NCBI GenBank assembly: GCA_016124335.1
Contig: WGNX01000005.1
Span: 1 to 64,000, forward strand
DNA: 64,000 nucleotides
Origin: Alphaproteobacteria bacterium
Lineage (GTDB): Bacteria; Pseudomonadota; Alphaproteobacteria; CACIAM-22H2
Direction: 5' to 3'
Positions within the stretch are counted from its first letter, which is position 1. Each line of letters starts with the position of its first letter. The position numbers were made by a program, and so were the translations under genes. Under the pieces are notes generated by a model. The model saw nothing but the letters and a program-made list of their open reading frames with translations, had not been told where the DNA came from and did not search any database. This document shows positions 1 through 64,000 of the stretch, in pieces.

Positions 1-131
1 CAAAGCGGCAGAACGCTCCGTCGACGCCACGTGGCGGCGCATCGGAACGCTCCTCCAGCACTTCGCGCCAGACGAATGCGCAAACTACTTCAGAAACGCC
101 GGTTACGCTTCACCCTGAAACAATCACGCTC
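1..131 (+). mobile_element. right end of an IS630-family insertion sequence (partial)
   Basis: The window opens inside an insertion sequence: the first 118 bases encode the C-terminus of an IS630-type transposase. The last bases, 119-131, would be the terminal inverted repeat, reading GAGCGTGATTG from the outside in on the minus strand. The next two bases, 132-133, are TA, the dinucleotide that IS630/Tc1 elements target and duplicate. The left end lies outside the window, so the length and the matching TA cannot be checked here. The exact boundary is inferred. Confidence 0.6.
2..118 (+). CDS. IS630-family transposase, C-terminal fragment
   Basis: This is the 3' end of an open frame that enters from the left edge and stops with TGA at 116-118. 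The 38 visible residues include WRRIGTLLQHF and ECANYFRNAGYAS. They resemble the last residues of IS630-family DDE transposases, which end in a W..IG.LL..F.P.EC.NY...AGY pattern. The catalytic DDE residues would lie upstream and are not visible. Whether the element is intact and active cannot be told from this window. Confidence 0.7.
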   Translation, partial: KAAERSVDATWRRIGTLLQHFAPDECANYFRNAGYASP

Positions 132-1429
132 TAGCGGCGCACCGGCACGCTCGGGCAGGTGAACGCCTCGACCGGTTCGGCCACGCCCTTGAGCGCGTGA
201 CGACCCAGCGAGACGAGCGGTTCGGGGCAGATCTCGGCGAAAGCCGCCGACACGATCAGTTCGCGGTCGAGCGACTTGGCAAGGCTTTCCAGCCGCGTGA
301 CGACGTTGACCGATGGCCCGATGGCGGTGAAGTCGAGCCGGTCGGGCGCCCCGATATTGCCGTGGAAGACTTCGCCCGTATGCAGGGCGGCGACCGCACG
401 CAGCGGAGCGGCATCGGCAAACGCCGGATCGGCGTCCATCGCATAGGCCGCCTCGATCGCCTCGCGCGCGGCGGCCAGCGCCTGGCGCGCGGCCATCCGG
501 GCAAACTCGACGTCCTCGATCGGGAAGATCGCAAGCATCCCGTCGCCGACGAATTTGAGCACCTCGCCGCCATGGGTGTGGACGGCGGCGACCTGCCGTT
601 CGAACCAGCCGTTCAAGAGCGCGATGATCCTGCCGGCGGGCAGCCGGTCGTTGAGTGCCGTGAAGCCGCGCATGTCGGTCGCGAGGATCGCCGCGCGGAT
701 CGGATCGCCGAAGCCGCGGCGGATTTCGCCCGACAGCACGCGCGAGCCGATCGACCGGCCCAGATAGACCGAAAGCAGGTCGCGCGCGATGCGCCGCTCG
801 GTGACCAGCGCAAGGGGTGCGGCAAGATCGTCCGCGATCTTGCCGAGCGCCGCGATGTCGGCGTCCGAAAAGCCGCCCGCGCGCTTGGTCGCCCAGTTGC
901 ACGCCTGGAAGCGCCGCCGCTCGTTGGTCGGGCTGAAGCCCTGCAGACGGACCGGCTGGACGATATAGTCGGTATAGCCTTGGGCCGCGAGGTCGGCGAC
1001 GACCGGATAGGGATAGCTGTTGGCGCGCGGCTCGATGCGCACCCGGATGGTCTCCCCCCGCTCGACCACCGGTGGAAACGGACTTGCCCGGTAGACGTCG
1101 CTCAGCGTGACCTCGTGCTCGACCAGCGCTTCTTCCGATTCGCCGATGTCATGCCACCACCTTATGCCGTAGCCGGAGAATTCCGGGTGCAGCAGGGCGA
1201 CCGTGATCCCCGCCCGGTCGATGGGCAGGCCCGCCGCCACCATCCGCCAGCACAGGCCGTCGACCAGTTTGATCGGACTGCCGACCGCATGCGCCGGCCC
1301 GCGTAGCCATTGGCGGATCGAATCGAACGACGCATTCTTCGGGCGGGCTGGTTCGGGGCGCTTGTAGCGGCGGTTGCCGCGAACGCCGACGGGCCGACTT
1401 TGCTGCACCTGCGAAGAAGTATCGGTCAA
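131..1429 (-). CDS. class III adenylate cyclase-domain protein
   Basis: A 432-residue protein with a variable N-terminal half and a class III nucleotide cyclase domain from about residue 240. The two metal-binding aspartates are visible as D252 (in ATDMRGF) and D296 (in VGDGMLAIF). K292, before the GDG motif, and the aspartate in RLDFTAIG favour ATP over GTP as substrate. The asparagine and arginine that stabilise the transition state are in GPSVNVVTRLE. No transmembrane segment is obvious. Residues 60-240 probably form a sensory domain I cannot name. The gene ends exactly where an IS630 element appears to have inserted, and its TAG stop uses the target TA plus the first IS base, so a few original C-terminal residues could be missing. 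The cyclase domain looks complete. Confidence 0.85.
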   Translation of the reverse strand: MTDTSSQVQQSRPVGVRGNRRYKRPEPARPKNASFDSIRQWLRGPAHAVGSPIKLVDGLCWRMVAAGLPIDRAGITVALLHPEFSGYGIRWWHDIGESEEALVEHEVTLSDVYRASPFPPVVERGETIRVRIEPRANSYPYPVVADLAAQGYTDYIVQPVRLQGFSPTNERRRFQACNWATKRAGGFSDADIAALGKIADDLAAPLALVTERRIARDLLSVYLGRSIGSRVLSGEIRRGFGDPIRAAILATDMRGFTALNDRLPAGRIIALLNGWFERQVAAVHTHGGEVLKFVGDGMLAIFPIEDVEFARMAARQALAAAREAIEAAYAMDADPAFADAAPLRAVAALHTGEVFHGNIGAPDRLDFTAIGPSVNVVTRLESLAKSLDRELIVSAAFAEICPEPLVSLGRHALKGVAEPVEAFTCPSVPVRR

Positions 1430-1556
1430 TCTAGCCCCTTATATTTCAATATGTTACAGACGCAGCCTTGACAGGCCGCCGCTTCTGGCCCATTTCCCAC
1501 CCTAACGCACAGTCCCCCCGCGGCGCTACCGCTGCACGGATCGGGAGTTTCCTCCG

Positions 1557-2114
1557 ATGTTCATCCAGACCGAAACCACGCCAAATCCGGCAACCCTGAA
1601 ATTCCTACCTGGCCGCGCGGTCTTGACCGCTGGTTCGGCGGATTTCAAGGCAGCCGACGAGGCGGCGGCCCGCTCGCCGCTGGCGACCCGCCTGTTCGGC
1701 GTCGAGGGGGTGACGGGCGTATTCCTCGGGCAGGACTTCGTCACCGTCACCAAGGACGAGGACAAGGACTGGCACCTGATGAAGCCGGCCCTGCTGGGTG
1801 CGATCATGGAGCATTTCACGTCCGGCGCCCCGGCGCTGGCCGAGGGCGGTGAAACCGCCCACGGCGCGGCTGCGGAAGGCGAAGACGAAGTGGTCCAGCA
1901 GATCATCGAGCTGCTCGACACGCGCGTGCGCCCGGCCGTGGCCCAGGACGGCGGCGACATCGTGTTCCAGAAGTTCGAGGACGGCATCGTCTACCTGCAC
2001 ATGCAGGGCTCGTGCTCGGGCTGCCCGTCGTCGACGGCGACGCTCAAGATGGGCATCGAGAACATGCTGCGTCACTACATCCCCGAAATCGTCGAGGTTC
2101 GCGCGGTCGCCTGA
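1557..2114 (+). CDS. nfuA: NfuA-type Fe-S cluster carrier (NifU-like)
   Basis: A 185-residue protein with the two-domain layout of alphaproteobacterial and mitochondrial NFU proteins. An N-terminal Nfu_N domain (MFIQTETTPNPATLKFLPG, about 1-90) is followed by a NifU C-terminal domain (about 110-180). The domain carries C153 and C156 in GSCSGCPSS, which bridge a [4Fe-4S] cluster between two subunits. It delivers Fe-S clusters to cytosolic apoproteins. It stands alone between the cyclase gene, which is divergent, and a glucosaminidase gene 35 bases downstream, so cotranscription with the latter is possible. GGGAG about 10 bases upstream of ATG fits a ribosome binding site. Confidence 0.92.
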   Translation: MFIQTETTPNPATLKFLPGRAVLTAGSADFKAADEAAARSPLATRLFGVEGVTGVFLGQDFVTVTKDEDKDWHLMKPALLGAIMEHFTSGAPALAEGGETAHGAAAEGEDEVVQQIIELLDTRVRPAVAQDGGDIVFQKFEDGIVYLHMQGSCSGCPSSTATLKMGIENMLRHYIPEIVEVRAVA

Positions 2115-2149
2115 GGGCGCCGGCGCAACCCTTTTTCGTCCGTATCGAT

Positions 2150-3133
2150 ATGAACGAGCCCGCCCGCCATTTGGCGCACGACGGTTGCGACGTCGTTTCG
2201 CCCGTTTCCGGTTCGCGGACCCTGCCGTTTTTCATCGGTCTGGGTCTCGCGGGCACGATGGCGCTTGCCGTGGCGCTGGGTACGGCCCGGCCCGGCCTGC
2301 GCATGGCCGATGCCTGGCACGGCCCGGTCGGCCCCTTCGACATCGCTTCACCTGAACTTCCCGCTTCGCCCGAATCCGACGGCGTCACGCGCGTGCGCCT
2401 GACCGGGGCGGCCGACCTCTATGCGCTGTTCGTCGAACGCGGCTTCCGCCTCGAGACCGCGCGGCGCGGCGCCGAGGCGGTGCCGCGCGTGGTGGTCGAA
2501 CGGCTGCCGCGCGACCTTGCCGCGCTCGAATCGACCGACATGCGCAAGGCCGTGTTCATCAAGTCGCTGCTGCCGCTGCTGCTGCTCGAGAACGAACGCA
2601 TCCTCGCCGATCGCGCGCGGCTCGAGCGCGTTCTCGCCGGCCCCGGCAAGCCCGACGACGCCGACCGGATCTTCCTTGAAGACCTCGCCGACCGATACGA
2701 GGTCTCGCTCGACAAGCCGCGCGAACTGCTGCGCCGGGTCGACGCGATCCCCGTCTCGCTGGCGATCGCGCAGGCGGCGCTGGAAACCGGCTGGGGAACG
2801 AGCCGGCCCGCGCAGTCCGGCCACGCGCTTTTCGGCCAGATGGTCTATCGCGACGACGACGATGACGGCCGCGTGCGCCGCTTCGCCGACCTGCCGGGCA
2901 CGGTCGAGGCCTACGCGCTCAACCTCAACACCCATCGGGCCTATTCCGAGTTCCGTCGCGCGCGCGCCGTGGCGCGGGCGCAGGGCAAGACGCTCGACGG
3001 CAACTCGGCCGTCCAGCACCTGCAGCGCTATTCCGAGCGCAAGCTCGACTATGTGCGCGACGTGCGCGCGGTGATGCGGGCCAACGGCCTGCGCGCGCTC
3101 GACGACGCGCGCCTCGACGCCGAACCGAGCTGA
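2150..3133 (+). CDS. membrane-anchored glucosaminidase (Bax-like peptidoglycan hydrolase)
   Basis: The likely start is ATG 2150, because the frame upstream of it overlaps nfuA and has no family-like sequence. This gives 327 residues. An N-terminal segment (about 24-46, LPFFIGLGLAGTMALAVALG) can anchor the protein in the inner membrane with the rest in the periplasm. The C-terminal half matches the GH73-like glucosaminidase domain of the Bax family. AQAALETGWGTSRPAQ contains the expected catalytic glutamate, and a conserved tail region reads HLQRYSERKLDYVRDVR. The expected role is cleavage of glycan strands in peptidoglycan. It converges with the flavoprotein gene at 3141, with 7 bases between the stops. 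Confidence 0.82.
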   Translation: MNEPARHLAHDGCDVVSPVSGSRTLPFFIGLGLAGTMALAVALGTARPGLRMADAWHGPVGPFDIASPELPASPESDGVTRVRLTGAADLYALFVERGFRLETARRGAEAVPRVVVERLPRDLAALESTDMRKAVFIKSLLPLLLLENERILADRARLERVLAGPGKPDDADRIFLEDLADRYEVSLDKPRELLRRVDAIPVSLAIAQAALETGWGTSRPAQSGHALFGQMVYRDDDDDGRVRRFADLPGTVEAYALNLNTHRAYSEFRRARAVARAQGKTLDGNSAVQHLQRYSERKLDYVRDVRAVMRANGLRALDDARLDAEPS

Positions 3134-3140
3134 ATTCCGC

Positions 3141-4538
3141 TTACTGGCCGGTCGCGATCCGTTCGACGAGCTGCTTCACCGTCGGGATGAAGCCGCCTGC
3201 GTAGAACGGGTCGGACGCGAAACGGTAGGCGTTGTGCCCGGCGAACATGAGCTGTGATTCCGGATCGCCGCCGTGGCTGATGTCCTGCAGCGTCTTCTGG
3301 ATGCAGAAGCTGCGCGGGTCGGCCTTCTTGCCGGTTGTGCCCTGGTCGTTCTGCTGCCAGTTCGAGAAGGCGCAGGCCGAAAGGCAGCCCATGCAGTTGA
3401 CCTGGTCGCGGTGGATTTCCTCCGCGCGCGCGGGTGTGACGAAAATCAGCGTCGAATCGGGCGTGCGCAGCGCCTCGGTGAAACCCTGCGCCACCCACTG
3501 TTCGGCGTGCGCCTTGTCGTGCGCGGCAAGATAGACGAGCCGGCCGCGCGCACCCACCGGAAACGGCTGGTCGTGCTCGCCCACGGCATGCATCTGGTAG
3601 GCGACCTGGCGCAGCGAACGTTCTTCCAGCTCGTGCAGGAAGGGATTGCGCACCGCCGACGAATAGAAACCCGTCGGCGAGAAACGGTGCAGCAGCACGT
3701 CGCCGGCCTTCAGCGTCAGCAGGCGGCTTTTCCACGCGTCGGAGATCGGGCTTTCCCTGGTCAGCAGCGGGCGCGTGCCGAACTGGAACGCGCACGGACC
3801 AACTTCGGGATTGCCGACGAACTCCTGCCACTCGTCGAGCCGCCACACGCCGCCCGCCATGAAGATCGGCACGCGGTCGAGCGCGAATTCGCTCATCTGC
3901 TTTCGCAGTTCGATCACGCGCGGCAGCGGCGGCTCGGGCTTGCGCGGGTCCTCGGCGTTCGACAGGCCGTTGTGCCCGCCGGCAAGCCACGGATCCTCGT
4001 AGACCACGCCGCCCAGCAGCTCGCTGAACTTGTGATAGGCGCGCTTCCACAGCGCGCGGAACGCGCGCGCCGACGAGACGATCGGGTAGTAGTAGACGCC
4101 GTGCTTGGCGCAGATCTCCGCGATCCGGTAGGGCATGCCCGCACCGCACGTGACGCCGTGAATCGTGCCGCCCGCCTGCTCGAGCACCGCTTCCAGGATC
4201 GGCTCGGCGCCGCCCATTTCCCAAAGGATGTTCATGTGGACGCGGCCTTTGCCGCCCGACATGTCGTGCGCGACGCGCGCCTGATGGAGCGCACCCTTGA
4301 CTGCGAAGGCGATCAGTTCGTCATGGCGCTCGCGGCGCGTCTTGCCGTGATAGATCTGGCGGACGACCTCGCCCTTGTCGTCGAGATAGTCGGCATTCAC
4401 GCCCGAGAACGTGCCCACCCCGCCCGCCGCCGCCCAGGCGCCGGAGCTTTCGCCGTTCGAGACCGAGACGCCCTTCCCGCCTTCGACGATGGGAAGGACT
4501 TCGCGGCCGGAGATGATCAAGGGTTCAAGTGAAAACAA
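3141..4538 (-). CDS. nitronate monooxygenase-family flavoprotein with C-terminal cysteine cluster
   Basis: A 465-residue protein of the 2-nitropropane dioxygenase / NAD(P)H-dependent flavin oxidoreductase family, an FMN-binding TIM barrel. Family signatures include GVTCGAGMPYRIAEIC (about 128-143), the LAGGHNG motif (185-191) and a phosphate-binding MAGGVWRLDE (228-236). It is longer than simple family members, which are usually about 320-380 residues. The extra C-terminal part has C382, C385, C389 and C412 (CMGCLSAC then C), an arrangement like the [4Fe-4S] ligands of 2,4-dienoyl-CoA reductase-type flavoenzymes. An Fe-S cluster is therefore inferred. The substrate is unknown. It is monocistronic in appearance, 131 bases from the acyl-CoA synthetase gene. 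Confidence 0.8.
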   Translation of the reverse strand: MFSLEPLIISGREVLPIVEGGKGVSVSNGESSGAWAAAGGVGTFSGVNADYLDDKGEVVRQIYHGKTRRERHDELIAFAVKGALHQARVAHDMSGGKGRVHMNILWEMGGAEPILEAVLEQAGGTIHGVTCGAGMPYRIAEICAKHGVYYYPIVSSARAFRALWKRAYHKFSELLGGVVYEDPWLAGGHNGLSNAEDPRKPEPPLPRVIELRKQMSEFALDRVPIFMAGGVWRLDEWQEFVGNPEVGPCAFQFGTRPLLTRESPISDAWKSRLLTLKAGDVLLHRFSPTGFYSSAVRNPFLHELEERSLRQVAYQMHAVGEHDQPFPVGARGRLVYLAAHDKAHAEQWVAQGFTEALRTPDSTLIFVTPARAEEIHRDQVNCMGCLSACAFSNWQQNDQGTTGKKADPRSFCIQKTLQDISHGGDPESQLMFAGHNAYRFASDPFYAGGFIPTVKQLVERIATGQ

Positions 4539-4669
4539 CTTCGCGCTTCCGTCCGTAGGGGCCTTCGGGTGACGACCTTCTGCGGCCGCTGGCGTATATG
4601 GCGATTGGTATATTCAGCCAGCCCGAGGGGTGCAAGCGCCTTGGCGCAGGCATTTTCGGGTCGCCGGGA

Positions 4670-7396
4670 TCAGCCCGCCGCCGGCCCGCCGGCGGCCGCT
4701 TCCGGGCCCTTCCAGTCGGCAAGCGCAAGGCTTGCATGGACAAGATCGGGCGCCTCCGGCGTTGCGGCAATACGAAAGCCGAGCCCGCGGCACAGATCGA
4801 TCATGTTGCGATTCTCGCGCAGGACCTCGCCATAGACCTCGCCCACCCCGCGCGATTTCGCATAGTCGAGAATTCGGACCATCAACCGCCGTCCGAGCCC
4901 GACGCCCTTCAGGTCGGAGCGAAGCGCGATCGCGTATTCCGCACGCGCATGGTCGGGGTCGGCGGCAATGCGCACGACGCCGAGCAGGCCCACGCCCATC
5001 ATTGCCGACTCGCACACGAACGCCATCTCGCGGTCGTAATCGATCTGCGTCAGGCGTGCGAGCTGGTCGCGCGAGAGCTGCTTGACCGGCGCGAAGAAGC
5101 GCATGCGGCGGTCTTCGGCATCCATCTTGTCGACCAACGCCTCGATGAGAGGTGCGTCTTCCGGGCGGATCGGGCGCAATATCGCCGGCCCCACGCCTTC
5201 GAGCAGGATCGACTGCGCGAGTTCCGACGGGTAGGGCTCGATCGCCAGGCGTGCCGCATGCACGCCGCTTTTCGGCGCCCGGATGCGGATGCGCGCGTCG
5301 AGCACGATGGCTTCCTTCGCGTCGACGAGCAGCGGATTTATGTCCAGCTCCGCCACCGCATCCAGATCGCAGATGAGCTGGGAAAGGCGGACGAGCGCGA
5401 ATTCGACTTCGACGAGGTTGGCGGCCGGCGTGTCGCGATAGCCCTTGAGCAGGCGCGAGACGCGGGTCGACGCGATAAGTTCGCGCGCGAGCTTCACGTT
5501 GAGCGGCGGCAGCGCCATGGCGGTGTCCTTCAGGACCTCGACCGCCGTGCCGCCCTGACCGAACAGGATGGCCGGGCCGAATTGCCGGTCTTCGCTCGTG
5601 CCCAGGATCAGCTCGTACGCGCCGGGCCGACGGATCATTTCCTGCACGAGGAAGCCGCGGATTTCGGCGTTCGGCACCTTGGCGCGCACGCGTGCGGCCA
5701 TCGCCTCGGCCGCGACGAGCACGGCCTTCGGCCCGTCAAGATCGAGCGCCACGCCGCCGACATCCGACTTGTGCAGGACCTGCGGCGAATGGATCTTGAG
5801 CGCCACGCGCCCGCCGATGCGGCCCGCAGCCTCCGCGGCCCCGGCGGCATCCTTGGCAAGTTCGCCCTTGGGCAGGCGGAAGCCGTAGCCGGCCAGCACG
5901 CGCCGCACGTCGGGATCGGGCAGCCATTCCAGGCCCGCCTCGAGTGCAGCGGTCACCGCCGCGCGCGCATCGGCGACATCGGGCACCAGATCGTCCGGCG
6001 CCCCGTCGGGCACTTCCATCAGGTTTTCCTGTGCCCGGCGATAGCGCACCAGATGCATGAAGCCGCGCACGGCCTTGTCCGGCGTTTCGAAGGTCGGGAT
6101 GCGCGCGTCGGCAAACAGCGCGCGCGCGGCAAGCGCATTGCCGGTGCCGCCCAGCCACGACGTGAGCACTGGCCGGCGCGCACCCTTCGCGGCGGCGACG
6201 ACCGCGTCGGCCGCCTCGACCGACGAAGCGATGGCCGTGGGACAGTTGAGCGCCAGGATCGCGTCGATTTCAGGTGCCGCCAGCAGCACGTCGAGCGCCG
6301 CCTTGTAGCGCGCCCCGTCGGCATCGCCGATGATGTCGACCGGGTTGCCGTGCGACCAGGTGCGCGGCAGCACGGCGTCAAGCTTGGAAAGCGTCGCCGG
6401 CACGATCTCCGCCAGATGGCCGTCCTCGTCCATCAGCGCGTCGGTCGCGAGCACGCCAAGCCCGCCGCCGTTGGTGAGGATCGCAAGCCGGTCGCCGCCA
6501 TGCACGGGCGGCGCGGCGAGCGTGGCGACCGCATCGAAAAGTTCGTCGATGTCGTAGACGCGCAGCATGCCCGCGCGCCGGAAGGCCGCGTCGTAGACCG
6601 CATCGGCGCCGGCGAGCGCGCCGGTATGCGAGGCGGCGGCCTTCGCCGCTTCCGCGTGCCGGCCGGCCTTGATGACGATGACCGGTTTCAGGCGCGCGGC
6701 CGCGCGCGCGGCACTCATGAACTTTCGCGCCTGCGTCACCGCCTCGACATAGAGCAGGACCGCGCGCGTATGCGCGTCGTTGGCAAGCCAGTCGAGCATG
6801 TCGCCGAAATCGACGTCGCTCATGTCGCCCAGCGACACCATCTGCGAGAAGCCGATCTTGCGCGGCAATGCCCAATCGATGACCGTCGTGGCCATGGCGC
6901 CGGACTGGGTGACGAAGGCGATGTCGCCTTTCGGCGGCGAGACGTGCGCGAAGGTCGCGTTGAGCCCGATGCCCGGCACCATCACGCCCACGCAGTTCGG
7001 ACCGACGATGCGCATCAGATAGGGGCGCGCTGCCTCGAGCATCTGGCGCTCGAGTTCCTTGCCGCGCCCTTCGCCCAGTTCGCCGAATCCGGCGGTGATG
7101 ACGACAGCGGCCCGGCAGCCACGCGCACCCAGTTCCGCCACGAGGCCCGGCACCGTTTCCGGCGGCGTGCAGATCACGGCAAGGTCGGGAACGACCGGCA
7201 GGCTTGCCACGTCGCGATAGGCGAAGACGCCTTCGATCGCGTCGTATTTCGGATTGACCGGCAGGATGGGGCCGGCAAATCCCGCGTGGAAAAGATTGTG
7301 CGCGATGACCGAGCCAACCGACCCCGGCTTGGGCGTGGCGCCGATCAGCGCGATCGATTTCGGTTCGAGCAGCTTTTCGAGATTGCGGACCGACAT
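4670..7396 (-). CDS. ADP-forming acyl-CoA synthetase fused to GNAT acetyltransferase
   Basis: A 908-residue fusion. Order: CoA-binding Rossmann domain (about 8-130, SIALIGATPKPGSVG), succinyl-CoA ligase-like domain with the phosphorylated histidine H257 in SHTGALAG, ATP-grasp domain (about 500-715), and a GNAT domain at the C-terminus (about 740-895, with acetyl-CoA loop GVGLGRRLM). This is the architecture of Pat-type protein lysine acetyltransferases. In several members the synthetase part is inactive and binds regulators, but here H257 is present, so ligase activity remains possible. In enteric bacteria Pat acetylates acetyl-CoA synthetase and other enzymes. A 945-residue frame on the opposite strand is a coding shadow. 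Confidence 0.88.
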   Translation of the reverse strand: MSVRNLEKLLEPKSIALIGATPKPGSVGSVIAHNLFHAGFAGPILPVNPKYDAIEGVFAYRDVASLPVVPDLAVICTPPETVPGLVAELGARGCRAAVVITAGFGELGEGRGKELERQMLEAARPYLMRIVGPNCVGVMVPGIGLNATFAHVSPPKGDIAFVTQSGAMATTVIDWALPRKIGFSQMVSLGDMSDVDFGDMLDWLANDAHTRAVLLYVEAVTQARKFMSAARAAARLKPVIVIKAGRHAEAAKAAASHTGALAGADAVYDAAFRRAGMLRVYDIDELFDAVATLAAPPVHGGDRLAILTNGGGLGVLATDALMDEDGHLAEIVPATLSKLDAVLPRTWSHGNPVDIIGDADGARYKAALDVLLAAPEIDAILALNCPTAIASSVEAADAVVAAAKGARRPVLTSWLGGTGNALAARALFADARIPTFETPDKAVRGFMHLVRYRRAQENLMEVPDGAPDDLVPDVADARAAVTAALEAGLEWLPDPDVRRVLAGYGFRLPKGELAKDAAGAAEAAGRIGGRVALKIHSPQVLHKSDVGGVALDLDGPKAVLVAAEAMAARVRAKVPNAEIRGFLVQEMIRRPGAYELILGTSEDRQFGPAILFGQGGTAVEVLKDTAMALPPLNVKLARELIASTRVSRLLKGYRDTPAANLVEVEFALVRLSQLICDLDAVAELDINPLLVDAKEAIVLDARIRIRAPKSGVHAARLAIEPYPSELAQSILLEGVGPAILRPIRPEDAPLIEALVDKMDAEDRRMRFFAPVKQLSRDQLARLTQIDYDREMAFVCESAMMGVGLLGVVRIAADPDHARAEYAIALRSDLKGVGLGRRLMVRILDYAKSRGVGEVYGEVLRENRNMIDLCRGLGFRIAATPEAPDLVHASLALADWKGPEAAAGGPAAG

Positions 7397-7468
7397 GCGA
7401 AAGGCGGTGCCCCTTGTTGCGGTGCAATATGCTAGACGGGCGGGCGGTTAGCTGAAAGTAATTCTTCC

Positions 7469-8455
7469 GTGAACGACGATTCGATCCTCGTCTATGTCGG
7501 CCTCGACCTCGTCGGGGACGGGCTGCTGAAACTGCCTTTCGTGCGGATCCTGCGCGCGAACTGGCCCAAGGCGCGCATCGTCTGGTGCGCCGGGAAGGGG
7601 TCCAGCGTTTTCGCGAGCAGCCTGCGGCCGCTCGTCGCAGGGCTGATCGACGAAACGATCGAGAACGCAGGGTTCGGTTCGCGGCTTTCCGACGCGCTCG
7701 GCCGCCCGCTGGCCGGCCGCACCTTCGACCTTGTCATCGACACCCAGCGCCGCTTCGCGACGAGCCTTGCGGTACGCCGGGTGCGCCATCGCCGCTTCGT
7801 GTCGGGTGCTGCCGGTTTTCTTCTGTCCGGCGGCCGACCGGCGAACGCGGACAAGCCGCGTTCGATGCATGCACAGCTTCTCCAGCTGGTCGAGGCGGCC
7901 GGCGGCAATCCGGCGATCCCGGTGGCGCCGCTTTCGCTGCCCGCCGAAGCGCAAGCCGACGCATCCGCATTGTTGCCGCCGGGCCCGCGCTATGTGGGTC
8001 TGGCACCGGGTGCCGGCAACCGCGCGAAGAGCTGGCCGCTCGATCGCTTCGTGGCGCTCGCGCGCGGCCTTCGCGATGCCACGCCCGTATTCATTCTCGG
8101 CCCCGACGAGCGCGACTGGACCGATGCGTGCCGCGCCGTACCCGGCGCGATCCTGCCGTTGCAGGACGCGGCCGCGCGCGGCATTGCGCCCTCGCCCGTG
8201 CTGACCATTGCGCTTGCCCAGCGCCTGACCGCATCCGTCGCAAACGATTCGGGCGGCGGCCACATGCTTGCGGCGGGCGATGGCGCGCTGGTCTCGCTGT
8301 TCGGGCCAACCGATCCCGCAAAGTTCGCGCCGGTCGCAAAATCGCTCGTCGTCCTGCGTGCGCAGGATTTCGGCGGCGAGATGATGGACGCAATCCCGCT
8401 CGAAGCGGTCGAGGCGGCGCTTCAGTCGTCGATGGCGGGCACGGCCGCGCGCTGA
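7469..8455 (+). CDS. glycosyltransferase family 9 (heptosyltransferase-like)
   Basis: A 328-residue protein starting at GTG 7469 with the GT9 (ADP-heptose:LPS heptosyltransferase) fold. The N-terminal Rossmann half begins SILVYVGLDLVGDGLLKLP. The C-terminal half has APGAGNRAKSWPLDRFVAL (about 174-192) and NDSGGGHMLAAGDGALVSLF (about 252-272), the nucleotide-sugar site of the family. It probably adds a sugar to LPS core or another surface glycan in the cytoplasm; the sugar cannot be read from sequence. The usual GT9 acceptor histidine-like motif D(S/T)G.xH is present as DSGGGH. The gene overlaps the 3' end of the convergent ampG by 34 bases. Confidence 0.82.
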   Translation: MNDDSILVYVGLDLVGDGLLKLPFVRILRANWPKARIVWCAGKGSSVFASSLRPLVAGLIDETIENAGFGSRLSDALGRPLAGRTFDLVIDTQRRFATSLAVRRVRHRRFVSGAAGFLLSGGRPANADKPRSMHAQLLQLVEAAGGNPAIPVAPLSLPAEAQADASALLPPGPRYVGLAPGAGNRAKSWPLDRFVALARGLRDATPVFILGPDERDWTDACRAVPGAILPLQDAAARGIAPSPVLTIALAQRLTASVANDSGGGHMLAAGDGALVSLFGPTDPAKFAPVAKSLVVLRAQDFGGEMMDAIPLEAVEAALQSSMAGTAAR

Positions 8456-9756
8456 GGCAGGCTTTCGGCCGGGAAGCGGCGCATCAGCCACAGCACCATC
8501 AAGATGCCCGGTACAGCGGCAAGCGTGGTGAGCGCGAAGAAAAGCGGCCAGCCGAGTTGCAGCGACAGCCAGCCGCTGCCCGCCGTGAGCGTCGTGCGGC
8601 CGACGGTGGCAAGGCTCGACAGCAGCGCATACTGCGTGGCCGTGAACGCGACGTTGCACAGGCCGGACAGGTAGGCCACGAACGCGGCCGAACCCATGCC
8701 GCCGGTGAAGTTCTCGAAACCGATCGTGACCGCGAGGAGCGCCACGTCGTGCCCGACCCAGGCTTGCGCGACGTAGAGCAGGTTGGAAACCGCCTGCAGA
8801 ATCCCGCATATGAAGAGCGAGCGATAAAGACCGTAGCGATTGACGACCGCACCGCCGGCCGCCACGCCGGCAAGCGTGGCGAAAACGCCCGCGATCTTCG
8901 AGATCGACGCGACCTCGACGCGCGTGAATTCCATCGCGACATAGAACGGATTGGCCATGGCACCGGCCAGCGCATCGCCGAACTTGTAGAGCACGATGAA
9001 TACGACGATCAGCAGCCATGACGGCCGCGAGGCGAAATCCGCGAACGGGCCCACGACCGCCGAGCGCATCCAGGCCGCCGCCTTTTCGGCAATCGTATTC
9101 CCCGCGATGGGCGCGAAGACCGACGGCGGGGCCGTCGGCTCGCGCGTGAGCCACACGGTTGCCGCACCCACGCCCATCAGCAGGGCCATCAGCGTGAAGG
9201 CGAAGCTCCAGCCGCCATATTCGGCCGCGAACAGCGCGCCGGCCGACGATGCCATCATCCCGAATCGATAGCCCCACTGGGTCGCCGCGGCACCGGCCCC
9301 CTGTTCGTCCGCACGCAGCAGTTCGATGCGATAGGCGTCGATGACGATGTCCTGGCTTGCCGACAGGAATGCGACGACGACGGCGACGAGCGCCGTCGGC
9401 CACGGATCGACACGCGGATCGGTGAGGCCAAGGCAGAAGATCGCCCCGGCAAGGCCCGCCTGCAGCACCAGCGCCCACGACCGGCGCCGGCCGAAACGGC
9501 GCGCGAAGGCGCCAAGCGCCAGCCGGTCGATCAGCGGCGCCCACAGGAACTTGAGCGAATAGGCCGTGCCGACAAGCCCCAGCGCACCGATCGCCGTGCG
9601 GTCCACGCCCGTCTCGGCCAGCCAGAACGACAGCGTGCCGAACGTCAGCGGCAGCGGCAGGCCCGAGGAGAAGCCCATGAACAGGACCGCCAGCAGGCGC
9701 GGGCGCAGATAGACCGCGAGCGAATCGCGCCAGTTTGTCGCCATCTGTCCGGCCAT
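8422..9756 (-). CDS. ampG: AmpG-like muropeptide permease (MFS)
   Basis: A 444-residue major facilitator with about 12 hydrophobic helices. AmpG features include MGFSSGLPLPLTFGTLSFWL in the first helix, KFLWAPLIDRL (about 69-79) and FLSASQDIVIDAYRIELL (about 122-139), where the D..D..R pattern is typical. AmpG imports anhydro-muropeptides for peptidoglycan recycling and in some bacteria feeds beta-lactamase induction. The start is ATG 9756; ATG 9741 (MATNWRD) is an alternative. Its last 34 bases overlap the 3' end of the convergent GT9 gene. No ampD or nagZ lies nearby. Confidence 0.85.
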   Translation of the reverse strand: MAGQMATNWRDSLAVYLRPRLLAVLFMGFSSGLPLPLTFGTLSFWLAETGVDRTAIGALGLVGTAYSLKFLWAPLIDRLALGAFARRFGRRRSWALVLQAGLAGAIFCLGLTDPRVDPWPTALVAVVVAFLSASQDIVIDAYRIELLRADEQGAGAAATQWGYRFGMMASSAGALFAAEYGGWSFAFTLMALLMGVGAATVWLTREPTAPPSVFAPIAGNTIAEKAAAWMRSAVVGPFADFASRPSWLLIVVFIVLYKFGDALAGAMANPFYVAMEFTRVEVASISKIAGVFATLAGVAAGGAVVNRYGLYRSLFICGILQAVSNLLYVAQAWVGHDVALLAVTIGFENFTGGMGSAAFVAYLSGLCNVAFTATQYALLSSLATVGRTTLTAGSGWLSLQLGWPLFFALTTLAAVPGILMVLWLMRRFPAESLPQRAAVPAIDD

Positions 9757-9899
9757 CGTGTTTTCGCGCGAATCGGGAGGGGTCCGCCGACAGTCTACGC
9801 GCCGGTGCCAAGCGGTCGAGAAGTATTGCGCCGGAAGAGTCGCCTTCCCGTCCGCTCGGTGATAGCGTCCGCTCCCATTCGCGATCCGGTACTACAAAA

Positions 9900-10379
9900 A
9901 TGACTGAGCCGGCGCTGCAATTCGCCGAAGGCTTCCGTCCGGACACGATCCGCAGCAATCGGCTGCGGCGTTTCTACACCTATTGGGATGCAAGGCGCGG
10001 GACGCGCGCGATGCCCGCACGCTGCGACATCGACCCGACCGAAGTGCCGTGGATGCTGGGGTACGTCTCGTTGCACGACGTTCTGCCCGATGGCGGGTTC
10101 CGGTTCCGCGTGGATGCCTCGAACACTTCGGCGATGTTCGGGATCGACATGACCGGCCGGCGGCTCGACGAATATCCCATCCCGGACGTGCGCGAGCGCA
10201 TCCGCTCGGCACTTGAAACGGTCGTGCTGACGCGCGAGCCGCTGCGCACCGATCTCGACTACGCCACGTCGTTCGAGAAATGGCGCTACGAGCGCCTGAT
10301 CCTGCCCCTGGGCACCGACGGGCGGGTGCCGGACATGCTGATGTCGGCCATCGACGTCGCGCCGATGCATGAAAATTGA
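9900..10379 (+). CDS. PAS_5-type sensory domain protein
   Basis: A 159-residue single-domain protein starting at ATG 9900. It matches the PAS_5 pattern common in Rhodospirillales: an N-terminal W-D-A-R-R-G block (FYTYWDARRGTRAMPARCDI), D-P-T-E-V-P-W-M-L, a core strand GGFRFRVDASNTSAMFGIDMT, and an ERLILPLGTDG end. No output domain is attached, so it may bind a ligand or a partner protein. The frame is open further upstream, but codon use there is not coding-like. A second member of this family lies at 24998. Confidence 0.75.
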   Translation: MTEPALQFAEGFRPDTIRSNRLRRFYTYWDARRGTRAMPARCDIDPTEVPWMLGYVSLHDVLPDGGFRFRVDASNTSAMFGIDMTGRRLDEYPIPDVRERIRSALETVVLTREPLRTDLDYATSFEKWRYERLILPLGTDGRVPDMLMSAIDVAPMHEN

Positions 10380-10495
10380 GCCGTTACCCAGACCCTGCTT
10401 GCGCGCGGACGGGGCGTGACCTAGCCTTGTAGTACCGTCTTGGAGTCAGGTCCGGGGCGGTGGGGCCGGCGCATCCCGAACGGGAGCCCGCACCT

Positions 10496-10510
10496 GGCGG
10501 CACGGCCGCC
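10496..10510 (+). other. GC-rich hairpin in the leader of the kor operon
   Basis: GGCGGC-ACG-GCCGCC forms a perfect 6-base stem 30 bases upstream of the GTG start at 10540. The whole 160-base gap 10380-10539 otherwise shows only a GGAGG ribosome binding site at 10523-10527 and no convincing promoter. The hairpin could affect translation initiation or be incidental in this GC-rich sequence. Confidence 0.3.
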
Positions 10511-10539
10511 GGAGCAGCCCACGGAGGAGCGCACTTGTT

Positions 10540-12324
10540 GTGAAACCGACGGACATCGCGGCGCCCGACTACTTCCATAAAGTCGTCGACTGCCAATGGG
10601 CCTGCCCGGCACACACGCCGGTTCCCGAATATATCCGCCTGATCGCCGGAAAACGGTTCGCCGACGCTTACATGGTGAACTGGAATTCGAACGTGTTCCC
10701 GGGCGTGCTCGGGCGCACCTGCGACCGGCCGTGCGAACCCGCCTGCCGGCGCGGCCGCGTGGAGGCCGAGCCCGTCGCGATCTGCCGGCTCAAACGCGTC
10801 GCGGCCGACAACAAGGGCGACGTCACGGCCCGCATGCCAGCACCGGCTGCGCGCAACGGCAAGCGCGTGGCCGTGATCGGTGCAGGGCCCGCCTCGCTCA
10901 CGGTCGCACGCGACCTGCTGGCGAGCGGCTATCACGTGACGATCTTCGAGCAGGATCCGTTCGCCGGCGGCATGATCCGCACGCAGATCCCGAAATTCCG
11001 CCTGCCGGAATCCGTCATCGACGAGGAAGTGGGCTTCATCCTGGCGCTGGAGCCGGAGCTGCGGCTGGGCAAGCGCGTGGACAGCCTCAAGGCCGTTCTC
11101 GACGAAGGCTTCGATGCGGTGTTCGTGGGCTGTGGCGCGCCGCGCGGGCGCGATCTCGACGTGCCGGGGCGCGCGGAAGCCGCCGCCAACATCCATGTCG
11201 GCATCGACTGGCTTTCGTCGGTTTCCTTCGGCCACACCACGTCGATCGGCAAGCGCGTGATCGTGCTAGGCGGCGGCAACACGGCGATGGATTGCTGCCG
11301 TTCCTCGCGCCGTCTCGGCGGCGAGGAGGTGACGGTCGTCGTGCGCTCGGGCTTCGAGGAGATGAAGGCCTCGCCGTGGGAAAAAGAGGACGCGATGCAT
11401 GAAGGCATCCCGATCCGCAATTTCCTCGTGCCCAAGGAAGTTCTGCACGACAGGGGCCGCCTCACCGGCATGCGCTTCACGAAGGTGAAGCCGGAGTTCG
11501 ACGCCAAGGGCCGGCGCAACCTCGTGCCCACCGGCGAAGCGGACGTGGAGATCCCGTGCGACGACGTGCTCGTCGCCATCGGGCAGGAAAACAGCTTCCC
11601 CTGGATCGAGCGCGACATCGGCGTCGAGTTCGACAGATACGGTATGCCCGTCGTCGACCCCAAGACGATGCGTTCGACGAACCCGAAGGTCTATTTCGGC
11701 GGCGATGCCGCCTTCGGGCCCAAGAACATCATCTGGGCGGTCGCGCACGGCCACGATGCGGCCGTTTCGATCGACCGCGTGCTCCACGGGCTTGACCCTG
11801 CCGAACGCCCGGCGCCGGGCACCTCGCTGGTCAGCCAGAAGATGGGCATCCATGAGTGGTCCTACGACAACGACATCGCAGCCGACCTGCGCCACAAGGT
11901 GCCGCAGCGCGATCCTTCCGAAACGCTCAAGGACATCCGCGTCGAGGTCGAGCTCGGCTACGACGACATGCTCGCCTACAAGGAAGCCGAACGCTGCCTC
12001 AACTGCGACGTGCAGACGGTCTTCACCGGCAAGCTGTGCATCGAGTGCGATGCCTGCGTCGACATCTGCCCGATGGACTGCATCACCTTCACGGATGATG
12101 CGCCCGAAGACGAGCTTCGCGCGAAGCTGACCGCGCCCGCCACGAACGCCACGCAGGACATCTATGTGGCCGACGGCCTCAAGACCGGCCGCATCATGGC
12201 CAAGGACGAGGACGTTTGCCTGCATTGCGGCCTTTGCGCCGAACGCTGCCCCACGGGTGCATGGGACATGCGCAAGTTCCTTCTTGAAATGACCCACGCG
12301 GGGCACGCATGCCGCAAAGGCTAG
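10540..12324 (+). CDS. GltD-like FAD oxidoreductase with two ferredoxin clusters, partner of KorAB
   Basis: A 594-residue protein starting at GTG 10540 after GGAGG. An N-terminal Fe-S domain (CQWACPAH and CDRPCEPACRRG, about 19-70) is followed by a GltD/NADPH-adrenodoxin-type two-nucleotide fold with an FAD motif VIGAGPASLTVARDL (about 111-125) and an NAD(P)H motif VLGGGNTAMDCC. The C-terminal region has two ferredoxin-like [4Fe-4S] motifs, CIECDACVDICPMDC and CLHCGLCAERCP. It overlaps korA by 16 bases, so it should be cotranscribed with it. I infer that it passes electrons between the oxidoreductase and NAD(P)H, acting as built-in ferredoxin and ferredoxin:NAD(P) reductase. The glutamine-amide transfer subunit GltB is absent, so this is not glutamate synthase. 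Confidence 0.85.
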   Translation: MKPTDIAAPDYFHKVVDCQWACPAHTPVPEYIRLIAGKRFADAYMVNWNSNVFPGVLGRTCDRPCEPACRRGRVEAEPVAICRLKRVAADNKGDVTARMPAPAARNGKRVAVIGAGPASLTVARDLLASGYHVTIFEQDPFAGGMIRTQIPKFRLPESVIDEEVGFILALEPELRLGKRVDSLKAVLDEGFDAVFVGCGAPRGRDLDVPGRAEAAANIHVGIDWLSSVSFGHTTSIGKRVIVLGGGNTAMDCCRSSRRLGGEEVTVVVRSGFEEMKASPWEKEDAMHEGIPIRNFLVPKEVLHDRGRLTGMRFTKVKPEFDAKGRRNLVPTGEADVEIPCDDVLVAIGQENSFPWIERDIGVEFDRYGMPVVDPKTMRSTNPKVYFGGDAAFGPKNIIWAVAHGHDAAVSIDRVLHGLDPAERPAPGTSLVSQKMGIHEWSYDNDIAADLRHKVPQRDPSETLKDIRVEVELGYDDMLAYKEAERCLNCDVQTVFTGKLCIECDACVDICPMDCITFTDDAPEDELRAKLTAPATNATQDIYVADGLKTGRIMAKDEDVCLHCGLCAERCPTGAWDMRKFLLEMTHAGHACRKG

Positions 12325-14150
12325 AAGCGACGAACGACTTCGTCGTCAAGTTCGCGAACGTCAACGGCTCGGGTTCGGCGTCGGCCAACCAGCTCTTCGC
12401 CAAGGCGATCCTGCGAATGGGCGTGCCCGCCACGCCGCGCAACATCTTCCCCTCGAACATCCAGGGCCTGCCGACCTGGTACGAGGTGCGCATTTCCGAG
12501 AAGGGCTATCTGGGTGCGCGCGGCGGCGTGGACCTTGCCGTCGCGATGAACCCGCAGACCTGGGACCGCGACGTCAAGGAGATCGAGCCGGGCGGCTACC
12601 TGTTCCACGACAGCTCGAAGCCGATGCCGGACTCGAAGTTCCGCAAGGACATCAACGTCGTGGGCGTGCCGCTGACGGAGATGTGCAACCGCACCTATTC
12701 CGACCCGCGCCAGCGCCAGCTTTTCAAGAACATCGTCTATGTCGGCGCGCTGTCGGCGCTGCTCGAGATCGAGCCGGCCGTCGTCGAACAGCTGCTGTCC
12801 GAACAGTTCAAGGGCAAGGACAAGCTGATCGCGCCCAACGTCAAGGCGTTCCACATGGGCCGCGACTGGGCGCTTGAGAATCTCCAGTGCCCGCTCGGCA
12901 TCCGCGTGGCGCGGCGCGAGGCGATCGGCGACAGGATCTTCCTTGAAGGCAATTCGGCAGCGGCACTGGGTGCGGTTTATGGCGGCGCAAGCGTGTGCGC
13001 CTGGTATCCGATCACGCCGTCCTCTTCGCTTGCCGAAGCGTTCGAGCGCCACTGCCGGCGCTATCGCACCGACAAGGAGACGGGCAAGGGCCGTTACGCG
13101 ATCGTCCAGGCGGAAGACGAGCTTGCCTCGATCGGCATGGTGATCGGGGCGGCATGGAACGGCGCGCGCGCCTTCACGGCCACGTCGGGGCCGGGCATCT
13201 CGCTGATGCAGGAATTCCTCGGCCTTGCCTATTTCGCGGAAATCCCGGCCGTCGTGTTCGACGTGCAGCGCGGCGGCCCGTCGACGGGCATGCCCACGCG
13301 CAACCAGCAGTCCGACGTGCTTTCCTGCGCCTATGCCAGCCACGGCGACACCAAGCACGTGCTGCTGTTTCCCGAAGATCCGCGCGAATGCTTCGAGTTC
13401 GGCGCCACCGCCTTCGATCTGGCCGACCGGCTGCAGACGCCGATCTTCGTGATGCTCGAGCTTGAGATCGGCATGAACGAGCGGCTGTGCGCGCCGCTCG
13501 CCTGGGACCCGGCGCGCAAGCTCGATCGCGGCAAGGTGATGAGTGCGGCCGACCTCGACGCCGCGCGCCAGTTCGGCCGCTATCTCGACGTCGATGGCGA
13601 CGGCATCCCCTTTCGCACGCTGCCCGGCACGCATCCCACGAAGGGCGCCTTCTTCACGCGCGGCACCACCAAGGACCGCATGGCGCGCTATTCCGAGGAA
13701 GGGCCGGATTACGTCGACAACATGGAGCGGCTGCTGCGCAAGTTCGCGACGGCGGCAAAGCTCGCGCCCGCCGCCGTGGCAAGGCCAGCACAGCAGCCCA
13801 CGCGCGCAGGCGTGATCTATTACGGCTCGACCAGCCCGGCGATGGACGAAGCGCTGGACACGCTGCACGAACGCAATGTCCATCTCGATGCGCTGCGCGT
13901 GCGCGCCTTCCCGTTCGGCCCCGAGGTCGCGGAATTCATCGCCGCGCACGACAGCGTCTTCCTGGTCGAGCAGAACCGCGACGCGCAGATGCGCACGCTC
14001 ATCGTCAACGAGCTTGGCATCGATCCCGCGCGCATCGTTCCGGTCCTCAATTTCGACGGCAATCCGATCACTGCCCGCTTCATCGTCAAGGCGATCGCCG
14101 ACCGCATGGCGGGCGCCAACGTCACGCCGCTACGCAAGGCCGTGCCATGA
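12309..14150 (+). CDS. korA: 2-oxoacid:ferredoxin oxidoreductase, fused gamma-alpha subunit
   Basis: A 613-residue subunit. Residues about 1-200 are the gamma domain (FANVNGSGSASANQLFAKAI, with EKGYLGARGG). From about residue 215 comes the alpha domain with NSAAALGAVYGGASVCAWYP and the YPITPSSSLAE motif typical of KorA-type enzymes. With KorB it makes the compact two-subunit type that oxidatively decarboxylates 2-oxoglutarate (or the reverse) with ferredoxin as electron carrier. Other 2-oxoacids cannot be excluded by sequence. There is no ferredoxin domain in the subunit itself, which fits the ferredoxin motifs in the upstream gene. It overlaps korB by 4 bases (ATGA). Confidence 0.88.
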   Translation: MPQRLEATNDFVVKFANVNGSGSASANQLFAKAILRMGVPATPRNIFPSNIQGLPTWYEVRISEKGYLGARGGVDLAVAMNPQTWDRDVKEIEPGGYLFHDSSKPMPDSKFRKDINVVGVPLTEMCNRTYSDPRQRQLFKNIVYVGALSALLEIEPAVVEQLLSEQFKGKDKLIAPNVKAFHMGRDWALENLQCPLGIRVARREAIGDRIFLEGNSAAALGAVYGGASVCAWYPITPSSSLAEAFERHCRRYRTDKETGKGRYAIVQAEDELASIGMVIGAAWNGARAFTATSGPGISLMQEFLGLAYFAEIPAVVFDVQRGGPSTGMPTRNQQSDVLSCAYASHGDTKHVLLFPEDPRECFEFGATAFDLADRLQTPIFVMLELEIGMNERLCAPLAWDPARKLDRGKVMSAADLDAARQFGRYLDVDGDGIPFRTLPGTHPTKGAFFTRGTTKDRMARYSEEGPDYVDNMERLLRKFATAAKLAPAAVARPAQQPTRAGVIYYGSTSPAMDEALDTLHERNVHLDALRVRAFPFGPEVAEFIAAHDSVFLVEQNRDAQMRTLIVNELGIDPARIVPVLNFDGNPITARFIVKAIADRMAGANVTPLRKAVP

Positions 14151-15202
14151 CCTATCTTCCCAAACCGAAATTCCGCCATCCCTCGCTGCCGGCCAACGCG
14201 CTCGGTTTCACGCGGCGCGACTATGAAGGCGCCGTCTCGACGCTGTGCGCGGGCTGCGGGCACGATTCGATCTCGGCCGCGATCATCCAGGCGTGCTTCG
14301 AGCTGTCGCTGCCGCCGCATCGCATCGCCAAGCTTTCCGGCATCGGCTGCTCGTCGAAGACACCCACCTATTTCCTCGGCGCCAGCCACGGCTTCAATTC
14401 GGTGCATGGGCGAATGCCCTCTGTGCTGACGGGCGCCAATCTCGCCAACCGCGATCTCGTCTATCTGGGCGTGTCGGGCGACGGCGATTCGGCCTCGATC
14501 GGGCTTGGCCAGTTCGCGCATGCGATCCGGCGCGGCGTCAACATGCTCTATATCGTCGAAAACAATGGCGTTTACGGCCTGACCAAGGGCCAGTTCTCGG
14601 CGACGTCCGACCGCGGCTCGAAAAGCAAGAAGGGCGTCGTCAATTCCGACGAGCCCATCGACCTGATCGGCATGGCGCTGCAACTTGGCGCCACCTATGT
14701 GGCGCGCAGCTTTTCGGGCGACAAGGCCCAGCTTGTGCCCCTGATCAAGGCAGGGCTGCTGCATGGCGGGGCCGCCTTCATCGACTGCATCAGCCCGTGC
14801 GTGGCCTTCAACAACCACGAGGGTTCGACGCGCAGCTTCGATTATGTGCGCGCCCATAACGAGGCGGTGAACCGCCTCGACGTGATCCCCGCGCGTGGCG
14901 AAATCACGACCCAGTACGCGCCGGGCGAATCGGTCGACGTGCGCCAGCACGACGGCAGCGTGATCCGGCTGAAGAAGGTGGCGGCCGACTACGACACGTC
15001 GGACCGCGTGGCCGCGCTTACCTATCTCCAGCGCCGGCAGGAAGCGGGGGAGATCGTCACGGGCCTGCTTTATCTCGACGAGGAGCCCGTCGACCTGCAC
15101 GCCGCGCTGAAGACGGTCGAAAAACCGCTCAACGCGCTGTCCGACGCCGAGCTTTGCCCGGGTGCGGGCGAGATCGCGAAGATCAACGCGAGCCTGCGCT
15201 AG
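14147..15202 (+). CDS. korB: 2-oxoacid:ferredoxin oxidoreductase, beta (TPP-binding) subunit
   Basis: The ATG at 14147 overlaps the korA stop and gives 351 residues, the normal size for KorB. The thiamine diphosphate motif is visible: GDGDSASIGLGQFAHAIRRG followed by NN (in VENNGVYGLTKG). Cysteines for one [4Fe-4S] cluster are in LCAGCGHD (about 33-40) and GIGCSSKTPTY, with a later one in DCISPCVAFNNHEG. It is the catalytic partner of korA. The frame is open far upstream inside korA but that part is a shadow. It converges with typA, with 3 bases between the stops. Confidence 0.9.
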   Translation: MTYLPKPKFRHPSLPANALGFTRRDYEGAVSTLCAGCGHDSISAAIIQACFELSLPPHRIAKLSGIGCSSKTPTYFLGASHGFNSVHGRMPSVLTGANLANRDLVYLGVSGDGDSASIGLGQFAHAIRRGVNMLYIVENNGVYGLTKGQFSATSDRGSKSKKGVVNSDEPIDLIGMALQLGATYVARSFSGDKAQLVPLIKAGLLHGGAAFIDCISPCVAFNNHEGSTRSFDYVRAHNEAVNRLDVIPARGEITTQYAPGESVDVRQHDGSVIRLKKVAADYDTSDRVAALTYLQRRQEAGEIVTGLLYLDEEPVDLHAALKTVEKPLNALSDAELCPGAGEIAKINASLR

Positions 15203-15205
15203 GCT

Positions 15206-17032
<1,827 letters not shown>

Positions 17033-17037
17033 ATCTC

Positions 17038-18033
17038 TCAAGCCAAATGGCGTGCGGCGAATTCGCGCAGGCCGGTTTCAGGACGCGCGCCGTAATGCGA
17101 GATGATCTCGCCTGCGCAGATGGAGCCGAGCTTGGCGCAGGTCGCAAGGTCGCGCCCCGTCGTCAGCCCGTGGAGGAAGCCGGCGGCATAAAGGTCGCCC
17201 GCCCCCGTCGTATCGACGACCTTGACGCCGGCAAGCGCCGGTACGGCGTGCACCTCGCCGTTGCCGATGGCAACCGAGCCTTTTTCCGAGCGCGTCACCG
17301 CGGCGATGCGCTGCGGCTTGGCGCGCAGGTGCGGCAGGACTTCCTCGAAATTCTTCGTCTCGTAGAGGCTCAGGATTTCCGCCTCGTTGGCGAAAAGCAC
17401 GTCGACATGGTTTTCGACCAGATCGCGGAATTCGGCGCGATGGCGACCCACGCAGAACGAATCGGACAGCGTGAGCGAAACCTTGCGGCCGGCCTTGTGC
17501 GCGACCTCGACCGCCTTGCGGAACGCATCCTTGGCCGCCGGCTTGTCCCACAGATAGCCTTCGAGATACGTGATCTGTGCCGCCCCCACGCGCGCGGCAT
17601 CGACCTGGTCGGGGCCAAGCTCGACGCATGCGCCCAGATAGGTCTGCATCGTGCGCTGCGCATCGGGCGTCACGAAGATGAGGCAGCGCGCGGTCGACGG
17701 GCCGCTCTTGGCCGCCGGCGTATCGAACGCGACGCCGGCCGCACGGATATCGTGACGGAAAATGTTGCCAAGCTGATCGTCGCGCACGAGCCCGATATAG
17801 GCGGCCTTGCCGCCGAGGCTGGCGAGCCCCGCGATCGTGTTGCCGGCCGAGCCGCCCGAGCTTTCGCGCCCGGGGCCCATCAGGCCGTAGAGTGCTTCGG
17901 CCCGCGCCTCGTCGATGAGCGTCATCGCGCCCTTGCCAAGCCCGTTGGCGGCAAGGAAAGCGTCGTCCGCGCGGGAGATCACATCGACAATGGCATTGCC
18001 GATGCCGAGCACGTCGTAGCTGGCGTTGGTCAA
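17038..18033 (-). CDS. PfkB-family kinase, adenosine kinase-like
   Basis: A 331-residue ribokinase-family enzyme. The best start is TTG 18033 ([18 protein letters not shown] follows), with GGAG about 8 bases upstream; no ATG lies at this position and the open frame further upstream is not family-like. The N-terminal GGSAGNT motif and the C-terminal [17 protein letters not shown] motif, with its catalytic aspartate, are clear. Alphaproteobacterial proteins of this length and opening are annotated as adenosine kinases, which recycle adenosine to AMP, but sugar substrates cannot be excluded. It is probably cotranscribed with typA. Confidence 0.85.
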
Positions 18034-18168
18034 GTTCCGACTCCGGTGGGGGGAGCTGCGATTGGCGCGGAAAATAGCCATCCCTGTTGCGCCGCACAAG
18101 CGCCATCGGTGCCGCGAAAAGACATGCCTTGCCAATGCCATAAAGGTCTGGCTCCTATCCCCGTCGTG

Positions 18169-18885
18169 ATGCCGCCCGCCGATTCGCCCATGGGACTGCT
18201 GCAAGCACTTGCCCTGGCACTGGGCCAGCTTGGCGATCCGCGCCTGCGCCGCCCGCTGGCGATAAGCCTTGCGCTGACGATCGGTGCCTTCGGGCTGGTC
18301 TGGGCGGGCCTGGGCTGGGCGCTGACGCACACGCACTTTTTCGAGAATACGTGGCTCGATATCGGCGCCGGCGCGCTGGGGGGACTGGCGCTTGCCGGCC
18401 TGTCGTTCGTGCTCTTCCCCAGCGTCGTGGCGGCATTCCTCGGACTGTTCCTCGAGGAGGTCGCCGACGCGGTCGAGCAGCGCCACTATCCGGGCCTGCC
18501 GCCGCCTTTCCGGCGGGGGACGCTAGCTGAGATCGCCGGCAGCCTTGGCCTCATCGTGCTGTCGCTCGCACTCAACCTGCTGGTCCTGCCGCTCTACCTT
18601 GTTCCGGGCCTCAACCTTGCGGTCTTCCTTGCGACGAACGGCTTTCTTCTGGCCCGCGAATACGTCACCATGAGTGCGGCCCGGCGGCTCGATTCGCCCG
18701 ATATGCGCCTCCTGTGGCGCGAACGGCGCGGACAGGCGTGGCTTGCCGGCGCGGCCTTCGCAGCGCTTTCGGCCGTGCCGCTCGTCAATCTCGCCGCTCC
18801 CGTCGTGGCGGTCGCCACGACGACGCATCTTGTCGAAGCCTGGCGACGCACGGCCGCCAACCGCCTTTCGGGGCAGGGCACTTGA
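18169..18885 (+). CDS. EI24-domain membrane protein (CysZ-like)
   Basis: About 238 residues with four or more hydrophobic segments, including ISLALTIGAFGLVWAGLGWA and GSLGLIVLSLALNLLVLPLY. The pattern, with R-G-T-L before the third segment and PGLNLAVFLATNGFLLAREY, fits the EI24 (formerly DUF540) family, which includes the sulfate transporter CysZ. Sulfate transport is not established for alphaproteobacterial members. Starts at ATG 18169 or ATG 18190 are both possible and neither has a strong ribosome binding site. It is divergent from the PfkB gene and 17 bases before the bactofilin gene. Confidence 0.72.
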   Translation: MPPADSPMGLLQALALALGQLGDPRLRRPLAISLALTIGAFGLVWAGLGWALTHTHFFENTWLDIGAGALGGLALAGLSFVLFPSVVAAFLGLFLEEVADAVEQRHYPGLPPPFRRGTLAEIAGSLGLIVLSLALNLLVLPLYLVPGLNLAVFLATNGFLLAREYVTMSAARRLDSPDMRLLWRERRGQAWLAGAAFAALSAVPLVNLAAPVVAVATTTHLVEAWRRTAANRLSGQGT

Positions 18886-18902
18886 GGAAGGACCAAGAAT
18901 TC

Positions 18903-19475
18903 ATGTTCCGTCGCAAGAAAGACGAATCCGAGGAATCGAAGGCCGCCGACGCGGTCGAGCCCACGATGGGCGGCGACACGGAAGCCGAGGCGATCGCCCC
19001 GCGCCCGTTCCCGCGCCCCACGCCGCCCTCGCCGGGCGCGCTCGCGCGCTCGGTTGCCGGCCCCATCGCGCCCAGTGCCGCCCGCACGGCCGTTCCCGCG
19101 CGCGCGACGAGCGACCAGGTCGAAGGGCGCAAGCTCATCGTCGGGCGCGAGATCGTGCTCTCGGGCCAGATCACGTCGTGCGAACGGCTGGTCGTCGAAG
19201 GCCGGGTCGAGGCGTCGCTTTCCGACAGCCGCTTCATCGAGATCGCCGAAAACGGCGTCTTCAAGGGCATGGCGGAGATCGAGAACGCCGAGATCGCCGG
19301 CACCTTCGAAGGCACGCTCACCGTGCGCCAGAAGCTGTGGATCCGCTCGACCGGCAAGGTCACCGGCACCGTGCGCTACGGCAAGATCGAGATCGAGGAA
19401 GGCGGGCAGGTTGCCGGCGAAGTCCAGGTCGACGCCAGCAAGCTCGTGAAGACGGACGCCAACGACGGCGGCTGA
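18903..19475 (+). CDS. bactofilin-family polymer-forming cytoskeletal protein
   Basis: A 190-residue protein. A charged and proline-rich N-terminal tail (about 1-70) precedes the bactofilin beta-helix domain (about 76-175), with the repeated short strands and glycines seen in GREIVLSGQITSCERLVVEG and GTFEGTLTVRQKLWI. Bactofilins form nucleotide-free filaments at the inner membrane and place peptidoglycan enzymes, for example in Caulobacter stalks and Helicobacter cell shape. A GGAAGGA-like ribosome binding site precedes ATG 18903. No M23 peptidase, a frequent partner, is adjacent. Confidence 0.9.
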   Translation: MFRRKKDESEESKAADAVEPTMGGDTEAEAIAPRPFPRPTPPSPGALARSVAGPIAPSAARTAVPARATSDQVEGRKLIVGREIVLSGQITSCERLVVEGRVEASLSDSRFIEIAENGVFKGMAEIENAEIAGTFEGTLTVRQKLWIRSTGKVTGTVRYGKIEIEEGGQVAGEVQVDASKLVKTDANDGG

Positions 19476-19480
19476 ATGAA

Positions 19481-19936
19481 ATGAGATCGATGCGGCTGGC
19501 GGCATCCGCCTTCGCGGGTGCCGCCATTTCCTTTCTTGCGGCCTGTGCGGGCACGCCCGATGCGGCTCCGGCGGCTTCCGCTGCTCCGGCGCCGGCTGCC
19601 CCGGTGGCAAGCAGTCCGGCGCCGACGGGGCCGGTCGACGCCGGCGATCCGGCGCGGCAGGTTGCCGCCGTGCCCGCCGCCACGGGGGCCCGCGCGATCA
19701 TCGGGCTCGACAAGCCGGCCGTCATCTCGCGCTTTGGCGAAGCCGCGTTCGTGCGCCGCGACGGGCCGGCCGAAGTGTGGCGCTATCGCGCACCCGAATG
19801 CTTCCTCGAACTCTTCATCTATCGCGAGCGCGACGGCAGCCAGCACGTCACGCATGTCGATGCGCGCAATTTCGCGGGCAAGCCGCTGCCGGTCGAACCG
19901 TGCCTGCAGCGCTTCGACGCCGACAGGCGCGGCTAG
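19481..19936 (+). CDS. small predicted lipoprotein, unknown function
   Basis: A 151-residue protein starting 5 bases after the bactofilin stop. The signal peptide ends in the lipobox LAAC (about 19-22). A low-complexity Ala/Pro linker (about 23-70) follows, then a compact domain, GLDKPAVISRFGEAAFVRRDG, with AEVWRYRAPECFLELFIY. This resembles the SmpA/OmlA-like pattern of lipoproteins that hold their signal near the outer membrane, but I cannot assign it. Cotranscription with bactofilin suggests an envelope role. It converges with nth, with one base between the stops. Confidence 0.75.
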   Translation: MRSMRLAASAFAGAAISFLAACAGTPDAAPAASAAPAPAAPVASSPAPTGPVDAGDPARQVAAVPAATGARAIIGLDKPAVISRFGEAAFVRRDGPAEVWRYRAPECFLELFIYRERDGSQHVTHVDARNFAGKPLPVEPCLQRFDADRRG

Positions 19937-19937
19937 A

Positions 19938-20582
19938 TCAGGCTTCCGGCGCCTTCGTCTTCGGCCTGAAGGCGCAGAATTCGGCAACGATGCAGCGCCA
20001 GCATTCGGGCTTGCGCGCCTTGCACACATAGCGCCCGTGCAGGATCAGCCAGTGATGCGCATGGCGGCGGAAATCGTCGGGCGTGGCCTTCAGCAGCCCG
20101 TCCTCGACCTCGCGCGGCGTCTTTCCCTTCGCCAGTCCCGTGCGGTTGCCCACGCGGAAGATGTGCGTGTCGACCGCGATGGTGGGCTCGCCGAAAGCGA
20201 CGTTGAGCACGACGTTGGCGGTCTTGCGGCCCACGCCGGGCAGTTCCTCGAGCTTCTCGCGCTCGCGCGGGATCTCGCCGCCGTACGCGCGCACGAGGAT
20301 TTCGGAGAGCGCGATGACGTTCTTCGCCTTCGTGTTGAACAGCCCGATCGTCTTCACGTGGGCGCGCAGTTTTTCAAGACCCAGCGCCAGCATTTCGGCC
20401 GGCGTCTTCACCGCCGCGAACAGCGCGCGGGTCGCCTTGTTGACGCCCACATCGGTCGCCTGCGCGGAAAGCACGACCGCGACGAGGAGCTGGTAGGGGT
20501 TGCCCCATTCCAGCTCGGATTTCGGTTCCGGGTTCGCCTTCGCGAGCCGGGAATAGAATTCGCGGACATGCTCTTTTTTCAT
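19938..20582 (-). CDS. nth: endonuclease III
   Basis: A 214-residue base-excision repair glycosylase/AP lyase for oxidised pyrimidines. The helix-hairpin-helix ELPGVGRKTANVVL holds the catalytic lysine (about 120), and AVDTHIFRVGNR holds the catalytic aspartate (about 138). The C-terminal [4Fe-4S] loop is C-X6-C-X2-C-X5-C (CKARKPECWRCIVAEFC). Length is normal for the family. A DUF2244 gene is divergent 74 bases away, an association often seen in alphaproteobacteria. Confidence 0.96.
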   Translation of the reverse strand: MKKEHVREFYSRLAKANPEPKSELEWGNPYQLLVAVVLSAQATDVGVNKATRALFAAVKTPAEMLALGLEKLRAHVKTIGLFNTKAKNVIALSEILVRAYGGEIPREREKLEELPGVGRKTANVVLNVAFGEPTIAVDTHIFRVGNRTGLAKGKTPREVEDGLLKATPDDFRRHAHHWLILHGRYVCKARKPECWRCIVAEFCAFRPKTKAPEA

Positions 20583-20656
20583 CGCCTTGCGGGATAGGCC
20601 GCCGCGCGCGTCCGGTCAAGCTGGACGGCCGCCGCAGGCGCGCTATCATCCGGGGT

Positions 20657-21151
20657 GTGGACGAAGCAACCGCCCCGCTGCTCGACCTGACGCTCAACCC
20701 GCACCGATCGCTGCCGCCGCGCGGCTTCGCGGTCCTGATGGGCATCCTTTGCGCGGCAAGCTTCCTTTCGGGCTGCCTATTCGTGGCGCTGGGCGCCTGG
20801 CCGGTCGTGGGGTTCCTGGGCGCCGATATCGTGCTCGTTTGGATCGCGTTCCGCGTGAGCTATGCGCGCGCGGCGGCAAGCGAACGGCTGACGCTGCACG
20901 CCGACCGGTTCGAGATCGTGCGGACCGACCGCGCGGGCCGCGTCGACCGGCGCACGCTCGAGCCCTATTGGCTGAAGGTGCGCATCGAACACCGGGGTGC
21001 GGGCGCACCGGCCGTCAGGCTCGCCAGCCACGGGCGCACCACGACCATCGGCCGTTTCCTGGGGCCGGCCGAGCGCATCGAACTTGCGCACATGATCGAA
21101 GAGGCGCTGGCCCGCTGGCGTCAGAGCCCGAGCACGTCGCGCATCGAGTAG
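20657..21151 (+). CDS. DUF2244 membrane protein
   Basis: A 164-residue protein starting at GTG 20657 (GTG 20655 is in another frame). Opening motif LTLNPHRSLPPRGF, then two hydrophobic helices (about 26-66), and a C-terminal beta-rich cytosolic part (ERLTLHADRFEIVRTD, then PYWLKVRIE). This is the DUF2244 layout. No biochemical function is known to me. Its last 31 bases overlap the 3' end of dapB on the other strand. Confidence 0.8.
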   Translation: MDEATAPLLDLTLNPHRSLPPRGFAVLMGILCAASFLSGCLFVALGAWPVVGFLGADIVLVWIAFRVSYARAAASERLTLHADRFEIVRTDRAGRVDRRTLEPYWLKVRIEHRGAGAPAVRLASHGRTTTIGRFLGPAERIELAHMIEEALARWRQSPSTSRIE

Positions 21152-21924
21152 AGCCCGGGCGCCTTGCCCTGCGCCCACAAGGCCGCGCGCACCGCACCTT
21201 TTGCGTAAACCTGCCGGCCCTGCGCCTTGTGCGCGATCTCCAGCCGCTCGCCGTCGCCCATGAACATGACGGTGTGCTCGCCGATTTCCGAGCCGCCGCG
21301 CGCAACCGAAAAGCCGATCGGGCCCGCGGGCCGTGCACCGGTGTGGCCGTCGCGCGCGCGCACCGTGTCCTTCGCGAAGTCGAGCCCGCGGCCCTTGGCC
21401 GCCGCACGCCCCAGCGACAGCGCCGTGCCGGAGGGCGCATCGACCTTGTGCTTGTGGTGCGCCTCGAAAATCTCGATGTCGTAATCGGGGCCCAGCCGGC
21501 GCGCGGCCTCTTCGACCAGCGCGAAGGCGAGATTGACGCCGAGGGAGAAGTTGGTCGACTGGACGATGGCCGTCGACCTGGCCGCCGCATCGATCTTCTT
21601 CTGGTCGTCGGCGGTGACGCCGGTCGTGCCGATCACCAGCACCTTGCGGTTGGAAGCCGCGAGTGCCGCGTGCGCGCATGTCGCCGCCGGCGCGGTGAAA
21701 TCGATCACGGCTTCGCACGCGCCGAAAAGGGCTGCCGGATCGGCGCCGAGTTTCGACTGCAGCGCGCCCAGCCCCGCGATCTCGCCGACATCGCGGCCGA
21801 GACTGGGGCTCGAAGGGTTTTCGGTGCCGCCGCCGAAGGCTGCACCCGTTGTCGCGACGATCTCGCGCACGAGCATCTGGCCCATGCGCCCCGCCGCCCC
21901 CACAACGCCGATCCGGATAGACAT
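21121..21924 (-). CDS. dapB: 4-hydroxy-tetrahydrodipicolinate reductase
   Basis: A 267-residue enzyme of lysine and diaminopimelate synthesis that reduces 4-hydroxy-tetrahydrodipicolinate with NAD(P)H. The N-terminal nucleotide motif is GVVGAAGRMGQML (about 6-18). The catalytic region reads EAHHKHKVDAPSGTA, with the conserved HH and lysine. Start ATG 21924 was chosen because MSIRIGVVGAAGRMG is the normal beginning. It converges with DUF2244 with 31 bases of overlap and lies 14 bases downstream of the DprE2-like gene, so it may share that transcript. Confidence 0.95.
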   Translation of the reverse strand: MSIRIGVVGAAGRMGQMLVREIVATTGAAFGGGTENPSSPSLGRDVGEIAGLGALQSKLGADPAALFGACEAVIDFTAPAATCAHAALAASNRKVLVIGTTGVTADDQKKIDAAARSTAIVQSTNFSLGVNLAFALVEEAARRLGPDYDIEIFEAHHKHKVDAPSGTALSLGRAAAKGRGLDFAKDTVRARDGHTGARPAGPIGFSVARGGSEIGEHTVMFMGDGERLEIAHKAQGRQVYAKGAVRAALWAQGKAPGLYSMRDVLGL

Positions 21925-21938
21925 GAAGTTTCGCCCCG

Positions 21939-22682
21939 TCAGATGTTCAGCTTCTTGAAGATGCGTTCCGGAATGTGCCGGATGATCGTCATGATGCCCC
22001 ACCAGAAGCCCGGCGCATAGACGATGTCGCGCTTGCGCGTGGCCGCATCGAGGGCAGCGGCCGCGATCGTTTCGGGTGAAGCGACAAGGAACATGCCCGG
22101 CAGGCCCCATGTCATCGCGGTGTCGACGAAGCCGGGCTTCAGCGTCACGACATGCACGCCCTTGCGCACGAGCCGCGCGCGCAGGCCCTGGAGATAGGCG
22201 TGAAGGCCCGCCTTGGCCGAACCGTAGACATAGTTCTTGAGACGCCCGCGATCGCCCGCGACCGAGCCGAGCGCCACGACGGCACCGGCCCCCCGCGCTT
22301 CGAGCACCGGGGCAAGCCGGTGCAGCAACACGGCAGCGGAAGTGAAGTTCGCTGCAATCGTCGGGCCGACGAGCATCGGGTCCGCATCGATGGCCGACTG
22401 CTCGGGCATCGCGCCGAACGCGAGGAAGACGTTGAGCGTGCCTTCGCCTGCGAAAGCGCGTGCACGTTCGACAAGTGCCGCGTGCGCCGCTTCGTCGGTC
22501 GCATCGAACGCAACGACCTCGGCGCGGCGGCCGGTGCGAATCGCGATATCGACCGCGGTGGCGCCCGCATCGTCGATATCGCGCGCGGCGAGCAGCACGT
22601 CGGCACCCCGAATTGCCGCAACGCGCGCGAAGGCCCGCGCGATGGCAGACGATGCGCCGAGAATGAGCCAGGTATCGCTCAT
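21939..22682 (-). CDS. dprE2: DprE2-like short-chain dehydrogenase (2-keto-ribofuranose reductase)
   Basis: A 247-residue SDR starting at ATG 22682, overlapping the DprE1-like stop by 4 bases (ATGA). The cofactor motif is GASSAIARAFA (about 9-19), an AIA variant as in the DprE2 family. The catalytic Ser, Tyr and Lys are in GSVAGDRGR and YVYGSAKAG. A C-terminal segment PGFWWGIMTIIRHIPERIFK ends the protein in a membrane-proximal basic helix, like DprE2. In mycobacteria DprE2 reduces the keto intermediate made by DprE1 to decaprenylphosphoryl-arabinose. The assignment relies on this and on the adjacent DprE1 and UbiA genes. Confidence 0.83.
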   Translation of the reverse strand: MSDTWLILGASSAIARAFARVAAIRGADVLLAARDIDDAGATAVDIAIRTGRRAEVVAFDATDEAAHAALVERARAFAGEGTLNVFLAFGAMPEQSAIDADPMLVGPTIAANFTSAAVLLHRLAPVLEARGAGAVVALGSVAGDRGRLKNYVYGSAKAGLHAYLQGLRARLVRKGVHVVTLKPGFVDTAMTWGLPGMFLVASPETIAAAALDAATRKRDIVYAPGFWWGIMTIIRHIPERIFKKLNI

Positions 22683-24028
22683 GCCGCCCGCCCGCCGATC
22701 GCGAGGCGCCGCGACTGGTCGGTTGCAAAGCGGCCTGCCGGATCGAGGCGCTGCAGGGCAGCTTCGAACGCGGGAAGGCCGGGATAGGTCGCCCGGAACG
22801 TCTCGGGCGACATCACGGCATCCTTGGCCAGATAGATGCGCCCGCCTGCGTCGCACGAGATGCGCTCGAGCTTTTTCATCAGCTCGTCGGCACCGGCCGA
22901 GCGCGGAATGTCGAGCGCCAGCGTCACCCCGCGCATCGGAAACGAAAGAAAGCCCCGCCCTTCGCTGCCCAGCGTCTTCAGGACGGCGAGGAACGAAGCG
23001 TTACCGCCCGAGGCGACCGTCTCGAGCATCGCGCGCACGGCCGGCAATGCCGCGCCATCCGGCACGACCGACTGGAACTGGTAGAAACCGCGCCTGCCAT
23101 AGAGCCGATGCCAGTCGGACAGACGGTCCAGCGGATAAAAGAATGCATCGAGCGCACGCACGTCCTCGCGCCCGGCCGAAGGCACGCGCCGCCAATAGAT
23201 CTCGTTGAACGCGCGCACGCTTGGCCCCGACAGCGCGAACGCCGGCAGGTCGAACGGCACCGGCAGGGGCTTTCGGGCGGGTGCGGCCGCACCACCGGCG
23301 GCGAATTCCGCCGTCTCGAAGATGCCGCGGCCCAGCGACCGGCCGCGGGCAAGCGCATCGACCCAGCCAACCGAATAGGTGGCGCTGTCGCGCGCGGCGG
23401 CGAAGGCGGCGAAGAACTCTTCGAGGTTCGCGATGCGGCGCGCGTGCACGGCAAGTGCGGGACTTCCCGGCAGCAGGCGGAAGCCGGCACGCAGGATCAT
23501 GCCGCTCAGCCCCATCCCGCCGAGCGTGGCGCGGAAAAGCTCGGGCTCGGCATCCGGGCCCGTGCGCACGATTCGGCCATCGGCAAGCAGCATGTCGATC
23601 CAGTCGACATGATCGCCGAACGAGCCGTGGCGGTCGTGGTTCTTGCCGTGGACGTCGGCCGCGATGGCGCCGCCCACGGTCACGAAGGCCGTACCCGGCG
23701 AGACCGGCGGCACGAAACCGCGCGGCACGAATGTGTCGAGCAGCGCGCGGAACGTCACGCCCGCTTCGCATTCCACGCGCGCGGTTGCGGCATCGAAGGC
23801 AAGGATGCGGTCGAGCCGTGCCGTCAGCAGGGCCCGGCCGCCGGAAAGCTGTGCGGCATCGCCATAGCTTCGCCCGGCACCGCGCGCGAAAAGGGCCGCA
23901 CCTTCGCCGCGCGCCGCCGCGAGCGCTTCCGCCGCGGCCGAGGCGCGCTCGGGACGCGCGGCCTGCGCCGCGGAAGCCGGTCCGCGGCCCCAGCCGGTCA
24001 ACCGGAGATCCTTCCAGCGCACGCTCAT
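22679..24028 (-). CDS. dprE1: DprE1-like FAD-dependent polyprenylphosphoryl-ribose oxidase
   Basis: A 449-residue FAD_binding_4 flavoprotein. FAD motifs: FARGAGRSYGDAAQ (about 48-61), PGTAFVTVGGAIAADVHGKN with the conserved His-Gly-Lys-Asn, and GSFGDHVDWIDMLLADG. The C-terminal substrate part reads GGRIYLAKDAVMSPETFRA, with K402 at the position of the essential lysine of mycobacterial DprE1. The cysteine targeted by benzothiazinones (C387 in M. tuberculosis, in an N-I-C-V-D context) is alanine here (A371, in T-L-A-L-D), judged by alignment from memory. The predicted reaction is C2' oxidation of polyprenylphosphoryl-ribose. It overlaps both neighbours by 4 bases. Confidence 0.87.
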   Translation of the reverse strand: MSVRWKDLRLTGWGRGPASAAQAARPERASAAAEALAAARGEGAALFARGAGRSYGDAAQLSGGRALLTARLDRILAFDAATARVECEAGVTFRALLDTFVPRGFVPPVSPGTAFVTVGGAIAADVHGKNHDRHGSFGDHVDWIDMLLADGRIVRTGPDAEPELFRATLGGMGLSGMILRAGFRLLPGSPALAVHARRIANLEEFFAAFAAARDSATYSVGWVDALARGRSLGRGIFETAEFAAGGAAAPARKPLPVPFDLPAFALSGPSVRAFNEIYWRRVPSAGREDVRALDAFFYPLDRLSDWHRLYGRRGFYQFQSVVPDGAALPAVRAMLETVASGGNASFLAVLKTLGSEGRGFLSFPMRGVTLALDIPRSAGADELMKKLERISCDAGGRIYLAKDAVMSPETFRATYPGLPAFEAALQRLDPAGRFATDQSRRLAIGGRAA

Positions 24029-24903
24029 GCGTAGATCAGATAGCCGAACACGGCGATCCAGCCCAGAACGCAGGCAAGAAGGAACCTGTCGCCGACCGCA
24101 AGGTCGGTGGGCGAGCCTGAACGTTCCTCGACCAGCGCGATCTGGAGATAGCGCAGCACGCCGGCGACGACGAACGGCACCGTCAGGTAGAGCCGGTCGG
24201 TGCCGTAGCGCTGCAGCGCGTTGGCGTCGGTCGTGTAGATCACGTAGCTGACGAGCAGGGCGCCGAGCACGACGGCCAGCGCGGTATCGACGAAACGCAG
24301 GTTGTAGCCGTCAAGCGCGCCGCGATGTGCCGTGCCCATCGCGGCGGTCAGGTCGTCGCGCCGCTTGGCGATCGCCAGGAAAAGCGCAAGCAGCCCCGTG
24401 CACACCACGATCCACACGCTCGCCGAAACGCCTGCAGCCGCGGCACCCGCTTCGACGCGCAGGACGAACCCGGCCGAGACGATCAGCACATCAAGCAGGC
24501 TGACATGCTTCAGCTTCGCCGAGTACGCCGCGTTGATCGCGAGATACAGCGCGAGGATCCGGCCGAAGGCGGCCGGCAGGAATGCGCAAAGACCAAGTGC
24601 GACAAGCGCAAGGATCGTCGCGAAGCCGAGTGCCGCCTTCCCCGACACGCGGCCGGACGCGAGCGGCCGTTCGCGCTTGCGCGGATGGAGCCGGTCGGCA
24701 TCGCGGTCGAAATAGTCGTTCACGACATAGACTGCCGAAGCGGCGAGGCTGAACGCGAGGACGGCCAGTGCGACGGCTTGGAGGCTCGCGGCGGTAATGG
24801 CATCCGGCGTGAAAAACAGCGGGGCCGCGACGAACGCGTTCTTGACCCAGTGCTTCGGCCGGGCGAGGCGGATCAGCTCGAACATCGGCAAGCCAGATAG
24901 CAT
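24025..24903 (-). CDS. UbiA-family prenyltransferase, decaprenyl-phosphate phosphoribosyltransferase-like
   Basis: A 292-residue membrane protein with about eight helices. First aspartate motif NDYFDRDADRLHPRKRERP (about 62-80) is of the type in DPPR synthase (Rv3806c, also named UbiA in mycobacteria), which transfers phosphoribose from PRPP to decaprenyl phosphate. ARPKHWVKNAFVAAPLFF opens the protein as in that subfamily. Start ATG 24903 has GGAAGG 8 bases upstream; ATG 24885 is an alternative. Operon position before the DprE1- and DprE2-like genes supports the DPPR synthase role rather than quinone or haem synthesis. Confidence 0.82.
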   Translation of the reverse strand: MLSGLPMFELIRLARPKHWVKNAFVAAPLFFTPDAITAASLQAVALAVLAFSLAASAVYVVNDYFDRDADRLHPRKRERPLASGRVSGKAALGFATILALVALGLCAFLPAAFGRILALYLAINAAYSAKLKHVSLLDVLIVSAGFVLRVEAGAAAAGVSASVWIVVCTGLLALFLAIAKRRDDLTAAMGTAHRGALDGYNLRFVDTALAVVLGALLVSYVIYTTDANALQRYGTDRLYLTVPFVVAGVLRYLQIALVEERSGSPTDLAVGDRFLLACVLGWIAVFGYLIYA

Positions 24904-24997
24904 GCCGCCGGCCTTCCGGCGACCGTCGCGACCGGCCGCCCGGCGCGCAAGCCGGTTGCCGGGTGGCCGACCGAACTGCCACACTTATTGCCGGACG

Positions 24998-25633
24998 ATG
25001 ACCCAGCCTGCACCGACGACCGCGACGGCGGACCATATCTGGAGCCCGAAAATGCGCGCCTTCGGCGCCCTGTGGGCGGCCAAGCGCGGCGGGCGGCCGT
25101 TCCTGCCGCGCGACCTGTTCCGGCCCGAGGAATGGGGGCCGTGGTGGTCGAACATGATGCTCTACGGCATCGAGCCGGAAGGCGACGGCAAACGGCCGCG
25201 CAATTTCCGCATGACCTATCAGGGCGACGAGCTTGAATACACCGACGGCGGATCGAAGATCGGCAAGCTGATCGAGCAGATTGCTCCGCCGGACCTGGTC
25301 GCGCGCACGTTGGCGATCTACGACCAGGTGGTCGACGAATGCGTTCCGATCTATTCGATCCGCGTCGGCGTGTGGGGCCGGGTCCGGCCGGTCGCGTTCG
25401 AGCGCATTCTCCTGCCGATGGGACAGGCGTCCGGCGAGGTGACCGCCGTGCTCGGCCTCATCCTCGATCACGGTCTCGACAGGAATCTCAACCGCGACGG
25501 CCTGTTCACGCAGTCGCCCACGCTCAACGATCAGTCATACGCGATCCGCCGGATTGATCCGGAAAGCTTCTTGAGCTGCGATCTGAATGTGACCGGCAAG
25601 GGAATTGGCCTGGTCATGCCGCAGGCCGGATGA
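24998..25633 (+). CDS. PAS_5-type sensory domain protein
   Basis: A 211-residue protein starting at ATG 24998, divergent from the UbiA-like gene with 94 bases between. Core features are WSNMMLYGIEP and FRMTYQGDELEYTDGG, then FERILLPMGQASGEVTAVLG, which match the PAS_5 pattern of the protein at 9900 with extra N- and C-terminal segments. No transmembrane or output domain is visible. The open frame upstream overlaps the UbiA-like gene on the other strand and is discounted. It converges with dnaJ, with 10 bases between the stops. Confidence 0.7.
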   Translation: MTQPAPTTATADHIWSPKMRAFGALWAAKRGGRPFLPRDLFRPEEWGPWWSNMMLYGIEPEGDGKRPRNFRMTYQGDELEYTDGGSKIGKLIEQIAPPDLVARTLAIYDQVVDECVPIYSIRVGVWGRVRPVAFERILLPMGQASGEVTAVLGLILDHGLDRNLNRDGLFTQSPTLNDQSYAIRRIDPESFLSCDLNVTGKGIGLVMPQAG

Positions 25634-25643
25634 CGCGGGCAGC

Positions 25644-26792
25644 CTAGCTGCGCAGGTCGTCCCAGAGTTCTTTCACCTTGGCGAAGAAGCTGGCGCTTTC
25701 GGGGCTATGGCTCTTGTTGCCGCCGCCGCTGCCCTCGAACTCGCGCAGAAGCTCCTGCTGCTTCTTGGTGAGGTTGACCGGCGTTTCCACGACGGCCTCG
25801 ATGAACATGTCGCCGCGCGCGGCACTGCGCAGCACCGACATACCCTTGCCCTTGAGGCGGAATTGCTGGCCCGACTGGGCGCCGGCCGGGATCGTCACTT
25901 TCGCGCGCCCGCCATCGACGGTCGGCACCTCGATCGAGCCGCCCAGTGCTGCCGTCGTCATCGGCAGTGGCACACGGCAGTAGATGTCGGAGCCTTCGCG
26001 ATGGAACAGCTTGTGGGGCTTCAGCGTCAGGAACAGGTAGAGATCGCCCTGCTGCGCGCCGCGCATGCCCGCCTCGCCCTCGCCGGCAAGGCGGATGCGC
26101 GTGCCGTCTTCCACGCCGGCCGGAATGTTGACCGACAGCGTGCGCTCCTTGCGCGTGCGACCCTGGCCCTGACACGTCTTGCAAGGCTTCTCGATGATCT
26201 GGCCCGCTCCGCCGCACTGCGGACAGGCGCGCTCGATCGTGAAGAAGCCCTGCTGCGCGCGCACCTTGCCCTGCCCGCGGCAGGTGGGGCACGTCGCGGG
26301 CTTTGAACCCGCCTCGGCGCCCGAGCCGTGGCAGGTTTCACAGGCATGCAGCGCTGCCACGCGCACTGTCGCCTGCTTGCCGTGATAGGCGTCTTCGAGC
26401 GAGATCTCGAGGTTGTAGCGAAGATCGGCGCCGCGTTGGGGCCCTGCCCCGCGCCGGCCGCCGCCCATGAACTCGCCGAACATCTCGTCGAAGATGTCGG
26501 CGAACCCGCCGGCACCGCCGGCCTCGAAGCCGAAGCCTCCGCCGCCGCGCGGACCGCCGCCGCCCTGCTCGAACGCGGCATGGCCAAAGCGGTCATAGGC
26601 CGCGCGCTTCTGGTCGTCCTTCAGGACGTCGTAGGCCTCGTTGATTTCCTTGAACTTGGCCTCGGCCTTCTTGTCGCCCGGGTTCTTGTCCGGGTGATAC
26701 TGCATGGCGAGCTTGCGATAGGCCTTCTTGATGTCGTCCGCGGACGCACCCTTGGCCACTCCGAGCAGCTCGTAAAAATCCTGCTTCGCCAC
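25644..26792 (-). CDS. dnaJ: chaperone DnaJ
   Basis: A 382-residue type I J protein. J domain with HPD in [10 protein letters not shown] (about 32-41); Gly/Phe-rich linker (about 78-110); zinc-binding region with four CxxCxGxG motifs ([32 protein letters not shown]); C-terminal substrate domains. It stimulates DnaK ATP hydrolysis and delivers substrates. It lies 75 bases downstream of dnaK on the same strand, with a GC-rich hairpin between them. Confidence 0.97.
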
Positions 26793-26807
26793 GCGCGAAA
26801 TCTCCGT

Positions 26808-26854
26808 CGGCCGGGACGGCGCGGGCGATGCGCGCGACGCGCACCGCCCGGCCG
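26808..26854 (-). other. hairpin between dnaK and dnaJ
   Basis: On the transcript, CGGCCGGG and CCCGGCCG form an 8-base stem enclosing about 31 bases that can fold further. There is no run of T after it, so full termination is not expected. It may lower dnaJ expression relative to dnaK or mark an RNA processing point. Confidence 0.45.
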
Positions 26855-26867
26855 TTCCACCGGTCCT

Positions 26868-28823
<1,956 letters not shown>

Positions 28824-28879
28824 GAAATCCTCGCTTTGCGGCAGCCCCGCCAAGCCGGCCCAAGATGGCACCGGCACGG

Positions 28880-28899
28880 GACCCCGTCTTTCTGGGGTC
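28880..28899 (-). other. hairpin in the dnaK leader
   Basis: GACCCC and GGGGTC form a perfect 6-base stem with an 8-base loop, about 57 bases upstream of the dnaK start and downstream of the predicted promoter. It does not mask the ribosome binding site. It may stabilise the messenger or be incidental. Confidence 0.35.
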
Positions 28900-28941
28900 G
28901 CTGGTCAGGCCTTCTCAGCGAAGACCCTACCTTCAGCAGCG

Positions 28942-28969
28942 ATATAGGCAGGTGGCCCCAGCCATGCAA
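28942..28969 (-). promoter_or_regulatory. candidate RpoH-type promoter of dnaK
   Basis: On the minus strand TTGCAT (28969-28964) is separated by 16 bases from CTATAT (28947-28942), about 119 bases before the dnaK start. Alphaproteobacterial RpoH promoters typically have a CTTG-like -35 and a C-T-A-T-N-T-like -10. The same layout occurs before hslVU at 59524-59551. Reading the -10 as TATATC with a 17-base spacer would also give a plausible housekeeping promoter, so the sigma factor is inferred. Confidence 0.6.
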
Positions 28970-29036
28970 CGGCCAACGTCATTCCGGCGGGGTCGGCGGT
29001 CGCTTTTTCGTCGAAATACCCTCACAGGAAAAATTC

Positions 29037-29065
29037 TTGACATACTTGTGAAGGATGCCTATAAA
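29037..29065 (+). promoter_or_regulatory. near-consensus sigma-70 promoter for the gene at 29167
   Basis: TTGACA (29037-29042), a 17-base spacer and TATAAA (29060-29065) make the strongest housekeeping promoter seen in the window. It points away from dnaK. A start site near 29072 would give a leader of about 95 bases before ATG 29167. Between this promoter and dnaK's, the rest of the 343-base gap 28824-29166 shows no further gene. Confidence 0.75.
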
Positions 29066-29140
29066 GACCGTGAGGAATACTCGGTCGCAGTGCATCACGT
29101 TCCGTTGAAAATCAATGGAAGCTGCGGTTGGGGGTCCTCA

Positions 29141-29161
29141 GAACTTCGAGAAACGAGGTTC
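29141..29161 (+). promoter_or_regulatory. leader hairpin that can mask the ribosome binding site
   Basis: GAACTTCG (29141-29148) can pair with CGAGGTTC (29154-29161) through one G-U pair, leaving a 5-base loop. The 3' arm contains GAGG at 29155-29158, 8 bases before the ATG at 29167, so folding would hide the ribosome binding site. Such structures can act as RNA thermometers or translational switches; this role is inferred from geometry only. Confidence 0.5.
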
Positions 29162-29166
29162 GTGTT

Positions 29167-29601
29167 ATGACGACCGTTCAGAATGTCGGTGTCGTGCCGC
29201 CCTTGCCCCTTGTGGGTGAGAGCCGTCAGGCCGTGTCCCTTCCGGGCCAGCGTCAGACGGCACAGGGTTCGACCACAGACCAGGTTCGCAGCCAGGCCGC
29301 CGAAAGCGCCCGGGCAGCCGAAGCCGTGCGCGCGCAAGCGGCACGCCCTTCGACGCGCGATGAGGTCAAGCTCGAAACCCGTCAGCTGGCCACCAAGGCC
29401 GGACTCATCCAGGGCACGTTTGACGCTTTCGTAGATGTCGTTGACCCGCGCTACCAGACGCGCATCGCACGCATCTTCGGGCCTGACTCGGCCCCGGCTG
29501 CTGCCGATGCCGCGCCCAATCTGGTTCCGAAGGTGGTCAGCAAGGCCTATGAAGCGATCGACGGCAGCGGCAAATCCGGCGCGTTCCGCCAGAGCGCGTA
29601 G
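29167..29601 (+). CDS. uncharacterised soluble protein
   Basis: A 144-residue protein I do not recognise. No signal peptide, membrane helix, cysteine or known motif is seen. The N-terminal part is rich in Gln, Pro and Val (VPPLPLVGESRQAVSLPGQ). A central Ala/Arg/Gln-rich helix (about 38-62) follows, then a helical region LATKAGLIQGTFDAFVDVVD and a tail LVPKVVSKAYEAIDGSGK. GC-rich third positions support coding. It has its own strong promoter and a structured leader, and sits between dnaK and grpE, facing grpE. High constitutive transcription with translational control is the inference. Confidence 0.7.
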   Translation: MTTVQNVGVVPPLPLVGESRQAVSLPGQRQTAQGSTTDQVRSQAAESARAAEAVRAQAARPSTRDEVKLETRQLATKAGLIQGTFDAFVDVVDPRYQTRIARIFGPDSAPAAADAAPNLVPKVVSKAYEAIDGSGKSGAFRQSA

Positions 29602-29633
29602 ACGACACCTGTTCCACCTTCCGACCCGCGCCG

Positions 29634-29670
29634 GGCGCAAATGCCCCGCGCGGGCGAAGGCGTTTGCGCC
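29634..29670. terminator. bidirectional hairpin between the gene at 29167 and grpE
   Basis: GGCGCAAATGCC (29634-29645) and GGCGTTTGCGCC (29659-29670) form a 12-base stem with one G-U pair; the loop contains CCCGCGCGGG, which can fold too. It begins 33 bases after the stop at 29601 and directly abuts the grpE stop. There is no clear T run on either side, so it may act as a weak terminator or 3' end stabiliser. Confidence 0.55.
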
Positions 29671-30264
29671 TTACGCCGTCGTATCGATTCCCTGGGCGGG
29701 CGCGCCCTTCGCGACCGTGACCATGGCCTCGCGCAGCAAGCGGCCATGGATCGTGTAGCCCGGCTGGAAAACCTGGACGACCGTACCCGCCGCAACGCCG
29801 GCGGGCGCCTCGACCTGTGCCACCGCCTGATGGAGGGCCGGATCGAACGGCTTGCCGGCCGCGTCGATCTTGGCGACGCCGTTGCGCTCGAACACCGAGA
29901 GCAATTCGCGCTCGGTCAGCTCCACGCCCTCGGCGAGCTTGGCAAGATGCGGATCGGCGGCGCGCGCTTCGGCGCTGACCGCATCGAGCGCGCGGCGCAG
30001 ATTGTCGGAAACCGCCAGCAGCGCCTTGGCGAAATTGCCCACGGCGTACTTCTCGCGATCGACGATCTCGCGATCGGCGCGCTTGCGCATGTTCTCGGCG
30101 TCGGCCATCGCGCGGAGTGCCGCGTCCTTGGTCTTCGCCATCTCGGCTTCGAGGGCGGCGATCTTCGCGATGGCCTCGGCCAGCGGGTCGGGCGTGGCCG
30201 GCGCTTCGGGCGCCGGTGTCTCGGAAGCGGCGGGCTGCGGCTGGTCGTTGGCGGGTTCGGTCAT
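29671..30264 (-). CDS. grpE: GrpE nucleotide exchange factor
   Basis: A 197-residue protein. Start ATG 30264 (MTEPANDQPQP) is preferred to an in-frame ATG 12 codons upstream because of the typical acidic, proline-rich start. The long coiled coil (about 38-85, KIAALEAEMAKTKDAALRAM) and the dimer/beta domain (VGNFAKALLAVSDNLRRAL, then VVQVFQPGYTIHGRLLREAMV) are characteristic. GrpE releases ADP from DnaK. It lies 78 bases downstream of hrcA and is probably cotranscribed with it. Confidence 0.96.
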   Translation of the reverse strand: MTEPANDQPQPAASETPAPEAPATPDPLAEAIAKIAALEAEMAKTKDAALRAMADAENMRKRADREIVDREKYAVGNFAKALLAVSDNLRRALDAVSAEARAADPHLAKLAEGVELTERELLSVFERNGVAKIDAAGKPFDPALHQAVAQVEAPAGVAAGTVVQVFQPGYTIHGRLLREAMVTVAKGAPAQGIDTTA

Positions 30265-30342
30265 CGTCTCTCGCGGAATTGCATTCGTTGCGCCCGGCAT
30301 TTGGGCGAAAAACCCGGCGCGCGCAAGGGTTGATTTGCCGCG

Positions 30343-31479
30343 CTAGCCGACCAGCCGGCCCACGACGCGGGCCGTGTAGTCGACCATCGGGATGATGCGC
30401 GCGTAGTTGAGCCGCGTGGGCCCCACCACGCCGATGGCGCCCACGATGCGCTCGGTGGCGTCGCGATAGGGCGCCACGATGGTCGTGCAGCCCGACAGGC
30501 CGAACAGCTCGTTCTGCGCGCCGATGAAGATCTGCACGCCGTCGGCGGCCTGCGCCTGCTCGAGGATGCGCGCCATCGATTCGTGCTGCTCGAGCGCTTC
30601 GAACAGCCGGCGGATGCGCTCGAGATCCTCCATCGCGTGGACGTCCTCGAGGAGCTTGGCCTGCCCGCGCACGATGAGAACGCCTTCGCCCACGCTGCCC
30701 TTGTCGGGCGTCGACCACACGGCAAGGCCCTGCTCGACGACCTTCTGCGAAAGCAGGTCAAGCTCGGCGCGCGACTCTTCGAGCCGGCGCAGGATGTCGG
30801 CGCGCGCCTCGCCCAGCGTGCGGCCGGTGAGATGGGCCGAAAGGAAGTTGGAAGCCTGCGTGAGCTGTTGCGGCGTCAGCCCCACCGGCGTTTCCACGAC
30901 GCGGTTCTCGACGAGCCCGCGCTCGGTCACGAGCACGACGAGCGTGCGACCCGGCCCCAGCGGCACGAATTCCACGTGCTTGAGCGGCGAATCGGACTTG
31001 GGCGCGATGACGAGCCCCGCCCCGCGACCCAGCCCTGCGAGCATCGCGCTCGCCTGCTCGAGCACCTGACCCACCGAACGCCCGCCGGCCGCGCACTGTG
31101 CTTCGATCTGCTCGCGCTCCTCGCCCGACAGGCGGCCCACTTCCAGAAGCCCGTCGACGAACAGGCGCAGGCCCCGGTCGGTCGGCAGGCGGCCGGCCGA
31201 GGTGTGCGGCGAATAGAGCAGGCCCAGATCCTGGAGATCGGCCATCACGTTGCGGATGGTGGCCGGCGACAGCGGATCGGCAAGCTGGCGGGAAAGCGTG
31301 CGCGAACCCACGGGCTCGCCCGTTTCGACATAGGCCTCGACGATGCGGCGGAAGACCTCGCGCGAGCGTTCGTCCATCGCGGCAATGCCGCCCGCGCGCG
31401 GATCGGCCGGGGCTGCCGGTGCGGCAGCCGAAGCCTGCGGCGGCCTTCGTTCGAACGGCACGATGGGGGTTCGGCTCAT
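30343..31479 (-). CDS. hrcA: heat-inducible transcription repressor HrcA
   Basis: A 378-residue repressor. The N-terminal winged helix contains VGSRTLSRQL and SPATIRNVMADLQDLGLL (about 74-91), followed by the GAF-like inserted dimer domain; the C-terminus ends GVVGPTRLNYARIIPMVDYT. HrcA binds CIRCE elements and is kept active by GroESL. No CIRCE (TTAGCACTC-N9-GAGTGCTAA) was found in this window, so its targets, usually groESL, lie elsewhere. A TTGACA sits 30 bases upstream of the start inside a direct repeat; the -10 region after it is poor. Confidence 0.95.
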   Translation of the reverse strand: MSRTPIVPFERRPPQASAAAPAAPADPRAGGIAAMDERSREVFRRIVEAYVETGEPVGSRTLSRQLADPLSPATIRNVMADLQDLGLLYSPHTSAGRLPTDRGLRLFVDGLLEVGRLSGEEREQIEAQCAAGGRSVGQVLEQASAMLAGLGRGAGLVIAPKSDSPLKHVEFVPLGPGRTLVVLVTERGLVENRVVETPVGLTPQQLTQASNFLSAHLTGRTLGEARADILRRLEESRAELDLLSQKVVEQGLAVWSTPDKGSVGEGVLIVRGQAKLLEDVHAMEDLERIRRLFEALEQHESMARILEQAQAADGVQIFIGAQNELFGLSGCTTIVAPYRDATERIVGAIGVVGPTRLNYARIIPMVDYTARVVGRLVG

Positions 31480-31502
31480 GCCGTACTAGGTAGGCACCGC
31501 CT

Positions 31503-31522
31503 GCCTTGCGTGTCAACGCGTC
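31503..31522. repeat. 20-base direct repeat, copy 1
   Basis: Bases 31503-31522 (gccttgcgtgtcaacgcgtc) are repeated exactly at 31633-31652, 130 bases apart. The pair flanks a palindromic element. Read on the minus strand the copy contains TTGACA, which could serve as the -35 of hrcA. Confidence 0.9.
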
Positions 31523-31529
31523 CACGCCC

Positions 31530-31620
31530 GTCATGGCCGGGCTTGACCCGGCCATCCACGACTTGGACATCGAACACCGGTGCGGAAATCGTGGATGCCC
31601 GGCTCGAGGCCGGGCATGAC
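31530..31620. repeat. dispersed palindromic repeat between hrcA and rph
   Basis: The left arm begins GTCATGGCCGGGCTTGACCC and ends CATCCACGA; the right arm, read in reverse complement, begins GTCATGCCCGGCCTCGAGCC and ends CATCCACGA. Each arm also contains its own small hairpin. Elements with this GTCATG-CCGGG-CATCCACG pattern are widely repeated between genes in alphaproteobacteria, which is why spurious SWMPGS-type peptides are common in their annotations. It may fold into a large cruciform or RNA hairpin. Confidence 0.8.
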
Positions 31621-31632
31621 GCCGTGGCGGCC

Positions 31633-31652
31633 GCCTTGCGTGTCAACGCGTC
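31633..31652. repeat. 20-base direct repeat, copy 2
   Basis: Exact copy of 31503-31522, lying 48 bases before the rph start. On the plus strand TTGCGT here, with 17 bases to TAGGTT, is a possible promoter for rph, but the match is modest. Confidence 0.9.
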
Positions 31653-31699
31653 GCGGACTAGGTTCGCCTCCCGCCGCCGAATACGAAAAGAGATCGAAC

Positions 31700-32431
31700 A
31701 TGCGTCCCTCGGGCCGTTCCGCCGACCAGATGCGCGAGGTCCGCCTCGAGCCGGGTTTCGCCAAGCATGCCGAGGGTTCGTGCCTCGTTCGCTTCGGCGA
31801 CACGCACGTCCTCGTCACCGCCTCGCTTGAAGAGAAGGTGCCGCCCTTCCTGCGCAATTCCGGGCAGGGCTGGGTGACGGCCGAATACGGCATGCTGCCG
31901 CGCTCCACCCACACGCGCACCGACCGCGAGGCGGCGCGTGGGCGTCAGTCGGGCCGCACGCAGGAAATCCAGCGCCTTATCGGGCGCAGCCTGCGCTCGG
32001 TCACCGACATGGCGGCGCTCGGCGAACGGCAGGTGAAGATCGACTGCGACGTGCTGCAGGCCGATGGCGGCACGCGCACCGCCGCGATCACGGGCGCGTG
32101 GGTGGCGCTGCATCAGGCGATCTTCCCGCTGTTGAAGGCCAAGGGCCTTGCGAAATTCCCGATCCGCGATCACGTCGCGGCCGTCTCGTGCGGCGTGTCG
32201 AAGGGCGAAAGCGTGCTCGATCTCGACTATGCCGAGGACAGTGCCTGCGAGGTCGACGCGAACTTCGTGATGAGCGGCGATGGCCGCATCGTCGAGGTGC
32301 AGGGCACGGCCGAGCGCGACCCGTTTGCCGAAGACCAGCTGCTCGCGATGCTGAAGCTCGCGCGCAAGGGGATCGGCGAACTCGTCCTCCTCCAGAAGCA
32401 GGCGGTCGCGAAATGGGCGGGCAGCGTCTGA
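31700..32431 (+). CDS. rph: ribonuclease PH
   Basis: A 243-residue phosphorolytic 3'-exoribonuclease that trims tRNA precursors. Start ATG 31700 gives the usual [20 protein letters not shown] after AAAAGAG. Conserved features include [18 protein letters not shown], the RxSxxRT-type block [19 protein letters not shown], and [19 protein letters not shown]. Length is normal for the family. It overlaps rdgB by 19 bases, and rdgB overlaps hemW by 4, making a three-gene operon. Confidence 0.96.
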
Positions 32432-33024
32432 ACGCCGGCGGGCGGCTTGTCGTCGCCACGCACAACAAGGGCAAGCTTGCCGAGATGGCCGACCTGCTGC
32501 GGCCCTACGGGCTCGACTGCGTATCGGCCGGATCGCTGGGCGTGGAAGAACCCGACGAGACCGGCACCACGTTCGAGGCGAACGCGGCGCTGAAGGCCCG
32601 CCACACCGCCACCGCCACGCGCCTGCCCGCGTTGGCCGACGACAGCGGCATCTGCGTTAGCGCCCTCGACGGCGATCCCGGCGTGTTCACCGCGAACTGG
32701 GCGGGGCCGAAACGCGATTTCGCGCGCGCCATGCGCATGGTCGAAGCCGCACTCGACGGGGCCAAGGACCGCACGGCGAAGTTCGTTTCCGTGCTCGCGC
32801 TCGCCTGGCCGGACGGCGAAGTGTCGCTGTTTCGCGGCGAGGTGGAAGGCACGCTCGTGTGGCCGCCACGCGGAACGCGCGGCTTCGGCTACGACCCGAT
32901 GTTCGTGCCCGCCGGCCACGCGATCACGTTTGGCGAGATGGAGCCTGAAAAGAAACACACGATGAGCCATCGCGCCGTGGCCTTCGCGAAATTCAAGGCC
33001 GCCTGCCTCGACCCGATCAGATGA
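32413..33024 (+). CDS. rdgB: RdgB/HAM1 non-canonical purine NTP pyrophosphatase
   Basis: A 203-residue enzyme that hydrolyses dITP, ITP and XTP to monophosphates. The ATG 32413 start lies inside rph (19-base overlap) and gives the family motif [13 protein letters not shown] at residues about 13-25. Further motifs: [30 protein letters not shown] with the catalytic Asp, GYDPMFVP, and the C-terminal [14 protein letters not shown]. Operon with rph and hemW. Confidence 0.94.
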
Positions 33025-34172
33025 CCCACGCCGTCTACGTCCACTGGCCGTTCTGCAAGTCGAAATGCCCTTACTGCGACTTCAACAGCCACGTGCGCGA
33101 AAAGATCGACGGCGAGGCATGGAAGAAGGCGCTGCTGGCCGAGATCGACCACTACGCGGCGCTGACGCCGGGCAGGACCGTGACGTCGGTGTTCTTTGGC
33201 GGCGGCACGCCCTCGCTGATGGACCCGCATCTGGCCGGTGCGATCATCGACCGCATCGCGACGCGCTGGGCGATCGCCGGGGATCCCGAGATCACGCTCG
33301 AAGCCAATCCCAATTCGGCCGAGGCCGAACGCTTCGCCGCGTTCAAGGCCGCGGGCGTCAACCGGCTGTCGATCGGCGTGCAGGCGCTGGACGACAAGGC
33401 GCTGAAGTTCCTGGGCCGCGGCCACGATGCGCGCGAGGCGCGCCGCGCGGTGGACCGCGCGGCCGCCCTGTTCGAGCGCTTCTCGTTCGACCTGATCTAT
33501 GCGCGCCCCGGACAGGGTGTTGACGACTGGAAGCGCGAACTGACGCAGGCGCTGGAATGGCAGCCCACGCACCTGTCGGTCTACCAGCTCACCATCGAGA
33601 AGGGCACGCAGTTCGCAACGCTCGCCGATCGCGGCGATCTGGCGATGCCTTCGGAAGACGTGCAGGAGCAGCTCTTCGACGCCACGCAAGCCCTGCTCGA
33701 AGCCGCGAAGATGCCGGGCTACGAGATCTCGAACCACGCGCGCAAGGGCCAGGAGTCGCGCCACAACCTCACCTACTGGCGCTACGAGGATTATGTGGGC
33801 GTGGGCCCCGGCGCGCACGGGCGCATCACGGTGGATGGCCGGCGCGTCGCCACCCGACAGGAGAAGGCGCCCGAGACATGGCTTGCGGGCGTGGCAGCCC
33901 AAGGCCACGCGACGGCCGAACAGACGCCGCTTTCGCGCGAGACCTGCGTGGACGAAGCGCTGATGATGGGCCTGCGCTTGCGCGAGGGGATCGACGCCGC
34001 CCGCTTCGCGCGCACGACCGGTGCGGCGCTTGAAGGGTCCGAAGCGCTCGACACCGAACGCGTGGAACGCATGGTGCGCGACGGCTTCCTCAAGCGCACG
34101 CCAACGGGCATCGGCGCCACGGCCCAAGGCCGCAAGGTGCTGAACGGCCTTCTGGGCGCGCTGCGCGGCTGA
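33021..34172 (+). CDS. hemW: HemW-like radical SAM protein (haem chaperone)
   Basis: A 383-residue radical SAM protein, ATGA-overlapping rdgB. The cluster motif is C-X3-C-X2-C in [14 protein letters not shown] (residues about 11-24). GGGTPSLM binds SAM. HemW proteins insert haem into respiratory enzymes and, unlike the oxygen-independent coproporphyrinogen oxidase HemN, lack its longer N-terminus and fourth cysteine; length and the short start here fit HemW. The gene ends the rph operon; a hairpin follows 18 bases after the stop. Confidence 0.92.
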
Positions 34173-34190
34173 CGCCCGAAAACGCGCGAC

Positions 34191-34210
34191 AACAGGCGAC
34201 GTAACCTGTT
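34191..34210 (+). terminator. weak hairpin after hemW
   Basis: AACAGG and CCTGTT pair across an 8-base loop 18 bases past the hemW stop and are followed by TTATCCCG rather than a T run. It may terminate the operon weakly. The right arm also holds GTAACCTG, which recurs at 34234. Confidence 0.4.
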
Positions 34211-34229
34211 TATCCCGTTGAAATCGCAG

Positions 34230-34242
34230 GCAGGTAACCTGC
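34230..34242. promoter_or_regulatory. palindrome, possible operator
   Basis: GCAGGT-A-ACCTGC is a perfect odd-length palindrome. GTAACCTG within it also occurs at 34201-34208, and a related GACGTTACC at 34259. Clustered copies in the 202-base gap upstream of the unknown gene at 34375 could bind a regulator. No promoter is convincing here. Confidence 0.35.
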
Positions 34243-34374
34243 AACGCGTTTTCGCGGGTGACGTTACCAGAAACGCCCGCACGCGCAGCGGCTCAGCCCG
34301 CCATTCGCCTCGGGAGCGGCAACGATTCTTGGGACATATGCACTTTTCAAACAGCACGCAGAAGCTGCATCATC

Positions 34375-34890
34375 ATGCGACAGCAAGCAGGTATTGTCAA
34401 GAAAATAGACCTATTTAAGATTCGGACGCTCGTCCAAATGGATACAGTCGCGCTCGCAAACTATTTCGCTGGCCCCGGGATTCAACCGAGTCCGATCGAA
34501 GCATGGCGGACCGATACGGAGGTGTCCCGGATTCTTGGCGTCAGGGTCGGCACGCCGGTCCATCTCTCGTACGAGAATTTCAGCAAGATCACGCTGACAC
34601 ACAAGGATATCACGTTCGCAGAGTTTGCGCGCCTGCGTGAAGCCATCCTTTCCCCGGCCAGCTTCATCTCAAAGGGGCGTCTGCGCAGCGCGGAAATCAC
34701 GTTCGTGGACGCGCAGCGGCCGCTCAGGATCATCCTTCGCGCGACCCGCCGCAACGAGATCTACGTCATCTCGATCTACAGGCTGAGAATGTCGGAGGTC
34801 CGGCGGCTCTATAAGCGCGCGCGGCGGGAAAAGCGGATCGTGCGCGACCTCAAAACGGAACTGGCGCGGCAGGTCCTGCCGCGCCAGTAA
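34375..34890 (+). CDS. uncharacterised basic protein in AT-richer sequence
   Basis: A 172-residue protein from ATG 34375; ATG 34438 (MDTVALANYF) or 34258 are other possible starts. I cannot assign it. The C-terminal half has a repeated alternation of short hydrophobic strands, ITFVDAQRPLRIILRATRR then NEIYVISIYRL, after LTHKDITFAEFARLREAI. It ends in a strongly basic helix (about 140-165). This strand layout and the THKD segment remind me of small PBECR/RelE-like nuclease domains, but that is weak. Codon use is less GC-rich than neighbours, which suggests acquisition by transfer. No antitoxin-like gene is adjacent. Confidence 0.6.
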   Translation: MRQQAGIVKKIDLFKIRTLVQMDTVALANYFAGPGIQPSPIEAWRTDTEVSRILGVRVGTPVHLSYENFSKITLTHKDITFAEFARLREAILSPASFISKGRLRSAEITFVDAQRPLRIILRATRRNEIYVISIYRLRMSEVRRLYKRARREKRIVRDLKTELARQVLPRQ

Positions 34891-35071
34891 AACCCGAGGG
34901 GGATGCTCCCTTGCTTCCCCATGATGCGCCCGCCTTGCAGCGGTGCTACGGCCGGGAGGCTCACCGTGTCGCCCGAGTTCTCAATCTATATCGGAAAATC
35001 GTGATTCTTTGGATTCGTTCTCGGGCCCGATTTTGGAATTTTATTTCTGGTTGTGCGCTGCGAAAAATCCC

Positions 35072-35518
35072 TCACCCCGGAATTTCCGGCTCGACGAGAT
35101 GTGCGAGCTGTACAAGCGATTCCTGCCAGCCGAGGTAACACATCTCGGTCGGGATCGCTTCGGGGATGCCTTCCTGCACGACGTCCAGTTCCGTGCCGCA
35201 GAGTACAGGCTTGAGGTCGACGGTGACGGTGAGCGTGCCCGGCAGGTTCGGGTCGTCGAAGCGGTCGGTGTAGCGAAGCCGCTTGCCCGGCACGAGTTCG
35301 AGATATTCCCCGCCGAAGGAATGGCCGTTGCCGGTGCCGAAATTGACGAAGCGCATGCGGAACGTGCCGCCGACCTTCGCTTCCAGATGCGCGACCTTGC
35401 ACAGGAAGCCGTAAGGCGGCAGCCAGCGCGCGAGCGCATCGGCATCGAGGAACGCGCGGTAGACCTTTTCGGGCGGCGCCTTGAGCACGCGATGGAGGCG
35501 CACGGTTCCGGTCGGCAT
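35072..35518 (-). CDS. SRPBCC (AHSA1/START-like) protein
   Basis: A 148-residue single-domain protein with the AHSA1 pattern: an opening LHRVLKAPPEKVYRAFLDAD, a W at ARWLPPYGF, GGTFRMRF (about 50-57), and a C-terminal helix GWQESLVQLAHLVEP. The fold makes a deep hydrophobic pocket for lipid-like ligands or, in Aha1, binds Hsp90. The ligand is unknown. It is separated by 23 bases from the LpoA-like gene upstream on the same strand. The 181-base gap 34891-35071 on its other side holds nothing I can identify. Confidence 0.85.
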   Translation of the reverse strand: MPTGTVRLHRVLKAPPEKVYRAFLDADALARWLPPYGFLCKVAHLEAKVGGTFRMRFVNFGTGNGHSFGGEYLELVPGKRLRYTDRFDDPNLPGTLTVTVDLKPVLCGTELDVVQEGIPEAIPTEMCYLGWQESLVQLAHLVEPEIPG

Positions 35519-35541
35519 GGCGGCACTCCGTCGTCGGGGGT

Positions 35542-36885
35542 TCAGTTCGACTGCGCCTCGAACGTCTCTGGCGCGGGGCTCAGCACGTAGGCGCCGTCGC
35601 GGCGCACTTCCAGCACGGCGTAGCCGCGTTCGACGAAGCCGTCGGGCAGCAGGCGGAAGATGCCGTCCACGCCCGCGAAGCCCGAATCGGCGGCAAGGGC
35701 GGCGAGCGAGAAATCAGCACCATCCGGCCCCTTGCCGTGCGCGACGATGGCGGCCAGCGCCACGGCATCGTAGGCAAGATCGGCCACGCGCGGAGCGGGG
35801 CGGCCGAACGTGGCGCGAAAGCGCCCGTCAAACGCCGCGCGCGGGGCGGCGGCCGTGTCGGCGAACCACGCCCCCTGAAGCGAAGGTTCGCGCAGCGTGC
35901 GCGGATCGTTCCACAGCGGGATGCCCAGATACTTGACGCGCGCGGGGTCGATCTCGTTGCCGTGGAGCTGGGCGACGACCTGCGCCAGCCGGTCGCCGAA
36001 ATCGGGCACGAGCACGGCCTCGAAATCGAGCTCCGGCGGCGGCGGGCCCAGTTCGCCGCGCGCCAGCCGCGGCGGCGGGCCGGCGAGCTGGCCAAGCCGG
36101 CGCACGGCAGGCGCATAGTCGAGCGCACCCGTGTCGTAGCGTTCCACGCGCACCAGTTCGCCGCCCGTGGACGCAAGGCTCGAGCGCAGCGCACGTTCGG
36201 CCGCCTGGCCCAGCGTGTTGGCGGGCACCAGGGCCGCGAACCGCTCGAGCCCGCGCGAGCGCGCATATTCGATCGTGCGCGCGATGGCATCCTGCGGCGC
36301 AATCCCCAGCGTGAAGATGCCCGGTGCGGCAACCGTGCGGTCGTTGGAAAAGCTCAGCACCACGATGCCGGCCGAACGCGCGCGCGCGGAAACGGCCTGC
36401 GTCTCGCTGCCCAGCAGCGGACCCACCACGAGCCGTGCCTGCTGTTCCACCGCCCAGTCCATCGCGGCGGCAGCCCCCTGCGGCGTGCCGCCGGTGTCGC
36501 GCACCAGCAGCACGAAATCGTCGTCCGCCACCTCGAACACGGCCTGCGTGGCGGCATCCAGAAGCGCGCGGCCCACGCCTGCGTTGGGCCCCGTGAGCGG
36601 CAGCAGCAGCGCCACGCGCGGCGGGCCCTTGCGCGCGGCGCTTTGCGCCGCTGCGGCGGCGGCGGCCGCATCGGTTGCGGTCGACGCGGAAGGCGGTGCG
36701 GGGGCGGGAACCGGTGCGGTTTCGGCCGGCGGCAGGGCGGTGGGCGGGGCGCTTGCGGGCGCCGACGGGCCGGGGCCGAAAATGCCCGCGACCTTCGCGC
36801 CGAGTTCGTTCGTCTGCTCGCAACCGGCAAGACACGCGGCTGCAAAGCCGGCGGCGAACAGCATTGCTAGGGACCGCATTTTCAA
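35542..36885 (-). CDS. LpoA-like lipoprotein, predicted penicillin-binding protein activator
   Basis: A 447-residue lipoprotein with lipobox LAGC (about 19-22). A Pro/Ala-rich linker (about 35-85) leads to a periplasmic type I binding-protein fold (about 88-440), beginning RVALLLPLTGPNAGVGRALL. This is the LppC/LpoA family, whose enterobacterial member activates PBP1A from the outer membrane. The tetratricopeptide N-domain of E. coli LpoA is absent, as is usual in alphaproteobacteria. It is normally divergent from rsmI; here a chemoreceptor gene lies between them. CGCACG and CGTGCG form a small hairpin 20-39 bases before the start. Confidence 0.85.
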   Translation of the reverse strand: MKMRSLAMLFAAGFAAACLAGCEQTNELGAKVAGIFGPGPSAPASAPPTALPPAETAPVPAPAPPSASTATDAAAAAAAAQSAARKGPPRVALLLPLTGPNAGVGRALLDAATQAVFEVADDDFVLLVRDTGGTPQGAAAAMDWAVEQQARLVVGPLLGSETQAVSARARSAGIVVLSFSNDRTVAAPGIFTLGIAPQDAIARTIEYARSRGLERFAALVPANTLGQAAERALRSSLASTGGELVRVERYDTGALDYAPAVRRLGQLAGPPPRLARGELGPPPPELDFEAVLVPDFGDRLAQVVAQLHGNEIDPARVKYLGIPLWNDPRTLREPSLQGAWFADTAAAPRAAFDGRFRATFGRPAPRVADLAYDAVALAAIVAHGKGPDGADFSLAALAADSGFAGVDGIFRLLPDGFVERGYAVLEVRRDGAYVLSPAPETFEAQSN

Positions 36886-36952
36886 CTGGAAGGCCTCGCA
36901 CGCGACGCACGTGAAATTCGTGCGAGCCTAGCGGCCCGGCCCCCCGGAATCC

Positions 36953-36990
36953 AGTCTCCCCCGCGCGAGCGCCCTCGCGCGGGGGAGACT
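36953..36990 (-). terminator. strong hairpin terminating the chemoreceptor gene
   Basis: A perfect 17-base stem: AGTCTCCCCCGCGCGAG at 36953-36969 pairs with 36974-36990, leaving the loop CGCC. It starts 9 bases after the chemoreceptor stop. There is only a short, impure T stretch afterwards, but the very stable stem should end or protect the transcript and separate it from the LpoA-like gene. Confidence 0.75.
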
Positions 36991-36999
36991 TCGCCCGGA

Positions 37000-38805
37000 T
37001 CAAGCCGTCTTGATGCGCGCCAGGAAGCCCGAAACCTCGTCGCGCAGCACGGTGCTTTGACGCGTGAGGTCGGTAACCGAACCGAGCACCTCGCTCGAGG
37101 CAGCACCGGTTTCGTCGGCCGAGCGGCGCACGACCGAGATGCTTTCGGTCACCTGGCGCGTGCTGCCCGCCGCCTGCTGCACGTTGCGCGAGATCTCGCC
37201 GGTGGCGGCCCCCTGCTCTTCCACCGCCGCGGCGACGGCCGAGGCGATCTCGTTCATGCGGCTGATGGTCTCGCCGATCGTCTGGATCGACTGGACCACC
37301 GTCTGCGTCTCGTTCTGCACCGACTGGACCTGCGCGGCGATTTCCTCGGTCGCCTTGGCGGTCTGGGCGGCGAGGCTCTTGACCTCGCTCGCCACGACCG
37401 CGAACCCCTTGCCCGCATCGCCCGCCCGCGCGGCTTCGATCGTCGCGTTGAGGGCCAGCAGGTTCGTCTGCGAGGCGATTTCGTTGATGAGGCGCACGAC
37501 GTCGCCGATCCGCGTGGCGGCGTTCGAAAGCTCGCGCACCTGCTCGGCGGTGCGGTTCGCCTCGCTTGTCGCGCGTCCGGCGATGGTCGCGGATTCCTGC
37601 ACCTGATGGGAGATTTCGGTGATCGATTTCGAAAGCTCGTCGGTGGCGGCCGCGACGGTCTGGGTCGATTCGAGCGTGGAATTCGAGACCGAATTGAGCG
37701 TTTCGGTCTGCGCGCGCGTCTGCTCGGCCGAAGATCCCATGGTGCGTGCGGTCCGCTCCAGCTTGCCGGTCGATTCGCCCAAGGCCCGGAACGTGTCCTC
37801 GATCCGCTGGGTGAACCCGCCGACCGCCTGCGACATCTCGGTCAGGCGCCTGTCGCGGCTCTCGCTTTCATTCTGGATGCGCTGGCGCAGTTCCCGCGCG
37901 GACGAAAGCGAATCGCGGAACTTGAGGACGCTGCCGCCGATCAGGCCCACCTCGTCGCGCGCATGCGCGATCGACGCGTCGATGTCGAAATCGTCGTGAA
38001 GAAGCTTGTCGATGGCGCCGTGCACGCGCAGGAGGGGCTGCATGACCCTGCGGTAGGCACCGAACAGCACCCCGGCAAGGGTAAGCATGAGGATCGCGAC
38101 GGCGACGACGAGAACCGCCTTGGAACGCGCCGCGCTGGCCAGCACCGTGGCCACGTTGTCGTCGAGCCGCCGCTCCATCTCGACGTAGAATTCGTCGATC
38201 GGGCGCATGATCTCGGCCTTGAACTTGTGATACTCGGGCGAGTTCATCAGCTTGATCGCCATGGCCGGGTCGGGGTCCTTCTTGACGGTGAAGTTGCCCT
38301 TGCCGTCGTCGTAAAGACCCTTGATCGCGTTCATGGCGATCACTTCCGTCTTCACGAGCCCGTCGGAGTTCTTCTTGGCTTCCTCGAGCTTCGCGAATTC
38401 CTTCTCCGTGAAACCCAGTTCGCGCATCATCGTCAGAAGCGGCTTGCTGAACGTGTCCGGGCGCGGCTTCTGCCCGGGATTGGCGGCGACGAAATCCCAG
38501 TAGATGCGGTGATACGCCTCGGGGCGGGGCTGCTTGCCGTCGCGGATGGCGAGGATTTCGAAATACTGTTTTTCATAATTGGCATCGCCCGTCGCGACAT
38601 AGGTGCGCGCCAGCCGCGTCAGGTCATCCGAGCTCTGCCGCAGTTCGTCGGCAAGAAGATAGCTTGCATAGCGCGTCTCGTGCGCCCGGCTGATCGCCGA
38701 CGTCGCTTCGAGATGGTAGAAGGCCGCACCGGCAAGAAGCACGAGGTTGGCGGCGACGATGGCGATGATCGCGATGGCTTTGGACTTGAGGGTTCCGGTC
38801 TTCAT
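37000..38805 (-). CDS. methyl-accepting chemotaxis protein
   Basis: A 601-residue chemoreceptor from ATG 38805, which follows GGGAGAG. TM1 (about 9-30), a periplasmic helical sensor of about 170 residues, TM2 (about 205-228), a HAMP-like linker, and the signalling domain with the canonical tip [20 protein letters not shown]. Putative methylation-helix segments flank the tip. The sensor includes [14 protein letters not shown] and an unusual run of prolines (GQKPRPDTF), and does not look like dCache or 4HB. The ligand is unknown. It sits between genes that are usually adjacent (LpoA-like and rsmI), so it is probably an insertion into a conserved locus. Confidence 0.92.
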
Positions 38806-38853
38806 GGCCCGTCTCTCCCGCAATGGACGGGCAAGAGTCTTAAACGACGGAGG

Positions 38854-38887
38854 TTAAGAAAATTCTACTTTGGGTTATACAATTGTA
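38854..38887 (+). promoter_or_regulatory. possible promoter region between the chemoreceptor and rsmI
   Basis: In the 192-base divergent gap, an AT-rich stretch contains TTAAGA (38854-38859) and, 16 bases on, a TATAC-like hexamer followed by the palindrome TACAATTGTA at 38878-38887. It could be an rsmI promoter with an overlapping operator. The matches are modest. Confidence 0.3.
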
Positions 38888-38997
38888 GTGCTTCTGTAAC
38901 GGGCGCTTTCACGCCCCCGGCCGACACGGGATTGGCGACGGCCCGGATTGCCCGCTACGTTGCAGCACCGCCGCCGACGGGGAAGCAGGGGATCGAA

Positions 38998-39882
38998 ATG
39001 GAAAGCGACCGGGATCCGGACGATCGGATGCAGGACATCGCGGCAGGGATTTACCTTGTCGGCACGCCGATCGGCAATCTGGGCGATGCGAGCGGGCGGC
39101 TGAAGCGCGTGCTCGCCGCCGCCGGCACGATCGCGGCCGAAGATACGCGCGTGGCGCGGCGGCTGCTGTCGGCGCTGGGCATTCCTGCGCCAAAGCTGGT
39201 GCGATGCGATGAAACCATATCGGCCGACATCGCGCCGAAGCTGGCGGATGCCGCGCGCACGCAGGTGGTCGCGTTCGTTTCCGATGCGGGCATGCCAGGC
39301 ATCGCCGATCCGGGCGCGGCGCTGGTGCGCGCGGCCGATGCGGCTGGCGTGCCGGTCACCGCCGTGCCCGGCCCGTCGGCGCTGGCAACCGCCCTTGCGC
39401 TGTCGGGCCTGCCGGCCGAGCCGTTCCTGTTCCTGGGCTTCCTGCCGGCGAAGGCCGGCCCGCGTTCGCGCCGGCTTGCCGAATTCAGGGACGTGAAGGC
39501 CACGCTCGTGGCGTTCGAATCGCCGCACCGGCTTGGCGAAACGCTGGCCGCGATGGAAACGGTGCTGGGTTCGCGCGCGGCCTGCGTGCTGCGCGAGATG
39601 ACCAAGCTGCACGAGGAACGCCGGCCCGGCACGCTTGGCGCACTTGCCGCGCACTACGCGGCCGCCGGCGAACCGCGCGGCGAGATCGTCGTCGTCGTGG
39701 GCCCGCCCGTGGAAGGGGCGGCCGACCCGCTCGACCCCGCCGCCCTCGACCGGCATATCGCGGCGGCACTCAAGGATCATGGCGTGCGCGATGCCGCCGA
39801 CCGCGTGGCCGCGGCGACCGGCCTGCCGCGCCGGCAGGTCTATGCGCGCGCGCTCGAACTTGCGGGCAAGACGCGCAAGTGA
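38998..39882 (+). CDS. rsmI: 16S rRNA (cytidine1402-2'-O)-methyltransferase
   Basis: A 294-residue SAM-dependent methylase of the tetrapyrrole methylase fold. Start ATG 38998 follows GGAAGCAGGGG; the longer open frame upstream is a shadow of the chemoreceptor gene. Conserved blocks: YLVGTPIGNLGD, AAEDTRVARRLL, VSDAGMPGIADPG and VPGPSALATALALSGLP. It modifies C1402 of 16S rRNA to improve decoding. GTGA overlap with yraN. Confidence 0.95.
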   Translation: MESDRDPDDRMQDIAAGIYLVGTPIGNLGDASGRLKRVLAAAGTIAAEDTRVARRLLSALGIPAPKLVRCDETISADIAPKLADAARTQVVAFVSDAGMPGIADPGAALVRAADAAGVPVTAVPGPSALATALALSGLPAEPFLFLGFLPAKAGPRSRRLAEFRDVKATLVAFESPHRLGETLAAMETVLGSRAACVLREMTKLHEERRPGTLGALAAHYAAAGEPRGEIVVVVGPPVEGAADPLDPAALDRHIAAALKDHGVRDAADRVAAATGLPRRQVYARALELAGKTRK

Positions 39883-40247
39883 CCTCCGCCCGGCATGTCG
39901 CGGCCGAGCGGCGCGGACGGCACGCGGAGTTCCTTGCCCGCTGGCGGCTGCGCCTCGCCGGCTGGCGCATCGTGGCGGCCGGCCTGCGCCTGCCTGCCGG
40001 ACAGGTCGATATCGTGGCAAGACGCGGGCGGATCCTTGCCTTTGTCGAGGTGAAGGCGCGGTCCTCGGCCGAGGATGCGGCCGAATCGCTACACCCTGCC
40101 CAGCGCCTGCGCATCGCGCGCGCGGCCGAACAGTTCGTCGCGATGCGCCCTCAATTCGCCGCATTCGAAGTGCGATTCGACATGGTGCTGGTGGCCCCCG
40201 GAAGCTGGCCCCGGCACCTGCAAGACGCTTGGCGCGACTCGCGCTAG
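39879..40247 (+). CDS. yraN: YraN family (UPF0102) nuclease-like protein
   Basis: A 122-residue protein starting at GTG 39879 inside the rsmI stop. The nuclease-like core is GQVDIVARRGRILAFVEVKAR (about 41-61), with the D..E.K residues of a restriction-like fold. The GExxA motif at the start is altered to GRHAEFLA. Family members often follow rsmI; a biochemical role is not established. Confidence 0.9.
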   Translation: MTSARHVAAERRGRHAEFLARWRLRLAGWRIVAAGLRLPAGQVDIVARRGRILAFVEVKARSSAEDAAESLHPAQRLRIARAAEQFVAMRPQFAAFEVRFDMVLVAPGSWPRHLQDAWRDSR

Positions 40248-40281
40248 CGCCCTAAATAGAAGGGCAAAGGAGAGGCCATCG

Positions 40282-40926
40282 ATGTCCCATCCCGTTCGCG
40301 TTCGCACCGGTCCCGTGCTGGCCGGCCTTCTCGCCGCCGGGCTTTCGCTGGGCGGCTGCGTGGGCGCCGTCGTGGGCGGGGCTGCCGCCGTCGGCACGAC
40401 CGCCATGCAGGACCGCGGCCTCAAGGGGGCGGCCACCGACAACGCCATCGTGCTCGAGATCAACAATTACTGGTTCCAGGAAGGCAAGAGCACGCTCTTC
40501 TCCAACATCTCCACGCAGATCTACGAAGGCCGCGTGCTGCTGACCGGTGCCGTCACCAACCCCGACACGCGCGCGGAAGCCGTGCGCCTCGCCTGGAAGG
40601 CCAGCGGCGTGCGCGAGATCATCAACGAGATCGAGGTGACCGACGAGGGCGGCCTCAAGGCCTACGCCAAGGACGTGTGGGCGGCCAACGAGCTGCGCTC
40701 GCGCCTGCTGTTCGCCAAGGGCATCAACTCGGTCAACTACTCGGTCGATGTCGTCAACGGCACCGTCTACATCATCGGCGTCTATGCCGACCAGGCCGAG
40801 CACGACCGCGTGCTGGCCGTGGCGCGCAACATGTCGAACATCAAGCGCGTGGTGAGCCACGCCATCGCGCGCGACGATCCGCGCCGCTTCCGCGCACCGC
40901 CGGGCGAGGCCGGCGCCGCGTCGTGA
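40282..40926 (+). CDS. BON-domain lipoprotein
   Basis: A 214-residue lipoprotein from ATG 40282 after AAAGGAGA. The lipobox is LGGC (about 22-25). Two BON domains follow (about 55-125 and 130-200), with the G-V-L-L-T-G-A-V and G-T-V-Y-I-I-G-V strand signatures. BON lipoproteins such as DolP bind anionic phospholipids at the outer membrane and help keep its barrier. The position after rsmI-yraN is like dolP in enterobacteria. GTGA overlap with the next gene. Confidence 0.93.
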   Translation: MSHPVRVRTGPVLAGLLAAGLSLGGCVGAVVGGAAAVGTTAMQDRGLKGAATDNAIVLEINNYWFQEGKSTLFSNISTQIYEGRVLLTGAVTNPDTRAEAVRLAWKASGVREIINEIEVTDEGGLKAYAKDVWAANELRSRLLFAKGINSVNYSVDVVNGTVYIIGVYADQAEHDRVLAVARNMSNIKRVVSHAIARDDPRRFRAPPGEAGAAS

Positions 40927-41780
40927 ACCCGCCCTATCGCCTGGCGCCGGACGCCGGCGCCGAGATCGCGCGGGCCCTCGCCGCGGCGGCCGGTGCGGGC
41001 GAGCAGGAGCTGGCCATCGCGGATACGGCACTGGCGCTTTCCGGTGCCGCGCGGCCCACGCTCGATCTTGCGCCCTATCGCGCGCACCTGTCGGAAATCG
41101 CGACCTGCGTTGCGGCCGAGGCGGCAAACCGCCCCGACACGTTCGCCGAGCGCGTGGCCGCGCTTCGCGAAGCGCTGGTCGAGCGTCTGGGTTATCGCGG
41201 CGACCGCGACACCTATGACGACCTGCGCAATGCCGATCTGGTCGGCGTGATCGACCGGCGGCGCGGGCTGCCGGTGGCGCTGGCGATCCTGTGGATCCAT
41301 GCCGCGCGTGCGCAAGGCTGGCAGGCGGCGGGGCTTGCCTTCCCCGGCCACTTCCTGATCCGGCTCGATGCGCCGGGCGTGCGCACCATCCTCGATCCCT
41401 TCAACGGCGGCGCGGTGCTGGAAACCAAGGCGCTGCGCGGCCTGCTGAAGCGCTTCGAAGGCCCCAACGCCGAACTGCAGAACCACCATTACGCGGTCGT
41501 TTCCGACCGCACGGTGCTGCTGCGCCTGCAGAACAACATCAAGATGCGGCTCCTGAAGGCCGAGGATTTCCGCGGCGCGCTCGCCACGCTCGAGCGCATG
41601 CTGATGATCGCGCCGGGCGACCCGGCACTGTGGCACGAGGCGGGCCTCGTGCATGTCGGACTCGACAATCTGCGCGCGGGCGTGATGTGCTTGGAGCAGG
41701 CGTTCTCGCTGGTCGAGGCGCCGGGTGCGAAAGGCCGCATCGCGATGGAGATCCAGGCGCTCAAGGGCCGCCTCAACTAA
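40923..41780 (+). CDS. SirB1-family protein (transglutaminase-like plus TPR)
   Basis: A 285-residue protein starting at GTG 40923 within the previous stop. Residues about 60-180 form the transglutaminase-like domain seen in SirB1 proteins, RRGLPVALAILWIHAARAQG and LAFPGHFLIRLD, with the catalytic cysteine replaced by other residues in this family. A C-terminal tetratricopeptide pair (LERMLMIAPGDPALWHEAGL) follows. The function is not established. It belongs to the rsmI-to-gshB run. Confidence 0.85.
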   Translation: MNPPYRLAPDAGAEIARALAAAAGAGEQELAIADTALALSGAARPTLDLAPYRAHLSEIATCVAAEAANRPDTFAERVAALREALVERLGYRGDRDTYDDLRNADLVGVIDRRRGLPVALAILWIHAARAQGWQAAGLAFPGHFLIRLDAPGVRTILDPFNGGAVLETKALRGLLKRFEGPNAELQNHHYAVVSDRTVLLRLQNNIKMRLLKAEDFRGALATLERMLMIAPGDPALWHEAGLVHVGLDNLRAGVMCLEQAFSLVEAPGAKGRIAMEIQALKGRLN

Positions 41781-41810
41781 GCGCCCTCAATTTCCCGTGA
41801 GGTAACCGGC

Positions 41811-42752
41811 ATGTCGCGCGTCGTCGCCGTCCAGATGGACCCGATCGAATCGGTCAATATCGACGGCGATTCGTCGTTCGCGCTGATGGTGGAGGCGCAG
41901 GCGCGGGGCTGGACGCTCTACCACTATCTCGTGCGCCACCTGTCGATGAACGGCAAGGAGCGCATCTATGCCAAGGCGCATCCCGTGAAGGTGCGCCGCG
42001 AGAAGGGCAACCATTTCACCTTCGGCGCGCCCGAGGTGCTCGACCTCGCCAAGGTCGACGTGATCCTGATGCGCCAGGACCCGCCCTTCGACATGGGCTA
42101 CATCACCGCCACGCACATCCTCGAGCATCTGCACCCGAAGACGCTGGTGGTGAACGATCCCGCGCATGTGCGCAACGCCCCCGAGAAGCTGTTCGTCACG
42201 CACTTTCCCCACCTGATGCCGCCCACGCTGATCACCGCCGACCCGGCCGAGATCGCCGAGTTCCGCCGCGAACACCGCGACATCATCGTGAAGCCGCTGT
42301 TCGGCAACGGCGGGGCCGGCGTCTTCCGCCTGAAGCCCGACGACGAGAACCTGACGGCGCTCATCGAGATGTTCACGCAGAAGAGCCGCGAACCGCTGAT
42401 GATCCAGCGCTATGAGCCGGCGGTGCGCGCGGGCGACAAGCGCATCATCCTCGTCGACGGCAAGGCGGAGGGGGCCATCAACCGCGTGCCGGCGGCGGGC
42501 GAGGCGCGCGCCAACATGCATGTGGGCGGTGTCGCGACCAGGACGACGCTCACAAAGCGCGAGCAGGAAATCTGCGAGACGATCGGCCCGGAGCTGAAAA
42601 AGCGCGGGCAGATCTTCGTGGGCATCGACGTGATCGGCGACTACCTCACCGAGATCAACGTCACCTCGCCCACCGGCATCCTCGAAGTGAAGCGCTTCGA
42701 CGGCACCGACATCGCCAAGTCGATCTGGGACGCGATCGAAAAGAAGCTGTAG
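41811..42752 (+). CDS. gshB: glutathione synthetase
   Basis: A 313-residue ATP-grasp enzyme that joins glycine to gamma-glutamylcysteine. Conserved parts: [20 protein letters not shown] at the start, [33 protein letters not shown] (ATP loop) and [19 protein letters not shown] at the end. Length is normal. gshA is not in the window. It ends the plus-strand run and converges with the M48 gene, with 5 bases between the stops. Confidence 0.96.
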
Positions 42753-42757
42753 CGCCG

Positions 42758-43864
42758 TCAGCAGCGCGTCTTCAGCGCGAGCCAGTGGACCCGCGGGATT
42801 CCGAGCGAAATGTCGTTTCGTTCGGGAAGTGCGGCGGCAGCGGCCTTCGCGCGCTCTGACGCCGGCGGATGGGTGGCGAGATGCGCCGCAAGGCCCGCGA
42901 TCGCGCCGTTGCCGTGCTGCTCCAGGCGAATGAGGAAATCGCCCAGCGCACGCGGCGCAACGCCGTTCCCGGCCATCGTCCGGAACGCCGTGGCGTCGGC
43001 CGCCGCTTCGGCATCGTGCGTATAGTGGATGCCGAAATAGAGCGTGGCCGCGGCGGCGGCGGCCGAAAAGAACACCGCATCGCCGAACACGAGGCCTAGC
43101 ACCGCACCCGTCGCCACGCTGCGCACCATGCCGCGTGCCGCATCCTTGTGTTCGACATGTGCGGCCTCATGCGCGAGCACGCCGAACATCTCCTCGGGCG
43201 TAGCGGTCAGCTCGACGAGGCCGCGCATGACGAGGATCTGCCCGCCGGGTGCCGCGAACGCGTTGACGACGGGCGAGTCGACGACGCGCACGACCAGCGG
43301 ATGCGGCAGGCGGACGCTGCTCTCGATGCGGCGCGCCATGACCTGAATTGGGTCGGTGTCCCACGTTGCGCAAAACGGCGCCGCCTTTCCCGCCAGCGAC
43401 TTGGCGAAAACCTCGGCAATCTGCGCGCCGAAGCGCCGTTCGTAATCTGCGGGAACCATTGCGGCGAGACTGTCGGCCGCAAGCGGGATCGCGACGAAAA
43501 GGACGAAAAGGACGCTCGCCAGCGCCCCGCCTGCCCACAGCATCGTCCGCCGGACGGCTGGCCGCGCAAGCCATGCGAGATGCGCCCGGCGTGGCTGCGC
43601 CGCGCGCAGTGCCACGGCGAATCCCGGCTGCGCGAACAGGATGCGCGCAGGTCCGTCCCCGTCGGGCGCGACGATGCCGGGTGCCGAACCTTCGGGCTTC
43701 GCGAGAATGCGCGCGCGCCCAAGTGACCAGCGCAGCGGCGCCTCGCCCGCGCGCAGCAGGACGAGCGCGCCCCCCTCGATCTGCGCGACTCCGGCTTCGG
43801 CCGTCGCCCGCGCGCCGCCGTGGAAGCGGACCGGCCAGCCGCCGGGATCAGGCGATGCCGACAT
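42758..43864 (-). CDS. membrane M48-family zinc metallopeptidase
   Basis: About 368 residues from ATG 43864, which overlaps the DUF898 stop by 17 bases; the ORF could start further upstream but the preceding residues are not family-like. An N-terminal soluble part with a DUF7092-like beta domain, one membrane helix (MLWAGGALASVLFVLFVAIP, about 107-126) and a C-terminal peptidase domain. HEAAH (HExxH) binds zinc, and the third ligand glutamate is in DAEAAADATAF. Likely periplasmic protein quality control, similar to YfgC/BepA-type or HtpX-type enzymes. Confidence 0.87.
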   Translation of the reverse strand: MSASPDPGGWPVRFHGGARATAEAGVAQIEGGALVLLRAGEAPLRWSLGRARILAKPEGSAPGIVAPDGDGPARILFAQPGFAVALRAAQPRRAHLAWLARPAVRRTMLWAGGALASVLFVLFVAIPLAADSLAAMVPADYERRFGAQIAEVFAKSLAGKAAPFCATWDTDPIQVMARRIESSVRLPHPLVVRVVDSPVVNAFAAPGGQILVMRGLVELTATPEEMFGVLAHEAAHVEHKDAARGMVRSVATGAVLGLVFGDAVFFSAAAAAATLYFGIHYTHDAEAAADATAFRTMAGNGVAPRALGDFLIRLEQHGNGAIAGLAAHLATHPPASERAKAAAAALPERNDISLGIPRVHWLALKTRC

Positions 43865-45032
43865 CGAAGGAATCGGCAAGCCCCTCGCCGCGATCGAGCA
43901 CCATGCCCGTGACGGCGGAGATACCGTCGAGTGCATCGGCGTTGGTCACGTCGAGCGAGCGCACGATGTGCGAGACGACCCACGGCTCGATCCACGCGGC
44001 GCGAATGACTCCGCCGATGGCATAGGCGGTCAGATAGAGCACGAATATCGTGGCGATGCCGATCACGGCCAGCGTTCCGCGGTCGGTGCGGCCATCGACG
44101 AGATCGGAGAGCACGAGGTTCCACAGCCCGAAACCGAACGCCAGCGCAATCCCGACGACGAGAATGCCCGCTGCGACATAGCCAAGGACGGCCAGGCCCG
44201 ATGCGCGCGAGGCGAACGTTACTTCGCCCAGCCTAGTACCCGCCGCGATCGCGCGAAATTCGGCGACCCGGTAAACGACAAAGGCAATCACCGCGATCGC
44301 CGCCGGCACGATCAGCTGCCCGATCGGCGCGTTTGAGAAGTCGGGCTTTCCGTCCGGCTTCAGGGCGGCGGGCACGTATTGGTTGAACCAGAGAATGCAG
44401 AAGACAATGGCGACCCATACGACCAGCCAGTACGCGTAGAGACGGCGAAGACGGACGTGACATTCGAACTGGCGTTCGCCGAAGGCAGTCATCGACAGGA
44501 GCGTCGCGCGCAGCCGTACGCGGCAATGCGGGTAGAGCAGAAGGCCGCTCAACAGGAAAACGGCCGGCGTCCAGACCATCGAGCGCGCATAGTCGCGCAA
44601 GCGGCCTTCGACCCGCAGGCGCACGCCGCGCCAGCTCGTGCGCGACATGCGATAGCGCCATGCATAGAACTGCGCGACCACGGACAGCAGCGCGAAGACG
44701 ACAAAGGTCACGTACGGTCCGGCATTGCCGAAAAGCTCGCCGAGAAGGCGCAGCACGCCGATCGACGGGGCGAGAACGGCAAGCGCCACGAGGAAGCCCT
44801 TGAACAGCTCGAAGCCGGTGCCGTGGTATTCCAGCGGGTCGCCGCGCAGGATGATGTTGCCCCACATGTGCCGCCGCCAGCGCGTGCGCGCCCAGAAGCG
44901 ATAGAGGGACAGCGTGAGGATGTTGAGGATCGTGTTCGTCAGGGCGATCCGGAAGATTCCACGGCGGGCGACATATTGCAGGGCAGGCGGTTCACCGGCG
45001 GAAGCGGTTACCGCGGACGCATCAGGCGACAT
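43848..45032 (-). CDS. DUF898 (YjgN-like) membrane protein
   Basis: A 394-residue multipass protein with about seven hydrophobic segments. Typical features are RGIFRIALTNTILNILTLSL (about 24-43), FWARTRWRRHMWGNIILRGD, YHGTGFELFKGFL, and a repeated YRMSRTSWRGVRLRVEG block. The family is widespread and of unknown function. It is translationally coupled to the M48 peptidase gene, an association common in proteobacteria, suggesting a joint envelope role. Confidence 0.88.
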   Translation of the reverse strand: MSPDASAVTASAGEPPALQYVARRGIFRIALTNTILNILTLSLYRFWARTRWRRHMWGNIILRGDPLEYHGTGFELFKGFLVALAVLAPSIGVLRLLGELFGNAGPYVTFVVFALLSVVAQFYAWRYRMSRTSWRGVRLRVEGRLRDYARSMVWTPAVFLLSGLLLYPHCRVRLRATLLSMTAFGERQFECHVRLRRLYAYWLVVWVAIVFCILWFNQYVPAALKPDGKPDFSNAPIGQLIVPAAIAVIAFVVYRVAEFRAIAAGTRLGEVTFASRASGLAVLGYVAAGILVVGIALAFGFGLWNLVLSDLVDGRTDRGTLAVIGIATIFVLYLTAYAIGGVIRAAWIEPWVVSHIVRSLDVTNADALDGISAVTGMVLDRGEGLADSFDVGIA

Positions 45033-45108
45033 TCTTTGCTGGTCTCCGGATTATTATGCACGTGGAGATTAATCATTACCGGAGGTCGCGTATTTCCAGA
45101 AGTCCTTT

Positions 45109-45855
45109 TCAACCGATCAGCCCGCGCAGCGCCAGATACGCGCCCAGCGACAGCAGCCCGACGAGGAACCAGCGGCGGAAGGTTTCCGCCGGCAGGCGGT
45201 GGCGCAGCTTCGTGCCGACGGCCATGCCCAGAAGGGCGGGCGCCAGCGCGAAGGCCGAGCCGATCAGGCCTGTCTGGTCGTAGAGCCCGTCATTGGCAAG
45301 ACCGAGGCCCAGCGCCACGGTCGACACGAGGAATGAAAGGCTCAGCGCCTGCACCAGCTGGTCGATCGTGAGCCCGAGCGCCTGGAGGTAAGGCACCGAA
45401 GGCAGCACCGATACGCCGGTCGACGCCGTCACGAGCCCGGTCGCAAGCCCCATCGGCGGCCCCAGCCATTTTTCCATGTGCGGCGGCACATGGAAGCGCA
45501 CGGCCTTGAGGCTCATTCCGGCATAGGCCATCACGCATAGCCCGAGCCCCACGCGGGCGGCCTGCACGTTGCCGCCGGCAAGCCAGCCGCCGCCCATCCA
45601 GACGCCCGCGCAGATCGCGATCATCATCGGCCACAGCCGGCGCGCGGGTGCGCGCCAGTCCGGGCCGGCCCAGAACTGCCACACGTTTGTCACGAGCGAA
45701 GGCACGATCAGGATCACCGCGGATTCCCCCGGCGGCAGCGCCAAGCTCAGGAGCCCCATCGAGATCGTCGGCAGGCCAAGCCCGACCACGCCCTTGACGA
45801 AGCCGGCCAGCCCGAAGGCGAACGTGATCAAGGCAAGGACGTGAAATTCAGGCAT
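45109..45855 (-). CDS. TauE/SafE-family (TSUP) transporter
   Basis: A 248-residue membrane protein with about eight helices. Opening FAFGLAGFVKGVVGLGLPTI has the G.xxG.x.G signature of the family, and LATGLVTASTGVSVLPSVPY repeats it in the second half. Members export sulfite, sulfoacetate or other organosulfur anions. The substrate is unknown. Its start overlaps the extensin-like gene stop by 8 bases. Confidence 0.87.
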   Translation of the reverse strand: MPEFHVLALITFAFGLAGFVKGVVGLGLPTISMGLLSLALPPGESAVILIVPSLVTNVWQFWAGPDWRAPARRLWPMMIAICAGVWMGGGWLAGGNVQAARVGLGLCVMAYAGMSLKAVRFHVPPHMEKWLGPPMGLATGLVTASTGVSVLPSVPYLQALGLTIDQLVQALSLSFLVSTVALGLGLANDGLYDQTGLIGSAFALAPALLGMAVGTKLRHRLPAETFRRWFLVGLLSLGAYLALRGLIG

Positions 45856-46498
45856 CGCATTTCTTGTAGGGGCCGATATCGAGGTGAAAGTGGTTGGCGT
45901 GCGCGAAGTCGGTCTTCGGCGTCAGCACGATGTTGAAATGCCGGCACGCCCCTTGTGCCACATCGCGCAGGAAAGCGCCCTTCGGGCCGCGGTCGGCCCA
46001 GTCCTTGCGGATATTGACCACGAACTTGCCTTCGAACTCGAAACCGCCGATGTCGATGGCCCGGCCGAAGGCGTGTTCGGAAAGCCTTGAGGCGCGGCCG
46101 GTCTGCGGCCGGCACACATAGCTGCCGAAATGCGTGATCTCGACGACCGGCTTGCCGAAATGGCGGCGCGCGGCGGGCTGGACCACGTCCTGCTCGAAGG
46201 CCGCAAGCGCGTGGGCGAGCGGGCAGGTCATCAGGGTGGGGCGGTTCAGGCGGATGGTTGCGCGCGACAGCATCACGGCTTCGTCCACGCGACAGCCCTC
46301 CCGCGTGGGATGTGTCGCCTGACGCTCGAATTCCGCGCCGATGCGCTTGAGCGCCTCGAAGCAGTTCGCGGCCGGCGCCGGTGCGGGCGGCGGCGGCGGG
46401 GCCGGCGGCGGCAGGCGCGGCGCGCAGGCGGCCGTGGCCAGCGCCATCAGCGCGGCGAGAAAGAAGGCCCGGCCGAAACTGCGGCGGCGTGTGTCCAA
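45848..46498 (-). CDS. extensin-like C-terminal domain lipoprotein
   Basis: A 216-residue protein. TTG 46498 is the best start: it gives MDTRRRSFGRAFFLAALMAL and a lipobox TAAC, a complete lipoprotein signal. The domain (about 45-216) has four cysteines (CFEAL, GCRVDEAVML, CPLAH, YVCRPQ) and ends HFHLDIGPYKKC. It carries the metal-binding H..D..H set of the M15/DUF882-like extensin fold (LSEHAFGRAIDIGGF, HANHFHLD), so a D-Ala-D-Ala carboxypeptidase-like peptidoglycan role is likely. It overlaps the transporter gene by 8 bases. Confidence 0.83.
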   Translation of the reverse strand: MDTRRRSFGRAFFLAALMALATAACAPRLPPPAPPPPPAPAPAANCFEALKRIGAEFERQATHPTREGCRVDEAVMLSRATIRLNRPTLMTCPLAHALAAFEQDVVQPAARRHFGKPVVEITHFGSYVCRPQTGRASRLSEHAFGRAIDIGGFEFEGKFVVNIRKDWADRGPKGAFLRDVAQGACRHFNIVLTPKTDFAHANHFHLDIGPYKKCDA

Positions 46499-46557
46499 GG
46501 GACGGGGAACTCCGGTTCGCGACTCGACTCCGGCTTTCCGCGTCGGTGCGCGCGCGA

Positions 46558-47496
46558 CTATACGCGCGCGAGGGCCTTGGCGTGAATCCCCGACGTGGCC
46601 CCCGACGTCGCCTTCGCCAGCGCCTTGGCCAGCAACTCGAATTCGCCGCGCCGCGCCGTGCCCTTGCGCCAGACGAGACCGAGGTCGCGCGCCGGATCGT
46701 CCTCGACGCGAACGGCCGCAAGACCGGTGCCCTTCAGGAGGCCCGCATCGATCGCCATCTGCGGCAGCAACGTGACGCCCAGCCCGTTGTCGACCATCTG
46801 GACGAGCGTGAAGATCGACGTGGCGGCAAACGGGTCGGGATCGCGGCTTTCGCGCAGGCCGCACGCGGCAAGCGCATGCTTCTTCATGCAGTGCCCGTCG
46901 GCCAGCAGCAGCAGTTTCTGGCGGCGGATCTCCGCCGGCGTCACGCTCGCGCGCCTGGCGAGCGGGTCGTCCTTGCGCACGATCAGACGGAACGGGTCGG
47001 TGCCCAGCACCGCGCCGTCGTTGGGGCCGCACTCGCACGGCAGCGCCAGGATCGCGGCATCGATCGCGCCGCTGGCGAGCTTCTCGACCAGCCGTTCGGT
47101 CAGGTCTTCGACCAGATAGAGCTTCAGCTTCGGATAGGTCTTGCGCAGCGCCGGCAGCGCCTTGGGCATCCAGAACGGGCTGACCGACGGGATCACGCCC
47201 AGCCGCAATTCGCCCGAAAGCGGTTCGCCCGCCCCCTTGGCTTCGAGCACAAGCTCTTCGGCGTCAGCCAGCAGATGACGCGCACGCACGAGGATCCGCT
47301 CGCCCAACGGCGTCAGCACCACGCGCCTTCGCGTGCGGTCGACAAGGGCCGCCCCCAGCGTCGCCTCCAGCTCCTGGAGACTGGCCGAAAGCGTGGACTG
47401 GGTGACGTTGGCGAGCTTCGCGGCGCGCCCGAAATTGAGCGTGTCGGCAAGGCAGGCGAAATGGCGGAGCTGGCGCAGCGTGGGAAGATGGATCAT
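46558..47496 (-). CDS. oxyR: OxyR peroxide-sensing LysR regulator
   Basis: A 312-residue LysR protein. The N-terminal HTH includes FGRAAKLANVTQSTLSASLQ. The redox pair is in GHCMKKHALAACG, the spacing of C199 and C208 of E. coli OxyR. H2O2 joins these cysteines and turns the protein into an activator. It is divergent from ahpC, whose promoter region holds a dyad at 47510-47523, so OxyR probably controls both genes. Confidence 0.94.
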   Translation of the reverse strand: MIHLPTLRQLRHFACLADTLNFGRAAKLANVTQSTLSASLQELEATLGAALVDRTRRRVVLTPLGERILVRARHLLADAEELVLEAKGAGEPLSGELRLGVIPSVSPFWMPKALPALRKTYPKLKLYLVEDLTERLVEKLASGAIDAAILALPCECGPNDGAVLGTDPFRLIVRKDDPLARRASVTPAEIRRQKLLLLADGHCMKKHALAACGLRESRDPDPFAATSIFTLVQMVDNGLGVTLLPQMAIDAGLLKGTGLAAVRVEDDPARDLGLVWRKGTARRGEFELLAKALAKATSGATSGIHAKALARV

Positions 47497-47509
47497 CGTT
47501 TTCCTCGAT

Positions 47510-47523
47510 AACTGAATCTAGTT
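47510..47523. promoter_or_regulatory. candidate OxyR/LysR site in the oxyR-ahpC gap
   Basis: AACT-N6-AGTT is an inverted repeat 14 bases from the oxyR start and 98 from ahpC. It does not match the full four-part ATAG-N7-CTAT OxyR consensus of E. coli. TTTAAT at 47522-47527 could be an ahpC -10 with a poor -35 (17-base spacer), as expected for an activator-dependent promoter. Confidence 0.5.
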
Positions 47524-47621
47524 TAATCCGTTGGACCGATCAAGGCCCGGGCGGCACATTCGCCTCCGACAGCGGCGCCGGACCCGTCCGCCGCCCCCAT
47601 CCAAGGACGGAGAGAAATCCA

Positions 47622-48161
47622 ATGCTGACCATCGGCGACAAGTTCCCCGCATTCGACCTCAAGGCGGTCGTCTCCACCGACCCCAAGACCGCATTCACGC
47701 AGGTCACGGGCGAATCGGACAAGGGCAAGTGGAAGGTCGTGTTCTTCTGGCCGAAGGACTTCACGTTCGTCTGCCCGACCGAGATCGCGGCCTTCGGCAA
47801 GCTCAACAGGGATTTCAACGAGCGCGACGCGGTCGTCTATGGCGTGTCGACGGACAGCGAATTCGTCCACCTCGCCTGGCGCCAGAACCATGCCGACCTG
47901 AAGGCCCTGCCCTTCGCCATGCTCGCCGACATCAAGCGCGAGCTGTCGACGGCGCTTGGCGTGCTCGACAGGAACGAGGGCGTGGCCCTGCGCGCGACCT
48001 TCATCGTCGATCCGGAAGGCATCATCCGCTTCGTTTCGGTCAACGACCTGTCGGTCGGCCGCAACCCGGCCGAGGTGATGCGCGTGCTCGACGCGCTGCA
48101 GACCGACGAGCTGTGCCCCTGCAACTGGCAGAAGGGCGAGGACGTCCTGAAGGCCGCCTGA
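47622..48161 (+). CDS. ahpC: alkyl hydroperoxide reductase C (peroxiredoxin)
   Basis: A 179-residue typical 2-Cys peroxiredoxin. The peroxidatic cysteine is in [14 protein letters not shown] (about 45-58) and the resolving cysteine in ELCPCNWQ (about 165). Start ATG 47622 follows GGAGAG. It reduces H2O2, alkyl peroxides and peroxynitrite. Its partner here is AhpD, as in actinobacteria and many alphaproteobacteria, rather than AhpF. Confidence 0.96.
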
Positions 48162-48187
48162 ACGCAAACGACGCAAGGAGACCGACC

Positions 48188-48745
48188 ATGTCGATCGAAG
48201 CCCTGAAGGACGCGCTTCCGGACTATGCGAAGGACCTGAAGCTCAACCTCTCCACGCTTGCGGGCGAGGAGACGGTGGCGGCCCCGCTGCGCGCCATGCT
48301 GTTCGTGGCGTCCGCGCTTGCGGTCCGTCAGGCGGACGTGCGCGACGCACTTCTGGCCGAGTTCGGCCCGCAGCTTTCCCCCGAGCAGGTGGGGGCGGCG
48401 AAGATCGCGGTGGCGATGATGGGAATGAACAACATTTACTATCGCTTCACCCATCTCGTCGAAGCGCCGGAATACGCCACGATGCCGGCGAAGCTGCGCA
48501 TGACCGCGATGGCCAGGCCCGGCATCCCGGCGGCGGAGTTCGAAGTGCTGAGCCTCGCCGTTTCGGCCATCAACGGCTGCGGCATGTGCATGGCAAGCCA
48601 CGAGAAGGCCGTGCGCAAGCACGGCATCGAGCCGGCCGTCATCCAGGCCGCGGTACGCATCGCCGCGGTCGTCCACGCCACGGCCGTCACGCTCGACGCC
48701 GAGGCGGGCGCGGGGGCGGCACCGGCCCTTTCACAGGCGGCGTAG
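48188..48745 (+). CDS. ahpD: alkyl hydroperoxide reductase D
   Basis: A 185-residue carboxymuconolactone-decarboxylase-like protein, 26 bases after ahpC with AAGGAG before ATG. The thiol pair is [11 protein letters not shown] (C-X2-C and the conserved His, about 131-138). AhpD reduces AhpC, taking electrons from lipoylated dihydrolipoamide succinyltransferase in mycobacteria. A large inverted repeat begins 20 bases after its stop. Confidence 0.95.
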
Positions 48746-48764
48746 TACAAAAGTATGACGCAAT

Positions 48765-48826
48765 TGTCCCCGAGCACCGGAAATTGTAGAAAACATGTTC
48801 TGCAATTTCCGGACTCGCAGGGGACA
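48765..48826. repeat. long inverted repeat between ahpD and comM
   Basis: Outer arms TGTCCCC (48765-48771) and GGGGACA (48820-48826), then GAG and CTC, then CCGGAAATTG (48777-48786) and CAATTTCCGG (48803-48812), then AGAA and TTCT, around the loop AACATG. About 24 bases can pair, with small bulges. The right arm ends on the A of the comM ATG. It may terminate ahpCD, hide the comM start, or be a small mobile or recombination element; no T run follows. Confidence 0.8.
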
Positions 48827-50352
48827 TGGTCGCACGCGTCGCCACGGTCGCGTTCCAGGGTGTCGAGACGGTGCCGGTCGACGTGCAGGTGCAGGTCGCG
48901 GCCGGAGCGCCGGTCTTTGCAGTCGTGGGCCTGCCCGACAGTGCGGTCAAGGAAAGCAAGGAGCGCGTGCGCGCCGCGCTTGCGGCCATCGGGCTGGCGC
49001 TGCCGGGGCGGCGCATCGTCGTCAATCTCGCGCCCGCCGACCTGGCCAAGGAAGGTTCGCACTACGACCTGCCGATCGCGTTGGGCCTGCTCGTGGCGAT
49101 GGGGGCGCTGCCGGCCGATCGCATTGCACCCTATGTCGCGCTGGGCGAGCTGACGCTCGATGCGCGCCTGCTGCCCGTGCCCGGCACGCTGCTGGCCGCG
49201 ATGGCGGCAAATGCCACCGAGCGCGGGCTCATCTGCGCGCAGGCTTCGGGTGGCGAGGCGGCCTGGGCCGGTGCCGCGCGGGACTTCGAGATCCTTGCAG
49301 CGCCAACGCTGCTGGCGCTGATGAACCATCTGCGCGGCGTACAGGCGCTGGCCCCGCCGCAGCCCGAGCGCGGCGCGCTGCCACATGCCGGCCCCGACAT
49401 CGCCGACGTGAAAGGCCAGGAAACGGCCAAGCGCGCGCTCGAGGTGGCGGCGGCCGGCGGCCACAACCTGCTGATGGTGGGCCCGCCGGGTGCCGGCAAG
49501 TCGATGCTGGCGCGCTGCCTGCCGGGCCTGCTGCCGCCGCTGACGGCGGGTGAAGCATTGGAGATCGCAAGCGTGCATTCGCTGGCCGGCGCCGGCGACG
49601 GGCGCATCGCGATGGCGCGGCCCTTCCGCGATCCGCACCACACGGCAAGCCATGTCGCGCTGATCGGCGGCGGGGCGCGCGGCAAGCCCGGCGAGGTGAG
49701 TCTGGCGCATCTGGGCGTGCTGTTCCTCGACGAACTGCCGGAATATCCGCGCGCCGCACTTGAAGCGCTGCGCCAGCCGCTGGAAACCGGGCGCGCGGTC
49801 GTGGCGCGCGCGCAGGCGCATGTGAGCTATCCCGCGCGCGTCCAGCTCGTCGCCGCGATGAACCCGTGCCGCTGCGGCCATCTCGACGATCCCGGACAGG
49901 CCTGCGGGCGCGCGCCGCGCTGTGCCGCCGATTATCAGGCGCGCATTTCCGGTCCGCTGTTCGACCGCATCGACCTGCATGTCGACGTGCCGCCGGTGGC
50001 CGCATCCGACCTGTCGCTGCCGCCGCCGGCCGAGAACAGCGCGCAGGTCGCCAAGCGCGTGGCCGACGCGCGCCACCGCCAGCGCATGCGCTTTGCCAGC
50101 CTGCCCGACGGGAACCGCCCGCGCTGCAATGCCGAGCTGGACGGGCGCGCGCTGGAAGAACTTGCCGCACCCGATGCCGACGGGCGCAAGCTGCTCGACG
50201 AGGCGGCCGGCCGCATGAAGCTTTCCGCGCGCGGCTATCACCGCGTGCTGCGCGTGGCGCGCACGCTGGCCGACCTGCAGGCCGCCGAGCGGCCCGCACG
50301 CGCGCATGTCGCCGAAGCACTGGGCTACCGGCGCCTGCGGCTGGCGGGGTGA
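48826..50352 (+). CDS. comM: ComM/YifB-family AAA+ ATPase (Mg chelatase-like)
   Basis: A 508-residue protein. An N-terminal ChlI domain (VATVAFQGVETVPVDVQVQ) precedes an AAA+ module with Walker A GPPGAGKSMLARCLPG and Walker B GVLFLDELPEY. A cysteine set (CRCGHLDDPGQAC, then C) is typical of the family, which also has a C-terminal Mg_chelatase_C region. ComM is a hexameric branch-migration helicase in natural transformation. The start codon lies in the base of the inverted repeat 48765-48826. No other competence gene is nearby. Confidence 0.94.
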   Translation: MVARVATVAFQGVETVPVDVQVQVAAGAPVFAVVGLPDSAVKESKERVRAALAAIGLALPGRRIVVNLAPADLAKEGSHYDLPIALGLLVAMGALPADRIAPYVALGELTLDARLLPVPGTLLAAMAANATERGLICAQASGGEAAWAGAARDFEILAAPTLLALMNHLRGVQALAPPQPERGALPHAGPDIADVKGQETAKRALEVAAAGGHNLLMVGPPGAGKSMLARCLPGLLPPLTAGEALEIASVHSLAGAGDGRIAMARPFRDPHHTASHVALIGGGARGKPGEVSLAHLGVLFLDELPEYPRAALEALRQPLETGRAVVARAQAHVSYPARVQLVAAMNPCRCGHLDDPGQACGRAPRCAADYQARISGPLFDRIDLHVDVPPVAASDLSLPPPAENSAQVAKRVADARHRQRMRFASLPDGNRPRCNAELDGRALEELAAPDADGRKLLDEAAGRMKLSARGYHRVLRVARTLADLQAAERPARAHVAEALGYRRLRLAG

Positions 50353-50460
50353 GCCGATCCGGTAGCTATTTCGTACCGCGCCGCGGACCGTCGCAGGGGA
50401 TACTGTGCGAACGACCTTCCGCCGCATATGCGCGGCGCCAACGCGAACCGGAGAAAACCG

Positions 50461-50862
50461 ATGACCACCGAAATCCACTGGATGCTGCTGACGGTGCTGA
50501 TGACCGCACTGTTCTGGCTTCCCTATATCCTCGACCGCATCGCGGTGCGCGGGCTCATCCGGGCGGTTGCCGACGACCGGCCGGAAACCGGCGAGCATCA
50601 TTCGCTGTGGGCCAAGCGCGCGATGCGCGCGCATGCCAACGCGATCGAGAATCTCGCGATCTTCGTGCCGGCGGTGCTGGCGCTGCATGCGCTGAACATC
50701 AGCACGCCCGCGACACAATCGGCCGCCGCGGCCTATTTCGCCGCGCGTCTCATCCACTTCGTCGTCTACACGGGCGGCGTTCCCTATATCCGCACGCTTG
50801 CCTTCGCGGCCGGCTGGGTCGCGCAGGTCGTGCTGATCGCGACGGCACTTGGCTGGATGTGA
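50461..50862 (+). CDS. MAPEG-family membrane protein
   Basis: A 133-residue protein with four hydrophobic segments, starting at ATG 50461 after GGAG. RAMRAHANAIENLAIFVPAVL (about 55-75) contains the R-x-x-R-A-H-x-N-x-x-E signature of MAPEG, glutathione-related membrane enzymes. Bacterial members of this short type have mostly unknown substrates. It ends with a clear terminator at 50875-50904. Confidence 0.88.
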   Translation: MTTEIHWMLLTVLMTALFWLPYILDRIAVRGLIRAVADDRPETGEHHSLWAKRAMRAHANAIENLAIFVPAVLALHALNISTPATQSAAAAYFAARLIHFVVYTGGVPYIRTLAFAAGWVAQVVLIATALGWM

Positions 50863-50874
50863 CTTGAATTGACC

Positions 50875-50904
50875 CGGGGGGTGCTCGCCGCACCCCCCGA
50901 TTTT
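50875..50904 (+). terminator. Rho-independent terminator after the MAPEG gene
   Basis: CGGGGGGTGC and GCACCCCCCG form a perfect 10-base stem with loop TCGCC, directly followed by ATTTTCC. It separates the MAPEG gene from the arsR promoter six bases further on. Confidence 0.88.
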
Positions 50905-50909
50905 CCTGC

Positions 50910-50938
50910 TTGACTCTCAGTAAGCCATAACTTACGGT
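50910..50938 (+). promoter_or_regulatory. arsR promoter, probably leaderless
   Basis: TTGACT (50910-50915), 17 bases, then TACGGT (50933-50938). A start of transcription 6-7 bases later falls on the ATG at 50944, so the mRNA would have no leader; no ribosome binding site is visible upstream of that ATG. Confidence 0.55.
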
Positions 50939-50951
50939 AAGTCATGGCTTA
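50921..50951. promoter_or_regulatory. 31-base palindromic operator over the arsR promoter and start codon
   Basis: TAAGCCAT (50921) and ATGGCTTA (50944-50951) are exact inverted copies around a central ACTTAC-G-GTAAGT (50930-50942). Only one pair of positions (50929 and 50943) fails to match. It can also be read as two TAAG-N6-CTTA sites. It covers the spacer, the -10 and the start codon, and is the expected target for repression by the ArsR product. Confidence 0.8.
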
Positions 50952-51267
50952 CGCAAATGCATTCGCCGCTCTCGCGGATCCCACGCGCCGGATGGTGTTC
51001 GAGCGGCTCGGCAAGGGGCCGCAGGCGGTCGGCGCCATCGCCGAGACGCTGCCGGTCAGCCGGCCGGCGGTTTCCCAACATCTCAAAGTGCTGAAGGAGG
51101 CGGGACTCGTGTCCGACCGGGCCGAAGGCACACGCCGCATCTACTACATCGATCCCGAAGGGCTCGGCCAAATGCGCGCGTGGCTCGACCGGTTCTGGGA
51201 CACCGCGCTGGCCGAATTCGGCGCCGAGGTCGCGCGCGACAATCTCAAGCGAAAGGACGCAAAATGA
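50944..51267 (+). CDS. ArsR-family transcriptional repressor
   Basis: A 107-residue winged-helix protein: FAALADPTRRMVFERLGKGP, the recognition helix VSRPAVSQHLKVLKEAGLV and the wing RAEGTRRIYYID. No metal-binding cysteines (ELCVCDL-type) are present, so a metal sensor is unlikely; this subtype is usually paired with an AHSA1/SRPBCC gene, as here (4-base overlap). Its own promoter carries a 31-base palindrome, so it should repress itself and the partner gene. The inducer is unknown. Confidence 0.92.
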   Translation: MAYANAFAALADPTRRMVFERLGKGPQAVGAIAETLPVSRPAVSQHLKVLKEAGLVSDRAEGTRRIYYIDPEGLGQMRAWLDRFWDTALAEFGAEVARDNLKRKDAK

Positions 51268-51779
51268 CTGCCGCAACCCTGCTCAAGATCGCCCCCGTCG
51301 TGAAATCGGTCCGTGTGGAAACCTCACAGGCGCGCGCCTTCGAGATCTTCACCACCGGCATCACGCGCTGGTGGCCGCGCTTCGCCTCGTTCAACAAGGC
51401 GGCGGCGATGAAGGACATGTTCATCGAAGGCCGCGTCGGCGGCCGCTGGTACGAGGTTGGCGAAGACGGTTCGGAGCTGACGCTGGGCCGCGTGCTGGCG
51501 TGGGAACCCTCGCGCCGCTTCGTGATGACATGGACCATGCATAACAAGTGGAAGCCGGGCGCCGATGTGGCCACCGAAGTGGAGGTCACGTTCACGGCCG
51601 AAGGCCCGAACGCCACGCGCGTCGAGCTTGCACATGGCATGTTCGAGCGGCTGGGCGAGGAAGCCGGTGCCGCGATGCGCCCCGAGGTCGAACGCGGCTG
51701 GGGCGAGATGACCGAGCGCTTCAGGTGCCACGCCGAAGGCCGCGAATATGTCGGCGAAAGCAAGCCCTGCAACGGCTGA
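51264..51779 (+). CDS. SRPBCC (AHSA1-like) protein cotranscribed with ArsR
   Basis: A 171-residue single-domain protein with the ATGA overlap. VETSQARAFEIFTTGITRWW, GGRWYEVGEDG, LAWEPSRRFVMTWTM, and a long helix at the end mark the AHSA1 fold. A lipophilic ligand in its pocket is probable. ArsR-SRPBCC pairs are common, and the small-molecule ligand of the SRPBCC protein may be related to the ArsR signal; this is not proven. It is terminated by a strong hairpin. Confidence 0.87.
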   Translation: MTAATLLKIAPVVKSVRVETSQARAFEIFTTGITRWWPRFASFNKAAAMKDMFIEGRVGGRWYEVGEDGSELTLGRVLAWEPSRRFVMTWTMHNKWKPGADVATEVEVTFTAEGPNATRVELAHGMFERLGEEAGAAMRPEVERGWGEMTERFRCHAEGREYVGESKPCNG

Positions 51780-51805
51780 GCCGCGCGAGCCGGGAACCAT
51801 ACGGG

Positions 51806-51842
51806 CGGCGGCCGGAACGGATCCGGCCGCCGTTCGCCTTTT
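51806..51842. terminator. bidirectional terminator between the SRPBCC gene and the response regulator
   Basis: CGGCGGCCGG (51806-51815) and CCGGCCGCCG (51823-51832) form a perfect 10-base stem with loop AACGGAT, then TTCGCCTTTT on the plus strand. It lies between two convergent genes and directly abuts the regulator stop. Confidence 0.82.
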
Positions 51843-52282
51843 CAGTGCTTGGACGGTTTCACGCGCAGCGCCATTTCCGGATTGGCGCCGACGATGAGTT
51901 CGATGCGGTTCTTGAGCTGCTGCTGGCTGACCGGCTTGACCAGATAGCCGGCAACCGCGTGTTCCTTGGCGAAGATCACGGTATCGGCGTTGGCGTCGGC
52001 CGTGAGCATCACGACGGGCGTGCGGTCGATGCCCTGGATCTTCACCTTGCGGATGCCTTCCAGGAACGCCTTGCCGCCGAAATCGCCCATGTGCACGTCG
52101 CAGAACACGATATCCGGTCGCGTGCGCACCACTTCCTGCATGCCGGTGCGCCCGTCGGGCGCCTCGACGAAAGACCGGACGCCGGTCTGGAACAACAGCT
52201 GCTTGATCACCTTTCGCGTGTACTCCTCATCCTCGATCAGGAGAACGCGCAGCTTGGAATAGTCGATGTCGGGCGTTGCCAT
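51842..52282 (-). CDS. single-domain response regulator
   Basis: A 146-residue receiver with no output domain. Acidic pocket E17/D18, phosphorylation site D62 (in VFCDVHMGDFGG), T94 and K116. It is 11 bases downstream of the hybrid kinase gene and likely receives phosphate from its Hpt domain, as in a phosphorelay. The output partner is unknown; a CheY-like or protein-binding mode is possible. Confidence 0.9.
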   Translation of the reverse strand: MATPDIDYSKLRVLLIEDEEYTRKVIKQLLFQTGVRSFVEAPDGRTGMQEVVRTRPDIVFCDVHMGDFGGKAFLEGIRKVKIQGIDRTPVVMLTADANADTVIFAKEHAVAGYLVKPVSQQQLKNRIELIVGANPEMALRVKPSKH

Positions 52283-52293
52283 CGGTCAGTTCC

Positions 52294-55200
52294 TCAGCGG
52301 ATCGGTTTGGTGGCGTCGGCAAGTTCGGCGAGCGTGGGCTCCAGCATCGGCTGGAGAAGGCCGGCGGTATCGAGATCGCCGGCATCGAGAACGTCCTGGA
52401 GATCGGAGGCGAGCTGGCCGAGCCGGACCGCTCCCAGCGAGCGCGCGGCACCTTTGAGCGCGTGCGCGGCCTCGCGTGCGGCCTTCGCGTCGGATGCCGC
52501 AAGCGCATCGGCCACCTTGCCCAGCATCGCGGGCACATCCGAAAGGAACGCGTTGAAGAATTCGCGCGCCTCGTCGTTCCAGCCGCCGAACATCTCGGCC
52601 ACGCGCGCGCGCTCGAAGATCGCGGGATCGATCTCGGGTTCGGCCGCCTTGGCGGGCTTCGCGGCTTCCTTGGGTTCGGGCCGGCGGCGCAGTTCGCGTG
52701 CACCCGGCAGCCACTTTTCGAGCGTGGCGCTCAGCGCCTTGGAATCGATCGGCTTGGTGAGGTACCCGTCCATGCCGGCGTCGAGGCACTTCTGTTCGGT
52801 GCCGGGAAGCGCATCGGCCGTCAGCGCGACGATCGGCAGACGCGGCAGGCCGCCCGCCGCTTCCTTCGCGCGGATGGCTGCGGTCAGTTCGAACCCGTCC
52901 ATCTCGGGCATGTGGAAGTCGGTCAGCAGCAGGCCGAAATTCCGGCCTTCGAGGGCGGCCAGCGCCAGCGCGCCATTGTCGGCGATCTCGAACGCGTAGC
53001 CGCGCTGCGACAGCAGACGCGAGACGACGATCTGGTTGGTCGCGTTGTCCTCGGCGACCATGATCGCGCAACCGGCCGCCAGCGCTTCGTCCAGCGGCGG
53101 GGGCGCCCAGCCGATATCGCCGTCCGCCGTGCTCGCCCGCTGGTCGAGATCGGCGCGACCCAGTGCGGCCGCGACAACCCGCCAGAAGCGGTGACGGCGC
53201 ACCGGCACGGTGAGCGTGGCGAAGAAGCCCGCGCGGTCGGCCTCGTGCAGCGTGGACACGAGCTTGCGCGAGGTGACGAGAACCGGTTTCCAGCCCGCAT
53301 TGGCCTTGTCCTTGCGGATGGCGCGCGCGATCGCCAGCGCCATTTCGCCGTCCCGCACCGCCCCGATGATGACGATGCCCGTGGAACCGCGCGCGCACAA
53401 AAGCGTGTGGTCGAACGAATCGCTGGAAGCGAATTCGACATCCGTTATTCCTGCCGCCGCCATCAGGCTTTCGGCGAATACGCGCCGCTTGCCCTCGACG
53501 TCGACCAGCACGATGCGCGCATCCGAAATGTCGATGGCCGGCCTGTCGCGTTCGCCATCGACCATCTCGAACGGAAGCTCGAACCAGAAGGTCGAACCCT
53601 TGCCGGGCTCGGACTCGACGCCGATCGTGCCGCCCATCATCTCGACGAGCTTCAGCGAGATCGAAAGCCCCAGTCCCGTGCCGCCGAACTTGCGCGAGGT
53701 CGACGTATCGGCCTGCTGGAAGGGCTGGAAGAGCCGCGCGCGCTGCTCGGGCGTAAGTCCGATGCCGGTGTCGACGATCTCGAAGCGCAGCGTCACGTTG
53801 CCATCGGTAGGCGGCGCCTTCGCACGCACGACGATCGAGACCGAACCCTTCTCGGTGAATTTGACCGCGTTGCCCGCGAGATTGAGTGCCACCTGGCGCA
53901 GGCGCGTGGGATCGCCCACGAGCCTGTCGGGAATCGTCGGATCGAGATCGACGATGAACTCCACGCCCTTGTCCTCGGCGCGCGGGATCAGCAGCTCGCC
54001 CACGCCCTCGACCGATTCGAGCAGCGAGAAGGGAACCGTCTCGATATCGAGCTTGCCCGCCTCGATCTTCGAGAAATCGAGGATGTCGTTGATGATCGTG
54101 AGCAGCGCCGAGGCGGAGGAGCGGATCGTCCCGCTCATCGAGCGCTGGTCGTCGGTCAGGTCGGTCTGGTCGAGCATCTCGGCCATCGACATGACGCCGT
54201 TCATCGGCGTGCGGATCTCGTGACTCATCATCGCCAGGAACGACGATTTCGCCTTCGTCGCGTCCTCGGCGGCGATCTTGGCCTGGTCGAGTTCGCGGTT
54301 GGTCGCCTCGAGCGTGGCCAAGGCGCGCGTCATCTCCATTTCCGCGCGTTTCCTTGCCTTGATCTCCTCGCGCATCTTGAGCGCGTAGATGGCCACCGCC
54401 GTCAGCACCGCGAGCACGGCCAGCAGCATCAGCAGGTTGCGCTGGAGCGTGGCGACGGCCGGCCCCAGGATCGCGTCCGCCGGCTGGACGACCACGACCG
54501 TCAACGGCAGGCGGTAGGCCGCGCCCAACGGTGCCGCCGCGCCGAAATATTCGCGGCCCTGGAACTCGAATTTCGACAGGTTCGCGCGGTCGTAGAGAAA
54601 CAGGCCCGAGACGAACTGTGCCAGCGCGTCGTCCGACGAGCCGGGCGCCTGCGCGACGAGCTTGGCGTTCTGGTCGACGACGCCGATCCACGCGCCCGGC
54701 GACAGCCGCCGCGTGTGCCAGTCGTCGAGCAGTTCGCTCAGCGTATCGATATAGAAGTCGACGCCGAGGATGCCCCAGATCGCGCCCGTGCGATCCAGCA
54801 ACGGCTGCGACATCGTGATCGTGAGTTCGCCGGCCGTCGCGGCCTTGTAGGGTTCCGACCACTGGATCGCCGGGTCGGCCTGCACGGCCTGATACCAGGG
54901 CCGCTCGCGCGGATCGTAGGTGGAGTTGCCTTCCGGAATGTTGATCCAGGCCTTTTCGCGCTCGTCATAGAGCGACCAGATCGCGCCCGAGGCGGGGTCG
55001 ATCACGCGCTTGGCGCCGGGCAGCGCGGCGCGCGGCGCATCGGGATGGCGATAGACGAACGGCGGGGCGATCTCGCGGTATTGCCAGAACCCGCCGTCGC
55101 CGAAACCGATATAGACGGAACTCAGCTGCTTGATGCGGCGGATCGGCCCGGTGATCGCGGCAAAGAACGCCTCGCGCGCGGTGGCGCGGGCCATGTCGGG

Positions 55201-55434
55201 CAGGCGCGCGTCGTCGATGGTCTCCGCGATCGTGCGGGCGGGCCCGAAGATCGACGCGGCATCGGCCGTCACCAGTGAGAGAAGCTGGCGCGATTCGCCT
55301 TCCGAGCGTTCGAGAAGGGCCGCGCGTTCCGAGCGGTAGAGAAACGTCGCGAACAGCACGCCAAGGCCGGCGATCGCCGCACCGAGAACGACTTCCTTGC
55401 GAAGCCTGCCGAGAAAGCCGAACGCGCGGAGCAC
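52294..55434 (-). CDS. hybrid sensor histidine kinase with dCache, degenerate REC, REC and Hpt domains
   Basis: A 1046-residue protein from GTG 55434. TM1 (about 15-33), periplasmic dCache (about 36-325), TM2 (about 335-352), short coiled coil, HisKA with H405 ([11 protein letters not shown]), HATPase ([24 protein letters not shown]), a receiver-like domain without the phosphorylatable aspartate (about 640-755), a true receiver with D839 ([11 protein letters not shown]), and Hpt with H991 ([12 protein letters not shown]). The dCache has Y173, R178, W180, Y181 and D226 in the spacing of amino-acid-binding dCache domains, so amino-acid sensing is inferred. It is translated with the response regulator at 51842. 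Confidence 0.92.
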
Positions 55435-55521
55435 TTATGTATTCCCACTGCGAAAATGGAGAATACACAAAGTTTATGGTTGAAATGCTCCTGACCGCAA
55501 GACCTGAAAGCGTCTCGCGAA

Positions 55522-55539
55522 TTGCAATTCCAATTGCAA
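55522..55539. promoter_or_regulatory. AT-rich palindrome upstream of the hybrid kinase
   Basis: TTGCAATT-CC-AATTGCAA is a perfect inverted repeat 88-105 bases before the kinase start, in a low-GC stretch between hinT and the kinase gene. It may be an operator; no promoter hexamers are convincing here. Confidence 0.5.
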
Positions 55540-55562
55540 ATCAGATATTTGGCAGTCGGATG

Positions 55563-55928
55563 TCAACCGGCCTTGCCGATCATCGCGCCAAGCGGGCGGC
55601 CGCCAAAGATGTGCATGTGCAGGTGCGGTACCTCCTGGTGCCCGTCTTCCCCGACATTCGACAGGACGCGGTAGCCCTTCCCGGCAAGGCCGACCTGGCG
55701 CGCGACGTCGCCCACCGCCGTGAGGAAGGCCGCCTGCTCGGCCGCACTCGCCTTGGCGGTGAAATCGTCCATCGACACGTAGGCCCCCTTCGGGATCACC
55801 AGCACGTGGACGGGTGCGCGGGGTGCGATGTCGTGGAAGGCGAGCACGTGCTCGTTCTCGTAGACCTTCTTGCACGGGATCTCGCCGCGCAGGATCTTCG
55901 CGAACACGTTGTTGGGATCGTAGGCCAT
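55563..55928 (-). CDS. hinT: HIT-family nucleotide hydrolase (HinT)
   Basis: A 121-residue histidine-triad protein. The active site HLHMHIFGGRPLG (about 103-115) has the H-x-H-x-H triad. It hydrolyses purine nucleoside phosphoramidates. It follows hisE by 10 bases, as in many alphaproteobacteria, and shares the his transcript by position. Confidence 0.93.
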   Translation of the reverse strand: MAYDPNNVFAKILRGEIPCKKVYENEHVLAFHDIAPRAPVHVLVIPKGAYVSMDDFTAKASAAEQAAFLTAVGDVARQVGLAGKGYRVLSNVGEDGHQEVPHLHMHIFGGRPLGAMIGKAG

Positions 55929-55938
55929 CGGCGTGCCG

Positions 55939-56289
55939 TCAGTCCTCGCTGTCGGGGTCGCGGCCGGCTTTTTCCTCGACGCCCGAAACGCCCTCGCGCC
56001 GGCACAATTCGGCCCAGACGTCGGCAGGATTGATGTGCTGGTCGGCCCACAGCACGAGCATGTGGTACATGAGGTCCGCGCTCTCGTCGACGAGGCGCTT
56101 GCGGTTGTTGCGGATCGCCTCGATGACGACCTCCACCGCCTCCTCGCCGACCTTCTGGGCGATCTTCTTGGTGCCCTTCTGGAACAGCTTGGCGGTGTGC
56201 GAGGTCTCGGGATTGGCGCTGCGGCGACTCTCGATCGTCTTGAACAGCCGTTCGAGGACGTCGCCGGCCGGGCGGGATGCGTCGTTCAT
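55939..56289 (-). CDS. hisE: phosphoribosyl-ATP pyrophosphatase
   Basis: A 116-residue all-helical enzyme for the second step of histidine synthesis. Motifs: TAKLFQKGTKKIAQKVGEE, EEAVEVVIEA (Mg-binding glutamates) and ESADLMYHMLVLW. HisI, its usual partner activity, is separate and not in this window. It lies 34 bases after hisF. Confidence 0.95.
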   Translation of the reverse strand: MNDASRPAGDVLERLFKTIESRRSANPETSHTAKLFQKGTKKIAQKVGEEAVEVVIEAIRNNRKRLVDESADLMYHMLVLWADQHINPADVWAELCRREGVSGVEEKAGRDPDSED

Positions 56290-56323
56290 GGTACTGTCAA
56301 AATGACAGGTTGAGGCGGCGGCA

Positions 56324-57088
56324 TCAAGCCGGGCGGACCGGCACGCCCGCTGCCGCCAGGTGCGCTTTCACCTGCGCGATCGTGAAGGTGCCGAAATGGA
56401 ATACGGATGCAGCGAGGAGCGCCGCCGCATGGCCCTCGCGCACGCCGGCCACGAAATGATCGAGCGTGCCCACGCCACCCGACGCGATGACCGGCACGCT
56501 GACGGCATCGGCCACCGCCCGCGTCAGCTCGGTATCGAAGCCCGCCTTCGTGCCGTCGCGGTCCATCGAGGTGAGCAGGATCTCCCCCGCCCCCAGCTCG
56601 ACCATGCGCTTCGCCCAGCCGATCGCCTCGAGCCCCGTGGCATTGCGCCCGCCATGCGTGAACACCTCGAACCGGCCGGGCGAAACGCGCTTGGCGTCGA
56701 CCGCGACCGTCACGCATTGCGAACCGAATTTCTCGGCCGCCTCGCGCACGAATTCCGGCCGGTTGACGGCCGCCGTGTTGATCGAGGCCTTGTCGGCACC
56801 CGCCAGCAGCAGGCGGCGGATATCCTCGACCGTGCGCACGCCGCCGCCCACCGTGAGGGGCATGAAGCAGCGCGAAGCCGTGCGCGCGACGACATCGTAG
56901 ATCGTCTCGCGGTTCTCGTGGCTGGCACCGATATCGAGGAAGCACAGCTCGTCGGCACCCGCCGCGTCGTAGGCAGCGGCCGCTTCCACCGGATCGCCCG
57001 CATCGACAAGGTCGACGAAGTTGACGCCCTTCACCACGCGGCCCTCATGCACGTCGAGGCAGGGGATGATGCGGACCTTGAGGCTCAT
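56324..57088 (-). CDS. hisF: imidazole glycerol phosphate synthase, cyclase subunit
   Basis: A 254-residue TIM barrel that uses ammonia from HisH to form imidazole glycerol phosphate. Catalytic aspartates are in [15 protein letters not shown] and [15 protein letters not shown]. Conserved phosphate loops ([21 protein letters not shown]) are present. ATGA overlap with hisA. Confidence 0.97.
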
Positions 57089-57813
57089 GCGGCGTCCAGA
57101 AGCTTCACGGCCTCGGCCAGATCGATGCGCCCGTCATAAAGCGCGCGGCCGGAAATGACGCCCGCAATCCCGTCGGCCGCGCGCGCCTTGAGCGCGCGCA
57201 GATCGTCGAGCGAGGAAACGCCACCCGAGGCGATGATCGGGATCCTGACCGCGCGCGCCAGTGCCGCCGTCGCCTCGACATTCGGGCCCTGCAGGGCGCC
57301 GTCGCGGTCGATGTCGGTATAGACGATCGCGGCCACGCCCGCGTCTTCGAAGCGCCGCGCCAGATCGACGGCCAGCACGTCGGAGGTTTCCGCCCAGCCT
57401 TCGACAGCCACGCGCCCGTCGCGCGCGTCGATGCCCACGACGATGCGCCCGGGCCAGTCGCGGCATGCCTGCTTCACCAGCCCTGGGTCGCGCAGCGCCA
57501 CGGTGCCGAGGATCACGCGCGCGATGCCCGCCTCGAGCCAAGCCTTGATACGCGCGCCATCGCGGATGCCGCCGCCCAGTTGCACCGGCACCTTCACGGC
57601 GGCGAGGATCGCTTCGACAGCGCGCGCGTTGACGGGCGCGCCGGCAAACGCGCCGTCGAGGTCGACGACATGGATCCAGCGGCAGCCGGCCGCGACGAAC
57701 TTCGCGGCCTGATCGGCCGGGTTCTCGTTGAAGGTCGTGGCCGCCGACATTTCGCCGCGCAGCAGGCGCACGCACTTTCCTTCTTTCAGGTCGATGGCGG
57801 GAAAAAGGATCAC
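57085..57813 (-). CDS. hisA: ProFAR isomerase
   Basis: A 242-residue TIM barrel. GTG 57813 is the best start: it overlaps the hisH stop (GTGA) and gives [20 protein letters not shown]. Catalytic aspartates are in FPAIDLKEG and [23 protein letters not shown] and [11 protein letters not shown] bind phosphate. A further in-frame GTG lies 9 bases upstream. Confidence 0.96.
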
Positions 57814-58439
57814 GGGTTCCACGCAAGGAAGTTGGAAACGAGCTTCAGCCCGATGGCCTGGCTCTTTTCGGGATGAAACTGGGAGCCCGCGATGTTTGCC
57901 TTCGCGACGGCAGCAACGATCGGCCCGCCATAGTCGGCCGTGGCCAGCACGCACGCCGGATCTTCGGGCACGAAATGATAAGAGTTCGCGAAATACACGT
58001 GTGCGCCCGCTGGCCAGCCCGCGAGCAGCGGATGCGGCCTGAAATCGAGCGCGTTCCAGCCGAGCTGCGGAAGCTTCAGCGATGGGTCGGATGGCGTCAT
58101 CAGCCGCACCTCGCCCGCGATCCAGCCCAGCCCCGCATGCGTGCCGTGCTCGAGCCCGCGCGTGGCCAGAAGCTGCATGCCGACGCAGATGCCGAAAAAC
58201 GGCACGGCGCGTTTCAGCACCGCTTCCTCGAGTGCCGCGACCATGCCGGGCACGGCGCGAAGGCCCGCCGCGCAATCGCCGAAGGCACCCTGCCCCGGCA
58301 ACACGACGCGGTCGGCCTTGCGCACGATATCGGGATCGGCGGTGACCGATACGGTATGGCCGGGGCCCGCCTCGCGCTCGAACGCCTTGGCGGCCGAGCG
58401 CAGGTTGCCCGACCCGTAATCGACGACGGCGATCTTCAT
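57810..58439 (-). CDS. hisH: imidazole glycerol phosphate synthase, glutaminase subunit
   Basis: A 209-residue class I amidotransferase. Catalytic cysteine is in [12 protein letters not shown], with His and Glu in [10 protein letters not shown]. It makes ammonia from glutamine for HisF. ATG 58439 overlaps the DUF2628 stop by 4 bases. Confidence 0.96.
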
Positions 58440-58810
58440 CGGTAGCTCGCGTACCAGCGCAGTTCGGCGTCGTCGAGATTGCGGCCGACCGTGAGCCCTT
58501 CCTCGACAAAGCCGCGCGCGGCAAGACCGAGCCGGCGCAGGTCGTTCGCCTCGAAGCCCACGAGGATGGCAAAAGCGGTGTCGAAGATCGCCACGCGCAC
58601 CGGATCGAGCGGCAGGTAAGTTTCGGCCGCGGCAAGCGCCAGCAGATAGGCGAGCATGCCCGCCGCCGGCCACCACAGCCGGTGGCGCAACGCCCAGAAG
58701 ATGCCGAAGAAGGCCGCCGCCCAGTTGAATCCCTCGCGCACGAAGATCGCGTCGCGTTCGGGCCGGTTCGAAAGGGGATTCAGATGGACGGTATAGACCC
58801 GCGCACCCAT
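58436..58810 (-). CDS. DUF2628 membrane protein in the his operon
   Basis: A 124-residue protein with a soluble start ([22 protein letters not shown]), a hydrophobic hairpin ([20 protein letters not shown] and [16 protein letters not shown]), another hydrophobic stretch ([14 protein letters not shown]) and a tail. The pattern matches DUF2628. Its start overlaps the hisB stop and its stop overlaps the hisH start, so it is tightly coupled in translation. No histidine-related function is known; insertion here is a recurrent alphaproteobacterial order. Confidence 0.82.
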
Positions 58811-59466
58811 CACACGTCCACGCCGTCGGCCGAACCGCCGCCGAGCACGCCCTTGGTCGACGGCACGGCGTCGGCCTTGCGCGGATCGATGGCGATCGCC
58901 GCGCGCAGCGCACGCGCGAGCCCCTTGAAGCAGGACTCGACGATATGGTGGTTGTTCTCGCCGTAGAGGTTTTCCACGTGCAGCGTCAGGCCCGCGTTCT
59001 GCGCGAAGGCCTGGAACCATTCCTTGAACAGTTCGGTATCCATGTCGCCGAGCTTGGCGCGCGAGAAGGCGACCTTCCAGATCAGGTAGGGGCGGTTGGA
59101 AGCGTCGAGCGTCACGCGCGTCAGCGTCTCGTCCATCGGGATGGACGCTTCGCCGTAGCGCACGATGCCGCGCCGGTCGCCCAGCGCCTTGGCGACCGCC
59201 TCGCCCAGCACGATGCCCACGTCCTCGGTCGTGTGGTGGAAATCGATATGCAGGTCGCCCTTGGCGCGCACATGCACGTCGATCAGCGAGTGGCGCGAGA
59301 GCTGCTCGACCATGTGGTCGAGGAAGCCGATCCCGGTCGCCACGTCGTAGGCGCCCGTCCCGTCGAGATTGACGGTGGCTTCGATCTGGGTCTCCTTGGT
59401 CGCGCGGCGCACGGTGGCGCGGCGCGGCGTCGGGAACGGATAGACGGCGGGTTTTGCTTCGGCCAT
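58810..59466 (-). CDS. hisB: imidazoleglycerol-phosphate dehydratase
   Basis: A 218-residue monofunctional IGPD, without the phosphatase domain of enterobacterial HisB. Metal-binding motifs: [27 protein letters not shown] and [17 protein letters not shown]. It is the first gene of the his run, divergent from hslV with a 117-base gap. Confidence 0.97.
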
Positions 59467-59523
59467 AACCCGCGATATTTACCAGACGCAGGGCAGCCCG
59501 GACCACAGATAACTGCCCCCGGG

Positions 59524-59551
59524 TTGCAAGCGGTTTGCCGCACACCTAGAT
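59524..59551 (+). promoter_or_regulatory. candidate RpoH-type promoter of hslVU
   Basis: TTGCAA (59524-59529), 16 bases, CTAGAT (59546-59551), about 33 bases before the hslV start. It has the same spacing and similar hexamers as the dnaK promoter (TTGCAT-N16-CTATAT). Confidence 0.6.
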
Positions 59552-59583
59552 CGCAGCCGTCGAACCGAAAGGCGAATTTCCAA

Positions 59584-60132
59584 ATGGAAGCAAACAGGTC
59601 CGAAGTCTGGCACGGCACGACGATCCTTGCCGTGCGCCGGGCGGGCAAGGTCGTGATCGCGGGCGACGGGCAGGTGAGCCTCGGCGCCACGGTCATCAAG
59701 TCCAACGCGCGCAAGGTGCGCCGGATCGGCGGCGGCAGCGTCATCGCAGGATTCGCGGGTGCCACGGCAGATGCCTTCACGCTGTTCGAGCGGCTGGAAG
59801 CCAAGCTCGAGAAGCACCCCGACCAGCTGATGCGCGCGTGCGTGGAACTTGCCAAGGACTGGCGCACCGACCGTTACTTGCGCCGGCTCGAGGCGATGAT
59901 GGCGGTCGCCGACCGCAATGTCAGCCTCGTGCTGACCGGCACGGGCGACGTGCTGGAGCCCGAGGACGGCCTCATCGGCATCGGCTCGGGCGGTTCATAT
60001 GCACTTTCCGCCGCGCGCGCGCTGATGGTTTCGACCGAACTTTCCGCGCGCGAGATCGCCGAACGCTCGCTGAAGATCGCGGGCGAGATCTGCGTCTACA
60101 CGAACGGCAACCTCACCATCGAGGAACTATGA
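59584..60132 (+). CDS. hslV: ATP-dependent protease subunit HslV
   Basis: A 182-residue proteasome-like peptidase. The active threonine is in [11 protein letters not shown]; removal of the first residues exposes it. [20 protein letters not shown] and [16 protein letters not shown] are conserved. It forms two hexameric rings capped by HslU. ATGA overlap with hslU. Confidence 0.97.
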
Positions 60133-61448
60133 GCGACAACGCCTTCTCCCCCCGCGAGATCGTTTCCGAACTCGACCGCTTCATCGTCGGCCAGAACGCG
60201 GCCAAGCGCGCCGTCGCGGTCGCACTACGCAACCGCTGGCGCCGGCTGCAGCTTGGCCCCGAGATGCGCGACGAAGTGCTGCCCAAGAACATCCTGATGA
60301 TCGGCCCCACCGGCTGCGGCAAGACCGAGATCGCGCGCCGGCTTGCCAGGCTTGCACAGGCGCCCTTCATCAAGGTCGAGGCGACGAAGTTCACCGAAGT
60401 GGGCTATGTGGGCCGCGATGTCGAGCAGATCGTGCGCGACCTGATGGAGATGGCCCTCCAGATGACGCGCGAGCGCCTGCGCAAGGAAGTGGAAGCGCGC
60501 GCCGAGCTGGCGGCGGAGGAGCGCGTGCTCGAAGCGCTGGTGGGCGCCAATGCGTCGGCCGACACCAAGCAGAAATTCCGCAAGATGCTGCGCGAGGGCC
60601 AGCTCTCCGACCGCGAGATCGAGCTTCAGGTCGCCGACAATGCCGGTTTCCAGATGCCGATGATGGACGTGCCGGGCATGCCCGGCGGCCAGATGGGCAT
60701 GGTCAATCTCAACGACATGCTCTCCAAGGCGTTCGGCCAGCGCACCAAGCCGCGCAAGATGAAGGTCGGCGAAAGCTATGCCGTGCTGTTACAGGAAGAG
60801 GCCGACAAGCTCGTCGACCAGGAGCGCGTGCTGAAGGAAGCGCGCCAGGCGGTGGAGCAGAACGGCATCGTGTTCATCGACGAGATCGACAAGATCTGCG
60901 GGCGCGGCGAACGCGTGGGCGGGGCCGACGTGAGCCGCGAAGGCGTGCAGCGCGACCTGCTGCCGCTGATCGAGGGCACGACGGTTTCCACCAAGCACGG
61001 GGCGGTCAAGACCGACCACATCCTCTTCATCGCCTCGGGCGCCTTCCATGTAGCCAAGCCCTCCGACCTGCTGCCCGAGCTGCAGGGCCGGCTGCCGATC
61101 CGCGTGGAGCTGAAGGGGCTGGAGAAGGACGATTTCGCGCGCATCCTGCGCGAGCCTGAAAACAGCCTCATCAAGCAGTACGTGGCGCTGCTGAAGACCG
61201 AGGACGTGACGCTCGCCTTCGGCGAGGACGCCATCGACGCGATCGCGGGACTTGCCGCCGACGTGAACCGCGGCGTGGAGAATATCGGCGCGCGGCGCCT
61301 CCACACGATCCTCGAACGCCTGCTCGAGGAAATCAGTTTCGCCGCGTCCGACCGCGGCGGCGAAACGATCTCGATCGATGCCGCCTACGTGCGCGAGAAA
61401 GTCGGCGATCTCGCGAAGAACGCGGACCTTTCGAAGTTCATCCTCTAG
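60129..61448 (+). CDS. hslU: ATPase/unfoldase subunit HslU
   Basis: A 439-residue AAA+ ATPase. Walker [16 protein letters not shown], the GYVGRD pore loop, an inserted I domain (about 110-245), Walker [10 protein letters not shown], sensor region and the C-terminal [13 protein letters not shown] tail that docks into HslV. Predicted heat-shock control through the promoter at 59524-59551. Confidence 0.97.
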
Positions 61449-61449
61449 A

Positions 61450-61486
61450 CAAAAAATAACCCCGGTCGGAGCAATCCGGCCGGGGT
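61450..61486. terminator. terminator between hslU and the glycine-zipper gene
   Basis: ACCCCGG (61459-61465) and CCGGGGT (61480-61486) with an inner GGA/TCC pair form a stem around GCAA. On the minus strand it is followed by TTATTTTTT (61458-61450), a good Rho-independent terminator for the gene at 61516. For hslU on the plus strand it gives a stem without a T run. Confidence 0.82.
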
Positions 61487-61515
61487 CAAGTCGGGGGGAG
61501 AAGGGGACGCGTTCG

Positions 61516-61755
61516 TTACTTCTTCTTCGATTCCTGCACCTGATCGACGACGAGCCCGCCGACCGCACCCACGCCGGCACCGATCAGCGCGCCGGTGCCC
61601 ATGTCGAGCCCGCCGGAAAGTGCGCCAATCCCGGTGCCGACGGCGGCGCCGATTGCGGCACCGGAGAGCGTGCGCTGTTCGGTGTGGTTCATGCCCGAGC
61701 ATGCGCCGGTCGTCAGGGCGGCGCCGAATGCCAAGGCGAGAGCGGCTTTGCGCAT
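61516..61755 (-). CDS. small glycine-zipper lipoprotein
   Basis: A 79-residue protein with lipobox TGAC (about 16-19). A repeated glycine-zipper (GAAIGAAVGTGIGALSGG, then GTGALIGAGVGAVGGLV, about 32-68) follows, and a charged end. It resembles the 17-kDa / YMGG outer membrane glycine-zipper lipoproteins of unknown role. It has its own terminator. Confidence 0.85.
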   Translation of the reverse strand: MRKAALALAFGAALTTGACSGMNHTEQRTLSGAAIGAAVGTGIGALSGGLDMGTGALIGAGVGAVGGLVVDQVQESKKK

Positions 61756-61851
61756 GGGGGTTCTCCTTCGCGTCGTTGGCGATGCCCCAATGGGACACGC
61801 GCCGTGTGGCGAAGGCGAGCCGGATGTATGGCGATAAAAAGGCTTTTTATA

Positions 61852-62235
61852 TCAATGCTTTGGTGGCTTTGCGGCAACACTCTGCACGCTTCTTAGGCGT
61901 TCCAGCAGCGCTTCGGTGTCGGCCTCGCCGAGATCGCGGATATGTTCGGCCATCAGGTTGGCCAGTTCGGTCTTGCGCGGATCGAGCCCGCGCGTGTCGA
62001 CGACCACGCGCGGATGCGAAAGCCCTGCGAGGCGGTGCACTTCCTCGAAATCGTCCCAGATCAGGTGGAAGTATTCGCAGATCTGCACGACCAGCGCCGG
62101 CGTGGGCTGGCCACGATGGCCGTGCTCGAGGGCCGAGAGATAGGCCTGGCTGATGTCGAGATCGGCCGCCATCTGCTTCATCGTGATGCCGCGCGCCTTG
62201 CGCAGCGCGCGCACCTTCAGGCCGAAGGGCGTCAT
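61852..62235 (-). CDS. XRE-family HTH regulator
   Basis: A 127-residue protein from ATG 62235, which overlaps the Smr gene stop by 4 bases. The HTH is MKQMAADLDISQAYLSALEH (about 19-38). A C-terminal extension (about 65-127) lacks a cupin or peptidase signature. The target genes are unknown. The coupling to smr is tight. Confidence 0.87.
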   Translation of the reverse strand: MTPFGLKVRALRKARGITMKQMAADLDISQAYLSALEHGHRGQPTPALVVQICEYFHLIWDDFEEVHRLAGLSHPRVVVDTRGLDPRKTELANLMAEHIRDLGEADTEALLERLRSVQSVAAKPPKH

Positions 62236-62759
62236 CGCTGGCGCCGCAGCAGGATGTAGAGCGCGCCCTCGCCGCCATGCTGGATGCGCGCGGACGCAAT
62301 GCGCAGGATGCGGCCCGCATGCGGGCCCGCGCGCAGCCACTCGGGCACGTGCCGGCGCAGCACGCCCTCGCCCTGCCTTCCCTTGCCGGTGACGACCAGC
62401 AGCACGCGCGCACCCGCCTTCACGGCGGAAGCGACGAACCGGTCGAGGGATTCATGCGCGCGCGCCTGCGTCAGGCCATGCAGGTCGATGGAACTGTCGA
62501 TGGGCATCTCGCCGCGCTCGAAGCGCCGCGCGGTGTTGCGATCGAGCCCCGGCTCGGCCGGCTTGCGCGCGGGCGACCGCGGCGGCGGCGGAGCCGAGGG
62601 GATGAGCGGAACGAAGACCGCACGGCGCTGCGCGGTCTCGCGTGCGGCCGGCTCGGGCAGTTTGGGTTCGCTGCGCTTGACCGTCTTGCGCCGCTTGAGC
62701 GGCGTCACATCGCGCATGGCGAGATCGAACAGATGCGCGTCGGGAACGGGGCGCGGCAT
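62232..62759 (-). CDS. Smr-domain protein
   Basis: A 175-residue protein. A basic and proline-rich N-terminus (about 1-80) precedes an Smr domain with SIDLHGLTQARAHESL and VVTGKGRQGEGVLRRHVPEW, the LDLHG and TGKG motifs. Smr domains cut nucleic acids at branched or ribosome-stalled sites. The XRE gene follows with a 4-base overlap. Confidence 0.92.
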   Translation of the reverse strand: MPRPVPDAHLFDLAMRDVTPLKRRKTVKRSEPKLPEPAARETAQRRAVFVPLIPSAPPPPRSPARKPAEPGLDRNTARRFERGEMPIDSSIDLHGLTQARAHESLDRFVASAVKAGARVLLVVTGKGRQGEGVLRRHVPEWLRAGPHAGRILRIASARIQHGGEGALYILLRRQR

Positions 62760-62770
62760 CCGTCCGCCGC

Positions 62771-63970
62771 CTATTTCGCGAGGCCGAATTCGCGCTTTGC
62801 CTCGTCCGACAGGATCAGGTTGTCGCGGCCGAGCGCACGTTCGTTCGCGCGATCCTGGCCCGCGACCGCGCGGTTCTTGCCGCAGAAGGCCATCGTCACG
62901 TCGAGTTCCTTGCGGATGATCTCGAGCGCCTTGGTGACGCCCGCCTCGCCCATCGCCCCCAGCCCATAGAGGAACGCGCGGCCGATATAGGTTCCCTTCG
63001 CACCCAGCGACAGCGCCTTCAGCACGTCCTGGCCCGAGCGGATGCCGCCGTCGAAATGCACCTCGATCCTGTCGCCCACGGCATCGACAATGGGCGCGAG
63101 TTTGGCGATCGAGGACAGCGCGCCGTCAAGCTGCCGGCCGCCGTGATTGGACACGATCAGCGCGTCGGCACCCGAGGCGACGGCCTTCACCGCGTCCTCT
63201 TCGTCGAGGATGCCCTTCAGGATCAGCTTGCCGCCCCAAAGGTCCTTGATCCACTTCACGTCGTCCCACGACAGGCGCGGGTCGAACTGCGAAGCGGTCC
63301 ACGACGACAGCGAGGACATGTCGTCCACGCCCGTGACATGGCCCACGATGTTGCCGAACTGCCGGCGCCTGGTGCCGAGCATGCCCATGCACCAGCCGGG
63401 CTTGGTCATCATGTTGACGATGTTGCCAAGCGTGAGCTTGGGCGGCGCCGAAAGGCCGTTCTTCAGGTCCTTGTGGCGCTGGCCGAGGATCTGGAGATCG
63501 AGCGTGAGCACCAGGGCCGAGCATTTGGCGGCCTTGGCCCGTGCGATCAGCCGCTCGATGAAGCCGCGATCGCGCAGCACGTAGAGCTGGAACCAGAACG
63601 GGGCCGACGTGTTCGCGGCAACATCCTCGATCGAACAGATGCTCATCGTCGACAGCGTGAAGGGCACGCCGAAGGCGGCGGCGGCGCGCGCGGCGAGGAT
63701 CTCGCCATCGGCATGCTGCATGCCGGTCAGGCCCGTGGGCGCAAGCGCCACCGGCATCGCCACGTCCTGGCCCACCATCTTGGAGGCGAGCGAACGGCCT
63801 TCCATATCCACAGCCACGCGCTGGCGCAGGCGGATCTTCTCGAAATCGGTCGTGTTCGCGCGGTAGGTCTGCTCGGTCCACGCACCGGAATCCGCGTAGT
63901 CATAGAACATGCGCGGCACGCGCCGCTGCGCCAGCACGCGCAGGTCTTCGATGTTGGTGATGACGGGCAT
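62771..63970 (-). CDS. lldD: FMN-dependent 2-hydroxyacid dehydrogenase (L-lactate dehydrogenase-like)
   Basis: A 399-residue TIM barrel of the LldD/glycolate oxidase family. Catalytic His and Arg are in VSNHGGRQLDGA, with phosphate-binding DGGIRSGQDVLKAL and GRAFLYGLGAMGE. Opening NIEDLRVLAQRRVPRMFYDY is typical of membrane-associated LldD. It passes electrons from L-lactate (or another 2-hydroxyacid) to the quinone pool. The start is ATG 63970 after GGGGGAAAAGG; the promoter lies beyond the window or in the last 30 bases. Confidence 0.92.
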   Translation of the reverse strand: MPVITNIEDLRVLAQRRVPRMFYDYADSGAWTEQTYRANTTDFEKIRLRQRVAVDMEGRSLASKMVGQDVAMPVALAPTGLTGMQHADGEILAARAAAAFGVPFTLSTMSICSIEDVAANTSAPFWFQLYVLRDRGFIERLIARAKAAKCSALVLTLDLQILGQRHKDLKNGLSAPPKLTLGNIVNMMTKPGWCMGMLGTRRRQFGNIVGHVTGVDDMSSLSSWTASQFDPRLSWDDVKWIKDLWGGKLILKGILDEEDAVKAVASGADALIVSNHGGRQLDGALSSIAKLAPIVDAVGDRIEVHFDGGIRSGQDVLKALSLGAKGTYIGRAFLYGLGAMGEAGVTKALEIIRKELDVTMAFCGKNRAVAGQDRANERALGRDNLILSDEAKREFGLAK

Positions 63971-64000
63971 GGACCTTTTCCCCCGGAATGTCGCGTCTTC

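Follow-up and report, generated by a model that had tools for sequence, protein, structure and literature searches.

Our results indicate that two identical 20-base direct repeats between hrcA and rph are, very probably, a long target duplication left by the insertion of a palindromic REP dimer, with staggered cutting of the target and retention of both promoters as its presumed steps. The site lies in a 64,000-nucleotide stretch of alphaproteobacterial DNA (hereafter, the window), whose genome, G000, is an assembly of 2.90 Mb that is 74.6% complete. The sequence GCCTTGCGTGTCAACGCGTC stands at 31503-31522 and again, without a difference, at 31633-31652 (130 bases from start to start, 110 bases between), which confirms the repeats reported around the palindrome in the first-pass annotation; a weak lengthening to 25 bases (92%) was not counted in the repeat. 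Repeats and element sit in a 220-base gap between the divergent genes, with the following features.

30343..31479, minus strand: hrcA, heat-shock repressor (Pfam PF01628, E 1.2e-57)
31488..31493, minus strand: putative hrcA -10, CTACCT, 17 nt from TTGACA (spacing the same in 8/8 loci)
31503..31522, plus strand: left 20-base repeat copy, read as target duplication, holding the putative hrcA -35 (exact repeat; single copy in the empty site G002:C1)
31511..31516, minus strand: putative hrcA -35, TTGACA, within the left repeat copy (conserved hexamer and spacing)
31523..31528, plus strand: left extension CACGCC, belonging to the inserted unit (missing from the empty site)
31529..31564, plus strand: CGTC-tagged REP monomer, tag outward (covariance model 62 bits, E 3.1e-17; covariation)
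31565..31585, no strand: spacer between the two REPs
31586..31621, minus strand: second CGTC-tagged REP monomer, inverted (covariance model 57.6 bits, E 1.1e-15)
31622..31632, plus strand: right extension CCGTGGCGGCC, belonging to the inserted unit (missing from the empty site)
31633..31652, plus strand: right 20-base repeat copy, holding the putative rph -35 (exact repeat; single copy in the empty site G002:C1)
31636..31641, plus strand: putative rph -35, TTGCGT, within the right repeat copy (pattern in 7/8 loci)
31659..31664, plus strand: putative rph -10, TAGGTT, 17 nt from TTGCGT (conserved hexamer and spacing)
31700..32431, plus strand: rph, RNase PH (Pfam PF01138, E 1.9e-30; PF03725, E 2.4e-13)

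The palindrome has two arms of 36 nt (31529-31564 and 31586-31621) that are 83% complementary and lie 21 nt apart. Folded as single-stranded DNA, the 150-base stretch reaches -47.7 kcal/mol (z = -4.7), and 0 of 200 shuffles did as well. The element had been described beforehand as 91 bases of two inverted arms with internal hairpins; fold and covariation bear out the arms and the hairpins, but the size is 93 bases when the C of each CGTC tag is counted. From one repeat to the other, the 110 bases comprise CACGCC, a REP hairpin, a 21-base spacer, an inverted REP hairpin and CCGTGGCGGCC.

Judged by these sequence features, the palindrome is a head-to-head dimer of CGTC-tagged REPs, a widespread, published family without a known transposase. 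CGTC REPs were described by Di Nocera, De Gregorio and Rocco in 2013 (PMC3733652), who define them by an unpaired tag (CGTC, with TGTC and CCTC as permitted variants) at one end, an 8-9 bp stem whose first two positions are complementary A-T residues, a loop of 4-5 bases and a tail that is mostly CCA. According to the same account, head-to-head dimers with the tags outside predominate, tail-to-tail dimers are rare and the REPs are not associated with transposase genes (PMC3733652). Our elements agree with this description in tag, stem, loop and tail. Among 31 aligned monomers, the GTC of the tag was present in 31/31, preceded by C in 24, T in 3, G in 3 and A in 1; the hairpin stem has 9 pairs, with 99.6% of cells paired, and five pairs are changed on both sides across the 31 copies (23 cells with changes on both sides vs. 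3.3 in shuffles). Stem pair 1 is A-U in 27 of 30 distinct rows and pair 2 is U-A in 25 of 30, the consensus loop has 5 bases (rows with one gap have shorter stem-loops) and the tail reads CCA in 29/31 monomers. The alphaproteobacterial host is a further likeness. Y1_Tnp (PF01797), the sole transposase profile searched, had 0 matches in the REP-carrying genomes G000, G002 and G003, which are drafts of 75-86% completeness. Head-to-head pairs with outward tags are likewise the predominant arrangement here, at 24 of 63 clusters among the matches listed. Our elements differ from the published ones in that tail-to-tail pairs are not rare (13 of 63 clusters among the matches listed), and the present analysis adds long target duplications and empty sites.

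BLAST with the 150-base stretch gave at least 38 matches in G000, and a covariance model built from the 31 monomers (E up to 0.01) gave at least 53 matches in G000, at least 51 in G003 and at least 15 in G002. When the 110-base insert was used as the query, 4 of the 11 genomes of the genus had matches (39 in G000, 39 in G003, 9 in G002 and 2 in G004). Strict dimer patterns searched across the family and the class returned almost nothing outside the genus (2/23 and 2/289 genomes) because the dimers vary; a BLAST search with a consensus (E up to 1e-9) detected dimers in 9 of 86 genomes.

The 20-base sequence is not a component of the REP element. Within 3 mismatches, the window holds no matches to it beyond the two copies (two or more matches in 0/100 shuffles), and G000 as a whole adds one, on C12, with 3 mismatches. 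Recurrence of the repeat beside other palindromes, the counter-case raised by the first-pass annotation, was not found: it does not go with other copies and lies outside the element. That the repeats belong to the mobile unit is exceedingly improbable, since the sequence is single-site in G000 bar that one match and other duplicated sites carry other sequences.

Two of those other sites, together with hrcA-rph, carry the argument for target duplication. At G000:C8:6964, GGCCTTTTCTTTT, in which a terminator-like hairpin with its T run ends, occurs twice, and the orthologues G003:C36 and G002:C142 have it once and lack the element. At G003:C15:28194, GGCGCAGGCGGCGGACT, the 3' end of a gene, occurs twice; it occurs once in the element-free orthologue G002:C220. 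At hrcA-rph, the empty site that had been proposed as a check exists in G002:C1: the palindrome is missing there, the 20-base sequence is single and both genes are intact. At three unrelated targets, therefore, the repeat is double where the element is present and single where it is absent, and we read the repeat of the window as a target duplication. This runs counter to the earlier opinion that the repeats are too long for one, given that unrelated insertions have 17- and 13-base repeats that are single where the element is absent. The same comparison bears on the suggestion, also made there, of replication slippage or a duplication that carried the hrcA -35, taken here as a local event in which the palindrome had no part. 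The presence of promoter elements of both genes in the repeat would suit such an event. However, other element copies have different long flanking repeats that are single at empty sites, and slippage leaves unexplained why the palindrome sits exactly between the copies at each site; we consider this origin highly unlikely.

Relatives of G000 differ in what they carry between hrcA and rph. G003 has the same element with the same arms; its version of the repeat, which ends in GCACC where that of the window ends in GCGTC, flanks the element in two exact copies. The G002 bin has two hrcA-rph loci with hrcA 90% identical, and may therefore be a mixture of two genomes: on C217 the element is present, with an exact left copy and 4/20 mismatches in the right copy, and on C1 (L036) there is no element and a single repeat copy with 1 mismatch to the G003 repeat. 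Neither element nor repeat was found at hrcA-rph in G006, G008, G009 and G001. Separately, the loci of G004 (L043) and G005 (L046) have ~0.9 kb of other sequence between the two genes.

G000 and G003 group together against the rest with a support of 100, so that one common insertion would most simply account for both. Both G000 copies have two base changes in common (GT for AC) against both G003 copies; a single old insertion would therefore require gene conversion, the alternative being two insertions at the same place. The C1 site has either never received the element or lost it precisely, and the element on C217 may stem from the same insertion or from a second one. C1 and C217 group with a support of 78 (hrcA and rph) or 86 (hrcA) and do not group in the rph tree; their grouping would agree with a loss of the element from C1 or with a separate, second insertion on C217.

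The position of the repeat relative to the promoters suggests how the insertion could have been tolerated. A TTGAC[AGT]-17-hexamer pattern lies at a constant distance from hrcA in 8/8 loci examined, and a TTGC..-17/18-TA.G hexamer pair lies ahead of rph in 7/8. A strict sigma-70 scan reported no promoter at hrcA-rph, so conservation is the sole basis for assigning these roles. The putative -35 boxes of hrcA and rph overlap as TTGCGTGTCAA inside the 20 bases of the empty site, and the earlier placement of an hrcA -35 in the repeat holds for the putative TTGACA box in the left copy, at conserved spacing. After insertion, the left copy has a -10 for hrcA only and the right copy for rph only. Because the -35 boxes overlap inside the duplicated bases, each gene would have kept a complete promoter, the left copy serving hrcA and the right copy rph. 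Insertion into an overlapping divergent promoter may thus be tolerated, as the duplicated target provides a second -35 box. In the right copy of G002:C217, TGTCAA (the hrcA box) is lost and TTGCGT-17-TAGGTT is kept. The hrcA repeat may have stayed intact because each copy holds the promoter of one gene.

To evaluate how common such repeats are, we used 111 of 119 covariance-model matches (the eight weakest, at E of 2.7e-4 and above, were left out), which among the matches listed formed 63 clusters; 61 of these had 50-base flanks on both sides and 2 did not. Repeats were scored at +1 per match and -3 per mismatch with a threshold of 13, and mismatched left/right flank pairs, homologous loci left out, served as the control. 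Among the matches listed, 4/61 clusters scored at least 13, with hrcA counted in two genomes, vs. 1/3588 control pairs. They were hrcA in G000 and G003 (20), G003:C15:28194 (17) and G000:C8:6964 (13). Head-to-head dimers alone gave 4/25 at this score, in 18 groups of non-homologous sites (among the matches listed). The distances of the four repeats outside the REP pair are comparable, at 6/11, 6/9, 10/11 and 19/19 bases. At a score of at least 10, there were 6/61 clusters among the matches listed vs. 17/3588 control pairs, the two additional ones being G003:C101:4069 and G000:C1:65599. The former has a 14-base repeat with one mismatch that is in part a palindrome, and its two flanks do not occur together in any relative. 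For the latter, a target duplication of the 10-base TTAGCCGCCG was rejected: the empty G003:C56 and G002:C211 derive the copies from different stretches. Weaker cases were CCGCCGCCC at G003:C28:22794 (score 9) and the tail-to-tail pair G000:C12:71968, whose 13-base repeat with one mismatch (score 9) starts like the REP tag.

No repeat scoring at least 13 was found at 57/61 clusters, or at 21/25 head-to-head dimers, among the matches listed. With time, an insertion would be expected to lose its redundant copy, as is happening to the right copy of G002:C217, and this may account for some of the repeat-less clusters, though perhaps not for all. At five filled but repeat-less loci (L060, L008, L018, L004 and L007), the intergenic flanks were too diverged from element-free relatives for base-exact junctions. 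Among 31 head-to-head dimers from seven other alphaproteobacterial genomes, 0 scored at least 13 (best 8), and the footprint is either lineage-specific or visible only in recent insertions.

The ends of the inserted unit bear on how it moved. The duplication at the three supported sites measures 13, 17 or 20 bases and is not fixed. The extensions outside the REP pair vary from 6 to 19 bases and have no common ends apart from pyrimidine richness (64% pyrimidines in the first 12 bases outside the tag, 539/840 positions in 70 arms, vs. 47% further out). These variable lengths, and ends alike only in pyrimidines, argue against a classical transposon with terminal inverted repeats; nor do the elements fit a classical MITE of a DDE transposon, as they have no conserved terminal inverted repeats abutting the duplication and no fixed short duplication length. 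Extended terminal repeats were likewise rejected as a general feature: complementarity between left and right extensions averaged 5.12 vs. 4.78 for mismatched pairs (sd 1.41, 25 dimers), and 2/25 dimers scored high.

The pattern fits staggered opening of the target with gap filling as well as a template switch during repair. We tentatively favor the former, in which the CGTC REP dimers of these genomes are copied in at a target stagger of 13-20 bases and without fixed ends, and in which the duplication at hrcA-rph split the overlapping promoter in two. In an ancestor of G000 and G003, a head-to-head dimer with its short extensions (~110 bases) would have been copied into the common promoter region of hrcA and rph. 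Nicks or breaks in the two target strands would have lain ~20 bases apart; once the unit had been joined in, gap filling would yield the ~20-base duplication. Other dimers in G000 and G003 would have inserted likewise and left duplications of 13 and 17 bases. Such a copy-in footprint is unlike that of a RAYT (REP-associated Y1 transposase) or a terminal-inverted-repeat transposon, and may be closer to target-primed insertion or to DNA capture at a staggered break.

Templated repair with no dedicated enzyme is a possibility that we also take seriously, if with some reserve. Here, a broken or stalled replication end would change over to a REP elsewhere, copy it together with part of its flank and resume 13-20 bases upstream of its point of departure, a course that would likewise leave direct repeats of varying length on either side of a ragged-ended insert. 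The varying repeats, the extensions with no common terminal sequence beyond pyrimidine richness and the lack of Y1 matches in the three REP-carrying genomes are all in line with it. It predicts, however, a donor with matching flanks, and no non-orthologous partner was found for the three duplicated sites among the REP clusters of these incomplete genomes; the enriched pyrimidine stretch, moreover, suggests a defined unit. Movement as single-stranded DNA by a RAYT or an IS200-type enzyme, with the repeats unrelated to it, is unlikely. REP hairpin pairs do look like RAYT substrates, and a Y1 match occurs in 2 of the 11 genomes of the genus. Against this stand the absence of PF01797 matches in the drafts G000, G002 and G003, the statement in PMC2817692 that IS200/IS605 elements make no larger target duplications, and the report of CGTC REPs without associated transposase genes by Di Nocera et al. 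(PMC3733652).

Several known systems resemble the present elements in part. REPINs and GTAG REPs moved by RAYTs (PMC8266576, PMC2817692) are also non-autonomous, intergenic inverted pairs of REP hairpins, but as described there they have a GTAG tag and a Y1 transposase, whereas ours have a CGTC tag. The IS200/IS605 relatives of RAYTs differ from our elements in the duplication, as noted above. IS1549 and IS1634 (IS1634 family) have long variable target repeats of 8-514 bp for which PMC2266710 offers no mechanistic model; these, however, are transposase-coding elements of 1.5-2 kb with conserved ends. The CcrM-associated intergenic repeat (CIR) of Caulobacter is, by its description, a short non-autonomous intergenic alphaproteobacterial element (PMC10969869), and the same source reports that younger bacterial MITEs are flanked by direct repeats. 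Our REP dimers differ from CIR and other bacterial MITEs in that their ends are not classical terminal inverted repeats.

The 2013 survey (PMC3733652) concluded that CGTC REPs have no dedicated transposase; whether new ones are still being formed was a point it did not decide. Its main text contains no word starting with "duplicat", no "direct repeat" and no "empty", and the open-licence literature searched yielded no account of target duplications for CGTC REPs. The family is known; as far as we have seen, the long-duplication footprint is new for CGTC REPs. Any mechanism put forward for CGTC REPs must explain long target duplications whose empty sites have a single copy, and these duplications offer a simple test for closely related strains, namely whether or not a fresh insertion is flanked by a repeat.

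We also note that a second, longer repeat family with REPs inside seems to be present. Similar flanks occur at seven REP clusters (G000:C12:322298 and C12:411354; G003:C76:2467, C81:592 and C88:20826; G002:C133:62 and C77:10793), five of which are tail-to-tail pairs, larger groups or singles and not head-to-head dimers, and some have in common an A+T-rich stretch with GTACATATGTAG. At three loci (L012, L078 and L083), a terminator-like hairpin with its T run lies a short way ahead of the dimer, in keeping with the known location of REPs downstream of genes. Partial loss of dimers was seen as well. G003:C5:3839 (L078) holds a whole dimer and G000:C1:506691 (L254) the first part of one REP only; downstream of a terminator, G003:C109:225 (L083) has a full head-to-head dimer and the orthologous G000:C9:49215 (L255) one short hairpin, as if collapsed by deletion.
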